Shown: positions 1 through 64,000, counted from the stretch's first letter. The stretch: 64,000 bases of DNA from Candidatus Chlorohelix allophototropha (GCF_030389965.1 NZ_CP128399.1:2036934-2100933); one strand, 5' to 3'. Made by a program: numbers and translations. The notes: a model not told the origin generated them from the sequence alone.

Positions 1-637
1 CGCACCATTTGCGCAAGCCATGCATATATTCCTGAGTAGCTACATTTACGCCGCCTTCACCTTGCACCGGTTCAATCATAATGGCTATGGTGCGTTCGTT
101 GGTGGCTTGTTTGATAGCCTCAAGGTCGTTGTAAGGTACGTTGAGGAAGCCTGCCGGTAGCGGTTTATATGGTTCTTGATAATGCGGTTTGCCGGTAGCG
201 GCTACCATAGCGAGGGTGCGCCCGTGAAATGATTTCAGGGTGGTAATTACCTCGTAAGCTCCGTTTTTCTTGACTTTGCCATACTTGCGTGCCAGCTTAA
301 CTGCGCCTTCATTTGCTTCTGCACCGCTGTTGCACAGGAATACTTTATCCAACGCCGAGTTTTCTACCAGTAAACGTCCTAATTCAATCTGGGGGATAGT
401 ATAATACTGGTTTGAGGTGTGAATAAGCGTAGCAGCCTGTTGTTGGATGGCATTGACTACGGCAGGGTGGCAGTGTCCTAGAGCGTTTACAGCCCAGCCT
501 CCCACAAAATCGAGATAACTTCGCCCGGTCTGATCCCACAAGCGCACGCCTTCACCCTTAACAATAACCATAGGGGGGCGTTTGATGTTAAACATCAAAT
601 ATTTCTTTTCCAAATCGGGCCAGCTTGAGGTAATCAC
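1..637 (-). CDS. argD: Acetylornithine/class-III aminotransferase, partial (3' end outside window)
   Basis: This is the N-terminal 212 codons of a PLP-dependent class III aminotransferase running off the left edge. I read it by translating the complement from a GTG at 637, which has an AAGGAG ribosome site just upstream. The translation shows a typical N-terminus with the GRSYLDFVGGWAVNALGH block, then the cofactor-phosphate region NSGAEANEGAVKLARKYG, then FHGRTLAM. These are hallmarks of the ArgD/ornithine aminotransferase subfamily, where acetylornithine aminotransferase swaps the amino group between N-acetylornithine and 2-oxoglutarate in arginine synthesis. The PLP lysine lies beyond the window. 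Ornithine or 4-aminobutyrate aminotransferase is the main alternative. No arginine gene is visible to confirm the pathway. Confidence 0.8.
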   Translation of the reverse strand, partial: MITSSWPDLEKKYLMFNIKRPPMVIVKGEGVRLWDQTGRSYLDFVGGWAVNALGHCHPAVVNAIQQQAATLIHTSNQYYTIPQIELGRLLVENSALDKVFLCNSGAEANEGAVKLARKYGKVKKNGAYEVITTLKSFHGRTLAMVAATGKPHYQEPYKPLPAGFLNVPYNDLEAIKQATNERTIAIMIEPVQGEGGVNVATQEYMHGLRKWC

Positions 638-847
638 AGGCTTTCTCCTTTTTAATACGGGCGTGTGTTACGCCCCAGATTGAAACAAATATCCAAGGAA
701 TATGGTCTTAAAGAGTGAATGAATTGTATAATTTTTTCGGGGGATGGTCAATCTATAGTTGTAAAATTAGACGCACCCCCCCCATTTTAAAGTATACTTA
801 AGAGAGTAATTCTAGCACCCATTGGGTGTAGTGGTTCAGGAGCCTGT

Positions 848-1600
848 ATGTTTTGTCCATATTGTGGCGCTCAAAATGAGGATGCAGCTAACACATGCAA
901 AGAGTGCCAGAAGCCTTTGCCCAAGCCGGAAGAGGAGCGCAAGGAGAAAGAAAAGCCGGTTTATAATCCGCCTCCGGTGCGCCCTTTCCAGCCCGGATCG
1001 CCCGGTAGTGAGTATGTATTTGCCGCACCCGTCAACTATTCTTCCGGCTATGTATACCAACCAGCCTCAACAGTAGGTGTTGCACAGAGTGATTCAATCG
1101 CGTTGGCAAGGTTGGGTGCTTATATTATAGATAGTATAATCACCGGGGTAATTAGCCTAGTGGTGGTGGTAATACCATTAGTATTTTGGGTAACCAGTTT
1201 TGTGAGCCGTTATTACTCCGATCTGGAAGCAACCTGTAATACTTCCCGCGATACTGTGGCATGTGATAATCTGCTTGAAAATATTATGGTAGAGAAAGGT
1301 GAGCTTTGGGGGTTCCTTGGTGTGGTAGGGGGCTTTGGGTTATTGGCAACCCTCCTGTGCCTAGCCTACTCCGTATATTTCACAGCGCGGGGGGCTACAC
1401 CGGGCAAAAAGGTTTTTGGAATAAAAGTAGTGCGTCAGGACGGTTCCACGCCCGGTTTTGGGGCTGCCTTACTTCGCCAAACCGTGGGTTACTTTATCAG
1501 TAGTACAGTTTTTATGCTTGGTTTTCTTTGGGCAGTATTTGATAAATACGGGCAAGGCTGGCATGATAAGCTGGCGAAAACTTATGTGGTGAAAGCTTAA
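848..1600 (+). CDS. Zinc-ribbon plus RDD-family membrane protein
   Basis: A 250-residue protein. The N-terminus (MFCPYCGAQ, then CKEC) is a four-cysteine zinc ribbon, followed by a Pro-rich linker (about residues 25-75). An RDD domain fills residues 85-250, opening with ALARLGAYIIDSIITG and carrying the conserved Arg and Asp, a second hydrophobic segment, and the TPGKKVFGIKVVRQDG and GWHDKLAKTYVV blocks. RDD proteins are small integral membrane proteins of poorly defined role, and some are linked to ion transport. The start is supported by AGGAG six bases upstream of the ATG. The next gene encodes another small membrane protein and is probably co-transcribed. Confidence 0.8.
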   Translation: MFCPYCGAQNEDAANTCKECQKPLPKPEEERKEKEKPVYNPPPVRPFQPGSPGSEYVFAAPVNYSSGYVYQPASTVGVAQSDSIALARLGAYIIDSIITGVISLVVVVIPLVFWVTSFVSRYYSDLEATCNTSRDTVACDNLLENIMVEKGELWGFLGVVGGFGLLATLLCLAYSVYFTARGATPGKKVFGIKVVRQDGSTPGFGAALLRQTVGYFISSTVFMLGFLWAVFDKYGQGWHDKLAKTYVVKA

Positions 1601-1650
1601 CATGGAAAATAATGCTTCCGATTAACAACTTTAATTCAGGAGGAACCACT

Positions 1651-2046
1651 ATGAATTATGATGTATCCAGCCCGGAATACAGAGAAGCATATCGAATGGC
1701 GGAACGCCGCGTAAAAGCCAAAATCGGGTTTTACTGGCATCTGGCTTCCTACGTCATTGTAAACGGTATGTTGATTGTTATTTACCTACTTACTACTATG
1801 CCAGTAGGCGGGCTATATTATCCCTGGTTTGTATGGCCTATGCTCGGATGGGGAATCGGGTTATTATTCCATTTTCTTGGGGTGTACGTTTTTGCCTCAA
1901 ATAACTCTCCGGCAGTACGACAGCGCATGATAGAGGAAGAGCTTCGGAAAATGGGAACGCCGGTTCCACCTCCCGGCGTACAATGGCCTAATACCGGTTA
2001 TGGGCAAGCTAATGTGCCAGACCCTAATAGAGAGCAGAAATATTAG
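1651..2046 (+). CDS. 2TM-domain small membrane protein
   Basis: A 131-residue protein. I chose the ATG at 1651 over an upstream in-frame ATG at 1612 because a strong CAGGAGG lies just before it. An amphipathic N-terminus (YREAYRMAERRVKAKIGFYWHL) leads into two membrane helices at about residues 30-50 and 60-85, separated by a short loop, with a charged and Pro-rich tail. This layout matches the 2TM domain often found alone or fused to histidine kinases, with no known biochemical role. It lies 50 bases after the RDD gene on the same strand, so the two may share a transcript. Confidence 0.7.
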   Translation: MNYDVSSPEYREAYRMAERRVKAKIGFYWHLASYVIVNGMLIVIYLLTTMPVGGLYYPWFVWPMLGWGIGLLFHFLGVYVFASNNSPAVRQRMIEEELRKMGTPVPPPGVQWPNTGYGQANVPDPNREQKY

Positions 2047-2338
2047 GGCTGTAATATCTTGTCTGATGTACTATAATTTAAAGATATAAGGTCTATTTGG
2101 TCATGGTCAGTAGAATTTGTACCTAAATAGCAAGCTAAGTAAAATTTAATGAACTCTTAATATATCAATAAGCTATTTATGCTTGTATAATCTTATAAGA
2201 GGTGTAGTATTTCCAGTGTTAAGCTGAGAGTGAACTTAAAATAAAAATGACATACTGGGTTGGTGTATTAATTAAATCAACAAGGGGTCATTTCTGTTAT
2301 CGGGCTTGAACTTTATACCAACTTTTTGAAAGGTCAAA

Positions 2339-2734
2339 ATGCATAATCCTAACACTGGTAGAGTTTTGGCAATTGATGATGATCCGGGTATTAGAAATGT
2401 CCTTAAGCGCATTTTTGAAACCGGTGGTTATGATGCTGAGATTGTATCTTCCGGTCAAGAAGCGCTTGCTCTCCTTTTTTCTACTGACCATAATACTGAC
2501 GATTGCCCATTTGGTTTAATTTTAACCGACTTAGGGATGCCAGAAATGGATGGATGGAGTGTTGCTGCTGCCATTCGTAGTCGCTGGTTAGATGTTCCGG
2601 TGGTATTGGTGACCGGATGGGGCGACGATGTAGATAATAAAAAAACTAAAGAATGTCAAATTAACGAAGTTATTTCTAAACCTTTTAATCTTCATAATCT
2701 ATTAGAACTTATATCCAAATATACAACCCACTAA
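2339..2734 (+). CDS. Single-domain response regulator (CheY-like)
   Basis: A 131-residue stand-alone receiver domain with no output domain. The acidic pocket is D13-D15 (IDDDPG), the phospho-acceptor is D64 (LILTDLGMPEMDG), the switch threonine is T92 (VLVTGWG) and the conserved lysine is K114 (ISKPF), so phosphorylation should be intact. Such proteins relay phosphate from a histidine kinase to a partner. No kinase lies next to it, and the kinases at 33851-36244 and 39635-41638 are the nearest in the window. The ribosome site is weak. The roughly 290 bases upstream are AT-rich with promoter-like TATAAT near 2185 but no gene. Confidence 0.9.
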   Translation: MHNPNTGRVLAIDDDPGIRNVLKRIFETGGYDAEIVSSGQEALALLFSTDHNTDDCPFGLILTDLGMPEMDGWSVAAAIRSRWLDVPVVLVTGWGDDVDNKKTKECQINEVISKPFNLHNLLELISKYTTH

Positions 2735-2898
2735 TCTCAAAAATACTAGGAAAAGACTGGCACTAAAGTACCATACGCCTCCTAATTGTGTAAGGTCTTG
2801 TGTAATGTAAAAGTATTATAATTTAACTAATCAGTTTATACTTATGGTAAGGTAAATTATATTATTTTTAATACAAGAGAGGCACAAGGGTAATAGCG

Positions 2899-3357
2899 AT
2901 GCAGCCAGCCTATCTAACAGAACAACCCTTAACAAATGTCATGACTATGATCGAAAATTTGCCTAAACGCATACTTATTGTAGATGACGATACTGATATT
3001 CTAACCCTACTCAAATTTCAATTACGCTATACAGGGTGGACTATTTCCACTGCGACTGATGGTGCAGAAGCTTTGGAATTATTCTTATCAACTCCGTTTG
3101 ATTTGGTTTTAACTGATGCTATGATGCCCGGAATGTCTGGTTATGACTTAGCACGCCTTGTAAGAACCAGCGAGAAAGGCTGTTCAACCCCTATTATTAT
3201 GCTTTCTGCTATTTTAGATACCCCAGATCAGTTAGAATTAGCTAAAGATAGCGGTGTGGATGTTTATATGACAAAGCCCCATGACCGCAGGAAATTGCAA
3301 GAGCAAATTAACGCTCTACTGGAATCCCCACCACGAAGGCAAGTTTCAACAGTTTAA
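2899..3357 (+). CDS. Single-domain response regulator
   Basis: A 152-residue receiver protein, a separate gene from the preceding regulator and only moderately similar to it. The acidic pocket is at D29-D31 (IVDDDTD), the phospho-acceptor is D73 (LVLTDAMMPGMSG), the switch residue is S103 and the conserved lysine is K126 (MTKPHD). There is a 20-residue N-terminal extension, and the C-terminus ends shortly after the last receiver helix, so there is no output domain. An AAGGG eight bases before the ATG supports the start. The partner kinase is unknown. Confidence 0.9.
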   Translation: MQPAYLTEQPLTNVMTMIENLPKRILIVDDDTDILTLLKFQLRYTGWTISTATDGAEALELFLSTPFDLVLTDAMMPGMSGYDLARLVRTSEKGCSTPIIMLSAILDTPDQLELAKDSGVDVYMTKPHDRRKLQEQINALLESPPRRQVSTV

Positions 3358-3538
3358 ATTTCACTTCCATTCATTGGTCAGGTAATACTGGCAACTCATC
3401 CAACGTTTGATTAGCTAATACCTAGCCGATTTACTAGGTGTGCTTCTGCCCGTTCGATTGGCGCGTTATTATGAAAGCTTCGCTAAACTTGACTTGTCAA
3501 AAGTTCAATTTGAGGCAAAATAGTAACGGAGGCTAGTG

Positions 3539-4447
3539 ATGAGTATTTCAGGTGAAAGTATAAATCTCCTAAAGACCCTATCAAATCAGTTAGCCGATGC
3601 GGTGGCACTTGTCTCCCCCGCATTGGTTCAGGTTAACGGGCGACAACGCCAATCCGCCAGTGGGGTGGTATTTGCCCCCGACCTGATTATGACGGCTGAC
3701 CATGTGCTAGAACGAGAAGACAATATAACAATCGTGACTCATGATGGACGTACTCTTGAAGCCGCCTTTGTGGGACGCGATATTTCAACCGACCTCGCAG
3801 TTCTGAAAGTTTCCGACCTGAACATTTCCCCCGCGAATGTAGCCACCGAGGATGCCAGAGTAGGGCAATTGGCGCTGGCTATCGGTCGCCCTGATGGTAA
3901 TGTAATGGCAAGTTCTGGTATTGTGAGCGCAGTGGGCGGTCCCTTGCGTTTCCGTTCGGGCGGCACTCTTGAGAAATATCTCCAGACCGATGCTACACCT
4001 TATCCGGGCTTTTCGGGTGGTCCTTTGATTGATGTGGAAGGTTTGGTATTGGGCATACTCACTACGGGGCTGGCGCGTGGTGTAACCCTATCTATACCCG
4101 CTTCTATCGCTTTAGCTTCTGCTTCAACCCTTTCTCAGCAAGGTTATATAAAGCGAGGTTATCTGGGTATTAGCAGTCAGGCGGTTGAAATTCCTGCTGC
4201 CCAACGCGCTGGGCGTGAGCAAGAGCATGGCTTGCTGATTGTGCGGGTAGATGCTGATACTCCTGCTGCGGGTGGTGGTATGCTGCTTGGTGATATTCTA
4301 TTGTCACTGGATGGGCAGAAGGTTGATAGCGTTGAGGATTTGCAAGCATTATTAACAGGTGAACGAGTGGGTAAGGCAGTGGCGGTAGAGGTTATAAGAG
4401 GTGGGCAACTCCAGACTCTAACTGTAACGATAGGGCAGCGCAAGTAG
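3539..4447 (+). CDS. HtrA-like serine protease with PDZ domain, no signal peptide
   Basis: A 302-residue trypsin-like protease (S1C) with one C-terminal PDZ domain. The catalytic triad is visible: H55 (TADHVL), D85 (TDLAVL) and S159 (GFSGGPL, with Phe where most family members have Asn before the serine). The PDZ domain spans about residues 205-300. HtrA/DegP proteins normally act outside the membrane, but this one starts directly with a soluble helix and shows neither signal peptide nor membrane anchor, so a cytoplasmic site is inferred. The ATG at 3539 is preferred over the overlapping GTG at 3536 because GGAGG lies six bases before it. It heads a three-gene unit with the next protease (15-base gap) and a LuxR-type regulator. 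Confidence 0.88.
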   Translation: MSISGESINLLKTLSNQLADAVALVSPALVQVNGRQRQSASGVVFAPDLIMTADHVLEREDNITIVTHDGRTLEAAFVGRDISTDLAVLKVSDLNISPANVATEDARVGQLALAIGRPDGNVMASSGIVSAVGGPLRFRSGGTLEKYLQTDATPYPGFSGGPLIDVEGLVLGILTTGLARGVTLSIPASIALASASTLSQQGYIKRGYLGISSQAVEIPAAQRAGREQEHGLLIVRVDADTPAAGGGMLLGDILLSLDGQKVDSVEDLQALLTGERVGKAVAVEVIRGGQLQTLTVTIGQRK

Positions 4448-4462
4448 GGGAGGATTGATAAA

Positions 4463-5392
4463 ATGGCACTTGACATAATAACTAAACCATCCGGCTCTGA
4501 GCTTGCCAATCGGATATCGGAAACGCTGATACAATTATTCGATCAGGTCAAGCCCGGAGTGGTGCAAGTAACCGGGAAAGGGCGCGGCAATGGCGCAGGC
4601 GTGGTATGGCGTGCGGATGGTGCAATTCTGACTAATCAGCATGTTGTGGGTAATCAGGACTCTGGTATAGAAGTGCATCTTCCCGATGGTCGTAAGTTTG
4701 AGGCTCAGGTCGTAGCGCGGGATTCTACCCTTGATCTGGCTCTTTTGACGGTGGCTGCTAGTGACCTACCTGCTGTGCCGGTAGCCGATTCTTCCCAATT
4801 GCGAATCGGTGAAATGGTTTTTGCCATCGGGCATCCTTGGGGCATTAAGGATGTTGTAACCGCAGGAATCGTTAGTGGTTTGGGTACAGTTACAGCCCCG
4901 CATAACGGGCGAACCGCAACCTACATTCGTTCTGATGTAGTGTTAGCTCCCGGCAATTCGGGTGGTCCTTTGCTAAATGCCGAAGGAGCAGTGGTGGGCA
5001 TCAACGCCATGATATTTGGCGGCGATATGTCGGTCTCAATTCCGGCGCATGTAGCGGCGGAGTGGGTAGCCGGAATACCCAGCCGCAGGGTTTATCTAGG
5101 GGTTGGGGTACAGCCTGTCGAGCTACCCGAAACACTCAAGGTTGGCGATTGGTCGGAACGTAGTGCCGGTTTGCTTGTAGTTGCTACCGAAAAGGGTGGG
5201 TTGGCAGAGTCGCATGGCGTATTTGTCGGCGATGTGCTGATGGAAATTGCAGGCACGCCCGTAAAGGATGCGGAGTCTCTACGTAGCGCCTTAAACCTTT
5301 CTCAACGTGGTTCGTCTATTCGATTGGGGCTTTTGCGGGGTGGCACAGTACTTGCACTTGATGTCAATATTACCGATACGGCGGGACAATAG
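4463..5392 (+). CDS. HtrA-like serine protease with PDZ domain, second copy
   Basis: A 309-residue paralogue of the preceding protease. The catalytic triad is H60 (TNQHVV), D91 (LDLALL) and S166 (PGNSGGPL, the canonical form), and a C-terminal PDZ domain lies at about 210-305. It also lacks a signal peptide or membrane helix. The two proteases share a domain plan and a similar short helical N-terminus, but their protein sequences are clearly diverged, so this is an old tandem duplication. An AGGGGAGG ribosome site precedes the ATG. The stop is only two bases from the start of the LuxR-type regulator, suggesting translational coupling. Confidence 0.9.
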   Translation: MALDIITKPSGSELANRISETLIQLFDQVKPGVVQVTGKGRGNGAGVVWRADGAILTNQHVVGNQDSGIEVHLPDGRKFEAQVVARDSTLDLALLTVAASDLPAVPVADSSQLRIGEMVFAIGHPWGIKDVVTAGIVSGLGTVTAPHNGRTATYIRSDVVLAPGNSGGPLLNAEGAVVGINAMIFGGDMSVSIPAHVAAEWVAGIPSRRVYLGVGVQPVELPETLKVGDWSERSAGLLVVATEKGGLAESHGVFVGDVLMEIAGTPVKDAESLRSALNLSQRGSSIRLGLLRGGTVLALDVNITDTAGQ

Positions 5393-5394
5393 TT

Positions 5395-6012
5395 ATGCTC
5401 CGTGCTTTCATCGTTGCTGCCACGCCTGTGCTACGTTCCGGGCTGCGGGCAATGCTCAACTCTCCCGGTATTGAGGTAGTTGGGGATGCGCCTTCGCTTG
5501 CTGCTGCACCGGATTTGCATAGCGCAAGTGTGGTAGTGGTGGATGAAAGATTACTCGATGATGTGTTACGCGGTATTGAAGGAGAGCGCGGGATGGCGGT
5601 GCTGGCGCTGGCGGATGATGAACGTTCCGCTACTTCCTTGCGTATTTTGAACCTGCGGGGTTGGGGTATAGTGCTACCCGATGCACCTCCCGATGAATTG
5701 CAAGCAGCGGTAATGGCGGTAGGGCAAGGCTTGGTGGTTTTGCCACCCGCACTGGCAGAACGTATGCTCAACCGCCTTCCGGTGTCTCTTTCTGAACAAA
5801 ACACTCCGCTGGATGAACCTTTGACTCCGCGTGAAATGCAAGTGCTGGATTGGTTAGGTCAGGGGCTTTCCAATAAATTAATTGCCCGCCAGCTACAGAT
5901 TAGCGAACATACGGTTAAATTTCACATTTCCTCTGTTTATGCCAAACTGGGAGTATCGAGTCGAACCGAAGCGGTGCGGCGCGGCTCACAGCTAGGCATT
6001 ATCACCCAATAG
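5395..6012 (+). CDS. LuxR/NarL-family regulator with degenerate receiver
   Basis: A 205-residue two-domain DNA-binding regulator. The C-terminal helix-turn-helix (about residues 142-203, LTPREMQVLDWLGQGLSNK then SEHTVKFHISSVYAKL) is a textbook LuxR/NarL domain. The N-terminal half aligns with receivers, but the acidic pair is replaced by Ala-Ala (FIVAATPV), the switch Thr is Ala (VLALADDE) and the conserved Lys is Pro (IVLPDAPP). Only the acceptor-position D50 remains. It probably cannot be phosphorylated normally and is better viewed as a pseudo-receiver. It sits two bases after the second HtrA gene, so its activity may be linked to the proteases (inference). Confidence 0.88.
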   Translation: MLRAFIVAATPVLRSGLRAMLNSPGIEVVGDAPSLAAAPDLHSASVVVVDERLLDDVLRGIEGERGMAVLALADDERSATSLRILNLRGWGIVLPDAPPDELQAAVMAVGQGLVVLPPALAERMLNRLPVSLSEQNTPLDEPLTPREMQVLDWLGQGLSNKLIARQLQISEHTVKFHISSVYAKLGVSSRTEAVRRGSQLGIITQ

Positions 6013-6095
6013 TGAAAAATTTTGTAACAATTCAGCCAGATAAAAAATAGACCTATTTAACTAAAGGAATCCAAGCAGGGTTCTCCGGGGTGCAA

Positions 6096-7756
6096 CCCAT
6101 AGGCGTATAGTTAAGCCTTTCACAAGTTAAAATCAGGCAACTTTGCATATTAGTGTAAGGTCGGGAGCATGTAGCTCGCGGGTGCTTAACTGAATTTGGC
6201 TAATCTGTTGGTAACTAGTGAGGCGATCTGCTCTTTTCTCTTTCAAACTATAGCGGCCCCATCTTTTCCTGAGCTTTTTAATCAATTTCTTTACTTTCTT
6301 GTCTTTACCTCTCAGCAAGGCTTTGCCCAGCCTTACGATTTCTGTACCTAAGGTCTGAAGCGCTTTCGTTAGGCTCAACTCCCGCGTTGTCTTTATGAGC
6401 GCCTGCAATATAAGGGGCTTCGCCCTGCCTAACTTCGCTTTGTCCGTTTCTTGCCATTGACGGTTGCTTTCTCCTCCTGATGATCCCACCAGTGCTTCCA
6501 CCAAGTTGGTTTCTTCCGCTTCCCCCATTTCTTCACTCCCTGCTACTCCCCAACTCAAATAGATCAGCAGGGTGTAGCCAATTAACCGGGCATAGATTTC
6601 GCACCATACCCGGCTCAATTTCTTGTTGCCGCTCTGTGCTAGTCCCAAACCACTTTTCCAGAGCTTAAAAAGCAACTCGATTTGCCAGCGCAAGTGATAG
6701 ACTATACCCACCTGATAACCACTTAACAAGCTCTCGTGCACATTCGTTAGATACAAGTTCCAGCGTAACCGCTCAGCTGTCGCGGCACTCAACTCCCGCC
6801 CTTTGAGTTGGCTAACCTTTTTCGCTTGCGCCAACCGCTGGAGATAAGCTTCTTGCGGTAGCACTTGTGCCACTACCCGTAACTTCAACCGTTCTTTTTG
6901 CCCTACTTCCACTCTTAACTCTATTACTGTTCCTGCGCAGGTACCTCCTCTGCGCCTTAATTCCGACCCTAAAGCCAGGGGCTGGTTACTCCCCTGCTCA
7001 TACAAATGCACCTTGGGGGGCAAGCGGCTCACAAAATAATGAGCTGCCATCAGCCGTTTTAGCCGTTCCAGGGTGCAATAACCCAAATCAAACAGTACCA
7101 AACTGCCTTCCGGTAATTTTTCCAACTTATCTTCAAAGCTCTGATCTGGTTCCAGCGCCGCTTGTGCCGTCACAACCTCCACTTGCTGCTGCAAATAATC
7201 ATAGGTTATTTGTAACTTCATACCGGCTTTGCCAGCCTGTCCACCACTGGCAGGCTGACTATCCGCCAGTTTGTTAGCTAGCCCTATATGAGTGCTATCT
7301 ATCAGGTACACTCCTCTAAAAGGTTCAAACAGTTCCAACCACAAACCTTCTCGCTGCTGCCACACTTGTAGCGCTTCTTCGAATAGCAAGCGTAAAAACT
7401 CCACTGTCACTGAGGTTAAGCGTTGGCTCAACCCCGAGCGGGTGACATTTACACCGAATTGTTGGGCTATTTGGCTCAATTGGTTAAGGCTGGCGCCGGG
7501 CTGGCTCATAAAGCCTGTTACCAACACCAGTGCCAAAATTGTCCCTGTGATTTTCGAGCTGCGTTTGTTCACTCCTTGCTCGTTCGCTAGTGCTTTGGCT
7601 CGTTCCCCAAATATTTTTTGCAAAGCTCCAACTATTTCGTCTATACTAGGCATGTGAGTTTCCTTTGGTTTTGTAGTAAGAGTTGAAGAGTCTTACATCT
7701 TACCAGAGGAACTCACCTCTTTCTATTTGTGATTCTCTTAACTATACGCTTATGGG
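6096..7756 (-). mobile_element. IS4-family insertion sequence, complete
   Basis: A 1661-base element bounded by 20-base terminal inverted repeats at 6096-6115 and 7737-7756 that match at 19 of 20 positions (outer end CCCATA, inner end TATAGTTAAG). It carries one intact transposase gene on the minus strand. I find no convincing target-site duplication. The left flank is GGGGTGCAA and the right flank is a G-run. It landed in the intergenic space between two convergent genes, so no gene is visibly broken. The near-perfect ends and open transposase suggest a recent insertion. Confidence 0.85.
6133..7653 (-). CDS. IS4-family DDE transposase
   Basis: A 506-residue transposase filling most of the IS element. 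DDE residues can be placed at LIDSTHIG (first Asp), LFDLGYCTLERL (second Asp) and the IS4 signature YHLRWQIELLFKLWK, which fits Y-(2)-R-(3)-E-(6)-K. The C-terminal third is Lys/Arg-rich. It catalyses excision and insertion of the element by acting on the terminal repeats. The reading frame is uninterrupted, so it may be active. The ATG at 7653 lies about 100 bases inside the right repeat. Confidence 0.92.
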   Translation of the reverse strand: MPSIDEIVGALQKIFGERAKALANEQGVNKRSSKITGTILALVLVTGFMSQPGASLNQLSQIAQQFGVNVTRSGLSQRLTSVTVEFLRLLFEEALQVWQQREGLWLELFEPFRGVYLIDSTHIGLANKLADSQPASGGQAGKAGMKLQITYDYLQQQVEVVTAQAALEPDQSFEDKLEKLPEGSLVLFDLGYCTLERLKRLMAAHYFVSRLPPKVHLYEQGSNQPLALGSELRRRGGTCAGTVIELRVEVGQKERLKLRVVAQVLPQEAYLQRLAQAKKVSQLKGRELSAATAERLRWNLYLTNVHESLLSGYQVGIVYHLRWQIELLFKLWKSGLGLAQSGNKKLSRVWCEIYARLIGYTLLIYLSWGVAGSEEMGEAEETNLVEALVGSSGGESNRQWQETDKAKLGRAKPLILQALIKTTRELSLTKALQTLGTEIVRLGKALLRGKDKKVKKLIKKLRKRWGRYSLKEKRADRLTSYQQISQIQLSTRELHAPDLTLICKVA

Positions 7757-7784
7757 GTAGGGGGGGTGAATAGTTACGAAATTC

Positions 7785-9149
7785 TTACGGTTGTAGATTA
7801 ATAATATCAGGCAATTTCACCAACGAGGGATTATTTCCGGTTGGTGTAGGCAATACAGACTCGCATTTACGAGGGTCACGCTCACACTCACGTCCTCTTG
7901 CGCGCAACTCAACCTCGGTCAAGCAGGTTAGCAAGAAAAAAATCAAGGTAGCCCCCAATGCTACAATCGCCCATGCTCGCAATTTGATGCTTGCTCGTGT
8001 GGGTAGAGAACGTTTACCCGGCGGTATATATCTAGTTTGGTCGGGTGGGGCAGCGTAAGGGTGATTAGTACGTGTTAGTGAGGTTGCAAGGTATGGTGCA
8101 TATTGATAAGGTGCGCCTGCTCGTTCCACACCGGGCGCAGACCAGTAATCCGGGGCGATAGCTTCCCCGGTATAGCCGTAAAAACCGTATAGATAGGGAT
8201 AGCCGGGCGAGTAATAATCGCCTTGGGCATAATAAGGGGAATCTGGATATAAATCTTTTACCAGCCCGGAATAGCCCAATACCAATCCGGTTCGGCTGGC
8301 AGCCGCTCGTTTGCTGACTGAACGTAACGCTAGAAATAACAAACCTGAACCGAGCAGCGATAAAATCAATGAGCTTGTCACCAGTTCGGGGGTTACTACC
8401 ATCAAGCCGCTATCTGTAGAAGATTCTCCTAGCACATCATTAATAGTGTTCTGGAAAATGAACAGTATCCAATATACTACCGCGGGAAACAGGTTAAAAC
8501 CAAAATGTGCTGCCATACTGGCATAAATTGAACCGGTAGATAGTGCCAAATATGCCAGCATAAAACCGCCTAGCATTGTTCCGGTGAAGGTGTACATATA
8601 CTGGTGAAATATCCCAAAGAATATACCTACCCATAGCACAGTGCGCCAGAAACTCGACTCTCCATTCCGGTGAAAACCTGACATCAAAAAGCCACGATTT
8701 AAAAGTTCTTCACAGGTGGGGGCAAGTATAAGAAGGGCGACGGTTAGTAGCGCCATACCCAGAAAAGTATTATCGCTCAGGCTACCTGAGTCAGGAATAT
8801 ATAGCGTTCCAAAGATAGCCTGTAATCCCCAGCGTACCAGCACATCGGGAAAGCGCACTGCGAACTGAGCCGCTAACCCGGCTAACATGCAAATTAGCAA
8901 GGTGCTGATTTTTAGCTTTCGTAACCTGAAAGTCGTTTTATAATCGTAGCGAAAAATTAAGGTAAACAATAAGGGTAAAGCGGCAATAACGGCTATTTGT
9001 GCTGCAATTGAAGCCCACAGGCTACGCCAATGCAAAAAACGTGTTACTGCATAGCCAAGCACATTAAATAGTACCGCAACCAGAAAAAAGCAGAAAATGG
9101 CTATGGCAGTGTTTGGGATACGTGGTTTTTTTGCTGCCTCAAAGCTCAA
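7785..9149 (-). CDS. CPBP-family intramembrane metalloprotease (CAAX protease-like)
   Basis: A 454-residue multi-span membrane protein. The CPBP/Abi signature is clear: EExxxR at E147-E148-R152 (APTCEELLNRGFL), then FGIFHQYMYTFTG and SMAAHFGFNLF carrying the metal-binding histidines. About eight helices precede residue 300. A Tyr/Pro-rich cytosolic stretch follows (PYYAQGDYYSPGYPYLYGFYG), then one more helix near residue 410, an unusual C-terminal extension. The family cleaves within membranes or processes prenylated or bacteriocin peptides, and the substrate here is unknown. The start is a TTG at 9149 with GGAGGAAGGAG six bases ahead, overlapping the end of the MBL gene by 11 bases, so translation is probably coupled. 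Confidence 0.85.
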   Translation of the reverse strand: MSFEAAKKPRIPNTAIAIFCFFLVAVLFNVLGYAVTRFLHWRSLWASIAAQIAVIAALPLLFTLIFRYDYKTTFRLRKLKISTLLICMLAGLAAQFAVRFPDVLVRWGLQAIFGTLYIPDSGSLSDNTFLGMALLTVALLILAPTCEELLNRGFLMSGFHRNGESSFWRTVLWVGIFFGIFHQYMYTFTGTMLGGFMLAYLALSTGSIYASMAAHFGFNLFPAVVYWILFIFQNTINDVLGESSTDSGLMVVTPELVTSSLILSLLGSGLLFLALRSVSKRAAASRTGLVLGYSGLVKDLYPDSPYYAQGDYYSPGYPYLYGFYGYTGEAIAPDYWSAPGVERAGAPYQYAPYLATSLTRTNHPYAAPPDQTRYIPPGKRSLPTRASIKLRAWAIVALGATLIFFLLTCLTEVELRARGRECERDPRKCESVLPTPTGNNPSLVKLPDIINLQP

Positions 9150-10152
9150 TTTTAGCTCCTTCCTCCGGCACTATACAGCGCACCCCGCTCATTTCTTGTA
9201 TATAACGCGCCATATCGTGCGCCAGCCCGTTATTTATGAAATAAGCAATGTCAAGGTGCGTAATCAGGCACAACTTTACACCTGAATCCTTCAAGAGATG
9301 AATTAGTCCATATGCGGTCAGGTGGCGATGCGCGAAGGTGTGATGAAAACCCACATTGGCGATTAATATATCCAGCCCAGCATAATTTTCCTTGAGGTCT
9401 TCATGATACTCATGAACTTGTATAAAATCCCGCATTTCCCCTAACGCCAACCCACTATTGACGGTTACAATCTCACCGGATTTGCACTCGAAAGAGCGGA
9501 TATAGCTGGTATCGCTAGTGTAGCCTAGTTTTAAACCCTTATATGCCAGTGTAAAACCATAATTCTCGTTACCATGATATGCTCGGTGCGGTATTAGGAC
9601 AACATCTCCGTGCAACTCAAGCGGGTTTTCGGCTTGCATTGCCAGCACTGCTGCCGGACCACCCCGATAGGGACCAAAGCCGGGTGCAGGTAGTTTGCCC
9701 TGATGAAAGCGGGTTATATAGCCCTGCTCCAGCAATTCACCGGGAGCTAACACTGCTCCTCGCCGTTGGCTCATGATGTGGCTCATCGCCTCGATTACCA
9801 CCCCCGCTTCGGTAAAGTGATCGGTATGACCATGCGAAACAAATACCGCATCCAGCGCGGTTAAATCCAGCCCGAAATAATTGGCATGGTAAATTGCGCC
9901 GGGACCCGGGTCAATGTGCATCATAAAGTCGGGGAAATTCAAGACAAAGCCACCGGTACGTTTTGTTTGAGTAAGCAAGTTACGGGGAGAACCACCTGTG
10001 CCTAGAAAGCAAATCCACTTGTTCCGGTCACGCGGCTTGCGAATTTTTCCACTAAACCATTCTTGGGAGAACGATTCAATAGTAAGACGGCGCAGATGCT
10101 CATCCAACGCTTCCAGTTCGGGATTAAGGTCGTTAGGTTGGTGATTATTCAA
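9139..10152 (-). CDS. MBL-fold metallo-hydrolase
   Basis: A 337-residue metallo-beta-lactamase-fold protein. The metal motif HxHxDH is present at H107-H112 (VSHGHTDHF), and later histidines (IPHRAYHG, NVGFHHTF, ITHLD) can complete a two-metal site. The N-terminus FLGTGGSPRNLL resembles the RNase Z/ElaC and PhnP-like branch, but lengths and C-terminal blocks do not let me assign a substrate. The start appears to be a TTG at 10152 two bases after the previous gene, with a weak ribosome site. It is the middle gene of a three-gene leftward unit ending in the CPBP protease. Confidence 0.8.
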   Translation of the reverse strand: MNNHQPNDLNPELEALDEHLRRLTIESFSQEWFSGKIRKPRDRNKWICFLGTGGSPRNLLTQTKRTGGFVLNFPDFMMHIDPGPGAIYHANYFGLDLTALDAVFVSHGHTDHFTEAGVVIEAMSHIMSQRRGAVLAPGELLEQGYITRFHQGKLPAPGFGPYRGGPAAVLAMQAENPLELHGDVVLIPHRAYHGNENYGFTLAYKGLKLGYTSDTSYIRSFECKSGEIVTVNSGLALGEMRDFIQVHEYHEDLKENYAGLDILIANVGFHHTFAHRHLTAYGLIHLLKDSGVKLCLITHLDIAYFINNGLAHDMARYIQEMSGVRCIVPEEGAKIEL

Positions 10153-10154
10153 AG

Positions 10155-10559
10155 TTAATGCTCGAAGGTTAAAGTGTTAAGCTGTTTCCAGTTAGCATGC
10201 CCGATATTTTCCAACTCTTGCAGCAAATCGCGAAAACGCAAACAATCCTGATCGGTTAAAATGTGAGAAATATTCAGGGATTCGGTATGCGTCTGGCTTA
10301 CAACAAAGGTAAAGTCGCCCATCGTTAACGGCTCACTCCAAAATTGATCGAGTGGGCGAGTCATTGAGAAATGTAGCAAGCCTTTAGCATCAATATGAAG
10401 ACTTCCGGCAATTTGTCCCCATTCACGGTATGCACGCACCAACAACGACTCATCTGGCGTAGGCAACAACTCGTAACCAATATTTACCAGTGTTGCTTCC
10501 ATTTCCTTGAGGTGTATACTCCAATCATAACCGCTCTCAGGGTGTTGTTCATTTTCCAA
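10155..10559 (-). CDS. Hypothetical protein, first gene of MBL/CPBP unit
   Basis: A 134-residue soluble acidic protein with no family I recognise. It has no signal peptide, membrane helix or cysteine cluster. Predicted strands in the middle (SLHIDAKGLLHFSMTR, DFTFVVSQTH) are flanked by helices. The start is a TTG at 10559 with GGAG about eight bases upstream. The gene is separated from the MBL gene by two bases, so it is very likely co-expressed and may work with it. The 246 bases between this gene and queG form a divergent promoter region. Confidence 0.65.
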   Translation of the reverse strand: MENEQHPESGYDWSIHLKEMEATLVNIGYELLPTPDESLLVRAYREWGQIAGSLHIDAKGLLHFSMTRPLDQFWSEPLTMGDFTFVVSQTHTESLNISHILTDQDCLRFRDLLQELENIGHANWKQLNTLTFEH

Positions 10560-10767
10560 ATGTCTTACTCCAAACCTAAAAATAGATCCTTAACCACTTA
10601 GTGAATATTAATGTAAGCAAGCGTGTTATATTATAAGGATGAGCTAGAATTGAACTTTCCAGATTTATTGTAGCATACTCATTTGTTGTTGCGGTGATAT
10701 AGCCTGTTTACTTTTTTAACTCTAAAATTTCACCAGCGGTTGTGCTCCATATCTCTGGCACTAGAGC

Positions 10768-10796
10768 TAGTAGCGCTACTATAAAAACCGGATAAT
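10768..10796 (+). promoter_or_regulatory. 14-base palindrome and -10-like box ahead of queG
   Basis: TAGTAGCGCTACTA (10768-10781) is a perfect palindrome and could be an operator. GATAAT at 10791-10796 is ten bases before the queG ATG, and no ribosome-binding sequence lies between them. Together this suggests a leaderless or nearly leaderless queG transcript controlled by a dimeric regulator. This is inference from spacing only. Confidence 0.35.
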
Positions 10797-10805
10797 ACTC
10801 GCAAA

Positions 10806-11867
10806 ATGAGTGATTTAAAAGAATTTATCAAATTGCAAGCGCTGGCTGAAGGCTTCGACCGCATAGGTATTGCCCGGTCTGAACCGTTTACTGAAACACA
10901 GGAACGCTTGTTGGCGCATATTAAAGAAGGCTTGATTCGTGGGTTGGCATGGTTCACCCCCGAACGTGTCGCTTATTCCTGTGACCCTGCCAATCTGCTT
11001 CCTCAGGTAAAATCAATTATTTCGCTTGCAATTTCCTATCATTCACTTGACATAAATATAGAACCCAAACCGAATAACCCATGCGGTAAAGTAGCCCGTT
11101 ATGCATGGGGTCAGGATTACCATAAGGTATTACGCTCTAAAATGGAGCAGCTTTTTGAAAAGATAAGTGAGCGCGAGGGGGTTCGAGAAGCGCGTTTTCT
11201 GGTAGATACTGCCCGCATTGTTGATCGGGCGGTGGGGCAACGTGCCGGAGTAGGTTTTTTCGGTAAAAATACTAACCTAATAAGCAAAGGTTTGGGCAGC
11301 TATTTTTTTCTATGCGAAATTCTGACCGACCTTGAGCTTGAACCGGATGCACCTGCTATCGGAACATGTGGCAACTGTACTCGTTGTCTCGATGCCTGCC
11401 CTACTAAAGCTATCGTAGCGCCTTGGAAACTAGATAATGACCGCTGCATTTCGTACCTAACTATTGAGAAGCGCGGTAGTATAGCGCCGGATTTACGAGA
11501 TGGTATTGGCACATGGATATTTGGCTGTGATATTTGCCAGCAGGTTTGCCCTTATAACTTTAAAGTTGTTCCCTACAACCACCCTGAATTTATCCCTGCA
11601 ATACCCGCTATAAGTCAACCGGAGTTGTTAGAATGGTTGAGGATAACTGCTACCGAGGAAAGTTTTCGAGCGCAATTTAAAGATACCTCTTTGGTGCGCA
11701 CGAAGCGTACAGGCTTACGCCGCAACCTAGCAATCGCATTGGGTAATTCGGGTGAGTCAAGGGTTTTACCTCATTTATATACAGCTTTGGAAGAGGAAAC
11801 CGACCCAGAAGTAAGGGAACACCTCGAATGGGCAATCCAGAAACTATTGCATGTTATGGTAAGTTGA
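10806..11867 (+). CDS. queG: Epoxyqueuosine reductase
   Basis: A 353-residue enzyme for the last step of queuosine synthesis, reducing the epoxide of epoxyqueuosine in tRNA wobble position 34 with cobalamin and two 4Fe-4S clusters. The N-terminal DUF1730 region holds GFDRIGIARSEPF and the substrate segment ARYAWGQDYHKVL. A double ferredoxin-like cluster domain follows at about 190-255 (CGNCTRCLDACPTKAI and CDICQQVCPYN). The C-terminus contains a HEAT-like repeat (TGLRRNLAIALGNSG, then PEVREHLEWAI), as in characterised QueG. Length is normal. No other queuosine genes are nearby. There is no obvious ribosome site. Confidence 0.95.
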   Translation: MSDLKEFIKLQALAEGFDRIGIARSEPFTETQERLLAHIKEGLIRGLAWFTPERVAYSCDPANLLPQVKSIISLAISYHSLDINIEPKPNNPCGKVARYAWGQDYHKVLRSKMEQLFEKISEREGVREARFLVDTARIVDRAVGQRAGVGFFGKNTNLISKGLGSYFFLCEILTDLELEPDAPAIGTCGNCTRCLDACPTKAIVAPWKLDNDRCISYLTIEKRGSIAPDLRDGIGTWIFGCDICQQVCPYNFKVVPYNHPEFIPAIPAISQPELLEWLRITATEESFRAQFKDTSLVRTKRTGLRRNLAIALGNSGESRVLPHLYTALEEETDPEVREHLEWAIQKLLHVMVS

Positions 11868-11932
11868 TGTAAGATAAGCCATGAAGCTCACATTAATTAT
11901 TATGAGAATTTTTCAGGGCGGAGGGCGCTTAA

Positions 11933-13198
11933 ATGTGGTCTGAACTAAGGTATTCACGCCCGGTAAGAACGGGTCTGTTTATAACAATCATCCTGGCTTT
12001 AACGTTGGCTTTGGCGGCTTGCGGCAATGCAGAGTCCCCAACTAACGTACCTGAACCTACTGCTACAACCATCTCAACTACGTACAGGGTGGAAAAAGAC
12101 AATGACCTGTTCTTTCAGGGTTCGGTTCTGAGCGATTGGCAAAAGAAAACCAATGCGGCTAACTCGGTTACTTATGCTCCGTTAGCTTTACCTAATACCG
12201 AGTTAACGATTAGTACCAGCAAAATAACCCGCCTGCAAGCTAATTCTACTGCACTGAGTGATAAGTATCTCAATGATTTGCGCCAGCAATACGGCAATGT
12301 ACAATTGGGCGCATCTCAAACCCTCAAAATGGTTGACCGTGAGGTGACGGTTACTGAGATTCGGTATAATAATGGGAAAGATATTACCGAATATGTCACA
12401 CAAGTTAATGTGAGCAAAGCAGACCGCGCCTATCTGCTGATTGGATCACTTTCCACTGCCGATTCAGACCGCTTGAAAAGCCCCATCTTACAAATGATGT
12501 CCTCCCTGAGCTTCAATCCGCCTGATGCGCCGCTTGATCCCCGTTTAACACCGACAGTTCCCACTACCCCAATTATTGATAGTGGTAAACTTCAACCTAC
12601 ACCCGGAAGCGCTTCCTCTTCAGGAAAAAAAGTTGGCTTGTTGGACTGGACTTCTCCTTCGCTCAATCTGGGAAAATCTCCTACAGTTACATTTAGTGGG
12701 AAATTCCCGGTGAATTGGAATTGGGGTATCAAGCCGTTTCCCACCGAGAATGACCTCGGTTTATTTCTGGTATCTAACATAACTGCTGCTAAAGGACCGG
12801 TTGGTCAAAGCTCGGCAGAAGCAAATATCCAGCTTGGTGTAGTCCAAAACGTTTTTGCTGCCGAAGGTACGCCCAAACCTGTTGAGTGGGAAAATGGCAT
12901 CAAACCGGTGATGGATTACTTTCAGACTGTTACTTTGCCGGGAATAGGCTTAAATGTACAACTGGGTTTGCCTGTGCTAGATATCAACGGCACTAAGAAA
13001 GTAACTTTTGCCGTTCGTTCTGATAGCGGTGGTCAAGTCAACTCCGTAGGCAGTATTTACTTCCGCAATATAGGTAAAAATATGTTGGTAGGTATACTTT
13101 ACATTAGCCCGGACGTTGCCTTCAAGGATATCGAAGCGCAAAATTATGATACAGATATGCTTACTATAGTGAATAGTGTTCGAGTAAATATTAAATAG
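11933..13198 (+). CDS. Secreted lipoprotein, unknown function
   Basis: A 421-residue predicted lipoprotein. A signal peptide (TGLFITIILALTLALAAC) ends in a lipobox (LAAC) with the lipidated cysteine near residue 30, followed by a Thr/Pro-rich linker. Residues 45-175 and 235-420 look like two mixed alpha/beta domains separated by a PT-rich stretch (LTPTVPTTPIIDSGKLQPTP). I recognise no catalytic motif. GGAGGG eight bases before the ATG supports the start. It is followed by a strong terminator, so it ends its own transcript. Confidence 0.75.
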   Translation: MWSELRYSRPVRTGLFITIILALTLALAACGNAESPTNVPEPTATTISTTYRVEKDNDLFFQGSVLSDWQKKTNAANSVTYAPLALPNTELTISTSKITRLQANSTALSDKYLNDLRQQYGNVQLGASQTLKMVDREVTVTEIRYNNGKDITEYVTQVNVSKADRAYLLIGSLSTADSDRLKSPILQMMSSLSFNPPDAPLDPRLTPTVPTTPIIDSGKLQPTPGSASSSGKKVGLLDWTSPSLNLGKSPTVTFSGKFPVNWNWGIKPFPTENDLGLFLVSNITAAKGPVGQSSAEANIQLGVVQNVFAAEGTPKPVEWENGIKPVMDYFQTVTLPGIGLNVQLGLPVLDINGTKKVTFAVRSDSGGQVNSVGSIYFRNIGKNMLVGILYISPDVAFKDIEAQNYDTDMLTIVNSVRVNIK

Positions 13199-13224
13199 TT
13201 TGTAATTTATATCACGATAATAAG

Positions 13225-13249
13225 AGGACGTGTCTATCACGTCCTTTTT
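13225..13249 (+). terminator. Intrinsic terminator after lipoprotein gene
   Basis: A perfect 8-base stem AGGACGTG/CACGTCCT with a 5-base loop (TCTAT), running into a T-run. It lies 27 bases after the lipoprotein stop. Confidence 0.85.
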
Positions 13250-13332
13250 ATTTTCATAGCATTTTAAGTGCCTCGTAGGTTCAATAAGAGCGAATAAATA
13301 TCCCATTTAATACATAGTTATATTAAGATTAT

Positions 13333-13358
13333 GTTACAGCATGCCTGTAACTATTTTT
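13333..13358 (+). terminator. Second hairpin and T-run in the lipoprotein to sigma-factor gap
   Basis: A perfect 7-base stem GTTACAG/CTGTAAC with loop CATGC followed by TATTTTT. It may be a back-up terminator. The rest of the 305-base gap (13199-13503) is AT-rich, with no gene or known RNA that I can see. It probably holds the promoter of the sigma-factor gene. Confidence 0.55.
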
Positions 13359-13503
13359 CGTAATGTTAACCGTTATATTAACCAAGTAAAATAGCCTGCA
13401 AGTAAATAATTAATATTTCAAAAAGAAATGTGATCATTAGTAATTATAAATTGGAAAAGCACTTGTCAAATAATCGAGTTAAATAATAGCTGAGAATAAT
13501 ATT

Positions 13504-14073
13504 ATGAAGTATTCAGTAGCTGACGATGATAAAAAACTAATAAATGGGTGTCTTTCCGGTTTTGAAGAAGCTTGGGAAGCGCTTATCTCGAAACATCAGC
13601 GTTTAATTTACACAATTTGCAAGCGTTACCATTTAGACGATGACGAGGCAGGCGACATTTTTGGGCGCGTCTCGATGGTTTTATTACAACATCTCAAAAG
13701 TATAAAAGATCATTCTCGGTTGCCCGCATGGCTAATAACTACTACCAGCCGAGAATGTTGGCAATATCATAAAAATTTAAGAACCGTATCCCTTACGCCC
13801 GATGAAAATAATTACGAGATTGCGTATATGCTTGAACCGGCAACTGAGCTTGCTTTACCAGAAGAAGAGTTGTTGAGTTTGGAGCAGCGACATCAAGTGC
13901 GGGATGCTTTCAAGCAATTGCCGAAACGCAACCAGAAATTATTATGGTACCTTTTCTTTGATGATAAAAATCTTTCTTATAATCAGATAGCAGCCGAACT
14001 CAATATGCCAGTTTCCAGTATAGGTCCTACCAGAGGTCGTAGCTTAGAAAAGCTACGCCAGTTAATGGAATGA
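13504..14073 (+). CDS. RNA polymerase sigma factor, sigma-70/ECF family
   Basis: A 189-residue ECF-type sigma factor. Region 2 covers about residues 12-90 (EEAWEALISKHQRLIYTICKRY, then DIFGRVSMVLLQHL and LPAWLITTTSRECW, equivalent to 2.3-2.4). Region 4 covers about 128-187 (RDAFKQLPKRNQKLLWYLFF, then the helix-turn-helix YNQIAAELNMPVSSIGPTRGRSLEKLR). Regions 1 and 3 are absent, as expected for the group. No anti-sigma gene is adjacent. The nearest gene downstream is the receiver-GAF protein, about 300 bases away past two hairpins. Confidence 0.88.
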   Translation: MKYSVADDDKKLINGCLSGFEEAWEALISKHQRLIYTICKRYHLDDDEAGDIFGRVSMVLLQHLKSIKDHSRLPAWLITTTSRECWQYHKNLRTVSLTPDENNYEIAYMLEPATELALPEEELLSLEQRHQVRDAFKQLPKRNQKLLWYLFFDDKNLSYNQIAAELNMPVSSIGPTRGRSLEKLRQLME

Positions 14074-14281
14074 AATATCAATATACTGGTTATCTTCCAG
14101 TCGCTTGAGTTGTATGTATTTCCTGTAAGGAACAGCTAACTATCCACCACACCACTTCATAATCTAAAGCTGTTTCTGGTATTTGTCCCTTTATCTTATT
14201 GTCACATCCTTCTGTGCTTGGGTATGAGCAGGGTTGTTTCAGATACCCCTGCTTGATTTCGCCTTGATTAAGGCGGGAAAG

Positions 14282-14329
14282 GTTGTCGGGGTACTTACTC
14301 CGGCAACTTTTCTTCAAAAATGTTGAAGT
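14282..14329 (+). promoter_or_regulatory. Tandem hairpins in the leader of the receiver-GAF gene (possible attenuator or terminator)
   Basis: The first hairpin pairs 14282-14291 (GTTGTCGGGG) with 14298-14307 (CTCCGGCAAC), with G-T pairs allowed, and is followed by TTTT. A second short stem CTTCAA/TTGAAG (14312-14329) follows at once. The pair lies about 40 bases before the start at 14370 and about 210 bases after the sigma-factor stop. It could end the sigma-factor transcript or attenuate the next gene. The rest of 14074-14281 shows nothing recognisable. Confidence 0.4.
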
Positions 14330-14369
14330 TTGGTAAAGTTGGTTAAATAGCCTTTGGTGGAGGTCTAAC

Positions 14370-15860
14370 ATGAGCGAAAATATCACTCCCATAAATAGGT
14401 TACTTATTGCTGTAATAGATCCAGATGAGAATAGTCGCTTGATTTCCAGACATGTGTTGTCGGGGGCAGGGTACGATGTTATAGAAGCTTCAGACGGACT
14501 TTCAGGTCTTGCCCAGTTTAATCGCAGGCAACCGGATATGGTGGTATTAGATACAAACTTACCCCAACTAGACGGTTTTGAAGTTTGCCAACGCTTACGC
14601 CTTATGCCCGGAAGTGAAAGTATTCCAATCCTTATGATCAGTGACAATTCTGATGACAGATCTATTGCCAGAGCTTTTGAATGCGGTGCCACCGATTATC
14701 AGACCAAACCCTTTAACTGGACTATTATTCTCAGGCGGATACAAAACTTTCTTAAGGTGAGAAATAACGGTATTGAATTAATACGGAATCATAGCCGTAT
14801 TCTCGAACTGCTTAACAACCAGTCTGTTTCGCTGGATGAAGCATTGAACCGGATAGCCGAGCTTGCTCAAGATCAATTGCCTCATATACATTGTGGAATA
14901 ATGCTACTAAAACATGGGCGGTTGTATTTTGGTGGCGCTCCAAGCTTGCCTGAGACTCTCAAATATACCTTAGATGGCATGCAGATTGGTAATAGCAGTA
15001 CCAGTGCTGGCATAGCAGCCTATACAGCAAAACCCGTACTGACTTCTAATATAATGCAGGATCGTGCCTGGGAAGATTATTTTTTTGTAGCTATAGATAA
15101 TAGTATTAATTCTTGTTGGTCAATGCCGGTGCAATCCAGCAGTGGGGTTGTGTTAGGGGTTTGTTCGTTTTATCTTAGCGAGAGTCGGTATCCAACACCA
15201 TCAGAATTTGAAATGCTTGAGCTTATTTCACGTTTAACGTTGACGGCAATCCGCAGCAACCAACTTCGACAGCAAGTTAAGGTCGGTAAACCGACTGAAT
15301 CGGTAACACGCCTACCAGAATTGTACAGGCTACAGACTAAGCTACAGGCGGTGCTGGATTCTGATAGGTTGTTTGGGAATGGCACTGCCGTAATGATGAT
15401 GGAATTGGAAGGCTATAATCAAATTGCTCATGAAACTACTGAGAAAGAACTGAGTTCGCTAGTGGCTATCAGCCTACAAGCGGCGCTTCGAAAGGGCGAT
15501 ATGGTGGTTTGTCTTGAGAACGGCAAGTTTGCGGTATTGGTTACAGGCTTAAAGCATCAGACCAGCCCTAAGCAATTAGCCGAACGCCTTTCACAAAACT
15601 TGATCAAACCATTTGTGATTAAAGGGCAGCAATTGCGTGTTTCCGCAAATATTGGTGTAAGTATTGCTCCTGCCGATGGAGATAGGGCAGAAATGCTGCT
15701 GGAAAAAGCGCGCTTAGCCCTTTCATTGGCTTGCCGTCGTCAGGGTCAACCGGTTCAACTATTCAGTCATTCCTCGGAGAATCCCACGGTTGCTACTTCG
15801 CTTGTGGGACAAACCGGGGACATTACCGCTGAAAGGTTATCAAGCCTTCAGGCGAGTTAA
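14370..15860 (+). CDS. Response regulator with receiver, GAF and degenerate GGDEF domains
   Basis: A 496-residue signalling protein. The receiver domain (10-130) has phospho-acceptor D61 (VVLDTNLPQLDGF) and K113 (YQTKPF). A GAF-like sensor domain lies at about 150-295. The C-terminal 320-480 region folds like a diguanylate cyclase (MMMELEGYNQIA, then NIGVSIAPADGDRAEMLLEKARLAL), but the catalytic GGDEF is replaced by ENGKF. It should not make cyclic di-GMP and may instead bind a nucleotide or act as a dimerisation platform. AGG about ten bases upstream of the ATG fits the start. It has no DNA-binding domain. Confidence 0.82.
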   Translation: MSENITPINRLLIAVIDPDENSRLISRHVLSGAGYDVIEASDGLSGLAQFNRRQPDMVVLDTNLPQLDGFEVCQRLRLMPGSESIPILMISDNSDDRSIARAFECGATDYQTKPFNWTIILRRIQNFLKVRNNGIELIRNHSRILELLNNQSVSLDEALNRIAELAQDQLPHIHCGIMLLKHGRLYFGGAPSLPETLKYTLDGMQIGNSSTSAGIAAYTAKPVLTSNIMQDRAWEDYFFVAIDNSINSCWSMPVQSSSGVVLGVCSFYLSESRYPTPSEFEMLELISRLTLTAIRSNQLRQQVKVGKPTESVTRLPELYRLQTKLQAVLDSDRLFGNGTAVMMMELEGYNQIAHETTEKELSSLVAISLQAALRKGDMVVCLENGKFAVLVTGLKHQTSPKQLAERLSQNLIKPFVIKGQQLRVSANIGVSIAPADGDRAEMLLEKARLALSLACRRQGQPVQLFSHSSENPTVATSLVGQTGDITAERLSSLQAS

Positions 15861-15908
15861 ATCAGTTTTATTTATTTATTCTACTCGTTTTATCTTTACC
15901 CTGTATCT

Positions 15909-15982
15909 AGGGCTTTCGCTTGGAACTATAAAAAAGAATTTAAGGCAAGAGGCTAAAACCCTTGCCTTAAAACGAAAGCCCT
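15909..15982 (+). repeat. Nested perfect inverted repeats, unassigned
   Basis: The outer arms are AGGGCTTTCG (15909-15918) and CGAAAGCCCT (15973-15982). The inner arms are TTTAAGGCAAG (15939-15949) and CTTGCCTTAAA (15961-15971). Both arm pairs are perfect, 21 paired bases in all, with a 20-base bulge on the left side and one base on the right. It lies between two co-directional genes and has no T-run at its end, so it is not a simple terminator. It could be a small structured RNA, a processing site or a miniature element. Confidence 0.75.
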
Positions 15983-16138
15983 TGCTTCTTTCCGCTACCT
16001 TTCCTGTTACTTGGAAAAAACCTATTTGGAAAAACCGAATTTACGCATAACGTTTCACTCTTCTCAAGCGTTATATTTCATATCAAATATGATTTGAATT
16101 CTGATTAGATGGTTATTTTCAGAAAGGCTATGAGAAGT

Positions 16139-17440
16139 ATGACAAAAAAAGATAGCAAATATTTAAGTTTGCTACTGCTTAGTATTTGTACCGTTTTATT
16201 GTTAGCCTGTGGCGATTCTACTGCCACGCCTTTACCGCAAAATGTTACAACTTTGCCTATTGCTCCAACCGCTACTACCCCTCCGATAGCGCTAACAACC
16301 ACCCAACCTGTTGTACCTACCGCTACTATACGCCCGACTACCCAAACCGCCACAACCAATGCGACAACTCTCGCAACTACTACCCAACCTACCACTGTTG
16401 CGCAGAATACTATCGGTGGTTTGGTGGTGCGTACAACACCTGTACCAACGGTAACGCTGATTTCTACGCCAACTAATGCGAACGGGTTTTTACAGGTTGG
16501 CGTTGGCAAAGATTTGTTTATAGAGGATCGCAGTACTCCGGTGCAATTGGTGCGTTCCTACTATAATGCCATTTCACGACAGGAATATGCTAGAGCTTTC
16601 AGCTATTGGGGTTCTGGGGGTGGGCAAGTTCCGGGTTCACCTGCTTCCTCGGCTGCACTGGCTAATACTTATAAAAATCTCAATACCTTGCAACTAAGTA
16701 TCGGGGCATATTGGAGTGGTGCTGCTGCTGGCTCAACTTATTATTCTGTCCCGCTGGTTTTGTCTGGTTCGTTCGCCTCTAACGTAAATACCACCACAGC
16801 GACTTGCTTCCAGATACAACAACCAAGGGCGATTAATTTTGGCGCACCACCCTTTAATTCTATGGCATTTATAACAATCAAATCCCAACAGGTAGCGGCG
16901 GATGCAAACTCCGAGTCTATAGCAGAAGGGCTTTGCCAATCCACCGGAAACCCTAGAATCCCTCCTTCTATTCCGGCAGCAAAGCCACCAATTGAATCCG
17001 ATAATTTTGTGGATGATCGCAGCACTTCCGATAATGTCCTCCGCTCATATTTTAACTCGATAAATCGAAAAGAATATGTCCGCGCTTATTCTTATTGGGA
17101 GAGCGGTTCGCAAGAGTCGGGGGTATTACAGCCTTACACCCAATTTGAACAGGGCTATAAGAATACGGTTTCAGACCAGTTAAGTGTAGGTAATATAACC
17201 AGCAATGGCGCCGCAGGGTCTATTTACTATTCGGTTCCGGTTGTGGTTGTTTCGAGGTTAATTGGCGATAGATTCCAGACATTTGTAGGCTGCTACACCA
17301 TACGACAATCTAATCACTCTTTTTATGGTGAAGGTCCCTTTGTCCCGTTGGTTATCTATAAAGCAAATTTGCAGGAAGTTCCGGCTAATACAGATACACC
17401 CGTGCTGTTGCAGCAGGCTGTTCAGAAGTGCAGTATATAA
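16139..17440 (+). CDS. Lipoprotein with internally duplicated domain
   Basis: A 433-residue predicted lipoprotein. The signal peptide (YLSLLLLSICTVLLLAC) ends in a lipobox (LLAC) and is followed by a long Thr/Pro/Ala linker to about residue 115. Two homologous domains follow. The first opens FIEDRSTPVQLVRSYYNAIS and has REYARAFSYWGSG-type residues. The second opens FVDDRSTSDNVLRSYFNSIN with KEYVRAYSYWESG. Both continue with a YYSVPLV/YYSVPVV strand, so the halves arose by duplication. They resemble NTF2-like folds (inference). I chose the third in-frame ATG because AAAGG lies at a fair distance before it. ATG at 16109 or 16130 is possible. Confidence 0.72.
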   Translation: MTKKDSKYLSLLLLSICTVLLLACGDSTATPLPQNVTTLPIAPTATTPPIALTTTQPVVPTATIRPTTQTATTNATTLATTTQPTTVAQNTIGGLVVRTTPVPTVTLISTPTNANGFLQVGVGKDLFIEDRSTPVQLVRSYYNAISRQEYARAFSYWGSGGGQVPGSPASSAALANTYKNLNTLQLSIGAYWSGAAAGSTYYSVPLVLSGSFASNVNTTTATCFQIQQPRAINFGAPPFNSMAFITIKSQQVAADANSESIAEGLCQSTGNPRIPPSIPAAKPPIESDNFVDDRSTSDNVLRSYFNSINRKEYVRAYSYWESGSQESGVLQPYTQFEQGYKNTVSDQLSVGNITSNGAAGSIYYSVPVVVVSRLIGDRFQTFVGCYTIRQSNHSFYGEGPFVPLVIYKANLQEVPANTDTPVLLQQAVQKCSI

Positions 17441-17485
17441 TATACTGAGTGCCTTGTATGATATAAAAAACAGGTGAAAACTAGG

Positions 17486-17555
17486 CAGGGTGATGGAGAG
17501 GTAGCTGAGAGTCTAATGACGTAACCCCGAAAGAAAAATAGACCCCATCACCCTG
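17486..17555. other. Structured element with 11-base closing stem, unassigned
   Basis: CAGGGTGATGG (17486-17496) pairs perfectly with CCATCACCCTG (17545-17555). Inside, GTCTA (17511-17515) can pair with TAGAC (17538-17543 area). The element lies between the convergent ends of the lipoprotein gene and the 264-residue membrane protein gene, where a bidirectional terminator would be expected. However, there is no T-run on either side, and a 48-base internal loop is unusual for a terminator. It matches no riboswitch or tRNA that I recognise. Confidence 0.55.
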
Positions 17556-17644
17556 GGCAGCCTTGATTTTGAACTGTATCTAGTATCAATGCAAGGTTTC
17601 TATCAAGCTTTTTTGAATTTCTGGCTCCAGTATAGATGTTTTAT

Positions 17645-18439
17645 TTAGCGTTTAGTTGGAGTTGGTGAGGGCAGCGATGTTGGTTTGCTAGCAGTGGTGA
17701 TAATATCATCCAGACCGGGTGGAACGGTTGGTTGAATTGGAACGGTTGGGGTTGGCACTAGGAAAGGGGCTTCGGTCGCAGGAGGTTGGACTACCACATT
17801 AAGAGTTGGATACAGGCGAATACTAGTAGTAGTTGCTTTATTACCAGAACTAGCTTGATTAGCCGGATTAGTTAGCAAGATCGTAATGGTAGCAACTATC
17901 AAGATTAAAGCCACCGCACAGGCAGCCAACACCCATGTACGGGGACGATCCACCCATGATATTTTTGTAGATTGGCGGGAGGGTTCTTTCGATAAGCTTT
18001 CATCCCAGATTAGTCCAGACGAATCGAAAGCAGTATGGACGGCATGTTCAAATGCCTCCAATCCCGGATAATAAGGTTCTTGCTCTCTTACAATTTGCGC
18101 CAAAGCCTTTGCTTGTGGAAAGAACCCCTGCGAAAAGGCTTTTCTTGCCAGCTCATAGAAATAGGCAGCCCCAAAGTTTTTATCCGGCTCTTCTTCCTGA
18201 GTTTCTTCTTCGGTATGTTCTTCACTTTTTAGGTGCAATAAATCATCTAGCTCCTGTCGCCATTTGCTTAGGTAGCGCTCGTAATCCGAAATTTTTTGTC
18301 TTATTGTGGCACGCTCTTCGGTATTAGAGGTTATTATTAATTTTTTTTCGGCTTCGCTCATAAGTGTATAGGTTTCTTCCATGAAACCTTGCAACTTGTG
18401 AATTTCCGCCACCGTTGGCTCACTTGACATAATATCCAT
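17645..18439 (-). CDS. Membrane-anchored protein with N-terminal coiled coil
   Basis: A 264-residue protein. An N-terminal charged helical hairpin (about residues 8-70, EERATIRQKISDYERYLSKW) precedes an acidic stretch (EEHTEEETQEEEPDKN). A helical segment resembling a TPR-type pair (FYELARKAFSQGFFPQAKALAQIV) follows, then one membrane helix (about 168-190), then a Thr/Pro-rich tail ending SPTPTKR. The cytosolic N-terminus and extracellular tail fit a type II orientation. The first 65 residues resemble, by eye only, the short helical modules used as effector-associated domains in Chloroflexota and cyanobacteria. Function unknown. Confidence 0.68.
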   Translation of the reverse strand: MDIMSSEPTVAEIHKLQGFMEETYTLMSEAEKKLIITSNTEERATIRQKISDYERYLSKWRQELDDLLHLKSEEHTEEETQEEEPDKNFGAAYFYELARKAFSQGFFPQAKALAQIVREQEPYYPGLEAFEHAVHTAFDSSGLIWDESLSKEPSRQSTKISWVDRPRTWVLAACAVALILIVATITILLTNPANQASSGNKATTTSIRLYPTLNVVVQPPATEAPFLVPTPTVPIQPTVPPGLDDIITTASKPTSLPSPTPTKR

Positions 18440-18507
18440 TCAAATTTGGATGATCTATACCTTAAACGCTATTATTACTTTAACAGACCCTAGACTCTCT
18501 GTAAACC

Positions 18508-18541
18508 GGAAAGACCCGGTACTTATTTACCGAGCCTTTCC
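18508..18541. repeat. Inverted repeat between two leftward genes, terminator-like
   Basis: Arms at 18508-18521 and 18528-18541 pair at 12 of 14 positions around a 6-base loop (outer ends GGAAAG/CTTTCC). It sits 13 bases after the stop of the small gene at 18554 and before the start of the 264-residue protein gene. It has no clear T-run, so it is a weak terminator or a regulatory hairpin. Confidence 0.45.
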
Positions 18542-18553
18542 TAGTAACCTATA

Positions 18554-18820
18554 TTAACTTGTGTAACCACGTCTTGTTTTTAATTTGTTTTCGCTAGAAG
18601 CGGGCTGTTCGCATTTCCAATTGCTATACCAATGCTTCTTGCTATATCTTGCAACTATCTCGAACGGCTCCCATATTCCATCGTGTTTTGCCCATGCTTC
18701 GCTCACAAAGTAAGCATATGAGTCGCGTTGGGGATAATAAACCACAATAAAACTGCTGTTATCTTTAACGTGGCTACTTTTTTTTGCAGCTTTAGTGGCT
18801 AAGGCTTCACTAACCCACAT
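18554..18820 (-). CDS. Small hypothetical protein (88 aa)
   Basis: A soluble, basic, aromatic-rich protein, unrecognised. I prefer the ATG at 18820, which has AAGGAA about nine bases before it, over an in-frame ATG at 18871 that has no ribosome site. The central part (SFIVVYYPQRDSYAYFVSEAW) reads like a beta hairpin followed by a Trp/Tyr-rich segment (HDGIWEPFEIVARYSKKHWYSNW), which looks like real coding sequence. No signal peptide. The neighbours give no functional hint. Confidence 0.5.
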   Translation of the reverse strand: MWVSEALATKAAKKSSHVKDNSSFIVVYYPQRDSYAYFVSEAWAKHDGIWEPFEIVARYSKKHWYSNWKCEQPASSENKLKTRRGYTS

Positions 18821-19046
18821 TTTGACCGATTCCTTTGCCTGAAACACGCCGCATCGAGTATTCTTCAGCATATTTATTCGGCTTCTTTACTCTGCCACAC
18901 CTTATGCTGCAACTTTGTAGCGTTTGTACCGATTGTTTCTCCTTAACAGTTTGATGCCTTTCCATTAAGGATCGGCAAATTCTCAGGTGTGCAATAATAA
19001 AACCGATTAATATTATGATAACTATTAGTAAGAGAAATATTCTCAC
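18810..19046 (-). CDS. Possible small membrane protein (78 aa)
   Basis: An open frame with one strongly hydrophobic N-terminal helix (MRIFLLLIVIIILIGFIIAHL) and a basic tail. The start would be a GTG without a good ribosome site, and the last ten bases overlap the preferred start of the 88-residue gene. It could be a real leader or membrane peptide or simply an AT-rich open frame. Nothing else is visible in 18821-19159 apart from the phaC terminator. Confidence 0.25.
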   Translation of the reverse strand: MRIFLLLIVIIILIGFIIAHLRICRSLMERHQTVKEKQSVQTLQSCSIRCGRVKKPNKYAEEYSMRRVSGKGIGQNVG

Positions 19047-19114
19047 CTTACACTGTTATAAACGCATTTAGCAGCACGATAGTTCCGTTTTTGGCAACAA
19101 CTACCCTAAAAGTT

Positions 19115-19145
19115 AATCCCCCCTTCATTTTCAATAGGAGGGATT
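19115..19145 (-). terminator. Terminator downstream of phaC
   Basis: AATCCCCCC (19115-19123) and GGAGGGATT (19137-19145) pair at eight of nine positions with a 13-base loop. On the minus strand the hairpin is followed by AACTTTT. It lies 15 bases after the phaC stop. Confidence 0.55.
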
Positions 19146-19159
19146 GGACAACGAGTTAT

Positions 19160-20935
19160 TTACCTTTCTAATACGTATGTGCCTGGCGCAGCACATATTG
19201 GTGGATTAGTTTTGCTGCCCATTGGCGGGGGAGATACTTGTTCTCCGGCGCGAGCTTTAAGCCACTCCGCCCAGTCAAACCACCAACTACCCTGCTGCGG
19301 CTGCGCTTTATTGAACCAATCCTCTGCCGTTTCTGCGCTTGCTTCGTTAGTCCAATAACCCCGCATTTTGGAAGGAGTGTTTATAATACCCGCGATATGC
19401 CCACTTGAACCCACTATAAAGCGTTTTTTACCGCCCGCCAATTTGGTAATACGCCATGCCGATTTCCAAGGTACAATGTGATCTTGCTGCGTACCTACCG
19501 CATAAACGTCCTGAGTGATTTTACCCAAGTCAATCGGCACACCTTTAAGAATGATTTTGCCGGGTTTAACCAAGTTATTCTCAAGGTAGGTATTGTGCAG
19601 ATAGAAGGAATGTGCGGTACGCGCCATACGGGTTCCATCAGCATTCCAGTACAGTAAATCGAAAGCGGGAGGCTCTTTGCCGAGCATGTAGTTATTGATT
19701 ACGTTGCTCCAAATCAGGTCGTTAGCCCGCAAAACATTGAACATTGATGCCATCTCTTTGCTGTCCAAATAGCCACGCGCCATCATCTGTCCTTCAATGA
19801 AAGTAACATACTGCTCGTCAATGTAAACTGAAGTATCGCCCACTTCCTCAAAGTCCTGTAGCGTAACAAAGAAAGTGGTGCAATTAACAGTATCATCACC
19901 GATAGCGTTTAGATAAGGCACGGTCATAGAAAGCAAAGTGCCGCCGATACAATAGCCAACTGTATTGATTTTATCTGTTCCGGTTATCTCTTTGATAACT
20001 TTTATAGCGGTCAACGGACCCATTTCAAGGTAGCCCTCAAGCCCAATATCTTCCATTTGGGCATCCGGGTTTTTCCAACTGATTACAAATACGGTGAAGC
20101 CTTTATCCACCAAAAACTTAATCAGGCTGTTTTCGGGTTGCATATCAAGGCAATAGTACTTGTTAATCCATGGCGGTAAGAACAAGACGGGAATAGAATA
20201 GACTTTTTCAGTAGTAGGCTTGTACTGAATAATCTCCACCAATCTGCTACGATGGATTACCTGACCGGGGGTAATAGCTAGGTTAACACCCGGTTTGAAG
20301 GCGTCAGTATCGGTCATTTTAATTTGACCGGTTTTTACATCCCTGAGCAGGTTATTCAAACCATCTACCAGATTCTTGCCACCGCTTTTAATGGTTTCAT
20401 GAATGACCTGAGGATTGGTGAAAAAGAAATTGGTAGGGCTAATCGAATCCAGAAACTGGCGTAAATAAAAGGTGATTCGCCGCTTCTGCTTATCGTCAAG
20501 ACCCTTCAAGCTTCCTGCGGACTTCAGAAGGGTGGTTGCACCTAGCAAATAGGTCTGTTTCAAAGCGTCATAAGCGATATTTTGCTGCCAGTCTGGCGAG
20601 TTGAAACGTTTGTCACCTTTCTCTGGCTCAACCGCCGGACCGGTGGGTTGCCCCCACATCTTCAGCATGGTTGCTACCATGAGTTGGTTATACTGCTGTA
20701 AATAGTCGGTATAATTTGCCCATACTCTGGAGGGGTCACTAAACATACTTGTCCAGAGTTGCTGCATTGAATGCATGATTTCAGCCGGGTCGAGCGGCAA
20801 TAGCTTACTGTAGGGGTTTGCCTCCCACAACTGATCAATCATTAACATCCAAGGATCAGGTTGATTACTTTGTCCATTAAGGCTAGGTATTTTAAAGGTC
20901 TGTTCGACCAATTTAGTCCAATCTTGCGGTTGCAT
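19160..20935 (-). CDS. phaC: Polyhydroxyalkanoate synthase, class I-like
   Basis: A 591-residue enzyme that polymerises (R)-3-hydroxyacyl-CoA into storage polyester at granule surfaces. The lipase-box variant GYCIGG gives nucleophile C329. D485 (QQDHIVPW) and H513 (SSGHIAGI) complete the triad. Length, the N-terminal helical domain (1-230) and PPWINKYYCLDMQPENS fit class I (single subunit) rather than the roughly 350-residue class III form, and no phaE is present. The ATG at 20935 is 24 bases after the stop of the acyl-CoA dehydrogenase gene. The only ribosome-like sequence (AGAGGAG) is about 13 bases away, a long spacing. No phaA, phaB or phasin gene lies nearby. Confidence 0.93.
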   Translation of the reverse strand: MQPQDWTKLVEQTFKIPSLNGQSNQPDPWMLMIDQLWEANPYSKLLPLDPAEIMHSMQQLWTSMFSDPSRVWANYTDYLQQYNQLMVATMLKMWGQPTGPAVEPEKGDKRFNSPDWQQNIAYDALKQTYLLGATTLLKSAGSLKGLDDKQKRRITFYLRQFLDSISPTNFFFTNPQVIHETIKSGGKNLVDGLNNLLRDVKTGQIKMTDTDAFKPGVNLAITPGQVIHRSRLVEIIQYKPTTEKVYSIPVLFLPPWINKYYCLDMQPENSLIKFLVDKGFTVFVISWKNPDAQMEDIGLEGYLEMGPLTAIKVIKEITGTDKINTVGYCIGGTLLSMTVPYLNAIGDDTVNCTTFFVTLQDFEEVGDTSVYIDEQYVTFIEGQMMARGYLDSKEMASMFNVLRANDLIWSNVINNYMLGKEPPAFDLLYWNADGTRMARTAHSFYLHNTYLENNLVKPGKIILKGVPIDLGKITQDVYAVGTQQDHIVPWKSAWRITKLAGGKKRFIVGSSGHIAGIINTPSKMRGYWTNEASAETAEDWFNKAQPQQGSWWFDWAEWLKARAGEQVSPPPMGSKTNPPICAAPGTYVLER

Positions 20936-20959
20936 CGTATGTGTGCCACTCCTCTAAAA

Positions 20960-22153
20960 TCAGGCGAATGCGTTCATTCCGGTTATCGCCTGTCCTATAA
21001 TAAGGGTATGTATATCGTCAGTACCTTCATAAGTGAAAACAGATTCAAGGTTGTTCATATGTCTGCTAATTGGATACTCCAGCGTTACGCCATTAGCGCC
21101 CAAAATTGAACGAGCTTCGCGGGCAGCTTTGATAGCTTCCCTTACGTTATTGCGTTTAGCGATAGAGATTTGCACAGGATGTAAAATGCCTTCATCCTTA
21201 AGTCGCCCAAGTTGTAGTGAAAGTAATTGTGCTTTAGTTAATTCCGTTGCCATAATCGCCAGTTTTTGTTGTACCAATTGGAATCCGGCGATAGGCTTTC
21301 CAAACTGAACCCGGGTTTTGGCGTACTCCAATGCCGTTTCGTAACAGGCGCGCATCGCCCCCATTGCACCCCATGCTATACCAAAACGGGCTTCATTCAA
21401 GCACGAAAGTGGTCCTTTCATGCCTTTAACGTTTGGTAAAACATTTTCTGCCGGGATGCGGCAATCATCGAAATGCAGTTCTGAGGTAACAGAAGCACGT
21501 AATGAGAGTTTATGCTTTATATCGTTAGCGGTAAAACCGGGAGTGCCTTTTTCTACAATAAAACCGCGAATACCTTCATCGGTTTTAGCCCACACTACCG
21601 CTATATCGGCGACACTTCCATTGGTAATCCACATTTTGCTACCGTTCAAAACGTACTGATTCCCCTCTAACCGAGCGTTGGTGCGCATACCGGAGGGGTC
21701 GCTGCCGAAATCCGGTTCGGTCAGACCAAAGCAGCCGATAAATTCACCGCTTGCCATTTTTGGGAGGTATTTCTGTTTTTGTTCTTCCGAGCCATAGCTG
21801 TAAATTGGAAACATTGCCAGTGAACCTTGTACCGATACGAAAGAGCGAATCCCACTATCGCCCGCTTCCAGTTCCTGACAAGCTATGCCATAGCTCACCG
21901 CATTTAACCCGGCACATCCGTAACCCTCCAAATGCATTCCCAACAAACCTAATTCGGCGATTTCAGGTATTAGCTCACGCGGAAATGTACCTGCTTCAAA
22001 ATGTCCACCGATTACCGGGTTTACTTTTTCCTGCACAAAGCGACGTACTGTATCGCGTACCATACGCTCTTCTTCACTGAGAAGATGATCAATATTATAT
22101 AAATCAATGGCAGAGGGCATTGGGGTTTTAGGGGTAGTGACTGTCGCAGCCAT
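20960..22153 (-). CDS. gcdH: Acyl-CoA dehydrogenase, glutaryl-CoA dehydrogenase type
   Basis: A 397-residue FAD enzyme. Typical blocks are CFGLTEPDFGSDPSGM (flavin contact), WITNGSVADIAVVWAKT, EARFGIAWGAMGAM and, near the C-terminus, TYEGTDDIHTLIIGQ with catalytic base E376. RSFVSVQ in the substrate loop and EARxGIAWG are characteristic of glutaryl-CoA dehydrogenase, which oxidises and decarboxylates glutaryl-CoA to crotonyl-CoA. A general short-chain acyl-CoA dehydrogenase cannot be fully excluded without checking the Arg that binds the glutaryl carboxylate. It is first in a leftward unit with phaC. A GGAGGAGTAAAAA ribosome site precedes the ATG. Confidence 0.82.
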   Translation of the reverse strand: MAATVTTPKTPMPSAIDLYNIDHLLSEEERMVRDTVRRFVQEKVNPVIGGHFEAGTFPRELIPEIAELGLLGMHLEGYGCAGLNAVSYGIACQELEAGDSGIRSFVSVQGSLAMFPIYSYGSEEQKQKYLPKMASGEFIGCFGLTEPDFGSDPSGMRTNARLEGNQYVLNGSKMWITNGSVADIAVVWAKTDEGIRGFIVEKGTPGFTANDIKHKLSLRASVTSELHFDDCRIPAENVLPNVKGMKGPLSCLNEARFGIAWGAMGAMRACYETALEYAKTRVQFGKPIAGFQLVQQKLAIMATELTKAQLLSLQLGRLKDEGILHPVQISIAKRNNVREAIKAAREARSILGANGVTLEYPISRHMNNLESVFTYEGTDDIHTLIIGQAITGMNAFA

Positions 22154-22450
22154 TTCTATTTTTACTCCTCCTGCTACCGGGACAATTTAAGGTTAAATTT
22201 CCCTTCTTCCTGCAAAAGCTTGCTCATTCCCACAATTATAAGCACTTCAAGCAAGTTTAACAAGTATAGACCCGGAAAAACCCAAAGTGATTCAGAGAAT
22301 AAACCATCGCCGCCACAAGCAGCGTGGTATGAGGTAGTTTTTGTTACTACGTTTATTTACAACCCTTAATTATTCTGCTAGTATCCCTGAAGAACAATTT
22401 ACATGCAAATCCTTTATTTATCCGAAATTCCAGCTTAAGTTGAGGTGGCT

Positions 22451-23116
22451 ATGACTGAAATATCTGATAATTATATTGAAAATTTGTTGGTGAGGTGTGT
22501 TGCTATAGCCACCAGCACATGGAGTGATGCACTTGATCAATTAGAATTAGCCGGTGTGATTCAAGGTCTACAACATCGAAGCGGTATAGGACGTATTGCG
22601 GGTAGAGCGGTTACCGTAAAAGAAGTTACCGGAGAACTAGGCGACCACCTGCTAGAAGATTTTAACGTTGGCGCAATTTTGGCTGCTGGCGGCGCAGGGG
22701 AAATTTTAATTATTGATATGGGCGGCTACGAAATATCGACTTTTGGCGGTTTAGCTGCTAGAGCCGCTACAAACCGGAATATTACGGGAGTACTGATTGA
22801 AGGTGGTTGCCGGGACTTGGATGAGATTCGTGCTACAGGGCTGTGGTTGGGTAGCCGTCATGTAACTCCGCTATCAGGTAAAAGACGTGCCAAAGTAACC
22901 GGAATTAATATACCAATATATATAGATGGGGTAGAAATTAATCCCGGAGATTATATAGTTGCAGATACTACGGGCAGTATTGTAATTCCTGCCGGACGAA
23001 TTGAACAGGTGTTGGAAATAGCCGAAGAGCTAACGGCGCGTGACATGCAATTTGAAGACGCGCTCAAGCAAGGGCAACAATTCGGCGCAATTGCCCAAAC
23101 CTTAAAGCACATGTAA
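22451..23116 (+). CDS. RraA-like / HMG aldolase-family protein
   Basis: A 221-residue protein of the RraA/dimethylmenaquinone-methyltransferase-like fold. I start it at ATG 22451, five bases after GAGG. The upstream GTG overlaps that site. The aldolase metal motif G-X20-R-D-X2-E is matched exactly (FGG through GGCRDLDE). This distinguishes 4-hydroxy-4-methyl-2-oxoglutarate aldolase/oxaloacetate decarboxylase-type members from RraA, the RNase E inhibitor. It is followed after 13 bases by a ThDP-dependent 2-oxo-acid enzyme, which supports a metabolic role. The true substrate is unknown. About 290 bases upstream (22154-22450) form a divergent promoter region with no recognisable RNA. Confidence 0.75.
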   Translation: MTEISDNYIENLLVRCVAIATSTWSDALDQLELAGVIQGLQHRSGIGRIAGRAVTVKEVTGELGDHLLEDFNVGAILAAGGAGEILIIDMGGYEISTFGGLAARAATNRNITGVLIEGGCRDLDEIRATGLWLGSRHVTPLSGKRRAKVTGINIPIYIDGVEINPGDYIVADTTGSIVIPAGRIEQVLEIAEELTARDMQFEDALKQGQQFGAIAQTLKHM

Positions 23117-23129
23117 GACGGAGTGCGTT

Positions 23130-24746
23130 ATGCCTACGGTTGCAGATTATCTGGTACAGTCACTTAAGGATGCGGGCGTACAATATCTATTTGGAGTGCC
23201 GGGTGGTGGCAGTAATATAGATATTATTGAAGCTGCCGGGAAAGCCGATTTGCCCTTTGTGCTAACTCAAACTGAAGTAGCTGCCGCTTTTATGGCAAGC
23301 GCACAAGCTGAAGCGCTAGGTAAGCCCGGCGCTTGCCTGACTACGCTTGGGCCGGGTGCAGCTTCGGTAACAAATGGGGTAGCTAACGCTTATCTAGAGC
23401 GAATACCGTTACTGGTATTTAGTGACGTTCACCCTGAGAGTATTCGGGCAGTGATGCAGCATCAAACTATTTCACATTCAGATATATTCAGTGGAATCTG
23501 CAAGTGGACTTCTGAAATTCGCTCGACTGACGTAGCGCATACCCTTATGCAAGCGCTTACCACCGCTACCCAATTACCTCAAGGACCGGTACATCTGGAC
23601 ATCAGTGCAGATGTTACAAAAGCAAAATACAAAATGTTAGAACCTGCCGTTATTCCGGTTCAATCTGAGTTTGTAACCGATTTAGCGGTCACCAAGCTTT
23701 CGCCTGCACTCGAGAAATTATTAAAAGAAGCCCGCCGACCGTTGGTTTTAATAGGTTTGGGGGCGCGGTCGTTCGGGGCAGCGGCAGCCATACGCCAACT
23801 ATGCGAAGAATATAACATTCCCGCTTTGGTTACTTATAAAGCAAAAGGAGTCATTCCTGATGTTCATCGTTGTTTTGCCGGAGTGCTGACAAACGGTGCG
23901 CTGGAGAGACCAATTTTAGAGCAAGCCGATTTGTTTATCGCGATAGGTTTAGACCCGGTGGAGTTACTTCCAAAAGAATGGGATTATCCTCAGCCGCTTA
24001 TCAGTTGCTCAAGTTGGGGTATAGAACAAAAGCAATTGCCCGTCACTACGGAATTGGTGGGAGATATTGCCCAACATTTAACCTTACTTGGTTCTAACCT
24101 TGCGATAAAAAACGGGTGGGATTTCTACAAGCTCTCTCAGGAAGTACAAACTCAGCTAGAAGCAATGCGCCCTGAAGGTAAAAGCGGCGCTTTATTACCA
24201 CATCGGGTAGTAGTACTAGTGGCAAAGTCGTTTCCCAATGAGCGCGTAACAGTGGATGCGGGGGCGCATATGTTTCCGGTAATGGCGCTGTGGCGTGCAA
24301 ATTATCCCAATAACGTGCTGATTTCCAATGGGCTGGCTACTATGAGCTTTGCGCTGCCTGCTGCAATCGGGCTGGCTTTGTTAGATCGCACTAAAGCAGT
24401 CGTAGCCTTTACAGGCGATGGCGGCTTGCAAATGTGCCTAGCAGAATTAAGAACGGCAGTACGCGAAAACTTGCGAATCCGGGTGGTAGTGTTTGATGAC
24501 GCAGAATTGAGCCTGATTAAAATCAAGCAATTGCAACGCGGTTATGCCCCCACCGGGGTGCAGATGGGACAGTTGGATTGGGAAATGTTAGGCACTGCGT
24601 TAGGTTTAGTTGCCAAAACTGCCACTACCGAAGCCGAGCTTTTGCAAGTATTGGCTGATACTGCCGATTGTAACGGGCCGGTGCTAATTGCTGCAAAAAT
24701 AGACCCTACGCCTTATCAAGCTATGATTAATGCGTTGCGCGGCTGA
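23130..24746 (+). CDS. Thiamine-diphosphate-dependent enzyme, acetolactate synthase/decarboxylase-like
   Basis: A 538-residue ThDP enzyme with the usual order of pyrimidine-binding, central and pyrophosphate-binding domains. The activating Glu is in LTQTEVAAAF (about residue 50). The ThDP/metal motif starts GDGGLQMCLAELRTA and ends in VVFDDAEL, so the usual Asn-Asn is Asp-Asp. The family joins or decarboxylates 2-oxo acids (acetolactate synthase, benzoylformate or sulfopyruvate decarboxylase). The substrate cannot be read from sequence. The linked RraA-like aldolase gene suggests a short pathway on a branched or hydroxylated 2-oxo acid (inference). It ends immediately against the convergent fetB stop. 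Confidence 0.8.
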   Translation: MPTVADYLVQSLKDAGVQYLFGVPGGGSNIDIIEAAGKADLPFVLTQTEVAAAFMASAQAEALGKPGACLTTLGPGAASVTNGVANAYLERIPLLVFSDVHPESIRAVMQHQTISHSDIFSGICKWTSEIRSTDVAHTLMQALTTATQLPQGPVHLDISADVTKAKYKMLEPAVIPVQSEFVTDLAVTKLSPALEKLLKEARRPLVLIGLGARSFGAAAAIRQLCEEYNIPALVTYKAKGVIPDVHRCFAGVLTNGALERPILEQADLFIAIGLDPVELLPKEWDYPQPLISCSSWGIEQKQLPVTTELVGDIAQHLTLLGSNLAIKNGWDFYKLSQEVQTQLEAMRPEGKSGALLPHRVVVLVAKSFPNERVTVDAGAHMFPVMALWRANYPNNVLISNGLATMSFALPAAIGLALLDRTKAVVAFTGDGGLQMCLAELRTAVRENLRIRVVVFDDAELSLIKIKQLQRGYAPTGVQMGQLDWEMLGTALGLVAKTATTEAELLQVLADTADCNGPVLIAAKIDPTPYQAMINALRG

Positions 24747-25550
24747 TTATTTTACCTTAGTGACCTCAATCGGGCGCAGAATTAGCTGTTGGGCAGTAGA
24801 AAAGGTTCTGGCGCGTATAAGCAATACTGAGGTAATTGACGTTAAGCCCGAAGCGGCATAAATCATAGCGATTACGGCAAACTGGTAAATAGCTGCGTAA
24901 ATTGGGTCACTCCCTGCCAATATCATACCGGTCATTAAACCCGGTATCCATACAATCCCCAAAGAACTGAGATTATCAATACGTGGTATCAGGCTGGAAT
25001 GAACCGCCGATTGTATGTAAGGCGCGACCATCGTCTCAGGAGTTGCGCCAAGCGCCAAACCCGCTTCAATGAGTCCGATATGTGCCTTTACATCCGAATT
25101 GTAACGCTCTAATGCTTGTGCTCCAGCATTCATAGCATTGGCGACTAGCATACTTCCCACCGGAATAACCGAAATAGAGGCGCTATCAATCACCCCAATT
25201 AATACCATCAATAAGATAACCACGCCTGCGCCCAGTCCGATTCCATAGAACGAGACCCAGAATGCGCCGGGTATGGTTTTAGTTCTTTGATAGTTCATAG
25301 AGGAGGCTGCAATAATCATTGCCAGCAATATAAATACGCTAATCCAACCGGGTCCCTTGAATACAAATACCAGTACCAACCCCACCAGCACTATTTGTAC
25401 TATCCCGCGAATTAGTGCAACGATTACTTCTTTTTCAAGGTGGATTTTCTGCCAACGTGCGCCTAACGTGACCAACAAAACTAATGTAACTGTGGCGACT
25501 GCTTGAAAAATTCCCAGCATGAACTGATCTTTAAACAAGTTGCTAAGCAT
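24747..25550 (-). CDS. fetB: ABC transporter permease, FetB/UPF0014 family
   Basis: A 267-residue membrane protein with about seven helices, matching the UPF0014/FetB family. Conserved blocks include SSMNYQRTKTIPGAFW, VGSMLVANAMNAGAQALERYNSDVKAHIGLIEAGLALGATPE and WIPGLMTGMILAGSDPIYAAIYQ. In E. coli, FetAB lowers cellular iron and protects against oxidative stress. The ATG overlaps the end of the ATPase gene by eight bases, so the two subunits are translationally coupled. Confidence 0.88.
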   Translation of the reverse strand: MLSNLFKDQFMLGIFQAVATVTLVLLVTLGARWQKIHLEKEVIVALIRGIVQIVLVGLVLVFVFKGPGWISVFILLAMIIAASSMNYQRTKTIPGAFWVSFYGIGLGAGVVILLMVLIGVIDSASISVIPVGSMLVANAMNAGAQALERYNSDVKAHIGLIEAGLALGATPETMVAPYIQSAVHSSLIPRIDNLSSLGIVWIPGLMTGMILAGSDPIYAAIYQFAVIAMIYAASGLTSITSVLLIRARTFSTAQQLILRPIEVTKVK

Positions 25551-26211
25551 GTATAATTTCCTCTACTGTGCCAATTGAAGCTAATTTTCCTTTAACCAGA
25601 TACAAAGCGCGGTTGGCAATTCGGGCAGCCTGTGCCATATTATGGGTGATGATAAGGCAAGTTAGCTTCTCTTCTGCAATAATACCGCTCAAGAGGGTTT
25701 CCACTTCATGCTCAGCCTCTGAATCAAGTGCTGAGGTAGGTTCATCCAGCAATAATACTTTTGGGGAGTTAGCCAGAGTGCGTGCCAGCGAAACTCTTTG
25801 AGCTTCACCACCGGAAAGATTGTTAATAGCGCGTTCCTGATAACCGGGCAACCCCACTCTTTCCAAAAGCCAGCTAATTCTTTCAGAACTGAGGGTTATT
25901 CCACGCTGGCGAGGTCCAAAACTGATATTCTCAGCAATTGAACCGGGGAAAAGATAGGGCGATTGCAAGACCATCCCGATTTGCTGACGCACAATTGCAG
26001 GCGGTAAACTTCTGTAATCTTTCCCTTCATAATAAACAGTACCTGAAGTTGGCTCGTCCAAACGGTTAAGTAATCTTAAAAAGGTGGTTTTTCCTGCTCC
26101 GCTCGGTCCGATAATTGCCAGAACCTCACCCTGCTCTACTTGAATGTTTATATCTTCGACTAGGATTTTATCTGCAACCTGCCGACTGAGGTTCTTTGTT
26201 TCGATTATCAT
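25543..26211 (-). CDS. fetA: ABC transporter ATP-binding protein, FetA-like
   Basis: A 222-residue ATPase partnered with the FetB-like permease. Walker A is GPSGAGKTT, the Q-loop region is GMVLQSPYLFPGSI, the signature is NLSGGEAQRVSLART, Walker B is KVLLLDEPTSALD and the H-loop is LIITHN. I place the start at ATG 26211 (MIIETKNLSR), where homology to ABC ATPases begins. An in-frame ATG at 26256 would add 15 residues of low-complexity leader. The combination predicts an inner-membrane metal exporter, most likely for iron. Confidence 0.88.
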   Translation of the reverse strand: MIIETKNLSRQVADKILVEDINIQVEQGEVLAIIGPSGAGKTTFLRLLNRLDEPTSGTVYYEGKDYRSLPPAIVRQQIGMVLQSPYLFPGSIAENISFGPRQRGITLSSERISWLLERVGLPGYQERAINNLSGGEAQRVSLARTLANSPKVLLLDEPTSALDSEAEHEVETLLSGIIAEEKLTCLIITHNMAQAARIANRALYLVKGKLASIGTVEEIIHA

Positions 26212-26400
26212 AATTTGTATTTTTCCGCTTTGTAAAACAAATACTACTTTACACACTAAAAATTAAAAAAGATGGAAGAAGTTGTTCTAACCAACGCTTT
26301 AGATTACAGCGATGCTGACTTTTCCTTATATAGAATACTCTTTTTAAATTCGGTTGTTAATGTTCTATTTTGTATAAACTCGAATTTACCCACGCATCTC

Positions 26401-26979
26401 TCAGCTTGTTTCAAGGAATAGATGCACCTGTGCGCTTATTCTCGCGTAATCCACCTGCGCAAAATCGGTGGTATCTAGACATAGCAACTCGCCGCCGATT
26501 TCAAGAGGTTCGTAACGGCTGACCAGCCTTGCGGGTGTCAAATCAGCCAATATGCCCGCTTCACCATGTCCGGGATGACGCTTGGCAGAAGCGGCGCGAG
26601 CCTGCAACCTTTGGAATAACGCCTCATTATCGGTGTAACATTGGATTTGGAAAACCCGGAAAGGGTAACGCTGTTTCAATTCCAGCAGAGGCGGGGTGGC
26701 GTACTCCGTCAAGAAATTGCTCTCAACTACACAGGCGTTTCCGGCTTTCAATTCTACTTCTAGCGTATAGTAAAGCAGGCTGATGCTGGCTACTCCCAAT
26801 TTCATTGACCGTTCCCGGTCGCTCCAACCTAGCGTATCGTATAATATTTCTTTTAGCCCATCTTTATAAAGGAAAGGTAGGCGCAACTCTTCTGCCAACC
26901 ATCTGCCTAGCGTGGTTTTACCGCTACCGGGTGGACCTGAAATGATAATCAACGGAATTAATGACATATCGTGTGACAT
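26401..26979 (-). CDS. P-loop kinase-like ATP-binding protein (AAA_33 type)
   Basis: A 192-residue nucleotide-binding protein. Walker A is ISGPPGSGKTT near the N-terminus. KDGLKEILYDTLGW and CVVESNFL follow, with a lid-like Arg-rich segment (FQRLQARAASAKRHPGH), as in zeta-toxin, chloramphenicol phosphotransferase and polynucleotide kinase relatives. The acceptor substrate is unknown. The start is set at ATG 26979. Starts at 27075 (adding a hydrophobic stretch) or 26967 are possible. It stands alone, divergent from the universal stress protein gene. Confidence 0.72.
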   Translation of the reverse strand: MSHDMSLIPLIIISGPPGSGKTTLGRWLAEELRLPFLYKDGLKEILYDTLGWSDRERSMKLGVASISLLYYTLEVELKAGNACVVESNFLTEYATPPLLELKQRYPFRVFQIQCYTDNEALFQRLQARAASAKRHPGHGEAGILADLTPARLVSRYEPLEIGGELLCLDTTDFAQVDYARISAQVHLFLETS

Positions 26980-27187
26980 ATATTTGGTAGAATTCCTATT
27001 TAGACTCTGATATTTGTAATAGCACAACTGTAACAAATCTAGCAAAAATATAAAGCAAGTAGGGAATAAAGGCAATTTTAGCTTTTCAGAAAGCCTGATC
27101 TATACAGGCTCTAGAAAAAAAGGTATAATTAAATTGCCTCAAATTACTGATTGGCACCGCTGTGCTGAACAGAACAGGGAGAGAGAA

Positions 27188-28132
27188 ATGTTCACTAAAA
27201 TAATTGTTCCGCTGGATGGCTCCACTCTTTCTGAAAAAGCTTTACCCCTTGCGGTATTGCTTGCAGCCGAATTTAAAACCGAACTTCTTTTACTAAGAGT
27301 AGTAGAAGATGGTGAATACGGTTCTTCCAACGAAGCCCGGCATTATCTTGAAAATCTTGAAAAATTTCTTAACGGGCAAGGTTTACCCGACCACCAACCG
27401 CCATATCAGGTGCGCTTGTTGGTAGCTAATGGCAGTCCTGTTGAGCAAATAGTTGAGACAGTTCAGGACTATAAAGCTGATCTGATAGTAATGAGTACAC
27501 ATGGGCGTTCTGGTTTGGGTCGATTATTCAGCGGCAATGTTGCTTCCAAAGTATTGCATGAGGTTATTTGCCCGGTTTTGCTGATACATCCTAAACACGA
27601 AGAGCCTACCGATCTTTCTGAAGCTTTCCGACTGATTACTTCTGAAATATTTAAAAAACCTGTACTGGTTCCTCTGGATGGCTCATCTCTGGCAGAAGTG
27701 GCGTTGAAACCCGCGCTATTAATGGCAGAAATCTATAATGCGCCTTTGCATTTAATCGAGGTTTTACCTCCGCTTGAGGAATTAGCGGTAGAATCTGCGC
27801 CGCTTACGGTCGGGGGGTATTTCCCACGCGGGCTTACTTCGCAAGAATTAAAAGAAGAAGCGTTGGATTATCTCCTAACGGTTGAGACCGACCGCTTGCC
27901 GCCTACACATCATATCGAAACCCATGTTGTACAGGGGCAACCCGCGCCGGAAATTATACGCCATGCCCATACCGTGAACGCTGGTTTGATAGTTATGGCT
28001 TCGCACACTCGCACCGGTATAGGTCGTACTATTCTTGGGAGTGTGACCGAGGAAGTTTTGCGCAAGAGCGAAGTTCCGGTTTTGATAATCAACCGCCATG
28101 CCGGGCATCTGGAAGAAATCAAAACCCATTAG
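27188..28132 (+). CDS. Tandem universal stress protein
   Basis: A 314-residue protein of two Usp domains (about 1-148 and 158-305). Each begins with a KIIVPLDGS/PVLVPLDGS strand and ends with the ATP-binding signature: STHGRSGLGRLFSGNVASKV in the first and ASHTRTGIGRTILGSVTEEV in the second. Both match G-2X-G-9X-G-S/N, so both sites should bind ATP. These cytosolic proteins are induced by growth arrest or stress and have no single reaction. AGGGAGAG just before the ATG at 27188 fixes the start. An AGCCTG/CAGGCT hairpin and a TATAAT (27124-27129) lie upstream. Confidence 0.9.
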   Translation: MFTKIIVPLDGSTLSEKALPLAVLLAAEFKTELLLLRVVEDGEYGSSNEARHYLENLEKFLNGQGLPDHQPPYQVRLLVANGSPVEQIVETVQDYKADLIVMSTHGRSGLGRLFSGNVASKVLHEVICPVLLIHPKHEEPTDLSEAFRLITSEIFKKPVLVPLDGSSLAEVALKPALLMAEIYNAPLHLIEVLPPLEELAVESAPLTVGGYFPRGLTSQELKEEALDYLLTVETDRLPPTHHIETHVVQGQPAPEIIRHAHTVNAGLIVMASHTRTGIGRTILGSVTEEVLRKSEVPVLIINRHAGHLEEIKTH

Positions 28133-28179
28133 AACGGTTGCATTAAAAGCTTGAAAGTGATAATATTTTAAACCAAATT

Positions 28180-28467
28180 GAATAACGGCAAGGATGAAGA
28201 ATAGTAAGCGTATCTATTCTTTCCAAAACAGAGAACTGTACCCGGCGCAATAAAATGCGTTTGGCTGAGAGGGCAGCGGGAAGAAATGCGTGGAAGGGGC
28301 TTCGGAGCCGGTTTGTAAAAAAAGGGGGAGTCCTTTGGAGCCTTTCGATCAAGCGAAGGCAAGGATTTCAACCGGGGTGGAACCGCGCGAGTTTAACGTT
28401 AAGCTCTCGTCCCCGGGCTGTGAAAGCACCGATTCAGGGGCTACAGGCTCGGAGGCGAGAGCTTTTT
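28180..28467 (+). ncRNA. T-box riboswitch, glycine-type, upstream of glyS
   Basis: The leader contains the T-box core GGGTGGAACCGCG at 28375-28387, which pairs with the tRNA acceptor end. Immediately after comes a strong terminator pairing 28401-28412 (AAGCTCTCG start) with 28454-28464 and running into TTTTT. Upstream, 28190-28310 has a long stem I-like region with the AGAGA motif (near 28230). A GGC at 28298-28300 is a candidate specifier codon (glycine), judged by eye. Family knowledge: uncharged tRNA-Gly binding stabilises the antiterminator and turns on the synthetase gene. The roughly 395-base gene gap is explained by this element. Confidence 0.9.
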
Positions 28468-28527
28468 GTATGCCTGAACTCTCTGAAAATGGAGCAAATC
28501 GTATGATTAGGGAGGTTCACCTGAACA

Positions 28528-29886
28528 ATGGCTAGTAATGTCACAATGGATACAATCGTTTCCCTGTGTAAGCGACGAGGTTTTGTATTTCCCAGCAGTG
28601 AAATTTATGGTGGTTTTGGCAGCACCTACGATTACGGGCCGTTGGGCGTAGAATTGCTACGAAATGTGCGCAACCTGTGGTGGCGGGCAATGGTACAAGA
28701 ACGCGAGGACGTTGTAGGGCTGGAAGCTTCCATTCTCGGTCCAAGCGCAGTATGGGAAGCCAGCGGACACGTCAGCAACTTTACAGACCCTCTGGTAGAT
28801 TGTAAAAACTGTAGAATGCGCTGGCGCGAGGATCATTTGCTGGAAGGCAATTACGAGGCAGAATATGGTGCTACCAAACGCGATGCAGCGGGAAAATTGC
28901 TTTGTCCAAACTGTGGCGGCGAGTTAACTGACCCACGTAAGTTCAACATGATGTTCAAAACTTTTGTGGGTGTGGTGGAGGATACCGCTTCGGTGGCTTA
29001 CCTGCGCCCCGAAACCGCACAGGGTATGTTCTATAACTTCTCGAATGTGCTGGGCAGCATGCGCCGCAAATTGCCTTTTGGTATTGCCCAAGTTGGCAAG
29101 AGTTTCCGTAACGAAATCACGCCGGGAAACTTCGTATTTCGCACCCGCGAATTTGAGCAAATGGAGATGGAGTTTTTCGTAAAGCCCGGTAGTGATGATG
29201 ACTGGCATAGCTACTGGATAGAAGAACGCTTTCAATGGTACTTGAAATACGGTATAAAGAAAGAGAACCTGCGTATTCGTCCACATACCAAAGATGAGCT
29301 TTCGTTCTATTCTAAAGCCACCAGCGATGTGGAGTACGAGTTCCCGTGGGGTTGGGGCGAACTAGAGGGTATTGCTAATCGTACCAACTATGACCTTACC
29401 CAACATGCCAAGCATAGCGGTAAAGACCTAAGCTACTTTGATGAGGAAACCAAAGAGCACATAGTACCTTATGTGATTGAACCGGCAGCAGGCGCTACCC
29501 GTACTGCTCTAACCTTCCTGATTGATGCCTATGCCGAAGAACCGGATAAGGATGAAACTCGGATTGTGCTTCACCTACATCCGGCAATAGCCCCGGTTAA
29601 GGTGGCGGTGCTACCTCTCAGTAAGAAGGAACCATTGGTAAATCTCTCCAAAGAAGTGGCAAAGAAGTTACGTCGCAAATGGGTAGTACAGTATGATGAA
29701 AGCCAAAGCATCGGCAAGCGTTACCGCAGACAGGATGAGATCGGTACACCTTTCTGTATAACGGTTGACTTTCAAAGCTTAGAGGATAACGCTGTAACTA
29801 TTCGCGATCGTGACACAATGGAACAAATTCGCGTTCCTATTGCCGAGCTTAGCAGTATGCTAGAGGGAAAACTGGCATTAGATTAG
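28528..29886 (+). CDS. glyS: Glycyl-tRNA synthetase, single-chain type
   Basis: A 452-residue class II synthetase of the dimeric alpha2 type that charges tRNA-Gly. Motifs include GFVFPSSEIYGGFGSTYDYGP at the N-terminus, a zinc-type pair (CKNC, then CPNCGG), RPETAQGMFYNF, VGKSFRNEITPGNFVFRTREFEQMEMEFF (motif 2) and an anticodon-binding domain after about residue 350 (PVKVAVLPLSKKEP). GGAGG is 12 bases ahead of the ATG at 28528. Expression is controlled by the T-box leader and stopped by the hairpin at 29897. Confidence 0.96.
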   Translation: MASNVTMDTIVSLCKRRGFVFPSSEIYGGFGSTYDYGPLGVELLRNVRNLWWRAMVQEREDVVGLEASILGPSAVWEASGHVSNFTDPLVDCKNCRMRWREDHLLEGNYEAEYGATKRDAAGKLLCPNCGGELTDPRKFNMMFKTFVGVVEDTASVAYLRPETAQGMFYNFSNVLGSMRRKLPFGIAQVGKSFRNEITPGNFVFRTREFEQMEMEFFVKPGSDDDWHSYWIEERFQWYLKYGIKKENLRIRPHTKDELSFYSKATSDVEYEFPWGWGELEGIANRTNYDLTQHAKHSGKDLSYFDEETKEHIVPYVIEPAAGATRTALTFLIDAYAEEPDKDETRIVLHLHPAIAPVKVAVLPLSKKEPLVNLSKEVAKKLRRKWVVQYDESQSIGKRYRRQDEIGTPFCITVDFQSLEDNAVTIRDRDTMEQIRVPIAELSSMLEGKLALD

Positions 29887-29896
29887 CTTAGGCATT

Positions 29897-29949
29897 CCGG
29901 GCACAGCTATATGCTGGATAAATAGTTTATTGTATGTGCCCGGCTTTTT
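29897..29949 (+). terminator. Terminator after glyS (shared with convergent gene)
   Basis: CCGGGCACA (29897-29905) pairs perfectly with TGTGCCCGG (29935-29943) across a 29-base loop, followed by CTTTTT. Its end reaches the stop of the convergent glycosyltransferase gene. Confidence 0.75.
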
Positions 29950-31171
29950 AAGCTTTTTTGCCCCAACCGCTCTCTTTATATTCGCGCAAAACTCGCTTGT
30001 AAATAGCGATAGTTTGAGCTGCGATACCCTGCCAGTTATAATGTTCCTTGACAGCCTTGTAAGCGTTTTCCACCCGCGCTGTCGTCCAAGTAGGGTTATT
30101 GAGGGTATGCAAGATTCCCCAAGCGATAGAGGATGGATCGTTGGAAATAACCTTAACTCCGGTTTCGTGATTTTTCACTACATCGCTCACTCCGCCGGTA
30201 TCACTAACAACTAAAGGGGTGCGTGCTGCCATTGCTTCCAATGCCACTATTCCGAATGGTTCATATAGACTTGGAAAGGTCGCTACATCCACTACTTTGT
30301 AAAGTTTGTCACGGGTTTCATCTGAAATGAAGCCGGTGAAATAAAATTTGTGACTTACCCCCAATGTTTTAGCTAAAAGCTTGTATTCTTCCAATTGCGG
30401 ACCTGTGCCTGTCAGAACATACTTGACATTTGGAGTGGTTCGGAGCACATATGGCGCACTTTCGATTAATGGGCGCAAGCCTTTTTCATCGACCATCCGT
30501 CCCACATAGAATATAATTTTCTCTTCTGGCAAAGCGTAATGAGAGCGGAATTCGCTTAAATCTTCACCTTCCAACAAATCAAATCTTTCAGTGTCAACCC
30601 CATTAACCACTATATCAATTTTATCGGCAGGTGTTTCAAAATAATCCATTACTTCGGACTTCATATATTCGCTGCAACAGATGATGCGCCATGCTTCGAA
30701 ATTAAGCCACCATTCAACATTATTGATAGCGCGTGGCAGGTCGCCCGGAAGGTAGCCACGTCCTCGTCCGCGTTCGGTGGCGTGGATAGTGGCAATCATC
30801 GGAATGTGATATTGTTCCTTTAGTGCGCCCCCGGTGAAGGCTACCAACCAATCGTGTACGTGAATAAGGTCAAACTGTTTGTTTTGTAGCTTGTAATGGT
30901 CAATTAACCGATTGGCGGCTTCCTGTAGCTTGAGGTTGGTTTCCCAAGCTAGCGAAAAGAAATCGTTAAAGTCTGCTTGAGGTGGCTCTACCCGGTGGAT
31001 GTATATATTTTTAGTAGTATGTTCAAAACTATCCCCACCCTTTAACATCGGGGTTAGTACGTGAACCTCGACTCCTAACTTTGCAAGTGCCGGTGCTAAT
31101 TCAGTTACATGTCTCCCCAAACCGCCCACTACATTTGGGGTGTATTCCCACGATAATGTCAAAATACGCAT
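29948..31171 (-). CDS. Glycosyltransferase family 4 (glycogen synthase-like)
   Basis: A 407-residue GT-B enzyme. The N-terminal glycine-rich opening SWEYTPNVVGGLGRHVTELAPAL resembles ADP/UDP-glucose glycogen or maltose-1-phosphate synthases of the GT4 family. The donor-binding domain has the retaining-enzyme motif FPSLYEPFGIVALEAMAA and IFYVGRMVDEKGLRPLIE. A role in alpha-glucan or compatible-solute synthesis is likely, but the acceptor is uncertain. It is last in a leftward unit with an acetyltransferase, a solute-binding lipoprotein and a histidine kinase. Confidence 0.85.
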   Translation of the reverse strand: MRILTLSWEYTPNVVGGLGRHVTELAPALAKLGVEVHVLTPMLKGGDSFEHTTKNIYIHRVEPPQADFNDFFSLAWETNLKLQEAANRLIDHYKLQNKQFDLIHVHDWLVAFTGGALKEQYHIPMIATIHATERGRGRGYLPGDLPRAINNVEWWLNFEAWRIICCSEYMKSEVMDYFETPADKIDIVVNGVDTERFDLLEGEDLSEFRSHYALPEEKIIFYVGRMVDEKGLRPLIESAPYVLRTTPNVKYVLTGTGPQLEEYKLLAKTLGVSHKFYFTGFISDETRDKLYKVVDVATFPSLYEPFGIVALEAMAARTPLVVSDTGGVSDVVKNHETGVKVISNDPSSIAWGILHTLNNPTWTTARVENAYKAVKEHYNWQGIAAQTIAIYKRVLREYKESGWGKKA

Positions 31172-31203
31172 TAAGGACGCTTATTTCCTTTACTAAATTG
31201 TTA

Positions 31204-32085
31204 TTAATCGATCCAACGCCCTATAAGATTGTATTCAAGGTTCTGTACTCTCTGGAATCCAAATCTTTCATAGAGCCTTTGTGATTGATGATTGGTAAGT
31301 TGTGTGCTGAGTGTGACGCGCCGCGCTCCTTTTGCCTCCATCATTTTGATCGCAACTGAAAGCTGATATGCACCGTAGCCCATCCCCTGAAATTCCGGCG
31401 TTACCGCTAAGCGATCTAGGTGTCCCCAGCGCTCATACATGGTAAATCCAAAATAACCCACTGGTTTGTTGTCTTCGCTACGATAACAAATTTGAATGGT
31501 AACATCGGGTTGTTTGGAATAGAAGCCCATCTCTTCCCGACTGTTCCACCACAACCAAGGGAATGCAGCATGGTCAACTATTAATAAATCCTCCTCCATC
31601 AGATAATTATATGGGATGGTATAAAGTGGTACACCCCGGAAGGAGTTATACACAATAGTGTCTGGTTTGTCGTAATAAATTATATTCTCCAGGACTATGT
31701 AACCTGCATCCATATAAAAGCGAGGATTCTCGGCATGTTCATCATTCGCTACAACTACCGCCCGCAACTTACGCTGCCGGAATTCTGCTTCCAAACTTTC
31801 AAGTAATTCTTTTCGGTGGGTACGTGCCCGCACTTCGGTAATATGCCCCACCTCTTCGTGCCTTCTCCATAAATCGCCGATTATATAATCCTGTGAGCCG
31901 ACTACTCGCAGAGAGAGACCCGGATACAACATTAATTGATTGCGCAACGTCGAGCTATTAAATCGGCTATTCCAACCCAAATTTATAGTAGCTACATCTG
32001 CTGTCGTTAATTCTACGATATCGGATGAGCCGCGTTTATATTTTGGGTCGCCACCAAATCGCTGCCGCAATTGCTCGAACAACAA
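31204..32085 (-). CDS. GNAT-family N-acetyltransferase
   Basis: A 293-residue protein. The C-terminal half has the GNAT acetyl-CoA loop (LAVTPEFQGMGYGAYQLSVAI, matching Q/RxxGxG/A) and the closing LTNHQSQRLYERFGFQ block. The N-terminal half (1-150) appears to be a second degenerate GNAT-like domain (VVANDEHAENPRFYMDAGYIVLENIIYY). The acetyl acceptor is unknown. The start is a TTG, five bases after the stop of the solute-binding protein gene, so it should be co-translated. Confidence 0.82.
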   Translation of the reverse strand: MLFEQLRQRFGGDPKYKRGSSDIVELTTADVATINLGWNSRFNSSTLRNQLMLYPGLSLRVVGSQDYIIGDLWRRHEEVGHITEVRARTHRKELLESLEAEFRQRKLRAVVVANDEHAENPRFYMDAGYIVLENIIYYDKPDTIVYNSFRGVPLYTIPYNYLMEEDLLIVDHAAFPWLWWNSREEMGFYSKQPDVTIQICYRSEDNKPVGYFGFTMYERWGHLDRLAVTPEFQGMGYGAYQLSVAIKMMEAKGARRVTLSTQLTNHQSQRLYERFGFQRVQNLEYNLIGRWID

Positions 32086-32090
32086 CGCAC

Positions 32091-33854
32091 CTACTTCACA
32101 ATATACACATCTTTTAGGCTAAGTATGCTGGATGAAGTTAATTCCAAACCTTTGACATAAGGTTTTACGAGTAGAAAACTAACACTATGATAGAGCGGTA
32201 AAATCGGCGCGTCTGTCAAAGCAATCTGCTCGGCTTTGGCATACATTTCAAGCCTTTTTTGTGCATCGCGTTGTTCATCGCCCTGTTTAAGTAAATTATC
32301 GAATTCGGCATTATTGTAACCGCTATCGTTATAGGCGCTTCCATTACCAAGCAAAGTGCGTAGGAAGTTTTCAGGATCAGGATAATCCGCAGCCCAACCA
32401 TCAATATATATCTGGAATTGGCTTGCTGCCAGACCAGCTTGAAAATCTTTATAATCCGGTTGGCGAACTTCTACTTCGATGCCAAAGGCTTGTTGGTACA
32501 CCTGCTGTAGTAACCCCGCCATAGCAGTACCGGTAGAATAAATTGTAATTTTTGGTAGATTCTGTGCGCTACGGTAACTTGATTGGGCGATTAAATCACG
32601 CGCTCGGTTAATATCATAAGATAGTGAACCAGTGTTACCGCTATACCCGGGCATTCCCGGTGGTAAAATCGAATCGGCTTTAACCACCCGGCTTTCAAAC
32701 ATAACCCGCGCAATACGCGCCCGATCCACTACCAGACTAAAAGCTTGCCGGATACGAGGATCATCAAAAGGTTTGAGACGATTATTAAAACCCACATACT
32801 GCAAATCGAGTTGCGGCTTGATAACTAGTTCTTTACTCAGCGGATTATTCTTGTCGAGATAACGCTCTACATCATTTCCGGAGGTAAAAACAAAGTCAAT
32901 TTTGCCCTGTTCGTATAGGGTGAGTGGATTTGAAGCCGCTGACCCCAGCAAAATGTTCACCTGTATCAGGTTGGGTGCGCCATTCTGGTATTCTGGGTTG
33001 CGCGCTAGGCGCATTATTTCATCCTTGCGATATTCGATTACCTTGAATGGTCCGCTGCCATCCGGTTTATCAAACCCTGCGCTTACTGTTGCCTTGTTGA
33101 CCACCATAAAGGTGTTAGAGGTCATTTTTGCTAGAAAAAAGGGCTTGGGTGCATCGGTTTTAACCTGTAACGTAAGGCTATCCAACACTTTAATGCCTTC
33201 AATATCGGTAGCTTTACCTTCTAGTTTTTCTTTTACTCCCACGATGTCGTTCATATAATTGGCGGCGGGTAGGCTACTGGCAAGGGAAGGCACAGCAAGT
33301 TTGGGGTCGGCGGCGCGTTCCCAGCTATATTTAATATCATCGGCAGTAAGCGGTGCGCCACTGTGGAATTTCAAGCCGGGACGTAACCGGAAAGTAAAGA
33401 CAGTTCCATCCGCGCTGACATCCGGCATAGCGAGGGCAAGGTCGGGAACCGGATTCATATCTTTATCGAGTGTTAGTAGCCCACTAAAAATCTGGCGTGT
33501 AAAGAAACTAGAAACAGTATCGCCCGCAAGCGCCGGATCAAGGGTGCTAATATTCCCACCGATCAAGGTCAAAGTCTGGTTTGATGTTACCAAATTAGGC
33601 GGGGATGTAGGAGTCGGCACAGCAACGTTAGTGGTGCGTGGTGGTGTAGCTGTAGCAGCGGTTGTTGCAGCGGTATTTTTTACACCACTGGTAGATGCAG
33701 TCACCGGAGCGGTTATGCCCGGTGTTACCGCTTTGTTATCTTCTCCGCAAGCCAGCAATAATTGTGACAATACCAATAAGATCAGAAGCCAGCCCACAGA
33801 CTTTTTTAAGCTGAGACGTAGTCGCGCAGGTCTCATCTTGTCAAACTTCCTCAT
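32091..33854 (-). CDS. ABC transporter solute-binding lipoprotein, family 5 (peptide type)
   Basis: A 587-residue extracytoplasmic binding protein. The signal peptide (SVGWLLILLVLSQLLLAC) ends in a lipobox with the lipidated Cys near residue 36, followed by a Thr/Pro linker to about 90. The SBP_bac_5 domain then covers the rest (GGNISTLDPALAGDTVSSFFTRQIFSGLLTLD, LRPGLKFHSGAPLTADDIKYSWERAADP, DWGWAADYPDPENF-like WAADYPDPENFLRTL). Family members bind oligopeptides, sugars or nickel. No permease or ATPase gene is nearby. The ATG overlaps the kinase stop as ATGA. Confidence 0.9.
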   Translation of the reverse strand: MRKFDKMRPARLRLSLKKSVGWLLILLVLSQLLLACGEDNKAVTPGITAPVTASTSGVKNTAATTAATATPPRTTNVAVPTPTSPPNLVTSNQTLTLIGGNISTLDPALAGDTVSSFFTRQIFSGLLTLDKDMNPVPDLALAMPDVSADGTVFTFRLRPGLKFHSGAPLTADDIKYSWERAADPKLAVPSLASSLPAANYMNDIVGVKEKLEGKATDIEGIKVLDSLTLQVKTDAPKPFFLAKMTSNTFMVVNKATVSAGFDKPDGSGPFKVIEYRKDEIMRLARNPEYQNGAPNLIQVNILLGSAASNPLTLYEQGKIDFVFTSGNDVERYLDKNNPLSKELVIKPQLDLQYVGFNNRLKPFDDPRIRQAFSLVVDRARIARVMFESRVVKADSILPPGMPGYSGNTGSLSYDINRARDLIAQSSYRSAQNLPKITIYSTGTAMAGLLQQVYQQAFGIEVEVRQPDYKDFQAGLAASQFQIYIDGWAADYPDPENFLRTLLGNGSAYNDSGYNNAEFDNLLKQGDEQRDAQKRLEMYAKAEQIALTDAPILPLYHSVSFLLVKPYVKGLELTSSSILSLKDVYIVK

Positions 33855-36244
33855 GCAATTAATCCGGTATCAATCTCATTATCATTAATGAGACCATAAA
33901 CACTATTAAATGTGATAGTAGCGGTTGCCCACCCATTGATATTTTCCATTTGGAAAGTACCTTGTAGGTCTTTGGTTACAAGGGTGTGTACAATCTGCAA
34001 ACCCAAACCGGATTTTGTGCCGGAAGGGTCAAATTCGGTGGGATAGCCTCTTCCATTATCACGGATGATGACGTGGGTACGCCCTTCGCTTATAAAAGAA
34101 CTAATACGCACCTCACCCTCATTTTTGTCACGAAAACCATGGAAAATTGCATTGGAAATCAATTCCATCACCAGAATTGCGAGTAAGGTAGCTTCTTTAC
34201 TGGCAATAGGCACTTTACTTTCATCTACTTTGAACCGGATGCGTTTATCCGGCTGCACAAGGCTGACGCTGGCAATATCGGTTATTTCTTTAGCAACCGC
34301 GTTTACTGTAGTTACGCCGATATCCTCGCGGCATAATAAATCATGAACTGCTGCAATGCTTTGAATACGCGCTACGCTCTCCGAAAGCGGTTGCACAACC
34401 TGTGGATCATGTACCCGGCGCATTTGCATCGAAAGTAATGCCGCTACTGTTTGCAGGTTGTTACGTACCCGATGGTGCATTTCCTGTAATAAAGCCGATT
34501 TGATGGTCAAACCGCGCTGGGCTTCCTCATAGAGACGTGCGTTCTGTATGGCGATTGAAGCTTGATCGGCAAAGGAAGAGATAATCTGGATTTGCTCCTC
34601 ATTAAAATGACGCTGCTGCCGGGTATAAACGCAGATTACACCCAATATAACCTGTTCCGCTCCGACCAGCGGTACGCACATAGCAGCACGATATTGGTCA
34701 TTAATCAGATATTCTTCGCCCGGATGCAATTCAAAGTGAGCATCCCACACATGTTCAGAGTGGTTGTATTCCGCAGCACGCCCCACGGGACCTTCGCCCA
34801 ATTTTACCTGCATATTTTTAACATAATCACCGCTAAGCCCATGGCTGGCGACAATCGTTAGGTAATTGCTGCCTTCTTTTAGCTCATAGATGGAAGCCAT
34901 TTCGGCTTTTACCAGTTCTGCCGCCTGTTGTACCATTAATTCCAGTACCGAGTTAATATCAAGCGTGGCGGCAATGAGTTTGGAAACCCTTTGCAAGGTG
35001 GAAAGTTCCTGTACTTTTTCGCGCAAACGCTCATCGGTTTGCTGATATAGTCGGGAGTTTTCGATTGCCAGCGCAATTTCGCCTGCAACCATTTCTAGAA
35101 AGCGCACTTCTTCGGTAGTCCAACTGCGATAAATGCGCGATTGAACTCCGATTACGCCTACTAATTTCTCACGGGTGTATAGGATGATAGGTACGCTCAA
35201 CATTGAACGTGATGAGTCTTCCTCTAGTTGCGGAGAATATTGAAAGCGGCTATCTGCCCACATATCGTAAACCGATATTGGTCGCCCTTCTTTGGCAGCA
35301 ATGCCCGTAATTCCTTCACCTAGCAATACTTCCATCGTGCCAATGCTACGCTGGTTAAGTCCATGCGCCGCCCGTAGCACCATTTTTTCCTGCCCACTTT
35401 GCGATTCACGTTCATAGACATAAATACTACAAATATCACAGCCCATTACTTCTGCAACTGCCTGCACGGTAAGATCAAGCACTGAATTTTGGTCAAGGCT
35501 ACTATTTACGGCGTTATTAACTTTGTGAAGCGCTTCTAGTTCATCCAGTGAACGCCGCACTTGTTCTCGGAAACCGCCACCTGAACGAGATAAGGGGCTG
35601 GCGTTCAAGTCTTCCGCCGGAGAATGGTGGGAAGAAAGGGAACGCATTACCAAACGGTCATGCCCTTCCATATAACCCTTTAATAGGCTGGAATATACTT
35701 GGCGGTTAATTTTGTTCATTTGCCGAGTTAATTCCATTCGAGATTCGGCATCATATTCAAGAATAGTGCTGATAAGTAGTTCGGCGTTGATTTCCTGAAA
35801 ATAGGAAAGTGCCTGTGAACTAAGATCATCTACCGGAATTTCTACCAGCGCCCATTTTGCTCCCTCCATGCTCATAAATTCGAGGAATCCTTCAAGGTCA
35901 TCGGTTCGTAGCGCGTCGATTAGCTTGCTAAAATAACCGGGGTAAATATTATGCGCTGAAAAACTGACCGATGAATTTGAATTTTCTTCGCGAAGTTGAA
36001 GGGGATAGATAGGTCTTGGAATATTTTCGATGTAGGTAAGCGTGGCAATGCTCGCTTCACCCGGTATGTAATCTGTGCCTTCTAATTGGTAAGGTAGTTG
36101 ACTTATATTGTGTGTTTTAGCTTTGGAAAAAGTTTGGGCGACTCCATTTTCCCATTCTTCACGCCAATGTTCCTCGACCTGAGCTTTTATAAGGTCTAAG
36201 GAAGTAACAAGCCTACTCACATTATCAACTTTGATTGATGTCAT
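33851..36244 (-). CDS. Cytoplasmic sensor histidine kinase with two GAF domains
   Basis: A 797-residue kinase. N-terminal residues 1-200 form an alpha-helical region similar in style to RsbRD/globin-like sensors (DLIKAQVEEHWREEWENG). Two GAF domains follow (about 250-400 and 425-575). The HisKA_2 box LLQEMHHRVRNNLQTVAALL has its phospho-accepting His near residue 588. The ATPase domain has ELISNAIFHGF (N box), IRDNGRGYP (G1) and SGLGLQIV (G2). There is no membrane helix, so it senses internal cues. GAGGGAG nine bases before the ATG fixes the start. It leads the transcript with the binding-protein gene overlapping by ATGA. Confidence 0.9.
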   Translation of the reverse strand: MTSIKVDNVSRLVTSLDLIKAQVEEHWREEWENGVAQTFSKAKTHNISQLPYQLEGTDYIPGEASIATLTYIENIPRPIYPLQLREENSNSSVSFSAHNIYPGYFSKLIDALRTDDLEGFLEFMSMEGAKWALVEIPVDDLSSQALSYFQEINAELLISTILEYDAESRMELTRQMNKINRQVYSSLLKGYMEGHDRLVMRSLSSHHSPAEDLNASPLSRSGGGFREQVRRSLDELEALHKVNNAVNSSLDQNSVLDLTVQAVAEVMGCDICSIYVYERESQSGQEKMVLRAAHGLNQRSIGTMEVLLGEGITGIAAKEGRPISVYDMWADSRFQYSPQLEEDSSRSMLSVPIILYTREKLVGVIGVQSRIYRSWTTEEVRFLEMVAGEIALAIENSRLYQQTDERLREKVQELSTLQRVSKLIAATLDINSVLELMVQQAAELVKAEMASIYELKEGSNYLTIVASHGLSGDYVKNMQVKLGEGPVGRAAEYNHSEHVWDAHFELHPGEEYLINDQYRAAMCVPLVGAEQVILGVICVYTRQQRHFNEEQIQIISSFADQASIAIQNARLYEEAQRGLTIKSALLQEMHHRVRNNLQTVAALLSMQMRRVHDPQVVQPLSESVARIQSIAAVHDLLCREDIGVTTVNAVAKEITDIASVSLVQPDKRIRFKVDESKVPIASKEATLLAILVMELISNAIFHGFRDKNEGEVRISSFISEGRTHVIIRDNGRGYPTEFDPSGTKSGLGLQIVHTLVTKDLQGTFQMENINGWATATITFNSVYGLINDNEIDTGLIA

Positions 36245-36309
36245 TTATAAAACTCCCTCGAAACTATTCCAGAGATTTGTAGAACATTATAGCATGTCGG
36301 GGAAGATTC

Positions 36310-37344
36310 TTAATTTATTTGGGTAAGAGTATTGGCAATTTGTATCCAAGTTGGAATCTGGCTTGAGGTTTTAAAGCCAGCCTCGCCCATTTTGGCAGCT
36401 AAACCCCGGTCTGAATATAAACGATCTAATTTGTCGGCAAATTCGATAGGGTTGCCACAAATATAACCGTTTATCTCATTTTCTACAAATTCCAGTACGC
36501 CGCCGCTATCGGGAGCAGTGAGTACCGGCTTATAACTACGCATTGCTTCAAGTGTGGCATAGCCATAATCTTCATCTAGCGGCGCATAATAAACTGCCAA
36601 CGCCCCTGCATATAATTCCACCGCTTTTTCCTCGCTTATGCGCCCTGTAAATTCTATCCGATGGTTTATACCAAGTGCGTGCGCTTTCTCCTTCAGTTTT
36701 TGCGCATCTGGACCTGCTCCGCCGATAATAGCCCGAACTCCACTACGACTGCGCTTGATTGTTTCCAGCAAAATATCAAGCCGTTTTGCGCTATCCAGCC
36801 TGCTTAGCGAGAAAATGTAATCCCCATACCCACTATTATGGTAAAGGGTATGTTTAAGAGCGGGGTAGAGTGGTGTAGCAGACAACCCATTATAACGAAG
36901 CAATCGTTTTGCAACGTTTTTAGAAATGGTGAAAACGGCGTTGGCTTCTCCGATACCCAAGGAGTCAGTTTCCATTACTACTCGGCGAGCGCGCCTATCC
37001 TTATCACTCAAACCAAAATCACTTAAGGGTGTGCCATACCAGTCATAAGCTTGGCGATGCTGATGAACTAACCAAACAACTTTTCGAGGATGGCGTACTG
37101 CCCATGTAGGAAATTTAGTGCAGATAACTAGATCAACCACTCTGCCGTTTAGCTTTTCGAGGTCTAGAGTACGCCACAAAACAGGCTGGCGTTCAAGCTC
37201 ATCTCGTGGATACCATTTGAAGGGTAGCGAGACAATTTCCACCCGGTGTCCGATTTCCCGCAACGCACTCGCCAGCCCATCCACCAATTCTTCTGCCCCA
37301 CCACGCACAAAAGGAACTTGGCTGGCGCATATGACTATGTTCAT
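36310..37344 (-). CDS. Glycosyltransferase family 4
   Basis: A 344-residue GT-B glycosyltransferase. The N-terminal domain begins MNIVICASQVPFVRGGAEELVDGLASAL. The C-terminal domain has YIFSLSRLDSAKRLDILLETI and the donor-site acid region YAPLDEDYGYATLEAMRSYKPV. This suggests cell-surface polysaccharide or lipid glycosylation using a nucleotide sugar, with acceptor unknown. Its start overlaps the stop of the preceding coiled-coil gene by ATGA, so the pair is translated together. Confidence 0.86.
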   Translation of the reverse strand: MNIVICASQVPFVRGGAEELVDGLASALREIGHRVEIVSLPFKWYPRDELERQPVLWRTLDLEKLNGRVVDLVICTKFPTWAVRHPRKVVWLVHQHRQAYDWYGTPLSDFGLSDKDRRARRVVMETDSLGIGEANAVFTISKNVAKRLLRYNGLSATPLYPALKHTLYHNSGYGDYIFSLSRLDSAKRLDILLETIKRSRSGVRAIIGGAGPDAQKLKEKAHALGINHRIEFTGRISEEKAVELYAGALAVYYAPLDEDYGYATLEAMRSYKPVLTAPDSGGVLEFVENEINGYICGNPIEFADKLDRLYSDRGLAAKMGEAGFKTSSQIPTWIQIANTLTQIN

Positions 37345-37733
37345 GCTTTTTGCTTCAGTTGTTCTTCCAGTGAAGCAATTCGCTGTTCCATATCATGTCC
37401 CTCCCGCGTTAATTGCTCAAGATAGGCATTGAGTTGTAACAAAGCGCGGGTGGTAGCGGCATTGTAATTATTTTGTTGCTCTACGATGGGGTTAATATAC
37501 CAGCGCAACAACAGGCGGGTTATGCGTTTGGCATATGCAATCGCCCGCCCGATTAGGGGTGGTGTGCCCCATGTAATGGGAAGATGGGCGCTGACATTCC
37601 AAAGCTCATTTGCTTGTTTTATCACGCTGCGTAGTTCGCTCAGTTCCGAACCGTGTAGCCTTTCGCGGCGTAAGCGTACTTCTTCTCGCAAGCGGTTCAA
37701 TACTTCTGCTACATTCTCATCCGATGTTTGCAA
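37341..37733 (-). CDS. Coiled-coil protein coupled to glycosyltransferase
   Basis: A 130-residue, mostly helical protein with no family I can name. An Arg/Glu-rich helix (NRLREEVRLRRERLHGSELSEL) leads to a central hydrophobic part with a PITWGTPPLIGRAIAYAKRITRLLLRWYINPIVEQQNNYN motif suggesting membrane-surface contact. It ends in a leucine-zipper-like coiled coil (LNAYLEQLTREGHDMEQRIASLEEQL). A very strong AGGAGGGGGAG ribosome site precedes it. The ATGA overlap with the glycosyltransferase implies a partner or scaffold role (inference). Confidence 0.7.
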   Translation of the reverse strand: MQTSDENVAEVLNRLREEVRLRRERLHGSELSELRSVIKQANELWNVSAHLPITWGTPPLIGRAIAYAKRITRLLLRWYINPIVEQQNNYNAATTRALLQLNAYLEQLTREGHDMEQRIASLEEQLKQKA

Positions 37734-37753
37734 TTCTCCCCCTCCTGAAACAA

Positions 37754-37779
37754 AAAAACCCTTCCGGTTGGAAAGGTCT
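37754..37779 (-). terminator. Terminator of tRNA-Gly
   Basis: On the minus strand ACCTTTCC pairs with GGAAGGGT around an AACC loop, followed by seven T. It lies 11 bases after the tRNA, separating it from the coiled-coil/glycosyltransferase pair. Confidence 0.85.
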
Positions 37780-37789
37780 TAAGAAAAGC

Positions 37790-37861
37790 GGGAGACGAGA
37801 CTCGAACTCGCGACATTCTGCTTGGGAAGCAGACACTCTACCGACTGAGTTACTCCCGCAT
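37790..37861 (-). tRNA. tRNA-Gly (anticodon CCC)
   Basis: A 72-base cloverleaf on the minus strand. The acceptor stem is GCGGGAG/CTCCCGC, the D arm contains AACTCAGTCGGTAGAG, and the anticodon arm is TCTGC-TTCCCAA-GCAGA, giving CCC (reads GGG). The T arm holds GTTCGAGTC. CCA is not encoded. This is the only tRNA in the window. Confidence 0.95.
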
Positions 37862-37938
37862 GTAACTTTATGATTATAACAGAGCTATAAAAGCCAGTCA
37901 ATTCTTTATCGGGAAATCGGAAACATTGCAACATAGTG

Positions 37939-37967
37939 TTGACAATAGCTAATTGGACTCATACAAT
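37939..37967 (+). promoter_or_regulatory. Sigma-70-type promoter upstream of HNH gene
   Basis: TTGACA (37939-37944) and TACAAT (37962-37967) are separated by 17 bases. The gap to the HNH start is about 160 bases and holds nothing else I recognise. Confidence 0.7.
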
Positions 37968-38125
37968 ATATAGGGGCAAATCAATATGGATTGCCCAATC
38001 TACAGCTCTTAAAAAAATGGGATACTTCATTGAAAGCCGGTAGTCATTGTAAGGCTTGCCGGTATAGTGATTACAACGCGATGCAACTGCCACTTGTAGG
38101 CGCGCTGAGTCAAGAAGGATAGCCA

Positions 38126-38626
38126 ATGAGCAAGGTTTTAGTGCTGAATGCTACTTACGAGCCTATCAGTTTTGTTTCTTTAAGGCGAGCGGTCGTACTG
38201 CTGCTAAAAGAAAAAGCCGAAGTAATTGAGGCGAGTGTGGAGCGGCAACTAAGAGCGGAAAGAGCCTCTTTCCCTTATCCGCTGGTAATTCGTCTCGTGA
38301 CTTATGTTCCGGTTCCTCGTTTCTTTAATCTCCCACTTTCCCGACGCAGCCTTCTATCACGTGATAACTATACTTGCCAGTACTGTGGGGTTGTGGATAA
38401 TCAGCTTACTATTGACCATGTTTTACCCAAGTCGCGTGGTGGTAAAACCGAGTGGACAAATGTTGTTGCTGCCTGTGTAAACTGCAATCGGAAAAAGGGC
38501 AACAAGTTACCGGCAGAAGCAAAAATGTACCCCCGGGTTGCTCCCGTAAAACCGGCATATATTACAGTAGTTTTGTTAGGTCAAGCCAAAGGTAACGAGA
38601 CCTGGGCTAGATATATAAGAACCTGA
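38126..38626 (+). CDS. HNH endonuclease family protein
   Basis: A 166-residue protein of the widespread small HNH family that begins VLVLNATYEPISFVSLRRAVVLL. The nuclease core has zinc cysteines (CQYC and CVNCN), the catalytic DHV in LTIDHVLPKSRGG, and TNVVAACVNCNRKKGNK. It should nick or cut DNA with a metal ion, but its cellular role is unknown. It is found in many bacterial chromosomes outside mobile elements. AAGGATAG precedes the ATG. Confidence 0.9.
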   Translation: MSKVLVLNATYEPISFVSLRRAVVLLLKEKAEVIEASVERQLRAERASFPYPLVIRLVTYVPVPRFFNLPLSRRSLLSRDNYTCQYCGVVDNQLTIDHVLPKSRGGKTEWTNVVAACVNCNRKKGNKLPAEAKMYPRVAPVKPAYITVVLLGQAKGNETWARYIRT

Positions 38627-38685
38627 TAACTTGGTCGGCGGGTTGTAACTTGTTCTGTTTATTGCCCGCTTATTTCTAAATCTCA

Positions 38686-39624
38686 ATGATTAAAACCGAA
38701 CGGCTCTCCAAGCGATTCGGCAGCTTAAATGCCGTCGAAAACCTGACAATTGAGGTAGCAGATGGCGAAATATTTGGTTTTCTAGGTCCAAACGGTGCTG
38801 GAAAAACTACTACTATTCGTTTGCTTTCCGGTTTAATCGAACCCAGTGGCGGTAAAGCATGGGTCAACGGCTTTGAGTTGGGTAGTCAAAACGATAAAAT
38901 ACGTGCTTCTATCGGTTTGCTCACTGAAACGCCCGGTTTGTACGAGCAATTATCCGCTTTAGATAATATGCTTTTCTATGCCGAGTTGTACACTCTTTCG
39001 AAAGCTGAGGCGCGACAGCGTGTACAGGAAGTGCTTGAATGGTTATCCTTGTGGAATAGGCGGGATGATCAGGTTATTACTTTTAGTAAAGGCATGAAAC
39101 AAAAACTGGCAATCGGTAGAGCTTTATTACATCGTCCACAAATCTTGTTTCTGGATGAACCAACTGCCGGGTTGGATGCCGAATCTGCCAAAACTGTACG
39201 GGATGCGATTGTTACTTTAAAGAATACAAAACGCACGATTTTTCTTTCTACCCATAACATGGATGAAGCTGACAAGCTTTGTGAGCGCATTGGGATTTTC
39301 AAGAACCGCTTGATTCAAATCGATTCTCCTAGAAACCTTCGCCGTCGTTTTGGGGTCAATTCTCGAAGAGTTAGAGTACAATTGCGTTCGGAAGTTGCGG
39401 GGCTGCAATCAGAAGTTAGCAAATTACCATTTGTGCAGCAAGTAGCACTGGAATCTATTAATATAGATGCACAAAACGTTTATAATATGTACATATCGCT
39501 CGATGACCCTGATAATCAGAATCCACAATTGGTAAAATGTATTGTTGAATTTGGGGCTGAGATTCAGTATGTAGAAGAGCAAACGGCAACTCTAGAAGAT
39601 GTCTATTTAGATCTAATACGTTAA
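38686..39624 (+). CDS. ABC transporter ATP-binding protein, no adjacent permease
   Basis: A 312-residue ATPase of the export type (CcmA/DrrA-like). Walker A is GPNGAGKTTT, the signature region FSKGMKQKLAIGRAL is a known variant of LSGGQ, Walker B is ILFLDEPTAGLD and the H-loop is STHN. The C-terminal 80 residues (after residue 220) form the accessory DUF4162-like region. A two- or three-gene export operon would be expected, but the next gene is a kinase and no permease is visible, so it may act with a distant subunit. Confidence 0.87.
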   Translation: MIKTERLSKRFGSLNAVENLTIEVADGEIFGFLGPNGAGKTTTIRLLSGLIEPSGGKAWVNGFELGSQNDKIRASIGLLTETPGLYEQLSALDNMLFYAELYTLSKAEARQRVQEVLEWLSLWNRRDDQVITFSKGMKQKLAIGRALLHRPQILFLDEPTAGLDAESAKTVRDAIVTLKNTKRTIFLSTHNMDEADKLCERIGIFKNRLIQIDSPRNLRRRFGVNSRRVRVQLRSEVAGLQSEVSKLPFVQQVALESINIDAQNVYNMYISLDDPDNQNPQLVKCIVEFGAEIQYVEEQTATLEDVYLDLIR

Positions 39625-39634
39625 AACACACTAG

Positions 39635-41638
39635 ATGATTGATTCGTCCAAAACTATTCCACAATTAGATTTCCTCACTTTGCAGGCGCTCGTAATGCAC
39701 GCTCCTATCGGGATGCTTGCCACTTTTGGTCCTGATCACCGAATTGTGGTTGGAAACGAAAAATATCTTAATTTAGTCTACTGGAGTACGCCGGAACAGA
39801 TTATCGGTCATACAGTTGCTGAAATATATGGTTATCATACCGATTCTGAATCCCTTCTTGAAGCATTAGATTACATTTATCAAAATAATGAACCGCTGGA
39901 TCTGCGTGATATTAACTACATGATACCGCAGACTGGTCAAAACCCTAAACCACTTTATTTATCTATACATATCTGCCCATATACCTCTCCTGATAATCCA
40001 GAGCAGGCAAACGGGTTAGTGCTTTATTTTATTGATACTACCAATGAAGTGCTAAGCAAGAAGCACCTCCAAGATGCTGCTTCGGCTGATTACGAAAAAG
40101 CACGAGAAATGGAAATTATTTTTAATAATATCAAAGACGGGGTGATGCTATCGAGTTCACATCGCACTATTATATGGATGAATCCTGAAGCCTATCGCTT
40201 GCTAGGAGTAGATAGAGATTACATTGCTATAGATCCCGGTCTTGAGGATAGCAGGTTTGTCCCTTATGCGTTGGATGGACAAAATGTAGATCAATATGAC
40301 CTGCCTGCCCCTCGTGCGCTGCTTGAAAAACGTACAGTTGAGGGTGAACTTCTCTGGCAACGTACTGATGGCTCAAAAGTAGCTATGAACATGATTTCGG
40401 TTCCAATTATAGATGACGATGGTCAGTTAACGATGATAGTGTCCGTCTTCCGGGATATCGGACCACGTCTTGAGGCAGAACGCCTTCAAAAAGAACTGCT
40501 TCAAAATCTCGAAATGGAGCGCAGCCGTTTGGATGCCATCATAAATGACGTTGGCGCAGGGTTGGTGGTGGTTGGGCTGGATGGCAATATCATTTTAATT
40601 AATAAACGTATAACCAAACCAACGGGTCATTCCGGTAACTATTTTGTTGGAAAGCCACTTGAAGTTTTGGTGGACGAATTCAGCCCACTAATAAGTGATA
40701 TAGAAGGCTTTAACATAAAAGTCAAAAAGATACTTTCTGCCCCTGAGAAAAGCCAAGAATTCGAAATCAGGATGCTTGAACCATTGGGAATGGATTTACA
40801 ACTGGTTACATTCCCGATTATGGATAACAACCACGAAGTAATGGGTTGGGGTGCGCTTATTGAAAATATCACCAAACAAAAACAATTACAACGACTTAAA
40901 AGCCAATTTGTAGCTGCTGCCAGCCACGAATTACGTACTCCAATGACTGGGATTGTTGGTTTTGCCGAGTTGCTCTTAACTCGTGAAGTTGAACCTACTT
41001 TGCGCCGCAAATGGCTTCACAATATTTATCAAGAAAGCATGCGGGTAAGCAAAATAATTGAAAGTATGCTAAATATATCAAAAATTGAGGCAGGCGTACT
41101 TGAACTTACCCGAAACCACTTTAATCTTTATACCTTGCTACAAAGTGTTATTGAGAATGTTTTGGCTTCACATCCGGAGCGTAAAATTGACGTTACTTTG
41201 AGCAGTGCCAAAGTGTCAGAAGCCAGTATCCATGCTGATAGAGAAAAACTGAGTGATGCTCTAAATCGATTGATCAGTAATGCTCTTAAATTCAGTGACA
41301 AAAGTAAGCCAGTAGAAATAAGCGTATCTTGTTTAGTAGGCGAATATTTCGAGAATTTAGCTAATTTGCCCCAGTCCGTGTCCTCAGCGGCTTCTCAAAG
41401 CTCTTGGTTTATGGTGGCTATCCGCGACTTCGGAATCGGAATTGATCAAGAAGATTTACCCAATATTTTCGAGCCTTTTTACCGCACTAAAAATTCTTCC
41501 GAACTTGTACAGCGCGGTAGCGGGTTGGGCTTAGCGCTTACCAAGAAACTGATTGAACTACATAACGGGCATTTATGGGCTACCAGTAAACCGGGAATTG
41601 GCTCTACCTTTTTTATAATGTTACCGTCGTTCGATTAA
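39635..41638 (+). CDS. PAS-domain sensor histidine kinase
   Basis: A 667-residue soluble kinase with three PAS domains (about 15-130, 148-275 and 298-410). The HisKA box is AAASHELRTPMTGIVGFAE (His near residue 430). The ATPase domain has NRLISNALKFSD (N box), IRDFGIGIDQEDLPNIFEPFYRTKN and GSGLGLALTKKLIELHNGHLW. No membrane helix is visible, so it senses internal redox, light or ligand cues. It has no receiver of its own. The stand-alone receivers at 2339-3357 are candidate partners. Its stop shares a TTAA with the stop of the convergent helicase gene. Confidence 0.9.
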   Translation: MIDSSKTIPQLDFLTLQALVMHAPIGMLATFGPDHRIVVGNEKYLNLVYWSTPEQIIGHTVAEIYGYHTDSESLLEALDYIYQNNEPLDLRDINYMIPQTGQNPKPLYLSIHICPYTSPDNPEQANGLVLYFIDTTNEVLSKKHLQDAASADYEKAREMEIIFNNIKDGVMLSSSHRTIIWMNPEAYRLLGVDRDYIAIDPGLEDSRFVPYALDGQNVDQYDLPAPRALLEKRTVEGELLWQRTDGSKVAMNMISVPIIDDDGQLTMIVSVFRDIGPRLEAERLQKELLQNLEMERSRLDAIINDVGAGLVVVGLDGNIILINKRITKPTGHSGNYFVGKPLEVLVDEFSPLISDIEGFNIKVKKILSAPEKSQEFEIRMLEPLGMDLQLVTFPIMDNNHEVMGWGALIENITKQKQLQRLKSQFVAAASHELRTPMTGIVGFAELLLTREVEPTLRRKWLHNIYQESMRVSKIIESMLNISKIEAGVLELTRNHFNLYTLLQSVIENVLASHPERKIDVTLSSAKVSEASIHADREKLSDALNRLISNALKFSDKSKPVEISVSCLVGEYFENLANLPQSVSSAASQSSWFMVAIRDFGIGIDQEDLPNIFEPFYRTKNSSELVQRGSGLGLALTKKLIELHNGHLWATSKPGIGSTFFIMLPSFD

Positions 41639-44634
41639 GTCCGACGGTTTCGTTTGCGAGAGAAGCGACGACGGTTGGTAGTATCAACCGCTACTTCATC
41701 AGTTTCTTCGTCTTCCTCCTCAAGAAGTTGCATGAGCTTGGTTTGAGCTTCCACGCTATCGTCCTGTTTAGGTTGCTCATCATCATCTTGTGCTTCTAGC
41801 TCCTCTTTTACCACGCCAAAGCCGACATTATAAATTTGCTCGACAACACCCCTCCGCATCATATGGCGAGCTTCCGCCAACACTGGTATCAGATTGTTGT
41901 CCGGGTCGTGCATTCGCAGCATGTCCTGTACCTGACGCATCAAGTCAAGAGTCTTGTTAAAGGTAATAATGATATCGCCTTCTGCCAGTTGCATTTTTTC
42001 CAGAATACTGGTAAGGCTAACCCCTCTACACCATGCTCTTGCCGCCCCGAAGTAGTAAATATTATAGCCATTCGTGATTTGCAATTCATTCTGACGTTCA
42101 ACGGCAAAAACTTCTCGTTCAAGCTCATCGAGTTTTTTACGCAATTCGTTTAGAGGTCTCGAAAGTACAAAGCGATTAAGAAATTCAAAATCACGGTCGT
42201 AGGCAAACCAGCTAAACACCTCAGCCAAGTCTTGCGGTTGTAACCCTTCCAGCCAACCCCGACTAACCATCTCGATTATTATTAAGCCATTGGTATCAAA
42301 AACATCTCTTAACCACAAACTTTTACTAGAGGGATAGCCTTCCTTATCTATAAAATTAAAGCGTTTAAGAACCGAAATCAAGCCCTTAAGCGTACCCCGC
42401 AGCCTACCTTCCTCGTAATGCTTGCGCTCATCGTAAAGTTTTTGGGCTTCGTCGCGTGCCAGCAATAATCGCGCCGAATCTTTTTGTAGCGAGCGGTGTT
42501 TTTTCCGTACATCGCAACTATGGCAAGGATGTTTTTGTTCTTGCTCTTTTAATTCCAAGCTTTGCTCTTTAGTCTGCTGAGCGCGATTCTGAACTTTTAT
42601 AAGGGTCGGGGTATATTTATTTGAAGCTTCCTGACGGGCTTCTCGTAACCAAGTTGCCAGATCGGGCAGATTGATTTGGCGCAATTGCTCGGCAATTGCA
42701 TTTAATTCCTCAGCCGTTGCACATTCAGATATGCTGAAATTTGAACGTTCGATTTTCAAGAGAGAATCAGGCAGGGTAATTTGGAAACGTTCGGGGGGCA
42801 TATAATCAATTGTGCGATATTCTTCCAGTTTGACCGTTTTGTCCCCGAATATGAATAAGCCGATGCCACCTTCGCTGCTTCGCCCTAGGTATATGCCCCA
42901 GCCATTCTGCTCACAATGAATCAATGTACCCGGTTGGAGCGTGCGGAAAATTTGGCGAAGCGTTTCACGCATTGGGCGATGCCAAGGCGCTTCGTCTAAT
43001 TTTTTTCTCAACCGGATTTCTTCTTCTATTGCCCGTCTTTCCTCATTGCGGTTTTCCTGAATTTTGTGTCCGAGACTGTCATATTCATGCAATAACTCTT
43101 CGCCTTCGGGTAAACCGATAAGGCAACCGACCTTTGCTAGATCATAAGTCTTTTGAGTATGTTGCACTTCTAGAGCTAATTCCCGTAAGCGTCTGCTCTG
43201 CTGAAATTCCATCAGACTATTGCGCAGGATTTGCAAAATGCGCTCACCGGCGGGAGGATCATACAGATTTAATACCGAGTTATAGCGTACAGAAAAAGCG
43301 CTTTCAATCGGTAATAACGGACCTGTGGCGATTAGAATCGTTTCTTCAAATGTAATCCAAGGGCTGTATGGTACTACAACGTGTCCTTGTATATCGAGTC
43401 CACGCCTACCGGCGCGACCCGCCATTTGCTGGAATTCGTTAGGTATAAGCGGGCGACGGGTTTGCCCATCAAACTTTGTTAGCCTGCCAATAACTACCGT
43501 TTTTGCCGGCATATTAACCCCTAATGCCAGTGTATCGGTAGCAAATACCACGTTCATCAAGCCCTTGCTGAATAATTCTTCTACAAGTTGCTTTAGGATC
43601 GGCAACAACCCCGCGTGATGAAAACCAAATCCGCGCCTTACCAACGTGATGATAGTCTTGACCTGTTGAATTTTGCGGTCTTCTTCTTCCAAATAATTGA
43701 GATAACGTGTACATACTTCATCAATTTGCGCTAGGGTTTTGGGGTCACGGGTGGAGCTATGTCGGTTTAGTGCCACTAACTCGGCAGCTACTTCGCAATC
43801 GTTTCGACTGAACATGAAATAGATCGCAGGCAACATTCCACCCTGTTCTAGGGCTTCAACTATGTCACGCTGGGTAGGTTCGGGGCGCTCACGTTTGCGT
43901 TCATCCGTTTCTGGGTCTCGTAAATCGCGAAGTCGGTTGCGGAATCCGCGCTTGGCTTCCCCACCTACGCCCTTGAAATCAACGACTTTCTTGCCTTCAT
44001 TATTAATGATTTGATTTAGCTTGCCATCGAGGAAGTAATATAGGGCAAGCGGAATACTACGTTTGGAATGGCTTATCAGCCGAGTGGGTCGGTGGGTTTG
44101 GCTTATCCAACTTGCTACTTCCTGAGCATTGCTGATTGTAGCGGATAAACATACCAATTGAATGTTTTTAGGACAGAGGATAATAGACTCTTCCCAAGTT
44201 GTACCACGTTCGCTATCTGCAAGGTAATGTATTTCATCAAATACTACGCAGGTGGTATGCGTAAATTCCGAAGGTGATTGTAATAGCATGTTACGCATCA
44301 CTTCGGTAGTCATAACAATAATGTGACCATTGGGGTTTTCAATAATATCGCCTGTCAGCAACCCAACTGCATCACCATATTGTTCACGCAAGTCCTTAAA
44401 TTTTTGATTGCTGAGGGCTTTTATAGGGGTGGTATAGAATACACGTTTACGTTGAGTGTATGCTCGAAAGATACCAAATTCGGCAACAACTGTTTTTCCA
44501 GTACCGGTGGGGGCAGTTACCATTACCGACTCGCCTACTGCCAGTGCCTGGATCGCCTCTTCCTGAAATGGGTCAAGGGGGAAAGGATAACGCTTCCGAA
44601 ATTGCGCTATCATCTCTTCACTTTCTACGTCCAA
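41635..44634 (-). CDS. Ski2-like DEAD/DEAH RNA helicase
   Basis: A 999-residue superfamily 2 helicase like eukaryotic Ski2/Mtr4 and bacterial HelY. Walker A is APTGTGKTVVAE, the DEAD box is DEIH (VVFDEIHYLAD), followed by LSATISN, then FATDTLALGVNMPAKTVV and QMAGRAGRRGLD (motif VI). A CxxC insert (HPCHSCDVRKKH) and a C-terminal DSHCT domain (YFGAARAWCRGVSLTSILEKM) complete it. It unwinds structured RNA, likely in RNA decay or ribosome work. The apparent start is a TTG with GAGG five bases ahead. An ATG 21 bases later is possible. Confidence 0.9.
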   Translation of the reverse strand: MDVESEEMIAQFRKRYPFPLDPFQEEAIQALAVGESVMVTAPTGTGKTVVAEFGIFRAYTQRKRVFYTTPIKALSNQKFKDLREQYGDAVGLLTGDIIENPNGHIIVMTTEVMRNMLLQSPSEFTHTTCVVFDEIHYLADSERGTTWEESIILCPKNIQLVCLSATISNAQEVASWISQTHRPTRLISHSKRSIPLALYYFLDGKLNQIINNEGKKVVDFKGVGGEAKRGFRNRLRDLRDPETDERKRERPEPTQRDIVEALEQGGMLPAIYFMFSRNDCEVAAELVALNRHSSTRDPKTLAQIDEVCTRYLNYLEEEDRKIQQVKTIITLVRRGFGFHHAGLLPILKQLVEELFSKGLMNVVFATDTLALGVNMPAKTVVIGRLTKFDGQTRRPLIPNEFQQMAGRAGRRGLDIQGHVVVPYSPWITFEETILIATGPLLPIESAFSVRYNSVLNLYDPPAGERILQILRNSLMEFQQSRRLRELALEVQHTQKTYDLAKVGCLIGLPEGEELLHEYDSLGHKIQENRNEERRAIEEEIRLRKKLDEAPWHRPMRETLRQIFRTLQPGTLIHCEQNGWGIYLGRSSEGGIGLFIFGDKTVKLEEYRTIDYMPPERFQITLPDSLLKIERSNFSISECATAEELNAIAEQLRQINLPDLATWLREARQEASNKYTPTLIKVQNRAQQTKEQSLELKEQEQKHPCHSCDVRKKHRSLQKDSARLLLARDEAQKLYDERKHYEEGRLRGTLKGLISVLKRFNFIDKEGYPSSKSLWLRDVFDTNGLIIIEMVSRGWLEGLQPQDLAEVFSWFAYDRDFEFLNRFVLSRPLNELRKKLDELEREVFAVERQNELQITNGYNIYYFGAARAWCRGVSLTSILEKMQLAEGDIIITFNKTLDLMRQVQDMLRMHDPDNNLIPVLAEARHMMRRGVVEQIYNVGFGVVKEELEAQDDDEQPKQDDSVEAQTKLMQLLEEEDEETDEVAVDTTNRRRFSRKRNRRT

Positions 44635-44797
44635 GTTATCCTCTTATCACGGACTTAATTAAGTCTCCTTTTTTATATTACTTCAAAACATGATAATAAT
44701 GCTTCACAGGATAAATGTAAAGTGAAATTGGATTTCAGCTTACAATCCATTTGAAGAAACCTTATAAATTTATCAGAATTTGTTTAATATTATTTTT

Positions 44798-45088
44798 TTA
44801 GTTACCCGGACCAAACCCACCCCTAGTAATAAAATAGTAAATAAAAGCTGCCGTTACCCCTATTCCAAATACTAGCAGGCTGGCGGGAATAACTTTTGTT
44901 GAAACCGGATCAGCATAGGATGCTCTTGGGGGAAGGGGAGAAAGGTTGTTAATATCCCAATTTTCTTCCTCTTCATCCTTGCGCCTACTTGCTGGACTGT
45001 ATTTAACGCCTAGCAAAATTACAACCGTTAAACCGGCGGCTATTAAACCAAAAAATACTAACTCGCTAATATTATTAACACTGGGCAT
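44798..45088 (-). CDS. Small two-helix membrane protein
   Basis: A 96-residue protein with a membrane helix at about 10-30 and another near 66-88, joined by a charged cytosolic or external loop (SRRKDEEEENWD). It ends GGFGPGN. A strong GGAGGGG lies just before the ATG. No family is recognised. It is divergent from the NHL gene and behind the helicase on the same strand. Confidence 0.7.
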   Translation of the reverse strand: MPSVNNISELVFFGLIAAGLTVVILLGVKYSPASRRKDEEEENWDINNLSPLPPRASYADPVSTKVIPASLLVFGIGVTAAFIYYFITRGGFGPGN

Positions 45089-45226
45089 ACAACCCCTCCA
45101 TTAGCAAAAGGTAAATAACAGGTAAATAATATTATAGCATAAAGCTCTTGGTAAGTGTCATGCAAATTACAGCTTAGTAATTGATTTTGTAGTATTTTGT
45201 AATAGTTACTTTACTAATCAAATCTA

Positions 45227-45254
45227 TAATTAAGTGTACTGCTAATTAAGTGTA
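45227..45254 (+). promoter_or_regulatory. 12-base direct repeat upstream of NHL gene
   Basis: TAATTAAGTGTA occurs at 45227-45238 and again at 45243-45254, a 16-base period, roughly 100 bases before the NHL-protein start. Two copies about one and a half helical turns apart could be regulator sites. Otherwise the 263-base gap is AT-rich with nothing recognisable. Confidence 0.35.
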
Positions 45255-45351
45255 GGCGTATCAGAGTTTTGAGCATTACTGCATTTCTGAAACAGGCGTT
45301 ATAGCATCATCCTAATATTGTAAATGTATATATCCGGGGGGTTTAAGAAAA

Positions 45352-48300
45352 TTGAGTAGCTCTAAAATGTCCTTGCCTTTAAGTGGGTTAAGTAAACGGA
45401 AATGGTATATTGCAGGAGCGTTAGCTGTCGCCAGCCTCGTCAGCATTTTAATCATTACGTTAGCAGCCACTCTTTTCAAAGTTCCTGAAGTAATTGCAGC
45501 GCCTAGCGTTTCCTCAACCGCTAATCTAGTACTTGGTCAGACTGATTTTACTACCAGCAATCTTCTTAGCGCAGCGGGCATCTCCTCTCCCAGCGGACTC
45601 GTAATTGACACTCCCCACCACCGTCTATTTATTTCTGATACAGGCAATAATCGGGTTTTGGGTTGGAATATAAGCACTCCTATAGTAAGCGGCCGCATGG
45701 CAGATATTGTGCTTGGGCAAGCTAATTTTAGAAATAACCTTGCTCCTGCCCCAACTTCCTCAAGTATGAATGCCCCAACTGCGCTGGCGCTGGATTCATC
45801 CGGCAATCTCTATGTGGCGGATAGCGGAAATAACCGAGTTCTGGTATTTGCCTATAACAGTACATTTTCATCATATACCGGTAAAGCCGCCGGTTATGTA
45901 CTAGGGCAAGGCGGCAGTTTTATCACCAAAGGTAGTGGCGCAACTGCCGATAATTTCTCCAATCCGAATGGGGTAGCAGTCGATTCGTCAGGGCATCTTT
46001 TTATAGCTGACTCAAGCAATAACCGTGTTCTGGAATATGATACCCCTTTGGTAGCTAGTCCTGCCGCCGACCGTGTTATTGGACAATCAGATCTTACTTC
46101 TAATTCAGCAAATCAAAGTGCTACTCCCGGAATAAATACTTTATCAAATCCGCGCGGTCTAGCTGTTAACGGTTCAGGCGTTTTGGCAGTTGCCGATAGC
46201 GATAATAACAGGATTTTACTTTATACCAGTCCTCTTTCAGCAACCTATAATCTCTCAGCTAATAATGTATTTGGTCAAGGAGGTTATTTTACCTCCAACT
46301 CTGCAACTAATCCCCCTACTAATAAGAGTTTAAACAGTCCTAACAGTGTTGCGTTTGATGCTAATACTCCTCAGAATTTGTATGTGGCAGATAAATTGAA
46401 CCACCGCGTTTTAAAATTTAATAGCCCCTTCGCTGGCGACTCTCAAGCTAGTTTGGTTTTCGGGCAACAAGGAAGCTTTACTACCAAGACTTCCGGCACT
46501 GCAAATGATAGTATTTGGGGACCGCAAGATGTAAAAGTTGATGCTTCAGGCAACTTGTTTGTGATAGATACGGTAAATAATCGGATGCTGGAATATACCA
46601 GTCCCTCAACTGTACCGCCTGCTGCTGATTTTGTACTCGGTCAAACCACTTTTACATCTGGGGGTGCTAATGCACTTGCAGACTCTGCTATGCTAAAAAC
46701 CCCCGGTGGCGTAGTTTATGACAAAGTACGAAATCGCCTCTATGTAGCCGATACCGCAAATCACCGGGTGCTGGGCTGGAACTCAAGTTCACTGGCAAAT
46801 AATAACGCGCCTGCCGATATTGTAATCGGTCAGCCTAATTTTTGGAGCGTAGCTATGCCAGACCCTCCAACCGCCTCCTCCTTGAGTTTACCTAAGGGTC
46901 TTGCGGTAGATGTCGATGGCAACCTCTACGTAGCTGACAGCGGTAATAATAGAGTAGTGCTCTATCTGAATCCCTTTGCTACCGATACTATAGCCGATCG
47001 TGTCTTTGGACAACCGGACTTGACAACTTATAATGATAACTGGACACCCTCTCAAACTACTTTACGTAATCCGGGTTGGGTAGCTGTAGATTCTAGTGTA
47101 AACCCAAACCGTCTCTACATTTCTGATACCAAAAATCAACGGGTTTTAGCTTATCCTACTCCTAAGGTAAGCTCTGTTCCAAGTCTGGTAATAGGAAAAA
47201 CCAGTTTTATTGATGCACCAATTCAATATTCTGACCCAAGCACTTCATCTAATACCTTTGAAACCAGCGGTATTGTGGTTGATGGGAAAGGTAACCTCTA
47301 TGTAAATGATTATTATCGCCATCGCACTCTATTCTTCCCCACTCCTTTTGACTCAGGAGGAACAACCGCTACCAAAGTTTTGGGTCAACCTGATATGGTC
47401 TCTGCCACTGATTACCCGCTTAATGCGTATGCCGATACTATGTATTACCAACGCGGTATAGCTATTGATCCCAATGGTAATCTTTTTATCGCCGATAGCG
47501 GTAATGCGCGCGTACTGTATTGGAGTTACAAAGGCTCTGTGATTCCAGCTACCAATGGGCAAGCCGCCGATGGGGTTTTGGGACAATCAGATCTTACTTC
47601 CAAATCAGCAGGCTTGAGCAACAGTAAGTTTGGTCTGACTGATAAATTAACCAATGCTATGGAAGGTCTTGCAACCGACGCTTACGGTAGGTTGTATGTT
47701 GTGGATAGAAGCAATAATCGGGTATTGCGCTTTAGCACTAATCCGCCAAGCGATGTAAAATTTACGAGCCACCCCACCACAGTTCCTGCCGATGTTTATT
47801 CGACCGCAATACATGTTCAGTTGGTTGATGCTAATGGCAATCGGATGGTAAGTGATACCGATAGTATCGTTAATCTTACCAGTTCAAGTGGTACCGGTTC
47901 TTTCTTCACCCTTGCTAATGGTAGTTATTCTAGCATAGCCTCTGGCGCAGCCACCATTCCGGCGGGCACTGTCGGAATAGATGTTTATTATAAAGATTCC
48001 ACTGCAAATGCTTCTGCTTATACCCTGACAGCAAAGCTCGGTAGTAGTACCGGAGATACTTTTTTAATGACGGTAAATGAAACACCGAAAACCTTAGTAT
48101 ATAAAAATACAGATGATGGTGCTAAAGGAACTTTCTCATACGCAATTGCTAACGCCAACTCCGGTGATACCATAACTTTTAGGCTTGAGGCTAACCAGCC
48201 GATTACATTTGTGTCCGGCAGTACTCTGCCTGTAATCAATAAGGAGCTTAAAATTGGAGAGTTAACCGATTGTATAAACGGGCCTAGTATTGTTATTGAC

Positions 48301-48465
48301 GGTACAAACTTGACGAGTCATGCTCTGAGCACCCAGTATAGGCTGCAAATAATTGGAGTGAAGTTCAAAAAAATGAAGCTGGTGACTAATACCTTTGTAA
48401 ATTCGGGTGGAACATTTGAAAACATATTCAAATGTACTTCATTTGATAATAGCAGTAGTAGCTAG
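45352..48465 (+). CDS. Secreted NHL-repeat beta-propeller protein
   Basis: A 1037-residue exported protein. An N-terminal membrane or signal helix (about 14-40) precedes twelve repeats of about 60-70 residues. Each has a NHL core such as GNLYVADSGNNRVL and a VLGQxDFT-type turn, consistent with two six-bladed propellers (inference). After about residue 800 a Big-like strand domain follows (FTSHPTTVPADVYSTAIHVQLVDANGNR), then a final domain with VIDGTNLTSH typical of parallel-helix or anchor modules. The start is a TTG at 45352 after a GGGGGG tract. ATG at 45367 is an alternative. NHL propellers bind proteins or sugars. Target unknown. Confidence 0.82.
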   Translation: MSSSKMSLPLSGLSKRKWYIAGALAVASLVSILIITLAATLFKVPEVIAAPSVSSTANLVLGQTDFTTSNLLSAAGISSPSGLVIDTPHHRLFISDTGNNRVLGWNISTPIVSGRMADIVLGQANFRNNLAPAPTSSSMNAPTALALDSSGNLYVADSGNNRVLVFAYNSTFSSYTGKAAGYVLGQGGSFITKGSGATADNFSNPNGVAVDSSGHLFIADSSNNRVLEYDTPLVASPAADRVIGQSDLTSNSANQSATPGINTLSNPRGLAVNGSGVLAVADSDNNRILLYTSPLSATYNLSANNVFGQGGYFTSNSATNPPTNKSLNSPNSVAFDANTPQNLYVADKLNHRVLKFNSPFAGDSQASLVFGQQGSFTTKTSGTANDSIWGPQDVKVDASGNLFVIDTVNNRMLEYTSPSTVPPAADFVLGQTTFTSGGANALADSAMLKTPGGVVYDKVRNRLYVADTANHRVLGWNSSSLANNNAPADIVIGQPNFWSVAMPDPPTASSLSLPKGLAVDVDGNLYVADSGNNRVVLYLNPFATDTIADRVFGQPDLTTYNDNWTPSQTTLRNPGWVAVDSSVNPNRLYISDTKNQRVLAYPTPKVSSVPSLVIGKTSFIDAPIQYSDPSTSSNTFETSGIVVDGKGNLYVNDYYRHRTLFFPTPFDSGGTTATKVLGQPDMVSATDYPLNAYADTMYYQRGIAIDPNGNLFIADSGNARVLYWSYKGSVIPATNGQAADGVLGQSDLTSKSAGLSNSKFGLTDKLTNAMEGLATDAYGRLYVVDRSNNRVLRFSTNPPSDVKFTSHPTTVPADVYSTAIHVQLVDANGNRMVSDTDSIVNLTSSSGTGSFFTLANGSYSSIASGAATIPAGTVGIDVYYKDSTANASAYTLTAKLGSSTGDTFLMTVNETPKTLVYKNTDDGAKGTFSYAIANANSGDTITFRLEANQPITFVSGSTLPVINKELKIGELTDCINGPSIVIDGTNLTSHALSTQYRLQIIGVKFKKMKLVTNTFVNSGGTFENIFKCTSFDNSSSS

Positions 48466-48494
48466 GTTGTAGTAATCCCCAAAAGAGTAGCTAG

Positions 48495-48530
48495 AAATGA
48501 GCTTGCGATTATATGCAGGCTCATTTTATT
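48495..48530 (+). terminator. Terminator after NHL gene
   Basis: AAATGAGC (48495-48502) pairs with GCTCATTT (48519-48526), extended by TTG/CAG with a G-T pair, followed by TATT. It lies 30 bases after the stop. Confidence 0.7.
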
Positions 48531-48537
48531 GTTAGCC

Positions 48538-48566
48538 TTGACAATATAAAAACATTAGCATATACT
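48538..48566 (+). promoter_or_regulatory. Sigma-70-type promoter of the FTR1 gene
   Basis: TTGACA (48538-48543), 17-base spacer, TATACT (48561-48566). This near-consensus promoter lies about 50 bases ahead of the FTR1 start. Confidence 0.75.
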
Positions 48567-48617
48567 AACAATGATTAATCCGGCTATTAACCAATAAATG
48601 TGTGGGAGCCAGACAAG

Positions 48618-50126
48618 ATGAATTCCGCTATCTTTGTGAAACCTTCGAAAATCCGGTTGTGGGTACTAATATTATTGCCTGTTCTTCTTTTAAGTTTTCT
48701 TGCAATTCCGGTGCAAGCCGCCAGTCCAGAGGAAGAGCTTCAGCAGCTTAACACCAACGTAGAAACGGCGCTTTCACTGGCTAAGTCAGGAGATTTAGCG
48801 GCGGCGCAGAAAGCCTACAAGACTTTTGAAAGCTCATGGAGTACGGTTGAAGACGGGGTAAAGGAAAAATCCAGACAAACTTACCTTGATATTGAAAACA
48901 AAATGCGCGATATTACCGAAGCCTTTGCCACACAGAATGCCGCTAAAGTGGCTGAAACGCTGGACAATCTGTACGATATAAACATCGCCTTCATTCAGAG
49001 TAGCGCATCCGGTGATAGCGCCACAGCAGTTGATAGCACGCCTACGGTAAGCACTGTGCTGGGCAAGCTTGATGACGCTCGCAATTATGTTATCAGTGGT
49101 AACTATGCCTCTGCGCTAAACGAGGTAAAAGAGTTTCAGGTGGCATGGCTAGAGGTGGAGGGGCAAATAAAAACTCGCTCGGTAGAGGCATATACCGGTA
49201 CTGAAAATGATATGAGCCTAGCTTTCAACTTGCTTTCTCAAAACTCACCTCAAGCTAAAGAAGTTTTGGATCGAATGTATGCGCGGCTGGAGCCATTTAA
49301 CAATGCCGGGAACTATGGCATATTCGATGCGGTAGCAATAATTTTGCGGGAAGGTCTGGAAGCTCTGCTGGTTTTGGTTGCCTTACTGGCGTTCTTGCGA
49401 AAATCGGATAATAAAAGCGGACAGAAATGGGTTTGGAGCGGCGCTATAGGGGGGTTGGGAATAAGCATTGTGCTGGCGGTACTGATTCAGTTGATTTTCA
49501 CCAACGCTTTTAGCGGCGGCAACCGGGAAGTAATGGAGGGCTTTGTCGGTTTATTTGCAGCGGCAATGCTCGTCTATGTTAGCTATTGGCTGCATAGCAA
49601 GTCTAACATAAGGGAATGGCAACGCTATATCAGTGCAAAAACCAGCAATGCGTTGGCAAAAGGTAGTTTGTTTGGTTTGGCTTTGCTGGCATTTTTGGCA
49701 GTGTTCCGGGAAGGCGCTGAAACCGTATTATTTTTGCTTGGCATGGCAGGCGCAATCAGTCTATTTGACCTGCTAGTCGGTTTGGGCATTGGGTTGGCAA
49801 TTATGCTGGTAATTGGTATTTTAATAATGGTAGTGGGAGTACGAATACCTTTACGCCCATTCTTTATAGTAGCCAGTATTCTGGTTTTCTACCTTTGCTT
49901 CAAATTTTTAGGAACGGGTATCCACTCTTTGCAAGTAGCCAATGTTATATCGTCTAATACCAATACATTCTTGCCCACTAGTGACTTTTTTGGAATTTTC
50001 CCCACATGGGAAACCACCATCCCGCAATTACTTTTGCTCGGTGCAGGAGTTGGGTTCTGGTTTGCGGGAATACGCCGTTCCCGCTTGAATACCCTGAAAC
50101 ATGCTTCAATTCAGGCTTCGAAATAA
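48618..50126 (+). CDS. FTR1-family iron permease with N-terminal periplasmic domain
   Basis: A 502-residue iron transporter. A signal peptide (IRLWVLILLPVLLLSFLAIPVQA) is followed by a helical extracytoplasmic domain (about 36-235). A seven-helix FTR1 permease completes the protein. The two iron-binding REXXE motifs are REGLE (about residue 243) and REGAE (about residue 363). FTR1 proteins import ferric or oxidised iron, often with a copper oxidase or cupredoxin, but no such partner is adjacent here. The ATG at 48618 is preceded by GGGAG. A GTG at 48600 is less likely. Confidence 0.9.
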   Translation: MNSAIFVKPSKIRLWVLILLPVLLLSFLAIPVQAASPEEELQQLNTNVETALSLAKSGDLAAAQKAYKTFESSWSTVEDGVKEKSRQTYLDIENKMRDITEAFATQNAAKVAETLDNLYDINIAFIQSSASGDSATAVDSTPTVSTVLGKLDDARNYVISGNYASALNEVKEFQVAWLEVEGQIKTRSVEAYTGTENDMSLAFNLLSQNSPQAKEVLDRMYARLEPFNNAGNYGIFDAVAIILREGLEALLVLVALLAFLRKSDNKSGQKWVWSGAIGGLGISIVLAVLIQLIFTNAFSGGNREVMEGFVGLFAAAMLVYVSYWLHSKSNIREWQRYISAKTSNALAKGSLFGLALLAFLAVFREGAETVLFLLGMAGAISLFDLLVGLGIGLAIMLVIGILIMVVGVRIPLRPFFIVASILVFYLCFKFLGTGIHSLQVANVISSNTNTFLPTSDFFGIFPTWETTIPQLLLLGAGVGFWFAGIRRSRLNTLKHASIQASK

Positions 50127-50139
50127 TATTTGCAATTGC

Positions 50140-50169
50140 TGCCCCTTCCAGTTGGTAAGGGGCATTTTT
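50140..50169 (+). terminator. Terminator after FTR1 gene
   Basis: TGCCCCTT pairs perfectly with AAGGGGCA (50140-50147 and 50157-50164) around a 9-base loop, followed by TTTTT. Confidence 0.88.
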
Positions 50170-50344
50170 GTTGCTCGCCCCATGTATTTTGAGTTCCAAA
50201 TTTACAAAAATAAGGTAAGAACCCTATATGAGTTCTTATAAAAATATGTTAAAATCTGGCTACCTCAACACCTGAGAACAGCAAAATTTCAACTTGCCCA
50301 AAGTCAACATATGAATTGGGTGACCTAACAAAAGGGTGCGAAAT

Positions 50345-51103
50345 ATGAATTTCACGGTGATACTTCCGCTGCTCGCCAGCATCGTTAGTTTCCTCTTTGC
50401 TTTGATGGTATTTGACCAGTTTATCCTGCGTCACCGGACATACCAGATCATTTGGACTATTGGTTTATTGTTGTTCTGCCTTGCTGCCTTTTCCCAATTT
50501 CTAGGATCTTCTAACGGTTGGATAGAATACACCAACTACTATCGGCTTTGGTATTTGGCAGGCGCGATGGGTACAAGCTCATTTCTTGGTATGGGTACAA
50601 TCTTCCTGATTGCTTCTCGTAGAATTGCCCTTCCCGTTTTGGGTGTGCTGCTTATATGTTTCATTGCTGCGGGAGTGTTGGTATTTACAGCGCAGGTTGA
50701 TGTATCTCAACTTCCAGTTAATTCAACCGATGAGATTACGGGTAAAGCCTTTCCCAGTTATGTTCGTGTACTGACTCCGTTCTTTAATATTTTCGGGGCA
50801 GGGTTTCTTTTATTTGGTGCAATCCAAAGTGCGTTCGTTTTCTGGCGTAAACGCATTAGATTTTACAGGGTATTGAGTAATATTTTTATTGCGTTGGGTG
50901 CTTTTGCTGCCAGTAGCGCCGGTGTTATAACTCGTTTTAACTTGAGTGGTTCTGATGCCTTTTCCTTGGCGACCTTGCTAGGTGTGACTTTTATATTTAT
51001 AGGCTTTCTTATTAGCATTGAGGTTTTCGAGGAAGTACGCATTCCTTTCACCCGCATTCTACTCAAACGCCGTAGCGGTGTATTGCGCAGTTCAAAACAG
51101 TAA
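50345..51103 (+). CDS. Seven-helix membrane protein, unknown function
   Basis: A 252-residue protein predicted to have seven membrane helices (roughly 5-25, 38-58, 70-92, 97-117, 146-170, 178-200 and 205-228). A basic C-terminal tail follows (RILLKRRSGVLRSSKQ). No family or motif is recognised. I take ATG 50345 (eight bases after AAAGGG) as the start. The GTG at 50336 overlaps that site. The start of the peptidase gene is 17 bases after its stop, so they likely form an operon. Confidence 0.7.
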   Translation: MNFTVILPLLASIVSFLFALMVFDQFILRHRTYQIIWTIGLLLFCLAAFSQFLGSSNGWIEYTNYYRLWYLAGAMGTSSFLGMGTIFLIASRRIALPVLGVLLICFIAAGVLVFTAQVDVSQLPVNSTDEITGKAFPSYVRVLTPFFNIFGAGFLLFGAIQSAFVFWRKRIRFYRVLSNIFIALGAFAASSAGVITRFNLSGSDAFSLATLLGVTFIFIGFLISIEVFEEVRIPFTRILLKRRSGVLRSSKQ

Positions 51104-51120
51104 AAGGAAGCGCGAACTAA

Positions 51121-52281
51121 ATGGATTCAGCTTACGAAGAATTTTGTCTAAACACCCTACGTGATTTAGTTTCTATCCCGACTGCCTCGTTTTTTGAAAA
51201 TAATATCCTAGCTTATATCGAAGCTTTTCTAAAGCAATACAGTATTCCCTATACGGTTGACCGTTGGGGGAATATTCTGGCGCATTATTCTAAGGGTGAG
51301 AATATTCGCCCGCTAGCCCTGATGGCGCATACCGACCATCCCGCGTTTGAAATAACCGCAGCAAACGCTCCTGAAAGCCTTCCAACCGCAAACCTGACTG
51401 CTCTCTTGTTAGGTGGGGTTAATCCGCTTTGTTTTGAAGGAGCGCCGCAGGTTAAAATTTACAGCCTTGATTCTTCCCAGCCTTTTGTGGCAGGGAAAAT
51501 AGTTGGCTACAAAGCTGAGGCTCTACCTCCTCGTAAGGTTGAATTGTATATTCACACTGAGATTGAACTACCGGAAGGCTATAAATTTGGGATTTGGGAT
51601 TTACTTGATTTTCAAATTAGCGATGATTTTATTTATGCGCGGGTTATAGATGATTTGGTTGGTTGTGCCTCTGCTCTTTTAACTTTACATAAAGTTGCAA
51701 CTGACGATGCTGAAGTCAATTTATACGGTGTTTTTACCCGAGCCGAAGAAGTGGGCTTAGTTGGCGCAGATATGGTTTTTCAATCCGGCGCTTTACCGCT
51801 AGATACTTTGGTAGTTTCGATTGAAGCCAGTAAGGCTTTGCCCGGTGCAATTCAAGGTGAAGGACCTGTAATCAGAACAGGTGATCGTTTTTCTACCTTT
51901 GATTCAGAAGCAGAGTTTGTTTTGAATCGAGCCGCTCTCAAGATGGGCTGTGATTTAGTGGCACGTGCCCCTCAACCTGTCAAAATCCAGCGACAGTTAA
52001 TGACCGGGGGACGATGCGAAGCCAGTTCAGCTATTTTGAACGGTTATAAGGCAACCGGATTAGCTTTTCCATTGGGCAATTATCACAATGTCTCCGATGA
52101 CTCACCGGGCAAGCCTTATCTTGCAACTGAAAATATCCACGTTCAGGATTATTTGACGGGGGTTAAATTGTTGCAACAGGCTGCGTTGCTTATGGTGGAT
52201 TTACCGACTATGCGTGCTGAATATATCGCCAAAGAAAAGCCGGATTTTTCACTCGCCGCCCGTCTAGAAGAATTCTTGTAG
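51121..52281 (+). CDS. Zinc metallopeptidase, M20/M28/M42 superfamily
   Basis: A 386-residue two-domain peptidase-like protein. Metal ligands are seen in ALMAHTDHP (His, Asp), VIDDLVGCASALL (Asp) and FTRAEEVGLVGADM (Glu-Glu, catalytic base and ligand), matching the co-catalytic zinc site of aminopeptidases. The final histidine is probably in GNYHNVSDD. A lid-like inserted domain lies between about 90 and 165. It may be an aminopeptidase or deacylase. The substrate is unknown. Confidence 0.8.
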   Translation: MDSAYEEFCLNTLRDLVSIPTASFFENNILAYIEAFLKQYSIPYTVDRWGNILAHYSKGENIRPLALMAHTDHPAFEITAANAPESLPTANLTALLLGGVNPLCFEGAPQVKIYSLDSSQPFVAGKIVGYKAEALPPRKVELYIHTEIELPEGYKFGIWDLLDFQISDDFIYARVIDDLVGCASALLTLHKVATDDAEVNLYGVFTRAEEVGLVGADMVFQSGALPLDTLVVSIEASKALPGAIQGEGPVIRTGDRFSTFDSEAEFVLNRAALKMGCDLVARAPQPVKIQRQLMTGGRCEASSAILNGYKATGLAFPLGNYHNVSDDSPGKPYLATENIHVQDYLTGVKLLQQAALLMVDLPTMRAEYIAKEKPDFSLAARLEEFL

Positions 52282-52288
52282 TAGTAGA

Positions 52289-52318
52289 GGCACAATCTCA
52301 TGCAGATAAGGTTGTGCC
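52289..52318. terminator. Hairpin between convergent peptidase and thrB genes
   Basis: GGCACAATCT (52289-52298) pairs with AGGTTGTGCC (52309-52318) with one G-T pair and a 10-base loop. It probably serves both strands, although T-runs are short. Confidence 0.5.
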
Positions 52319-52329
52319 CACCCTTTTAC

Positions 52330-53364
52330 CTATAGCTCGTACCCGATTAGCGGCCCACCCAGCGCAATTTCTAATTGTTCGGTACGCCCATTTAAACCCA
52401 ATTCTCGTGCTGTTTTCAGAAAAGCCTCATGGATTTGCGGGACTCTTTCGCGAGTAGTAAAGGCTAACACCGCCGACCCCGCACCACTGAGTGCCGCGCC
52501 GTATGCACCCGCTCTTTGTGCGCCATCAATCAAAGCAGGAAGCTGCGGGAAAATTTGACCACGATAAGGCTGATGCAAGCGGTCATTCATTGCTTCTGCC
52601 AGCCATTCCAATTTTCCACCGGGAGCAGTGAAAGCGGCTATAAATAAGGCGGCTCGGCTGGAGTTGTGGGCAGCGTCTTGCATTGTAACGCTTGGCGGTA
52701 AAACAGCACGTGCTTCTTTGGTGCTCATTTCAAAAGACGGTATAAATACTACCGTTGTCAGATTTGCGGGAGTGGGAAGGGATACAACCAATGGGTTACG
52801 CCAAGCCGGACCACCATCGATGTTTTTAAATTCTGCGGGGGCTGTATCCTCATGCTCGTTATCACTGGCATTGGAACCAAAATATGGGGCAGCGGCGGCA
52901 GGCGCTGAAACCGCCAGTGTCAAACCGCCTAATAATGCTGCTGATACATTATCGGGATGACCTTCTATTTCCGTAGCGAGTCTAACCAGTTGGTTAGTGG
53001 AAGGGTAATTGATACCACCATAAGCGCGACGGCAAAGCGCATCTGCTCCAACCAACCCGCCTACGATGGCGGCGGCGCTACTTCCCAAACCCCTACCCAA
53101 AGGAATCCGGTTTTCAATTTCCAGCTTAAAACTGGGCACTTTATAACCGGTATAACCCTCGTAAACTCTAATTGCGTCATATACCAGCTTACAACGTTCT
53201 TTTAATAGTTTATCGGCTCCCTCGCCTCTTACAACCAACATCTCCCCTTCATGGGTTCCACTTTCAAATATAAAATCGGTGTATAGCGCCAATGCCAATC
53301 CAAAGGCATCGAATCCACAACCAAGATTTGCAGATGAGGCTGGAACTTTTACTCTGATACGCAA
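52330..53364 (-). CDS. thrB: Homoserine kinase
   Basis: A 344-residue GHMP kinase that phosphorylates homoserine in threonine synthesis. The opening KVPASSANLGCGFDAFGLAL and the ATP-binding PLGRGLGSSAAAIVGGLVGA are diagnostic. LSGAGSAVLAF is motif 3. I start it at the TTG at 53364, with AAAGGGAG seven bases upstream, rather than at a far upstream ATG (53535) that would add 57 non-homologous residues and run into the divergent promoter region. An Ala/Pro/acidic insert (about 160-190, APAAAAPYFGSNASDNEHED) lengthens it beyond the usual 300 residues. No other threonine gene is adjacent. Confidence 0.9.
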   Translation of the reverse strand: MRIRVKVPASSANLGCGFDAFGLALALYTDFIFESGTHEGEMLVVRGEGADKLLKERCKLVYDAIRVYEGYTGYKVPSFKLEIENRIPLGRGLGSSAAAIVGGLVGADALCRRAYGGINYPSTNQLVRLATEIEGHPDNVSAALLGGLTLAVSAPAAAAPYFGSNASDNEHEDTAPAEFKNIDGGPAWRNPLVVSLPTPANLTTVVFIPSFEMSTKEARAVLPPSVTMQDAAHNSSRAALFIAAFTAPGGKLEWLAEAMNDRLHQPYRGQIFPQLPALIDGAQRAGAYGAALSGAGSAVLAFTTRERVPQIHEAFLKTARELGLNGRTEQLEIALGGPLIGYEL

Positions 53365-53514
53365 TCGTTTTCTCCCTTTACCTTGCCAGGCTATTTCTAA
53401 ATATAATGCTGAATTATGATAAAGCCGCGCTTGCAGCCTGTCAACAAGGCGGGTAATAGATGTTATATAATGGTTTAGATTAGCTACTGATTTTCTAACG
53501 AAAGGGGCTTTAAT

Positions 53515-54522
53515 TTGCCGGATTTTAACCAACATAATTATCTGACCGCATATAAAGGCAGTAAAGTTCTCCTTACCGGGGGAGCGGGATTTCTTGGTTC
53601 AAACATGGCGCACCGCTTGGTGGAAATCGGAGCGTATGTAACCTTAGTTGATTCGATGATCCCAACCTATGGTGGGAATCTGTTTAATCTGAAAGATATT
53701 ATCAGTAAGATTCACTTTAATATCTCGGATGTGCGCGATCAAAATTCCATGTCCTATTTGGTAAATGATATTGACTATATTTTTAATTTAGCAGGTCAGA
53801 TTAGTCACCTCGATAGTATGTCTGACCCCTTTACCGATTTGGAAATAAATTGTCGCAGTCAGTTAGCTCTACTAGAAACTTGCCGCAAGATAAATCCCAC
53901 CGTTAAAATAGTGTATGCGGGAACACGGCAGATTTATGGCAATCCAGATTATCTGCCGGTAGATGAAAATCATTTAGTTCGTCCTGTGGATGTAAATGGG
54001 ATTAATAAAGCAGCAGGTGAGCGTTATCACTTGTTGTACCATAGCGTTTATGGGATGCGGACTGCCTCTCTACGCCTGACCAATTGCTATGGTCCCCGGC
54101 AGTGGATGAAAGATAATCGCTTGACCAGTCAGGGCTGGTTACTCCGATTGATACTGGAAAATAAGGAAACCCAGTTATTCGGAGATGGTTCTCAGCTTCG
54201 AGATTTGAATTATGTGGATGATGTGGTTGATGCTTTCTTAAGAGTCGGTGCGATAGAAGCAAGTAACGGTCATTTTTTTAATCTGGGTGGTGCCCCCTAC
54301 TCTTTGCTGCAACAAGTAGAAACTATGATTGAGTTAGCAAAACGGGGCAGTTATCGGCTTGTACCTTGGCCGCCTGCGAAAAAAGCTATCTCGATTGGAG
54401 ATTATTATGGCGACTATCGTAAAATAAAAGCAATGCTCGGTTGGGAACCCACTATCGATTTGCGTACCGGACTGAAGCACACTATAGAATATTATGATAA
54501 ATACAAGGAATATTATTTTTAA
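53515..54522 (+). CDS. NAD-dependent epimerase/dehydratase (extended SDR)
   Basis: A 335-residue sugar-nucleotide enzyme. The NAD motif is TGGAGFLGSN (21-30), with Asp45-Ser after beta-2. IFNLAGQISH and AGTRQIYG follow. At the catalytic YxxxK position the sequence is N161-G-I-N-K165, so the usual Tyr is Asn while the Lys is kept. Product specificity is uncertain, and either a changed mechanism or a binding role is possible. A TTG at 53515 follows AAAGGGG by seven bases. The next gene, 23 bases on, is a DegT aminotransferase, suggesting amino-sugar synthesis. Confidence 0.84.
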   Translation: MPDFNQHNYLTAYKGSKVLLTGGAGFLGSNMAHRLVEIGAYVTLVDSMIPTYGGNLFNLKDIISKIHFNISDVRDQNSMSYLVNDIDYIFNLAGQISHLDSMSDPFTDLEINCRSQLALLETCRKINPTVKIVYAGTRQIYGNPDYLPVDENHLVRPVDVNGINKAAGERYHLLYHSVYGMRTASLRLTNCYGPRQWMKDNRLTSQGWLLRLILENKETQLFGDGSQLRDLNYVDDVVDAFLRVGAIEASNGHFFNLGGAPYSLLQQVETMIELAKRGSYRLVPWPPAKKAISIGDYYGDYRKIKAMLGWEPTIDLRTGLKHTIEYYDKYKEYYF

Positions 54523-54545
54523 TAATACTCAGAGGAGTTATTAGT

Positions 54546-55670
54546 TTGGCTAATGTTGTAGGTAACATTCCAATATTTGAAACAAAAAGCCAGTATAACC
54601 TTTTGCGGAAGGAAATCGATACTGCAATCGAGCGGGTTTTAGAGCGCAGCTTTTTTGTTTTAGGCGAAGAGTGTAGCGCATTTGAAAAAGAATTTGCTGA
54701 ATACCTTGGGGTAAAGCACGTATTCGGCGTTGCGAACGGTACAGATGCAATTCAGCTTGCCTTGATGGCTTGTGGCGTTGGTAGCGGTGATGAGGTAATT
54801 ACCACCCCACAGACCGCCCTGTTTACTCTGCTGGCAATATCGGCTACCGGCGCAAAGCCGGTGCTGGTTGATATTGACCCTGATACAGGTTTGATAAATC
54901 CCGAATTAATCGAAGCTGCTATAACCCATCGCACGAAAGCCATCGTGCCGGTTCATTTGTACGGACAGTCCGCCGATCTCGATCCCATTGTGCAAATTGC
55001 AAATAACTATAGTCTCTTTATTGTTGAAGATAGCTGTCAGGCACACGGCACAACTTATAAAGGGAAATATACTGGCACAATTGGGCATGTCGGAACTTAT
55101 AGTTTTTATCCTTCCAAGAATCTCGGCTGTTATGGTGATGGTGGCGCAGTTGTTACTAATGACTCGGAAATAGCCGATAGGTTGGTGCGTTTACGCAATG
55201 GGGGACAGCGCGAGCGCTATAACCATGAACTTATGGGTTTGAATAGTCGTTTGGATGAAATACAAGCGGCGATTTTGAGGGTGAAATTGCCTCATTTGAA
55301 GGCTTGGAACCTGGCACGGCGTGAGAGAGCCGCTCTTTATAACCGCCTTCTGGAAGGATTGCCCCTAGAAACCCCGCTCGAAAAAGGTTATGGGCAACAT
55401 ATCTATCATTTGTATGTATTAAAATTGTCATCTACTATTGTAAGAAATACATTTCAAATTTATCTAAAAGAACTTGGAATTGGCACAGGCATACACTATC
55501 CAATTCCGGCACACTTACAAATAGCCTATGAGTGGCTGGGTTTGGGTAAAGGCAGTTTACCGCAGGTTGAAGATACGGCTGACCGGATAATAAGCTTACC
55601 TATTTTCCCCGAATTGCCCCTTGAGCATGTAGAGTACATCGCCGAAAGCATTCAAAACTTCCCCTTTTAA
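54546..55670 (+). CDS. DegT/DnrJ/EryC1/StrS sugar aminotransferase
   Basis: A 374-residue PLP enzyme that converts keto-sugar nucleotides to amino sugars. It has GVANGTDAIQLALMACGVGSGDEVITTPQT and VEDSCQAHGTTYKGK, the PLP lysine is in SFYPSKNLGCYGDGGAVVT, and NSRLDEIQAAILRVKL follows. The start is a TTG with GAGGAG eight bases upstream. It lies directly after the SDR gene and probably uses its product, likely for a surface glycan. Nucleotide and sugar identity are unknown. Confidence 0.9.
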   Translation: MANVVGNIPIFETKSQYNLLRKEIDTAIERVLERSFFVLGEECSAFEKEFAEYLGVKHVFGVANGTDAIQLALMACGVGSGDEVITTPQTALFTLLAISATGAKPVLVDIDPDTGLINPELIEAAITHRTKAIVPVHLYGQSADLDPIVQIANNYSLFIVEDSCQAHGTTYKGKYTGTIGHVGTYSFYPSKNLGCYGDGGAVVTNDSEIADRLVRLRNGGQRERYNHELMGLNSRLDEIQAAILRVKLPHLKAWNLARRERAALYNRLLEGLPLETPLEKGYGQHIYHLYVLKLSSTIVRNTFQIYLKELGIGTGIHYPIPAHLQIAYEWLGLGKGSLPQVEDTADRIISLPIFPELPLEHVEYIAESIQNFPF

Positions 55671-55692
55671 GCTATTTATTTAAGAATCTGGT

Positions 55693-55711
55693 AAGGCTGT
55701 TTTACAGCCTT
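55693..55711 (+). terminator. Hairpin after sugar aminotransferase gene
   Basis: AAGGCTG and CAGCCTT pair perfectly around a TTTTA loop, 22 bases after the stop. The following T-run is short (ATT), so termination may be partial. Confidence 0.5.
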
Positions 55712-55936
55712 TATTGCCCTGCTCAAACTAAAATTACTATCTAGTAATTAAGTATTGCAGCCTAACAAAATTTAATGAGCAACTGCTATATTGCCATAAG
55801 TATACTTAGTGTATATCATATTTGTATATATGTCCTATAGGGCTTAGTCTTTAATAGCTTATGGTGAGTTTCATTTAATGTTCAACAGTTTAAAATCCAT
55901 TGCCACTCCCTCTACAAAGAATATAGTTATCAGCTC

Positions 55937-56977
55937 AGGAGACACGTCCGAAATGAATAGCCTAAGAATTGCCACTATCTCTAAACCTACGCCCGAACAA
56001 TGGGAAAGTATCGAAAACAACTGTGACTATGCTACTTTCTATCAAACCCATATGTGGCATAATGTACTCTGTTCAAATCCTAACCCCTATCGTGACAATC
56101 AAATTCCCGAAGATGCTTCTCAACTCATTCGCTTTAGCGATGGAGTAGAAATGCTGCTGCCTCTGGTTAGATACAAAAAGCTCAAAGGCATTTTTCACAT
56201 GTATTCTATGTCACCAGATAATGTCAATAGTAGTTTTCTGAGCAAGGACGAGATAACAGCCGAACACGAACAGGTATTGGTTCAGCATCTACGCCGCTAT
56301 AACCTCTCTTGGCGGCAGAACCCGTTCAAACCCTTGTCATTCTATTCTGGCTTTGATTGTGAGGAAGACAACATTTGGGTATTAGATATGCGTGGAGGGG
56401 TTGAAGAGCTTAGGAAAAGGTGGCAAACATCTCACAAAGATTTTCTAAAGCATGCGCGCCAAGCTTCCAACCGAGGTGTTACAGTAGGTAAAGCCGAAAC
56501 ACTAGAGCAATGGCGAGAGTTCTATGAGGTGTATCTGGAATCTACAAAACGCTGGGATTATCCCAAGATATACTCTTGGTCTGTATTTGAAGCATTTTAC
56601 AATCAAGCTTCTGATAAAGTTCAGTTATGGGCAGCTTGGGCGGATGGCAAAATAATAGCAGGACAAATAGTCTTTTACCATAGTCGTACTGTTACTGCCT
56701 GGCTTAAAGGTGGGTTAAAGGAATATTTTCATCTCAAAGCCCCCAAGTATCTCGACCTACAACATTTAGAGTATTACGCCCAAGAAGGCTATTGGTGGTA
56801 TGACATGGGTAGTGCAATCGACCCAGGTATTGCTGAGTATAAGGCTCGTACAGGGTGCGAGAAAATGGAAGGTGGATACCTAACCCATAAGAACCCCTCG
56901 TTGAAGGCATATGAGCGAGTACGGTGGGAATCAATTAGCAGATTACAACCCTTGAAAGGGCGTTTGCAGAAAGCTAT
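55937..56977 (+). repeat. Direct duplication, copy 1 of 2 (FemAB gene)
   Basis: This 1041-base stretch recurs at 57097-58137, offset by exactly 1160 bases with no net insertion or deletion. The copies start at the AGGAGA ribosome site and end eight bases inside a shared AAGCTAT near each gene's end. Long runs are almost identical (56241-56419 has one difference, 56498-56662 none). Differences concentrate in a few blocks. Confidence 0.9.
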
Positions 56978-57014
56978 TCCTGGTTACAAAAAATTAATCG
57001 GAGTTGGGTCATGA
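55953..57014 (+). CDS. FemAB-like aminoacyl/peptidyl transferase, paralogue 1
   Basis: A 353-residue protein of the FemAB/GNAT_6 fold, two tandem GNAT-like domains. In the family, members attach amino acids to peptidoglycan cross-bridges or acyl groups to surface glycans. Conserved family features are CDYATFYQTHMWHNVL (N-domain), the WREFYEVYLESTKRWDYP helix, LWAAWADGKIIAGQIVFYH and GYWWYDMGSAIDPGIAEYK. I start at ATG 55953, after AGGAGACAC, because paralogue 3 starts at the same residue. An ATG 75 bases upstream is possible. It precedes a near-copy by about 100 bases. Confidence 0.78.
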   Translation: MNSLRIATISKPTPEQWESIENNCDYATFYQTHMWHNVLCSNPNPYRDNQIPEDASQLIRFSDGVEMLLPLVRYKKLKGIFHMYSMSPDNVNSSFLSKDEITAEHEQVLVQHLRRYNLSWRQNPFKPLSFYSGFDCEEDNIWVLDMRGGVEELRKRWQTSHKDFLKHARQASNRGVTVGKAETLEQWREFYEVYLESTKRWDYPKIYSWSVFEAFYNQASDKVQLWAAWADGKIIAGQIVFYHSRTVTAWLKGGLKEYFHLKAPKYLDLQHLEYYAQEGYWWYDMGSAIDPGIAEYKARTGCEKMEGGYLTHKNPSLKAYERVRWESISRLQPLKGRLQKAIPGYKKLIGVGS

Positions 57015-57096
57015 CTACACTTTTGAGGATAACAACACAGCTCAGCAAGTTCAATGCTAAGAAGAGTTTATACAAGTTAAGGTCATATACCACTCT

Positions 57097-58137
57097 AGGA
57101 GACACGTCCGAAATGAATAGCCTAAGAATTGCCACTATCTCTAAACCTACGCCCGAACAATGGGAAAGTATCGAAAACAACTGTGACTATGCTACTTTCT
57201 ATCAAACCCATATGTGGCATAATGTACTCTGTTCAAATCCTAACCCCTATTGTGACAATCAAATTCCCGAAGATGTTTCTCAACTCATTCGCTTTAGCGA
57301 TGGAGTAGAAATGTTGCTACCTCTGGTCAGATATAAAAAGCTCAAAGGCATTTTCCACCTGTATTCTATGTCACCAGATAATAAATATGGTAATTTTCTA
57401 AGCAAGGACGAGATAACAGCCGAACACGAACAGGTATTGGTTCAGCATCTACGCCACTATAACCTCTCTTGGCGGCAGAACCCGTTCAAACCCTTGTCAT
57501 TCTATTCTGGCTTTGATTGTGAGGAAGACAACATTTGGGTATTAGATATGCGTGGAGGGGTTGAAGAGCTTAGGAAAAAGTGGGAAACATCTCACAAGGG
57601 TTTTTTGAGGCATGCACGCCAATCCCCCAAACTTGGTGTTACAGTAGGTAAAGCCGAGACACTAGAGCAATGGCGAGAGTTCTATGAGGTGTATCTGGAA
57701 TCTACAAAACGCTGGGATTATCCCAAGATATACTCTTGGTCTGTATTTGAAGCATTTTACAATCAAGCTTCTGATAAAGTTCAGTTATGGGCAGCTTGGG
57801 CGGATGGCAAAATAATAGCAGGAAATATTGTTTTTTGCCATAACCATACTGTTACTGGATGGATTCACGGTTCATTGAAGGAATATTTTCATCTCAAAGC
57901 CCCCAAGTATCTCGACTTACAACATTTAGAGTATTACGCCCAAGAAGGCTATTGGTGGTATGACATGGGTAGTGCAATCGACCCAGGTATAGTTGAGTAT
58001 AAGGCTCGTTTAGGGTGCGAGAAAATGGAAATTAGCCATCTGATCCATAAGAACCCTTCATTGAAGGCATATGAGCGAGTACGGTGGGAATCAATTAGCA
58101 GATTACAACCCTTGAAAGGGCGTTTGCAGAAAGCTAT
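57097..58137 (+). repeat. Direct duplication, copy 2 of 2 (FemAB gene)
   Basis: Second copy of the unit at 55937-56977. Divergent blocks correspond to copy-1 bases about 56420-56497, 56663-56727 and 56833-56900. In the second block this copy encodes residues (VFCHNHT) matching paralogue 3 rather than copy 1, so its history may include gene conversion. Confidence 0.9.
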
Positions 58138-58171
58138 GTCAGCCCGTCAGGAAAATAATGGTGGGAGCTAA
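57113..58171 (+). CDS. FemAB-like aminoacyl/peptidyl transferase, paralogue 2
   Basis: A 352-residue near-duplicate of paralogue 1 with the same domain plan and an identical N-terminal 35 residues. It differs mainly at KGFLRHARQSPKLGVT, NIVFCHNHTVTGWIHGS and IVEYKARLGCEKMEIS, regions that in FemAB proteins line the substrate groove (inference). The ATG 57113 start follows AGGAGACAC as in copy 1. An open frame extends upstream to 57011, overlapping copy 1's stop. A role in building a peptide bridge or modified surface polymer is plausible. Confidence 0.78.
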   Translation: MNSLRIATISKPTPEQWESIENNCDYATFYQTHMWHNVLCSNPNPYCDNQIPEDVSQLIRFSDGVEMLLPLVRYKKLKGIFHLYSMSPDNKYGNFLSKDEITAEHEQVLVQHLRHYNLSWRQNPFKPLSFYSGFDCEEDNIWVLDMRGGVEELRKKWETSHKGFLRHARQSPKLGVTVGKAETLEQWREFYEVYLESTKRWDYPKIYSWSVFEAFYNQASDKVQLWAAWADGKIIAGNIVFCHNHTVTGWIHGSLKEYFHLKAPKYLDLQHLEYYAQEGYWWYDMGSAIDPGIVEYKARLGCEKMEISHLIHKNPSLKAYERVRWESISRLQPLKGRLQKAMSARQENNGGS

Positions 58172-58310
58172 ATTCTAGCTCTCCTTTATGCTGATTTTAA
58201 ATTATCTTTGCTAACTTCAAGGCTTATGACAAAAAATCGCATAATATTACTCAATTTCTTTATTTATTTGTTCTAAAAAGTCAACTAATTGCCTAGGAGA
58301 TACATTCAAA

Positions 58311-59351
58311 ATGAGTGTTCTAAGAATTGACAGTATTTCCAAACCTACTCCCGAACAATGGGAAAGAATTGAAAACAAATGCGACTATGCTACTTTCTAC
58401 CAAACCCATATTTGGCATAAGGTTCTCTGTTCAAATCCCAATCCTCATTTTAATAATCTAGTTCCAGAAGATGCCTCTCAACTCCTTCGCTTTAGTGACG
58501 GAATAGAAATGCTACTGCCAATGGTGAAGTATAAAAAGTTCAAGGGAATTATTCACCTTTACTCAATGTCACCAGATGATAGACCCGCCAGTTTTCTAAG
58601 CGAACATGAGATAACAGCCGCACACGAGCAAGTACTGTTCCAGTATCTAACCCGCTATAATCTCTTATGGAGGCAAAGCCCCTTTCGCCCGGTGTCGTTG
58701 TACCCCGGTTTCGAGCGTGAAGATGAGAATAACCATAATATGATAATAGATATGCGGGGCGGTACCGAGTCGCTTAAAAAAAAGTTTAATAAAGAATTTC
58801 TCAGGCAGGCGCGCCAAGCGCCCAACCGTGGTGTGACTGTAAGCATCGCCACTACGCTGGAGGAATGGCGTGAGTTCTACCAATTGTATCTAGAATCTTC
58901 CAAACGTTGGGATGGTCCTATGCTATATTCTTGGTCTGTGCTTGAAGCGTTTCACAAGCAAGCCCCAGATAAAGCGCAGCTATGGGCAGCTTGGGCAGAT
59001 GGGAAAATGGTTGCGGGCAATATGGTCTTTTGCCATAATCATACTGCTACAGCATGGTTTAAGGGTGGTCTAAAAGAATATTTTAATCTCAAAGCCCCCA
59101 AATATCTTGACCTTCAGCGTATAGAATATTACGCCCAACAAGGCTATTGGTGGTTTGATATGGGTAGAGGCGGAGATGACCCGGGTGTTATAGACTATAA
59201 AATAGGTCTAGGCTGTGAGAATATGGATGGTAGTATATTGACCCATAAAAGCTCTTCTTTAAAAGCATACGAGCGCGTACGTTGGGAAACAGTTACCAAG
59301 CTAAGGACTGCAAAAGGACGTTTACAGAAAGCTATTCCTAGCCATCAATAA
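58311..59351 (+). CDS. FemAB-like aminoacyl/peptidyl transferase, paralogue 3
   Basis: A 346-residue family member, clearly related to paralogues 1 and 2 but diverged across its whole length. It begins MSVLRIDSISKPTPEQWERIENKCDYATFYQTHIWHKVL, after an AGGAGATAC ribosome site like theirs. NMVFCHNHTATAWFKGGLKEYF and GYWWFDMGRGGDDPGVIDYK are conserved. The three together look like an older tandem expansion with a later local copy. Confidence 0.8.
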   Translation: MSVLRIDSISKPTPEQWERIENKCDYATFYQTHIWHKVLCSNPNPHFNNLVPEDASQLLRFSDGIEMLLPMVKYKKFKGIIHLYSMSPDDRPASFLSEHEITAAHEQVLFQYLTRYNLLWRQSPFRPVSLYPGFEREDENNHNMIIDMRGGTESLKKKFNKEFLRQARQAPNRGVTVSIATTLEEWREFYQLYLESSKRWDGPMLYSWSVLEAFHKQAPDKAQLWAAWADGKMVAGNMVFCHNHTATAWFKGGLKEYFNLKAPKYLDLQRIEYYAQQGYWWFDMGRGGDDPGVIDYKIGLGCENMDGSILTHKSSSLKAYERVRWETVTKLRTAKGRLQKAIPSHQ

Positions 59352-59548
59352 ACAGCACAAAGTATGCAGCACATTTATAGTTCAAAGCAGCCTTGTTTCA
59401 TATTGTGAAGTTTAACTAGTTTTAGGAGAGTCGGTCTAATCCAATTTTTACAAGTCCAGATTAGCTTCAAAATATTTGGAAAACAATCAAGTTAGGCATG
59501 TAAATAATTGGCTCAAGTTTAGTACCGATTAGGAGTTAATAAAAATAG

Positions 59549-60646
59549 ATGAGCATTAAAATAGTTAAAGTAGAAGAAGCTACCCCACAGCAATGGGATC
59601 GAGTGACTAACCATTGTGAATATGCGACCTTTTTCCATACCAGAGAATGGTCTGAGATATGGAGAACGTATCAATCCGGGAAACTGCGTAATGCTACTAA
59701 ATATATAACATTTAATGATGGAACTGAAGTGCTTTACCCCATGATGGTACGAGATATCAGCTTTGGTTTGATTAAGCAATATCTATCTGCCCCTGAGTGG
59801 AAATATGGCGGATGGTTGAGCTTGAGTCACCTATCTGAGGCGCATCATAATGCTCTTTATGCTTATGCAACTAGTATGAACATACTCCTTCGGCAAAATC
59901 CTTTTGATCAAAGTTTTCCTACTAATAGTATTCCTTGGAATTTAACGGATTATACGCAAGTTATAGATTTGCGACCGGGCTTCGAATCAATTAAAGATTA
60001 CTGGTTTAGAGAACACCGATCCGCAATAAGAAATGCGGATCGTGCCAGAAAGGCTGGGGTAACTTTTGAAGAGGGTACTACTCTTGAAGACTGGCGAGAA
60101 TATTACAAGGTTTATGAAGCCGCAGTAGATCGTTGGGGTGATAATATACAAGGGGAAAAATTTGACTGGCGCTTGTACGATTCGATTTTGAAGAGCGGTA
60201 CTAAAAACGTAAAAGTATGGATAGTTAAGCTTGATGGTAAAATAATTGGTGGCGCTGTTAGATTTTATCATAACAAACATGTTGTATCATGGAACAAATC
60301 GGTTTTGCGGGATTATGCCAAAAGTTATGCCTCGAACTTGTTGGATTATGAATTAATCAAACAGAGTTGTGATGGCGGCTACTGGTGGTATGATTTAGAC
60401 ACAAGTGGGGGTATCGAAGGAGTAATAGCTTATAAAGCCAGTTTGGGTACAATTTCACTTAGCGCTAATATGTTATTTCACGATACTTCGATGAAACGGC
60501 TAGCAAAAACTAGCAGAACTGCTTTACTCTCAATGAGTCATAAACTGTCTAAAACTTTCCACAAACCGGAAGTTTTAACACCAAGCATAGATGCTGGATA
60601 TTCTGGAAAAGTTGAAGAGCAAGATCGGTTAGAAGTAACCCGATAA
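59549..60646 (+). CDS. FemAB-like aminoacyl/peptidyl transferase, paralogue 4
   Basis: A 365-residue, most diverged member of the array. It keeps CEYATFFHTREWSEIW, WREYYKVYEAAVDRWGDN, VWIVKLDGKIIGGAVRFYHNKHVVSWNK and GYWWYDLDTSGGIEGVIAYKASLG, the canonical FemAB/GNAT_6 landmarks. A 50-residue C-terminal tail is unique. AGGAG lies 13 bases before the ATG, a long spacing. The next gene is glmS, which makes glucosamine-6-phosphate for cell-wall precursors. Confidence 0.8.
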   Translation: MSIKIVKVEEATPQQWDRVTNHCEYATFFHTREWSEIWRTYQSGKLRNATKYITFNDGTEVLYPMMVRDISFGLIKQYLSAPEWKYGGWLSLSHLSEAHHNALYAYATSMNILLRQNPFDQSFPTNSIPWNLTDYTQVIDLRPGFESIKDYWFREHRSAIRNADRARKAGVTFEEGTTLEDWREYYKVYEAAVDRWGDNIQGEKFDWRLYDSILKSGTKNVKVWIVKLDGKIIGGAVRFYHNKHVVSWNKSVLRDYAKSYASNLLDYELIKQSCDGGYWWYDLDTSGGIEGVIAYKASLGTISLSANMLFHDTSMKRLAKTSRTALLSMSHKLSKTFHKPEVLTPSIDAGYSGKVEEQDRLEVTR

Positions 60647-60692
60647 GCCCAATGTATCCGAATATCTATAAGCTTATAAGGAGAAGTTATTA

Positions 60693-62561
60693 GTGTGTGG
60701 AATTATCGGATACGTAGGTTCTAAACAAGCGTTGCCCGTTATAATTGAAGGGTTGCAACGTTTGGAATATCGTGGTTATGATTCTGCCGGTATCGCTTTA
60801 ATAAGTCCGGCAGGTAATATTGAAGTCAGAAGAGCCGTCGGCAAGCTACAAAACTTGGTTACTCAACTACAGGAGGAGCCAAAACCTCTTAAAGGTTCGG
60901 TTGGAATGGGGCATACTCGCTGGGCAACCCATGGCAAGCCAACCGAACTTAATGCCCACCCCCATCGCGGTCCCCAAAGTAGAGTTGTAGTTGTCCATAA
61001 TGGAATTATCGAAAACTATGTGCAACTGAAGCAAGAATTAGTGCAATCCGGTTATTCTTTTAATTACTCCAGTGAAACCGATACCGAGGTTATCGCCCAC
61101 CTACTAGAGAAATGTATGTTGCGTGAGGGTGATACTTTGGAGCAGGCTACCATAAAAACCCTGAACCGCCTAAAAGGAACAGCGGCAATTGTAGCAATCA
61201 GCCTCGATGACCCCGAAAAAATTGTAGCAGCACGTTTAAGTAACGCCGGTGCGGTGGTTATCGGCTACGGCGCTGAAGTGGAACACGAGATGTTTATTGC
61301 CAGCGATATACCGGCTATTTTGCCTCATACAAGGCGTATAACCTTCTTAGAGAGCAATGAAGTTGCGGTACTCAACACCGCTGGCGTAACATTTTTTAAC
61401 TCAAAAGGCGAAGTTATATCGAAAGAAATAGTTACCGTTAATATAGATGCTATAAGTGCTGCCAAAGGTGGCTACAAGCACTTTATGCAGAAAGAGATCT
61501 ACGACCAACCACAGGCGCTCAGTGACACTTTGTTAGGCAGGGTAGATTTAGAGAACGGTAATGTTAAGCTCGAAGATTTCAAGTTCAGCAAATCGGACAT
61601 TGCAGCGATTGAAAAAGTAACTCTGATAGGTTGCGGTACAAGCTGGCACGCTGGATTAGTAGCGAAATTCTGGATTGAAAGTCTCGCTGGTTTACCCTGT
61701 GATGTGGATTATGGCAGTGAATTTCGTTACCGTGACCCGATATTAACTCCTAACCATCTGCTGGTAGCAATTACGCAGTCCGGAGAGACGGTTGACACCC
61801 TTGCGGGAATAGAAGAAGCAAAACTCAAAAAGGCTAAGGTTGTTTCGGTAGTTAATGTAGTAGGTAGCCAAGCAGCGCGGGTAGCAGATGGCGTAATTTA
61901 TATGCACGCTGGTCCGGAGATCGGAGTCGCCAGCACCAAAGCTTTTATCACTTCGCTGGCTGATTTATTCTTATTGGCAGTATATTTGGGTAGAGAGCGT
62001 GGCAAACTTGGCGCCGACCGCGCGCAAAGCTTGCTCCAATCGTTGGTTGAGATTCCGAATCTCTTAGCCAATACGCTACTTGAAAACTCCATTTATGACC
62101 AGATTTCTAGAAAGTTTTATACTGCCAAAGACTTTCTATATCTCGGTAGGGGTATTAATTATCCGATTGCACTGGAAGGCGCACTCAAGCTTAAAGAGTT
62201 AAGCTATATCCATGCGGAAGGTTATCCTGCCGGAGAATTAAAGCACGGACCGATAGCGCTTATAGACGAGGGGTTGCCGGTAGTAGCAATTGTGGTAAAA
62301 GATGGGCTGTATGACAAGGTGGTTTCGGCGGTTGAGCAGGTAAAAGCCCGTGATGGCTTTGTACTGGCTATTGCGAGTGAAGGTGATGAACTGATAGCAG
62401 GTAAGGCAGACAAGGTTATTTACATACCTAATACTGACCCGCTTTTGATGCCCTTGCTCACAACTATACCGGTGCAACTGCTTAGCTACCATCTAGCTGA
62501 AATTCGTGGTTGCGATGTGGATCAACCGCGTAACCTAGCCAAATCTGTAACCGTAGAATAA
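60693..62561 (+). CDS. glmS: Glutamine-fructose-6-phosphate aminotransferase (isomerising)
   Basis: A 622-residue enzyme that makes glucosamine-6-phosphate from fructose-6-phosphate and glutamine, the entry step to UDP-GlcNAc. The N-terminal Cys nucleophile follows the initiator (MCGIIGYVG), and RLEYRGYDSAGIAL, TRWATHGKPTELNAHPH and HNGIIENY form the glutaminase. Two SIS domains follow (GCGTSWHAGLVAKFW and LYLGRGINYPIALEGALKLKELSYIHAEGYPAGELKHGP), ending PRNLAKSVTVE. The start is a GTG with AAGGAGAAG upstream. No glmS ribozyme is visible in the 46-base gap before it. A strong terminator ends the gene. Confidence 0.97.
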   Translation: MCGIIGYVGSKQALPVIIEGLQRLEYRGYDSAGIALISPAGNIEVRRAVGKLQNLVTQLQEEPKPLKGSVGMGHTRWATHGKPTELNAHPHRGPQSRVVVVHNGIIENYVQLKQELVQSGYSFNYSSETDTEVIAHLLEKCMLREGDTLEQATIKTLNRLKGTAAIVAISLDDPEKIVAARLSNAGAVVIGYGAEVEHEMFIASDIPAILPHTRRITFLESNEVAVLNTAGVTFFNSKGEVISKEIVTVNIDAISAAKGGYKHFMQKEIYDQPQALSDTLLGRVDLENGNVKLEDFKFSKSDIAAIEKVTLIGCGTSWHAGLVAKFWIESLAGLPCDVDYGSEFRYRDPILTPNHLLVAITQSGETVDTLAGIEEAKLKKAKVVSVVNVVGSQAARVADGVIYMHAGPEIGVASTKAFITSLADLFLLAVYLGRERGKLGADRAQSLLQSLVEIPNLLANTLLENSIYDQISRKFYTAKDFLYLGRGINYPIALEGALKLKELSYIHAEGYPAGELKHGPIALIDEGLPVVAIVVKDGLYDKVVSAVEQVKARDGFVLAIASEGDELIAGKADKVIYIPNTDPLLMPLLTTIPVQLLSYHLAEIRGCDVDQPRNLAKSVTVE

Positions 62562-62586
62562 GCACTTATAATAAAAAACCAGTACG

Positions 62587-62617
62587 CCGCTATGTGTAAA
62601 TATAGCGGTTTTTTTAT
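62587..62617 (+). terminator. Terminator after glmS
   Basis: CCGCTAT (62587-62593) pairs perfectly with ATAGCGG (62602-62608), 8-base loop, then eight T. Confidence 0.9.
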
Positions 62618-62681
62618 TGAAGGGAAAAGTAGTTTAGACTCTGAATTATTTACCGGAAATATACCAGTTTTTACTTAGCTG

Positions 62682-62711
62682 TTGACTTGGGTATGTTAAA
62701 AAAAGTGTAAT
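62682..62711 (+). promoter_or_regulatory. Sigma-70-like promoter of radical SAM gene
   Basis: TTGACT (62682-62687), 18-base spacer with an A-tract, TGTAAT (62706-62711). It lies about 80 bases ahead of the radical SAM start. Confidence 0.6.
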
Positions 62712-62791
62712 ATGTTTTTACTTACCACTTACTTGTCTGTCGTGTTTAATTCCACAAAAATTATTATAGTATTTGAGAGGGGTTTTCGCGA

Positions 62792-64000
62792 TGCATCCAA
62801 TACGCCAACCTGCCCATTTAATACGTCAACCTGCCTATGATTTAAAAGAGCGACCCTTCATGGTTATCTGGGAAACAACTCAAGCCTGCGACCTAGCCTG
62901 TAAACATTGCCGTGCCGAAGCCCGCCCAGACCATAATGATCCTCTTGCTCTTACTTTTGAAGATGGCTGCCGCTTGATTGATCAAATTGAGAGTTTCGGT
63001 ACGCCACGCCCCCTGGTTGTATTTACAGGCGGCGACCCATTTAAACGTGAGGACATTTTCGAACTAACCAAATATGCCTCCGCCAAAGGGCTTCCGGTGG
63101 GTGTATCCCCTTCCGGTACGCCGTTGTTAAACTTTGACAACCTTACTAAGCTAAAAGAGGCTGGCGCGAGAGCAATTTCCCTTAGTCTTGACGGCTCCAC
63201 TGCCGAGATTCACGATGAATTCCGCCAAGTTCAAGGCTCTTATGACTGGGTTATCAATGGCTGGAAAAACGCCCGCAAGATCGGCTTAAAATTGCAGGTC
63301 AATTCTACGGTAACTCGCTATAACCTTGATGATCTACCCGCCCTGTTTGCGTTGGTACGTGAGTTAGGCGCTATGACTTGGAGCCTTTTCTTCCTCGTAC
63401 CGATGGGACGCGCAATTTCGGAAGACGAAATCTCTCCTGAAGATTACGAAGCGGTGATGAACTTCCTTTACGATGCCTCCAAGTATATCAGCGCAAAAAC
63501 TACCGAAGGGCATCAGTACAAGCGCGTAGTGCTACAACGTGCTGCTCTTGAAGCGCGTGGCTTAGCCCCGGAAGATTATCTGCCTCTAAACGACACCTAT
63601 CGGAAGTTGAAAGCCGGATTAGCGGAAGTGACCAAGAACACCCCGCAGCCTGATCCGGGTGACCATATCCGCCGCACGCCTATGCATATCAACTCTGGTG
63701 ACGGGTTTGTGTTCATTAACTTGCGAGGCGATGTATATCCTAGCGGCTATCTGCCGGTTATCGGTGGAAATGTACGCGAGAAATCTCTGGTAGAAATTTA
63801 CCGTGAGAGTCCTCTCTTCCAATCACTGCGCGATAAAGGTCAGTTAAAAGGTCGCTGTGGCGAATGCGAATTCAAGTTTGTTTGTGGCGGCTCCCGCTCC
63901 CGCTCCTATGCTATGACTGGTGATGTGCTTTCGGAAGAACCATTCTGTGTGTACGAACCGGGTAGTTTCCCCTTTGCCAACGAGATAAAAGAACTAGAGC
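62792..64000 (+). CDS. Radical SAM/SPASM protein, partial (3' end outside window)
   Basis: The first 403 codons are in the window, open to the right edge. The radical SAM cluster motif CxxxCxxC is CDLACKHC (about residues 33-40), followed by VVFTGGDPFKREDIFEL (GGE-like GGD) and the barrel. A SPASM-type C-terminal cysteine region appears at CGECEFKFVCGGSRSRS and further Cys. The opening PFMVIWETTQACDLACKHCRAEARP resembles the TIGR04053/AhbD-PqqE-like group, which modifies peptides or tetrapyrroles, so function stays open. The N-terminus has a short duplicated IRQPA motif. GAGAGGGG lies ten bases before the ATG. Confidence 0.88.

Follow-up and report, generated by a model that had tools for sequence, protein, structure and literature searches.

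Four tandem genes (p1 to p4) of 'Candidatus Chlorohelix allophototropha', a photosynthetic lake bacterium, form an array of FemX-fold transferases in which two of the copies, p1 and p2, are nearly identical along most of their length and heavily changed in four short islands. With moderate confidence, we read this locus as an array that would aminoacylate an amino sugar made by the neighbouring DegT protein, p1 and p2 having been homogenised by gene conversion with the islands retained. The genes lie in a 64,000-nucleotide stretch of the genome (hereafter, the window), to which all coordinates refer. The strain, L227-S17, is a phototroph of the Chloroflexota that has been cultivated and that has a type I reaction centre; its genome, consisting of two chromosomes (2.96 and 2.45 Mb), a chromid and two plasmids, was closed with a combination of long and short reads (PMC10972752). 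Because the assembly is hybrid, collapse of a 1-kb repeat is unlikely, although polishing errors within the repeat are still possible.

As the initial annotation had described, the array sits between sugar-nucleotide genes and glmS, with an SDR epimerase and a DegT gene upstream and glmS downstream:

53515..54522, + strand, SDR-family NAD-dependent epimerase/dehydratase (Pfam Epimerase, 1.2e-42)
54546..55670, + strand, DegT/DnrJ/EryC1 sugar aminotransferase (Pfam, 3.2e-116), 23 bp after the epimerase gene
55953..57014, + strand, p1, FemX-fold transferase without the YGG motif of the family
57113..58171, + strand, p2, FemX-fold transferase, AlphaFold model with a mean pLDDT of 95
58311..59351, + strand, p3, 67-69% identical to p1/p2 (dS about 1.15), without the YGG motif
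59549..60646, + strand, p4, about 30% identical, on one branch with p1-p3 in the family tree (SH-aLRT 94)
60693..62561, + strand, glmS, an ORF of 622 aa lying 46 bp past p4, named from its sequence and not from a family scan

The DegT protein is PseC/ArnB-like and scored below the NCBIfam cut-offs, and glmS is 71-74% identical to its counterparts in the four same-family genomes. Since p1 starts 283 bp after DegT, a common operon is not required. Inspection by eye of the SDR gene revealed TRQIYG where 4,6-dehydratases have TDExYG, and NGINK in place of YxxxK, the catalytic Tyr being replaced by Asn; from its sequence, this gene may not encode a canonical dehydratase or epimerase. Further upstream of the locus, positions 45352-48465 encode a predicted protein of 1037 aa in which units of the form VLGQ...NRVL recur, much as in an NHL-repeat propeller.

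All four paralogues matched Pfam Acetyltransf_6 (PF13480) at 50-60 bits against a cut-off of 22, in agreement with the FemAB-like label given initially; FemAB itself (PF02388) was above its gathering cut-off in p2 and p3 only, fell below it in p1, and gave no p4 match at E 0.001. The sole NCBIfam model matching p1-p4 was that of the XrtA/PEP-CTERM FemAB proteins (TIGR03019), with 28-46 bits, far under its 260-bit cut-off. The p1 and p2 genes probably start at 55953 and 57113, where an ATG follows GGAG in agreement with the p3 and p4 starts, rather than as longer ORFs. The longer p2 ORF begins at an ATGA (57011-57014) that overlaps the p1 stop; because both homology and the ribosome site point to 57113 as the start, this overlap is probably due to chance, coupled translation being the alternative.

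An ungapped comparison at an offset of 1160 bp aligned p1 and p2 over 1041 bp with 63 mismatches and without indels. The alignment opens at the GGAG ribosome site and ends in the vicinity of codon 350, which bears out the direct repeat as first reported, ribosome site included. The units and changed blocks are the following:

55937..56977, + strand, repeat unit in p1, homogenised, from the ribosome site to about codon 350 (1041 bp)
57097..58137, + strand, repeat unit in p2, homogenised, offset by 1160 from the p1 unit
56091-56117, minor changed block in p1, the fifth besides islands A-D
56154..56240, + strand, island A in p1 (residues 68-96; p2 counterpart 57314-57400), containing the YGG motif position
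56418..56498, + strand, island B in p1 (residues 156-182; p2 57578-57658), helices where the chain joins the C-terminal domain
56664..56717, + strand, island C in p1 (residues 238-255; p2 57824-57877), a beta hairpin aligned with FemX Y254/Y256
56829..56900, + strand, island D in p1 (residues 293-316; p2 57989-58060), bracketing the catalytic Lys297 and the last strand

The longest identical runs span 165 bp (56499-56663, one base away from the identical stretch originally placed at 56498-56662), 154 bp (55937-56090) and 122 bp (56297-56418). Heavily changed blocks had been noticed as well, and they are real, but there are four main ones plus a minor one instead of three. These five blocks, amounting to 107 codons, hold 61 of the 63 p1-p2 differences counted over core codons, with about 25 synonymous and 36 nonsynonymous changes, against 1 and 1 in the remaining 234 codons. 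On this finer alignment the divergence is patchy and not even, the changed codons being clustered beyond chance: by the sum-of-squared-gaps statistic, none of 20,000 shuffles reached the observed value. Furthermore, dS between p1 and p2 is 0.49 in the islands and 0.007 outside, a difference of about 70-fold that supports the gene conversion proposed at the outset, and dN/dS in the islands is 0.33.

As blocks chosen by eye make such a contrast between inside and outside circular, we redrew the islands using nonsynonymous changes alone; under this definition, synonymous changes were still in excess, with 12/75 island codons versus 6/215 elsewhere (P=2e-4). The same test applied to p1 or p2 against p3 gave no synonymous excess in the islands (P=0.88 and 0.76), and the islands are therefore not mutation hot spots. 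Given that synonymous changes cluster there between p1 and p2 but are even against p3, the islands represent remnants of an old divergence that has been erased from the rest of the repeat, most simply by gene conversion, which we infer to be the mechanism. The split between p1/p2 and p3 is older, with a dS of about 1.15 that, for p1, is similar inside and outside the islands. At informative sites, outgroup polarity was balanced (25 with p1=p3, 22 with p2=p3), so both copies have changed in the islands. Between the p1 and p2 spacers, homology beyond the ribosome site was not found, and the C-terminal tails are also unrelated; the lack of spacer similarity speaks against a simple tandem duplication of recent date. 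With an island dS of 0.49, the duplication is probably old and the homogenisation recent, and its initial description as recent is probably wrong. Thus, p1 and p2 would be fairly old duplicates (dS of about 0.5) in which repeated later gene conversion would have homogenised the coding region and the ribosome site, four short islands excepted.

Regarding the enzymes themselves, searches of the PDB with single protein sequences gave no match, and a profile was needed; the family profile comprised 62 relatives, and residue counts were made over 62 family members, p1-p4 included. This profile retrieved FemX (E 4e-13) and the streptothricin aminoacyl-tRNA ligases (E 1e-15). The p2 model displays the tandem two-GNAT-domain fold and matched FemX, FemA, Sba18 and Sbb17 at Z 25-26 (FemX and FemA over 286-298 residues), with MprF-type proteins (Z 19) and single-GNAT enzymes (Z 14) well below. 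Lys297 and an aromatic residue at 296, the equivalent of FemX Phe304-Lys305, are present in 62/62 members; this pair was matched to the FK of Sba18 by profile alignment, and to FemX by motif because the FemX alignment stops before K305. Past strand 4 of the C-terminal domain, where the acetyl-CoA pyrophosphate loop (Q/RxxGxG/A) was looked for, 0/62 members have it. In FemX, whose comparison sequence was verified letter for letter against PDB 3GKR, K305 is catalytic and K36, R211 and Y215 contact the acceptor (PMC12945691, PMC4964394), and a role in tRNA binding has been suggested for Y254 (PMC4964394). FemX Y254 and Y256 fall opposite island C in the alignment, and island D brackets Lys297; these two islands may lie by the substrate groove to which the blocks were initially assigned. 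Within island A, the YGG motif is widely kept among p4 and the members outside the array (Y 50/59, G 57/59, G 53/59); at this position p4 has YGG, p2 YGN, p1 NSS and p3 PAS.

By analogy with these enzymes, the donor would be an aminoacyl-tRNA, and the gene neighbourhood points to an amino sugar as acceptor; p1-p4 would then transfer an amino acid to the amine of the DegT-made amino sugar, which would belong to a surface polysaccharide. It is quite unlikely that p1-p4 are instead peptidoglycan cross-bridge aminoacyltransferases, true equivalents of FemX and FemA (1NE9, 4II9, 6SNR, 1LRZ). They share with these proteins the two-GNAT fold over about 290 residues at Z of about 25, among the best fold matches, together with the conserved catalytic Lys in its aromatic-Lys pair and the lack of the acetyl-CoA loop; however, the contacts to UDP-MurNAc-pentapeptide are not conserved in the alignment, the positions of K36, R211 and Y215 being L/W, Y/F and V/L in p1-p4 (at 15% identity these positions could shift), and the Chlorohelix genes adjoin a sugar aminotransferase and are linked to DegT and polysaccharide genes. 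Streptothrisamine contains an amino sugar. According to their PDB titles (9WQY, 9WQW, 9WQX), the streptothricin enzymes Sba18 and Sbb17 are aminoacyl-tRNA-dependent peptide synthases solved with this compound; they are the top Foldseek and profile match, yet they are only 14-16% identical, serve antibiotic biosynthesis, and are not tandem arrays in a surface-sugar locus. Likened by description, HfsK of the Caulobacter holdfast is a FemX-type two-GNAT protein linked to exopolysaccharide, differing in being under c-di-GMP control (PMC5362036).

Why the islands persist admits more than one answer. They were kept, or escaped conversion, probably for tuning substrate choice, a role suggested by the loss of a near-universal motif in p1, the alignment with the FemX active site, and the bracketed catalytic lysine. 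Islands that persist in the face of conversion are recognised as a mark of selection for different functions, to which a neutral alternative exists, as discussed by Willett for GOT1 of Tigriopus (PMC3728101); there, as in p1/p2, duplicates were homogenised with divergent peaks preserved, but that system is eukaryotic and rests on population data, whereas p1/p2 are known from one bacterial genome. In the neutral version, conversion acted wherever identity sufficed, and loosely constrained islands diverged first, with no role in substrate choice. We regard this as possible, if doubtful: the islands are more diverged from p3 at the protein level (pN 0.23, versus 0.13 outside) and, being less constrained in that comparison, may have diverged first and then resisted conversion, and conservation across the family is no higher at the changed positions, taken as a set, than at the unchanged ones (mean entropy 2.52 vs 2.54, P=0.55). 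However, island A covers the near-invariant Y92, G93 and G94, lost in p1, and islands C and D reach positions that correspond, by alignment, to the FemX active site. We infer selection acting on the islands and lean slightly towards a functional role over neutral escape; with an island dN/dS under 1, selection is not demonstrated.

The initial annotation had also attributed the blocks, as an alternative, to localised diversification, which is not supported, and had expected raised dN/dS or conversion tracts in them. Homogenised tracts such as conversion would leave were indeed found; dN/dS was not raised, its value of 0.33 leading us to reject positive selection inside the blocks, and synonymous sites differ there too. 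Recent targeted diversification or positive selection, with hypermutation or a diversity-generating retroelement as conceivable agents, would account for the tight clustering, but the synonymous changes in the same clusters largely refute it. Retroelement-style adenine mutagenesis was rejected because the mismatches are free of adenine bias; they comprise 40 transitions and 23 transversions. We consider this origin extremely improbable. A recent duplication, after which one copy would have received four short tracts from a diverged relative such as another strain or a lost paralogue, would explain why most of the repeat is near-identical, as after recent copying. It is nonetheless unlikely, as the polarity is balanced between p1 and p2, the spacers and tails are unlike those of a fresh 1160-bp tandem copy, and no donor is present in the genome, where six Acetyltransf_6 matches in total included no other that closely resembles p1-p3. 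In particular, the VFCHNHT motif had been seen to match between p2 and p3 rather than p1. The match holds, and further along the same block p1 equals p3 (A, K, G), but a tract copied from p3 does not follow: p2 and p3 differ throughout their DNA, the longest identical run over the gene being 17 bp (P=0.70), which rules out p3 as donor of this block, and no p3 donor tract was found in p1 or p2. VFCHNHT is best read, from the sequences, as an ancestral stretch retained in p2 and p3 and altered in p1.

Comparison with other genomes indicates that the array is carried by a single one among those compared. In four same-family genomes a p1-like gene was absent, with distant domain matches only; 400 genomes of the phylum contained no close relative of p1-p3 (best about 27% identity), and a first scan of the genome collection with the four paralogues gave no relative. 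In the nearest same-family genome (G002), orthologues of the epimerase (73%, adjacent to DegT) and of DegT (70%) lie in a Wzx/Wzy/EpsD-type exopolysaccharide cluster that has no FemX genes, with glmS elsewhere; hence, among the genomes compared, the array is particular to the Chlorohelix lineage. A pathway of the WlbA/WlbB type was also weighed for the DegT product and set aside, the neighbouring genes in G002 being of glycosyltransferase and O-acetyltransferase types. In the family tree, p1-p4 form one group (SH-aLRT 94) that is separate from the genes of Chloroflexales and adjoins Fibrobacterota; this placement may reflect transfer, although the branches are long. Chloroploca, Oscillochloris and their relatives carry FemX-like genes, often as tandem pairs, along with two DegT, epimerase, glycosyltransferase, deacetylase and hexapeptide acyltransferase genes. 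The tree separates the tandem pairs of Chloroflexales (L059, L061, L062, L063, L064, L071) into distinct duplications in Chloroflexus and in the Chloroploca/Oscillochloris group.

Among 63 independent loci with enough upstream sequence, picked by FemX sequence only, 19 had DegT directly upstream on the same strand, ending within 170 bp, and 11 more had it elsewhere in the locus; the other 33 gave no DegT match in the sequence covered. The 19 linked loci span Bacteroidota, Aminicenantes, Acidobacteria, Eisenbacteria, Rhodothermota, Chloroflexota and others. A FemX-like gene right behind DegT thus recurs across several phyla (loci L079-L145, e.g. L083, L085, L089, L091, L108, L123, L136), and our literature search found no description of a DegT-adjacent FemX-like amino-sugar enzyme. 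Together, the FemX fold, the catalytic lysine and the DegT linkage lend indirect support to the amino-acid decoration of a surface polymer first suggested for this locus, which is plausible, with genomic backing that extends beyond the window.

Tentatively, we propose that DegT-adjacent FemX-fold enzymes may constitute a family of amino-sugar aminoacyltransferases that is widespread but not yet described, and that the Chlorohelix islands may record residues governing the choice of acceptor or amino acid, kept by selection against ongoing conversion. If so, the four islands would provide a swap list of residues for substrate choice in FemX-type enzymes, and the DegT link would reveal a possible route by which amino acids are placed on surface sugars in several phyla.
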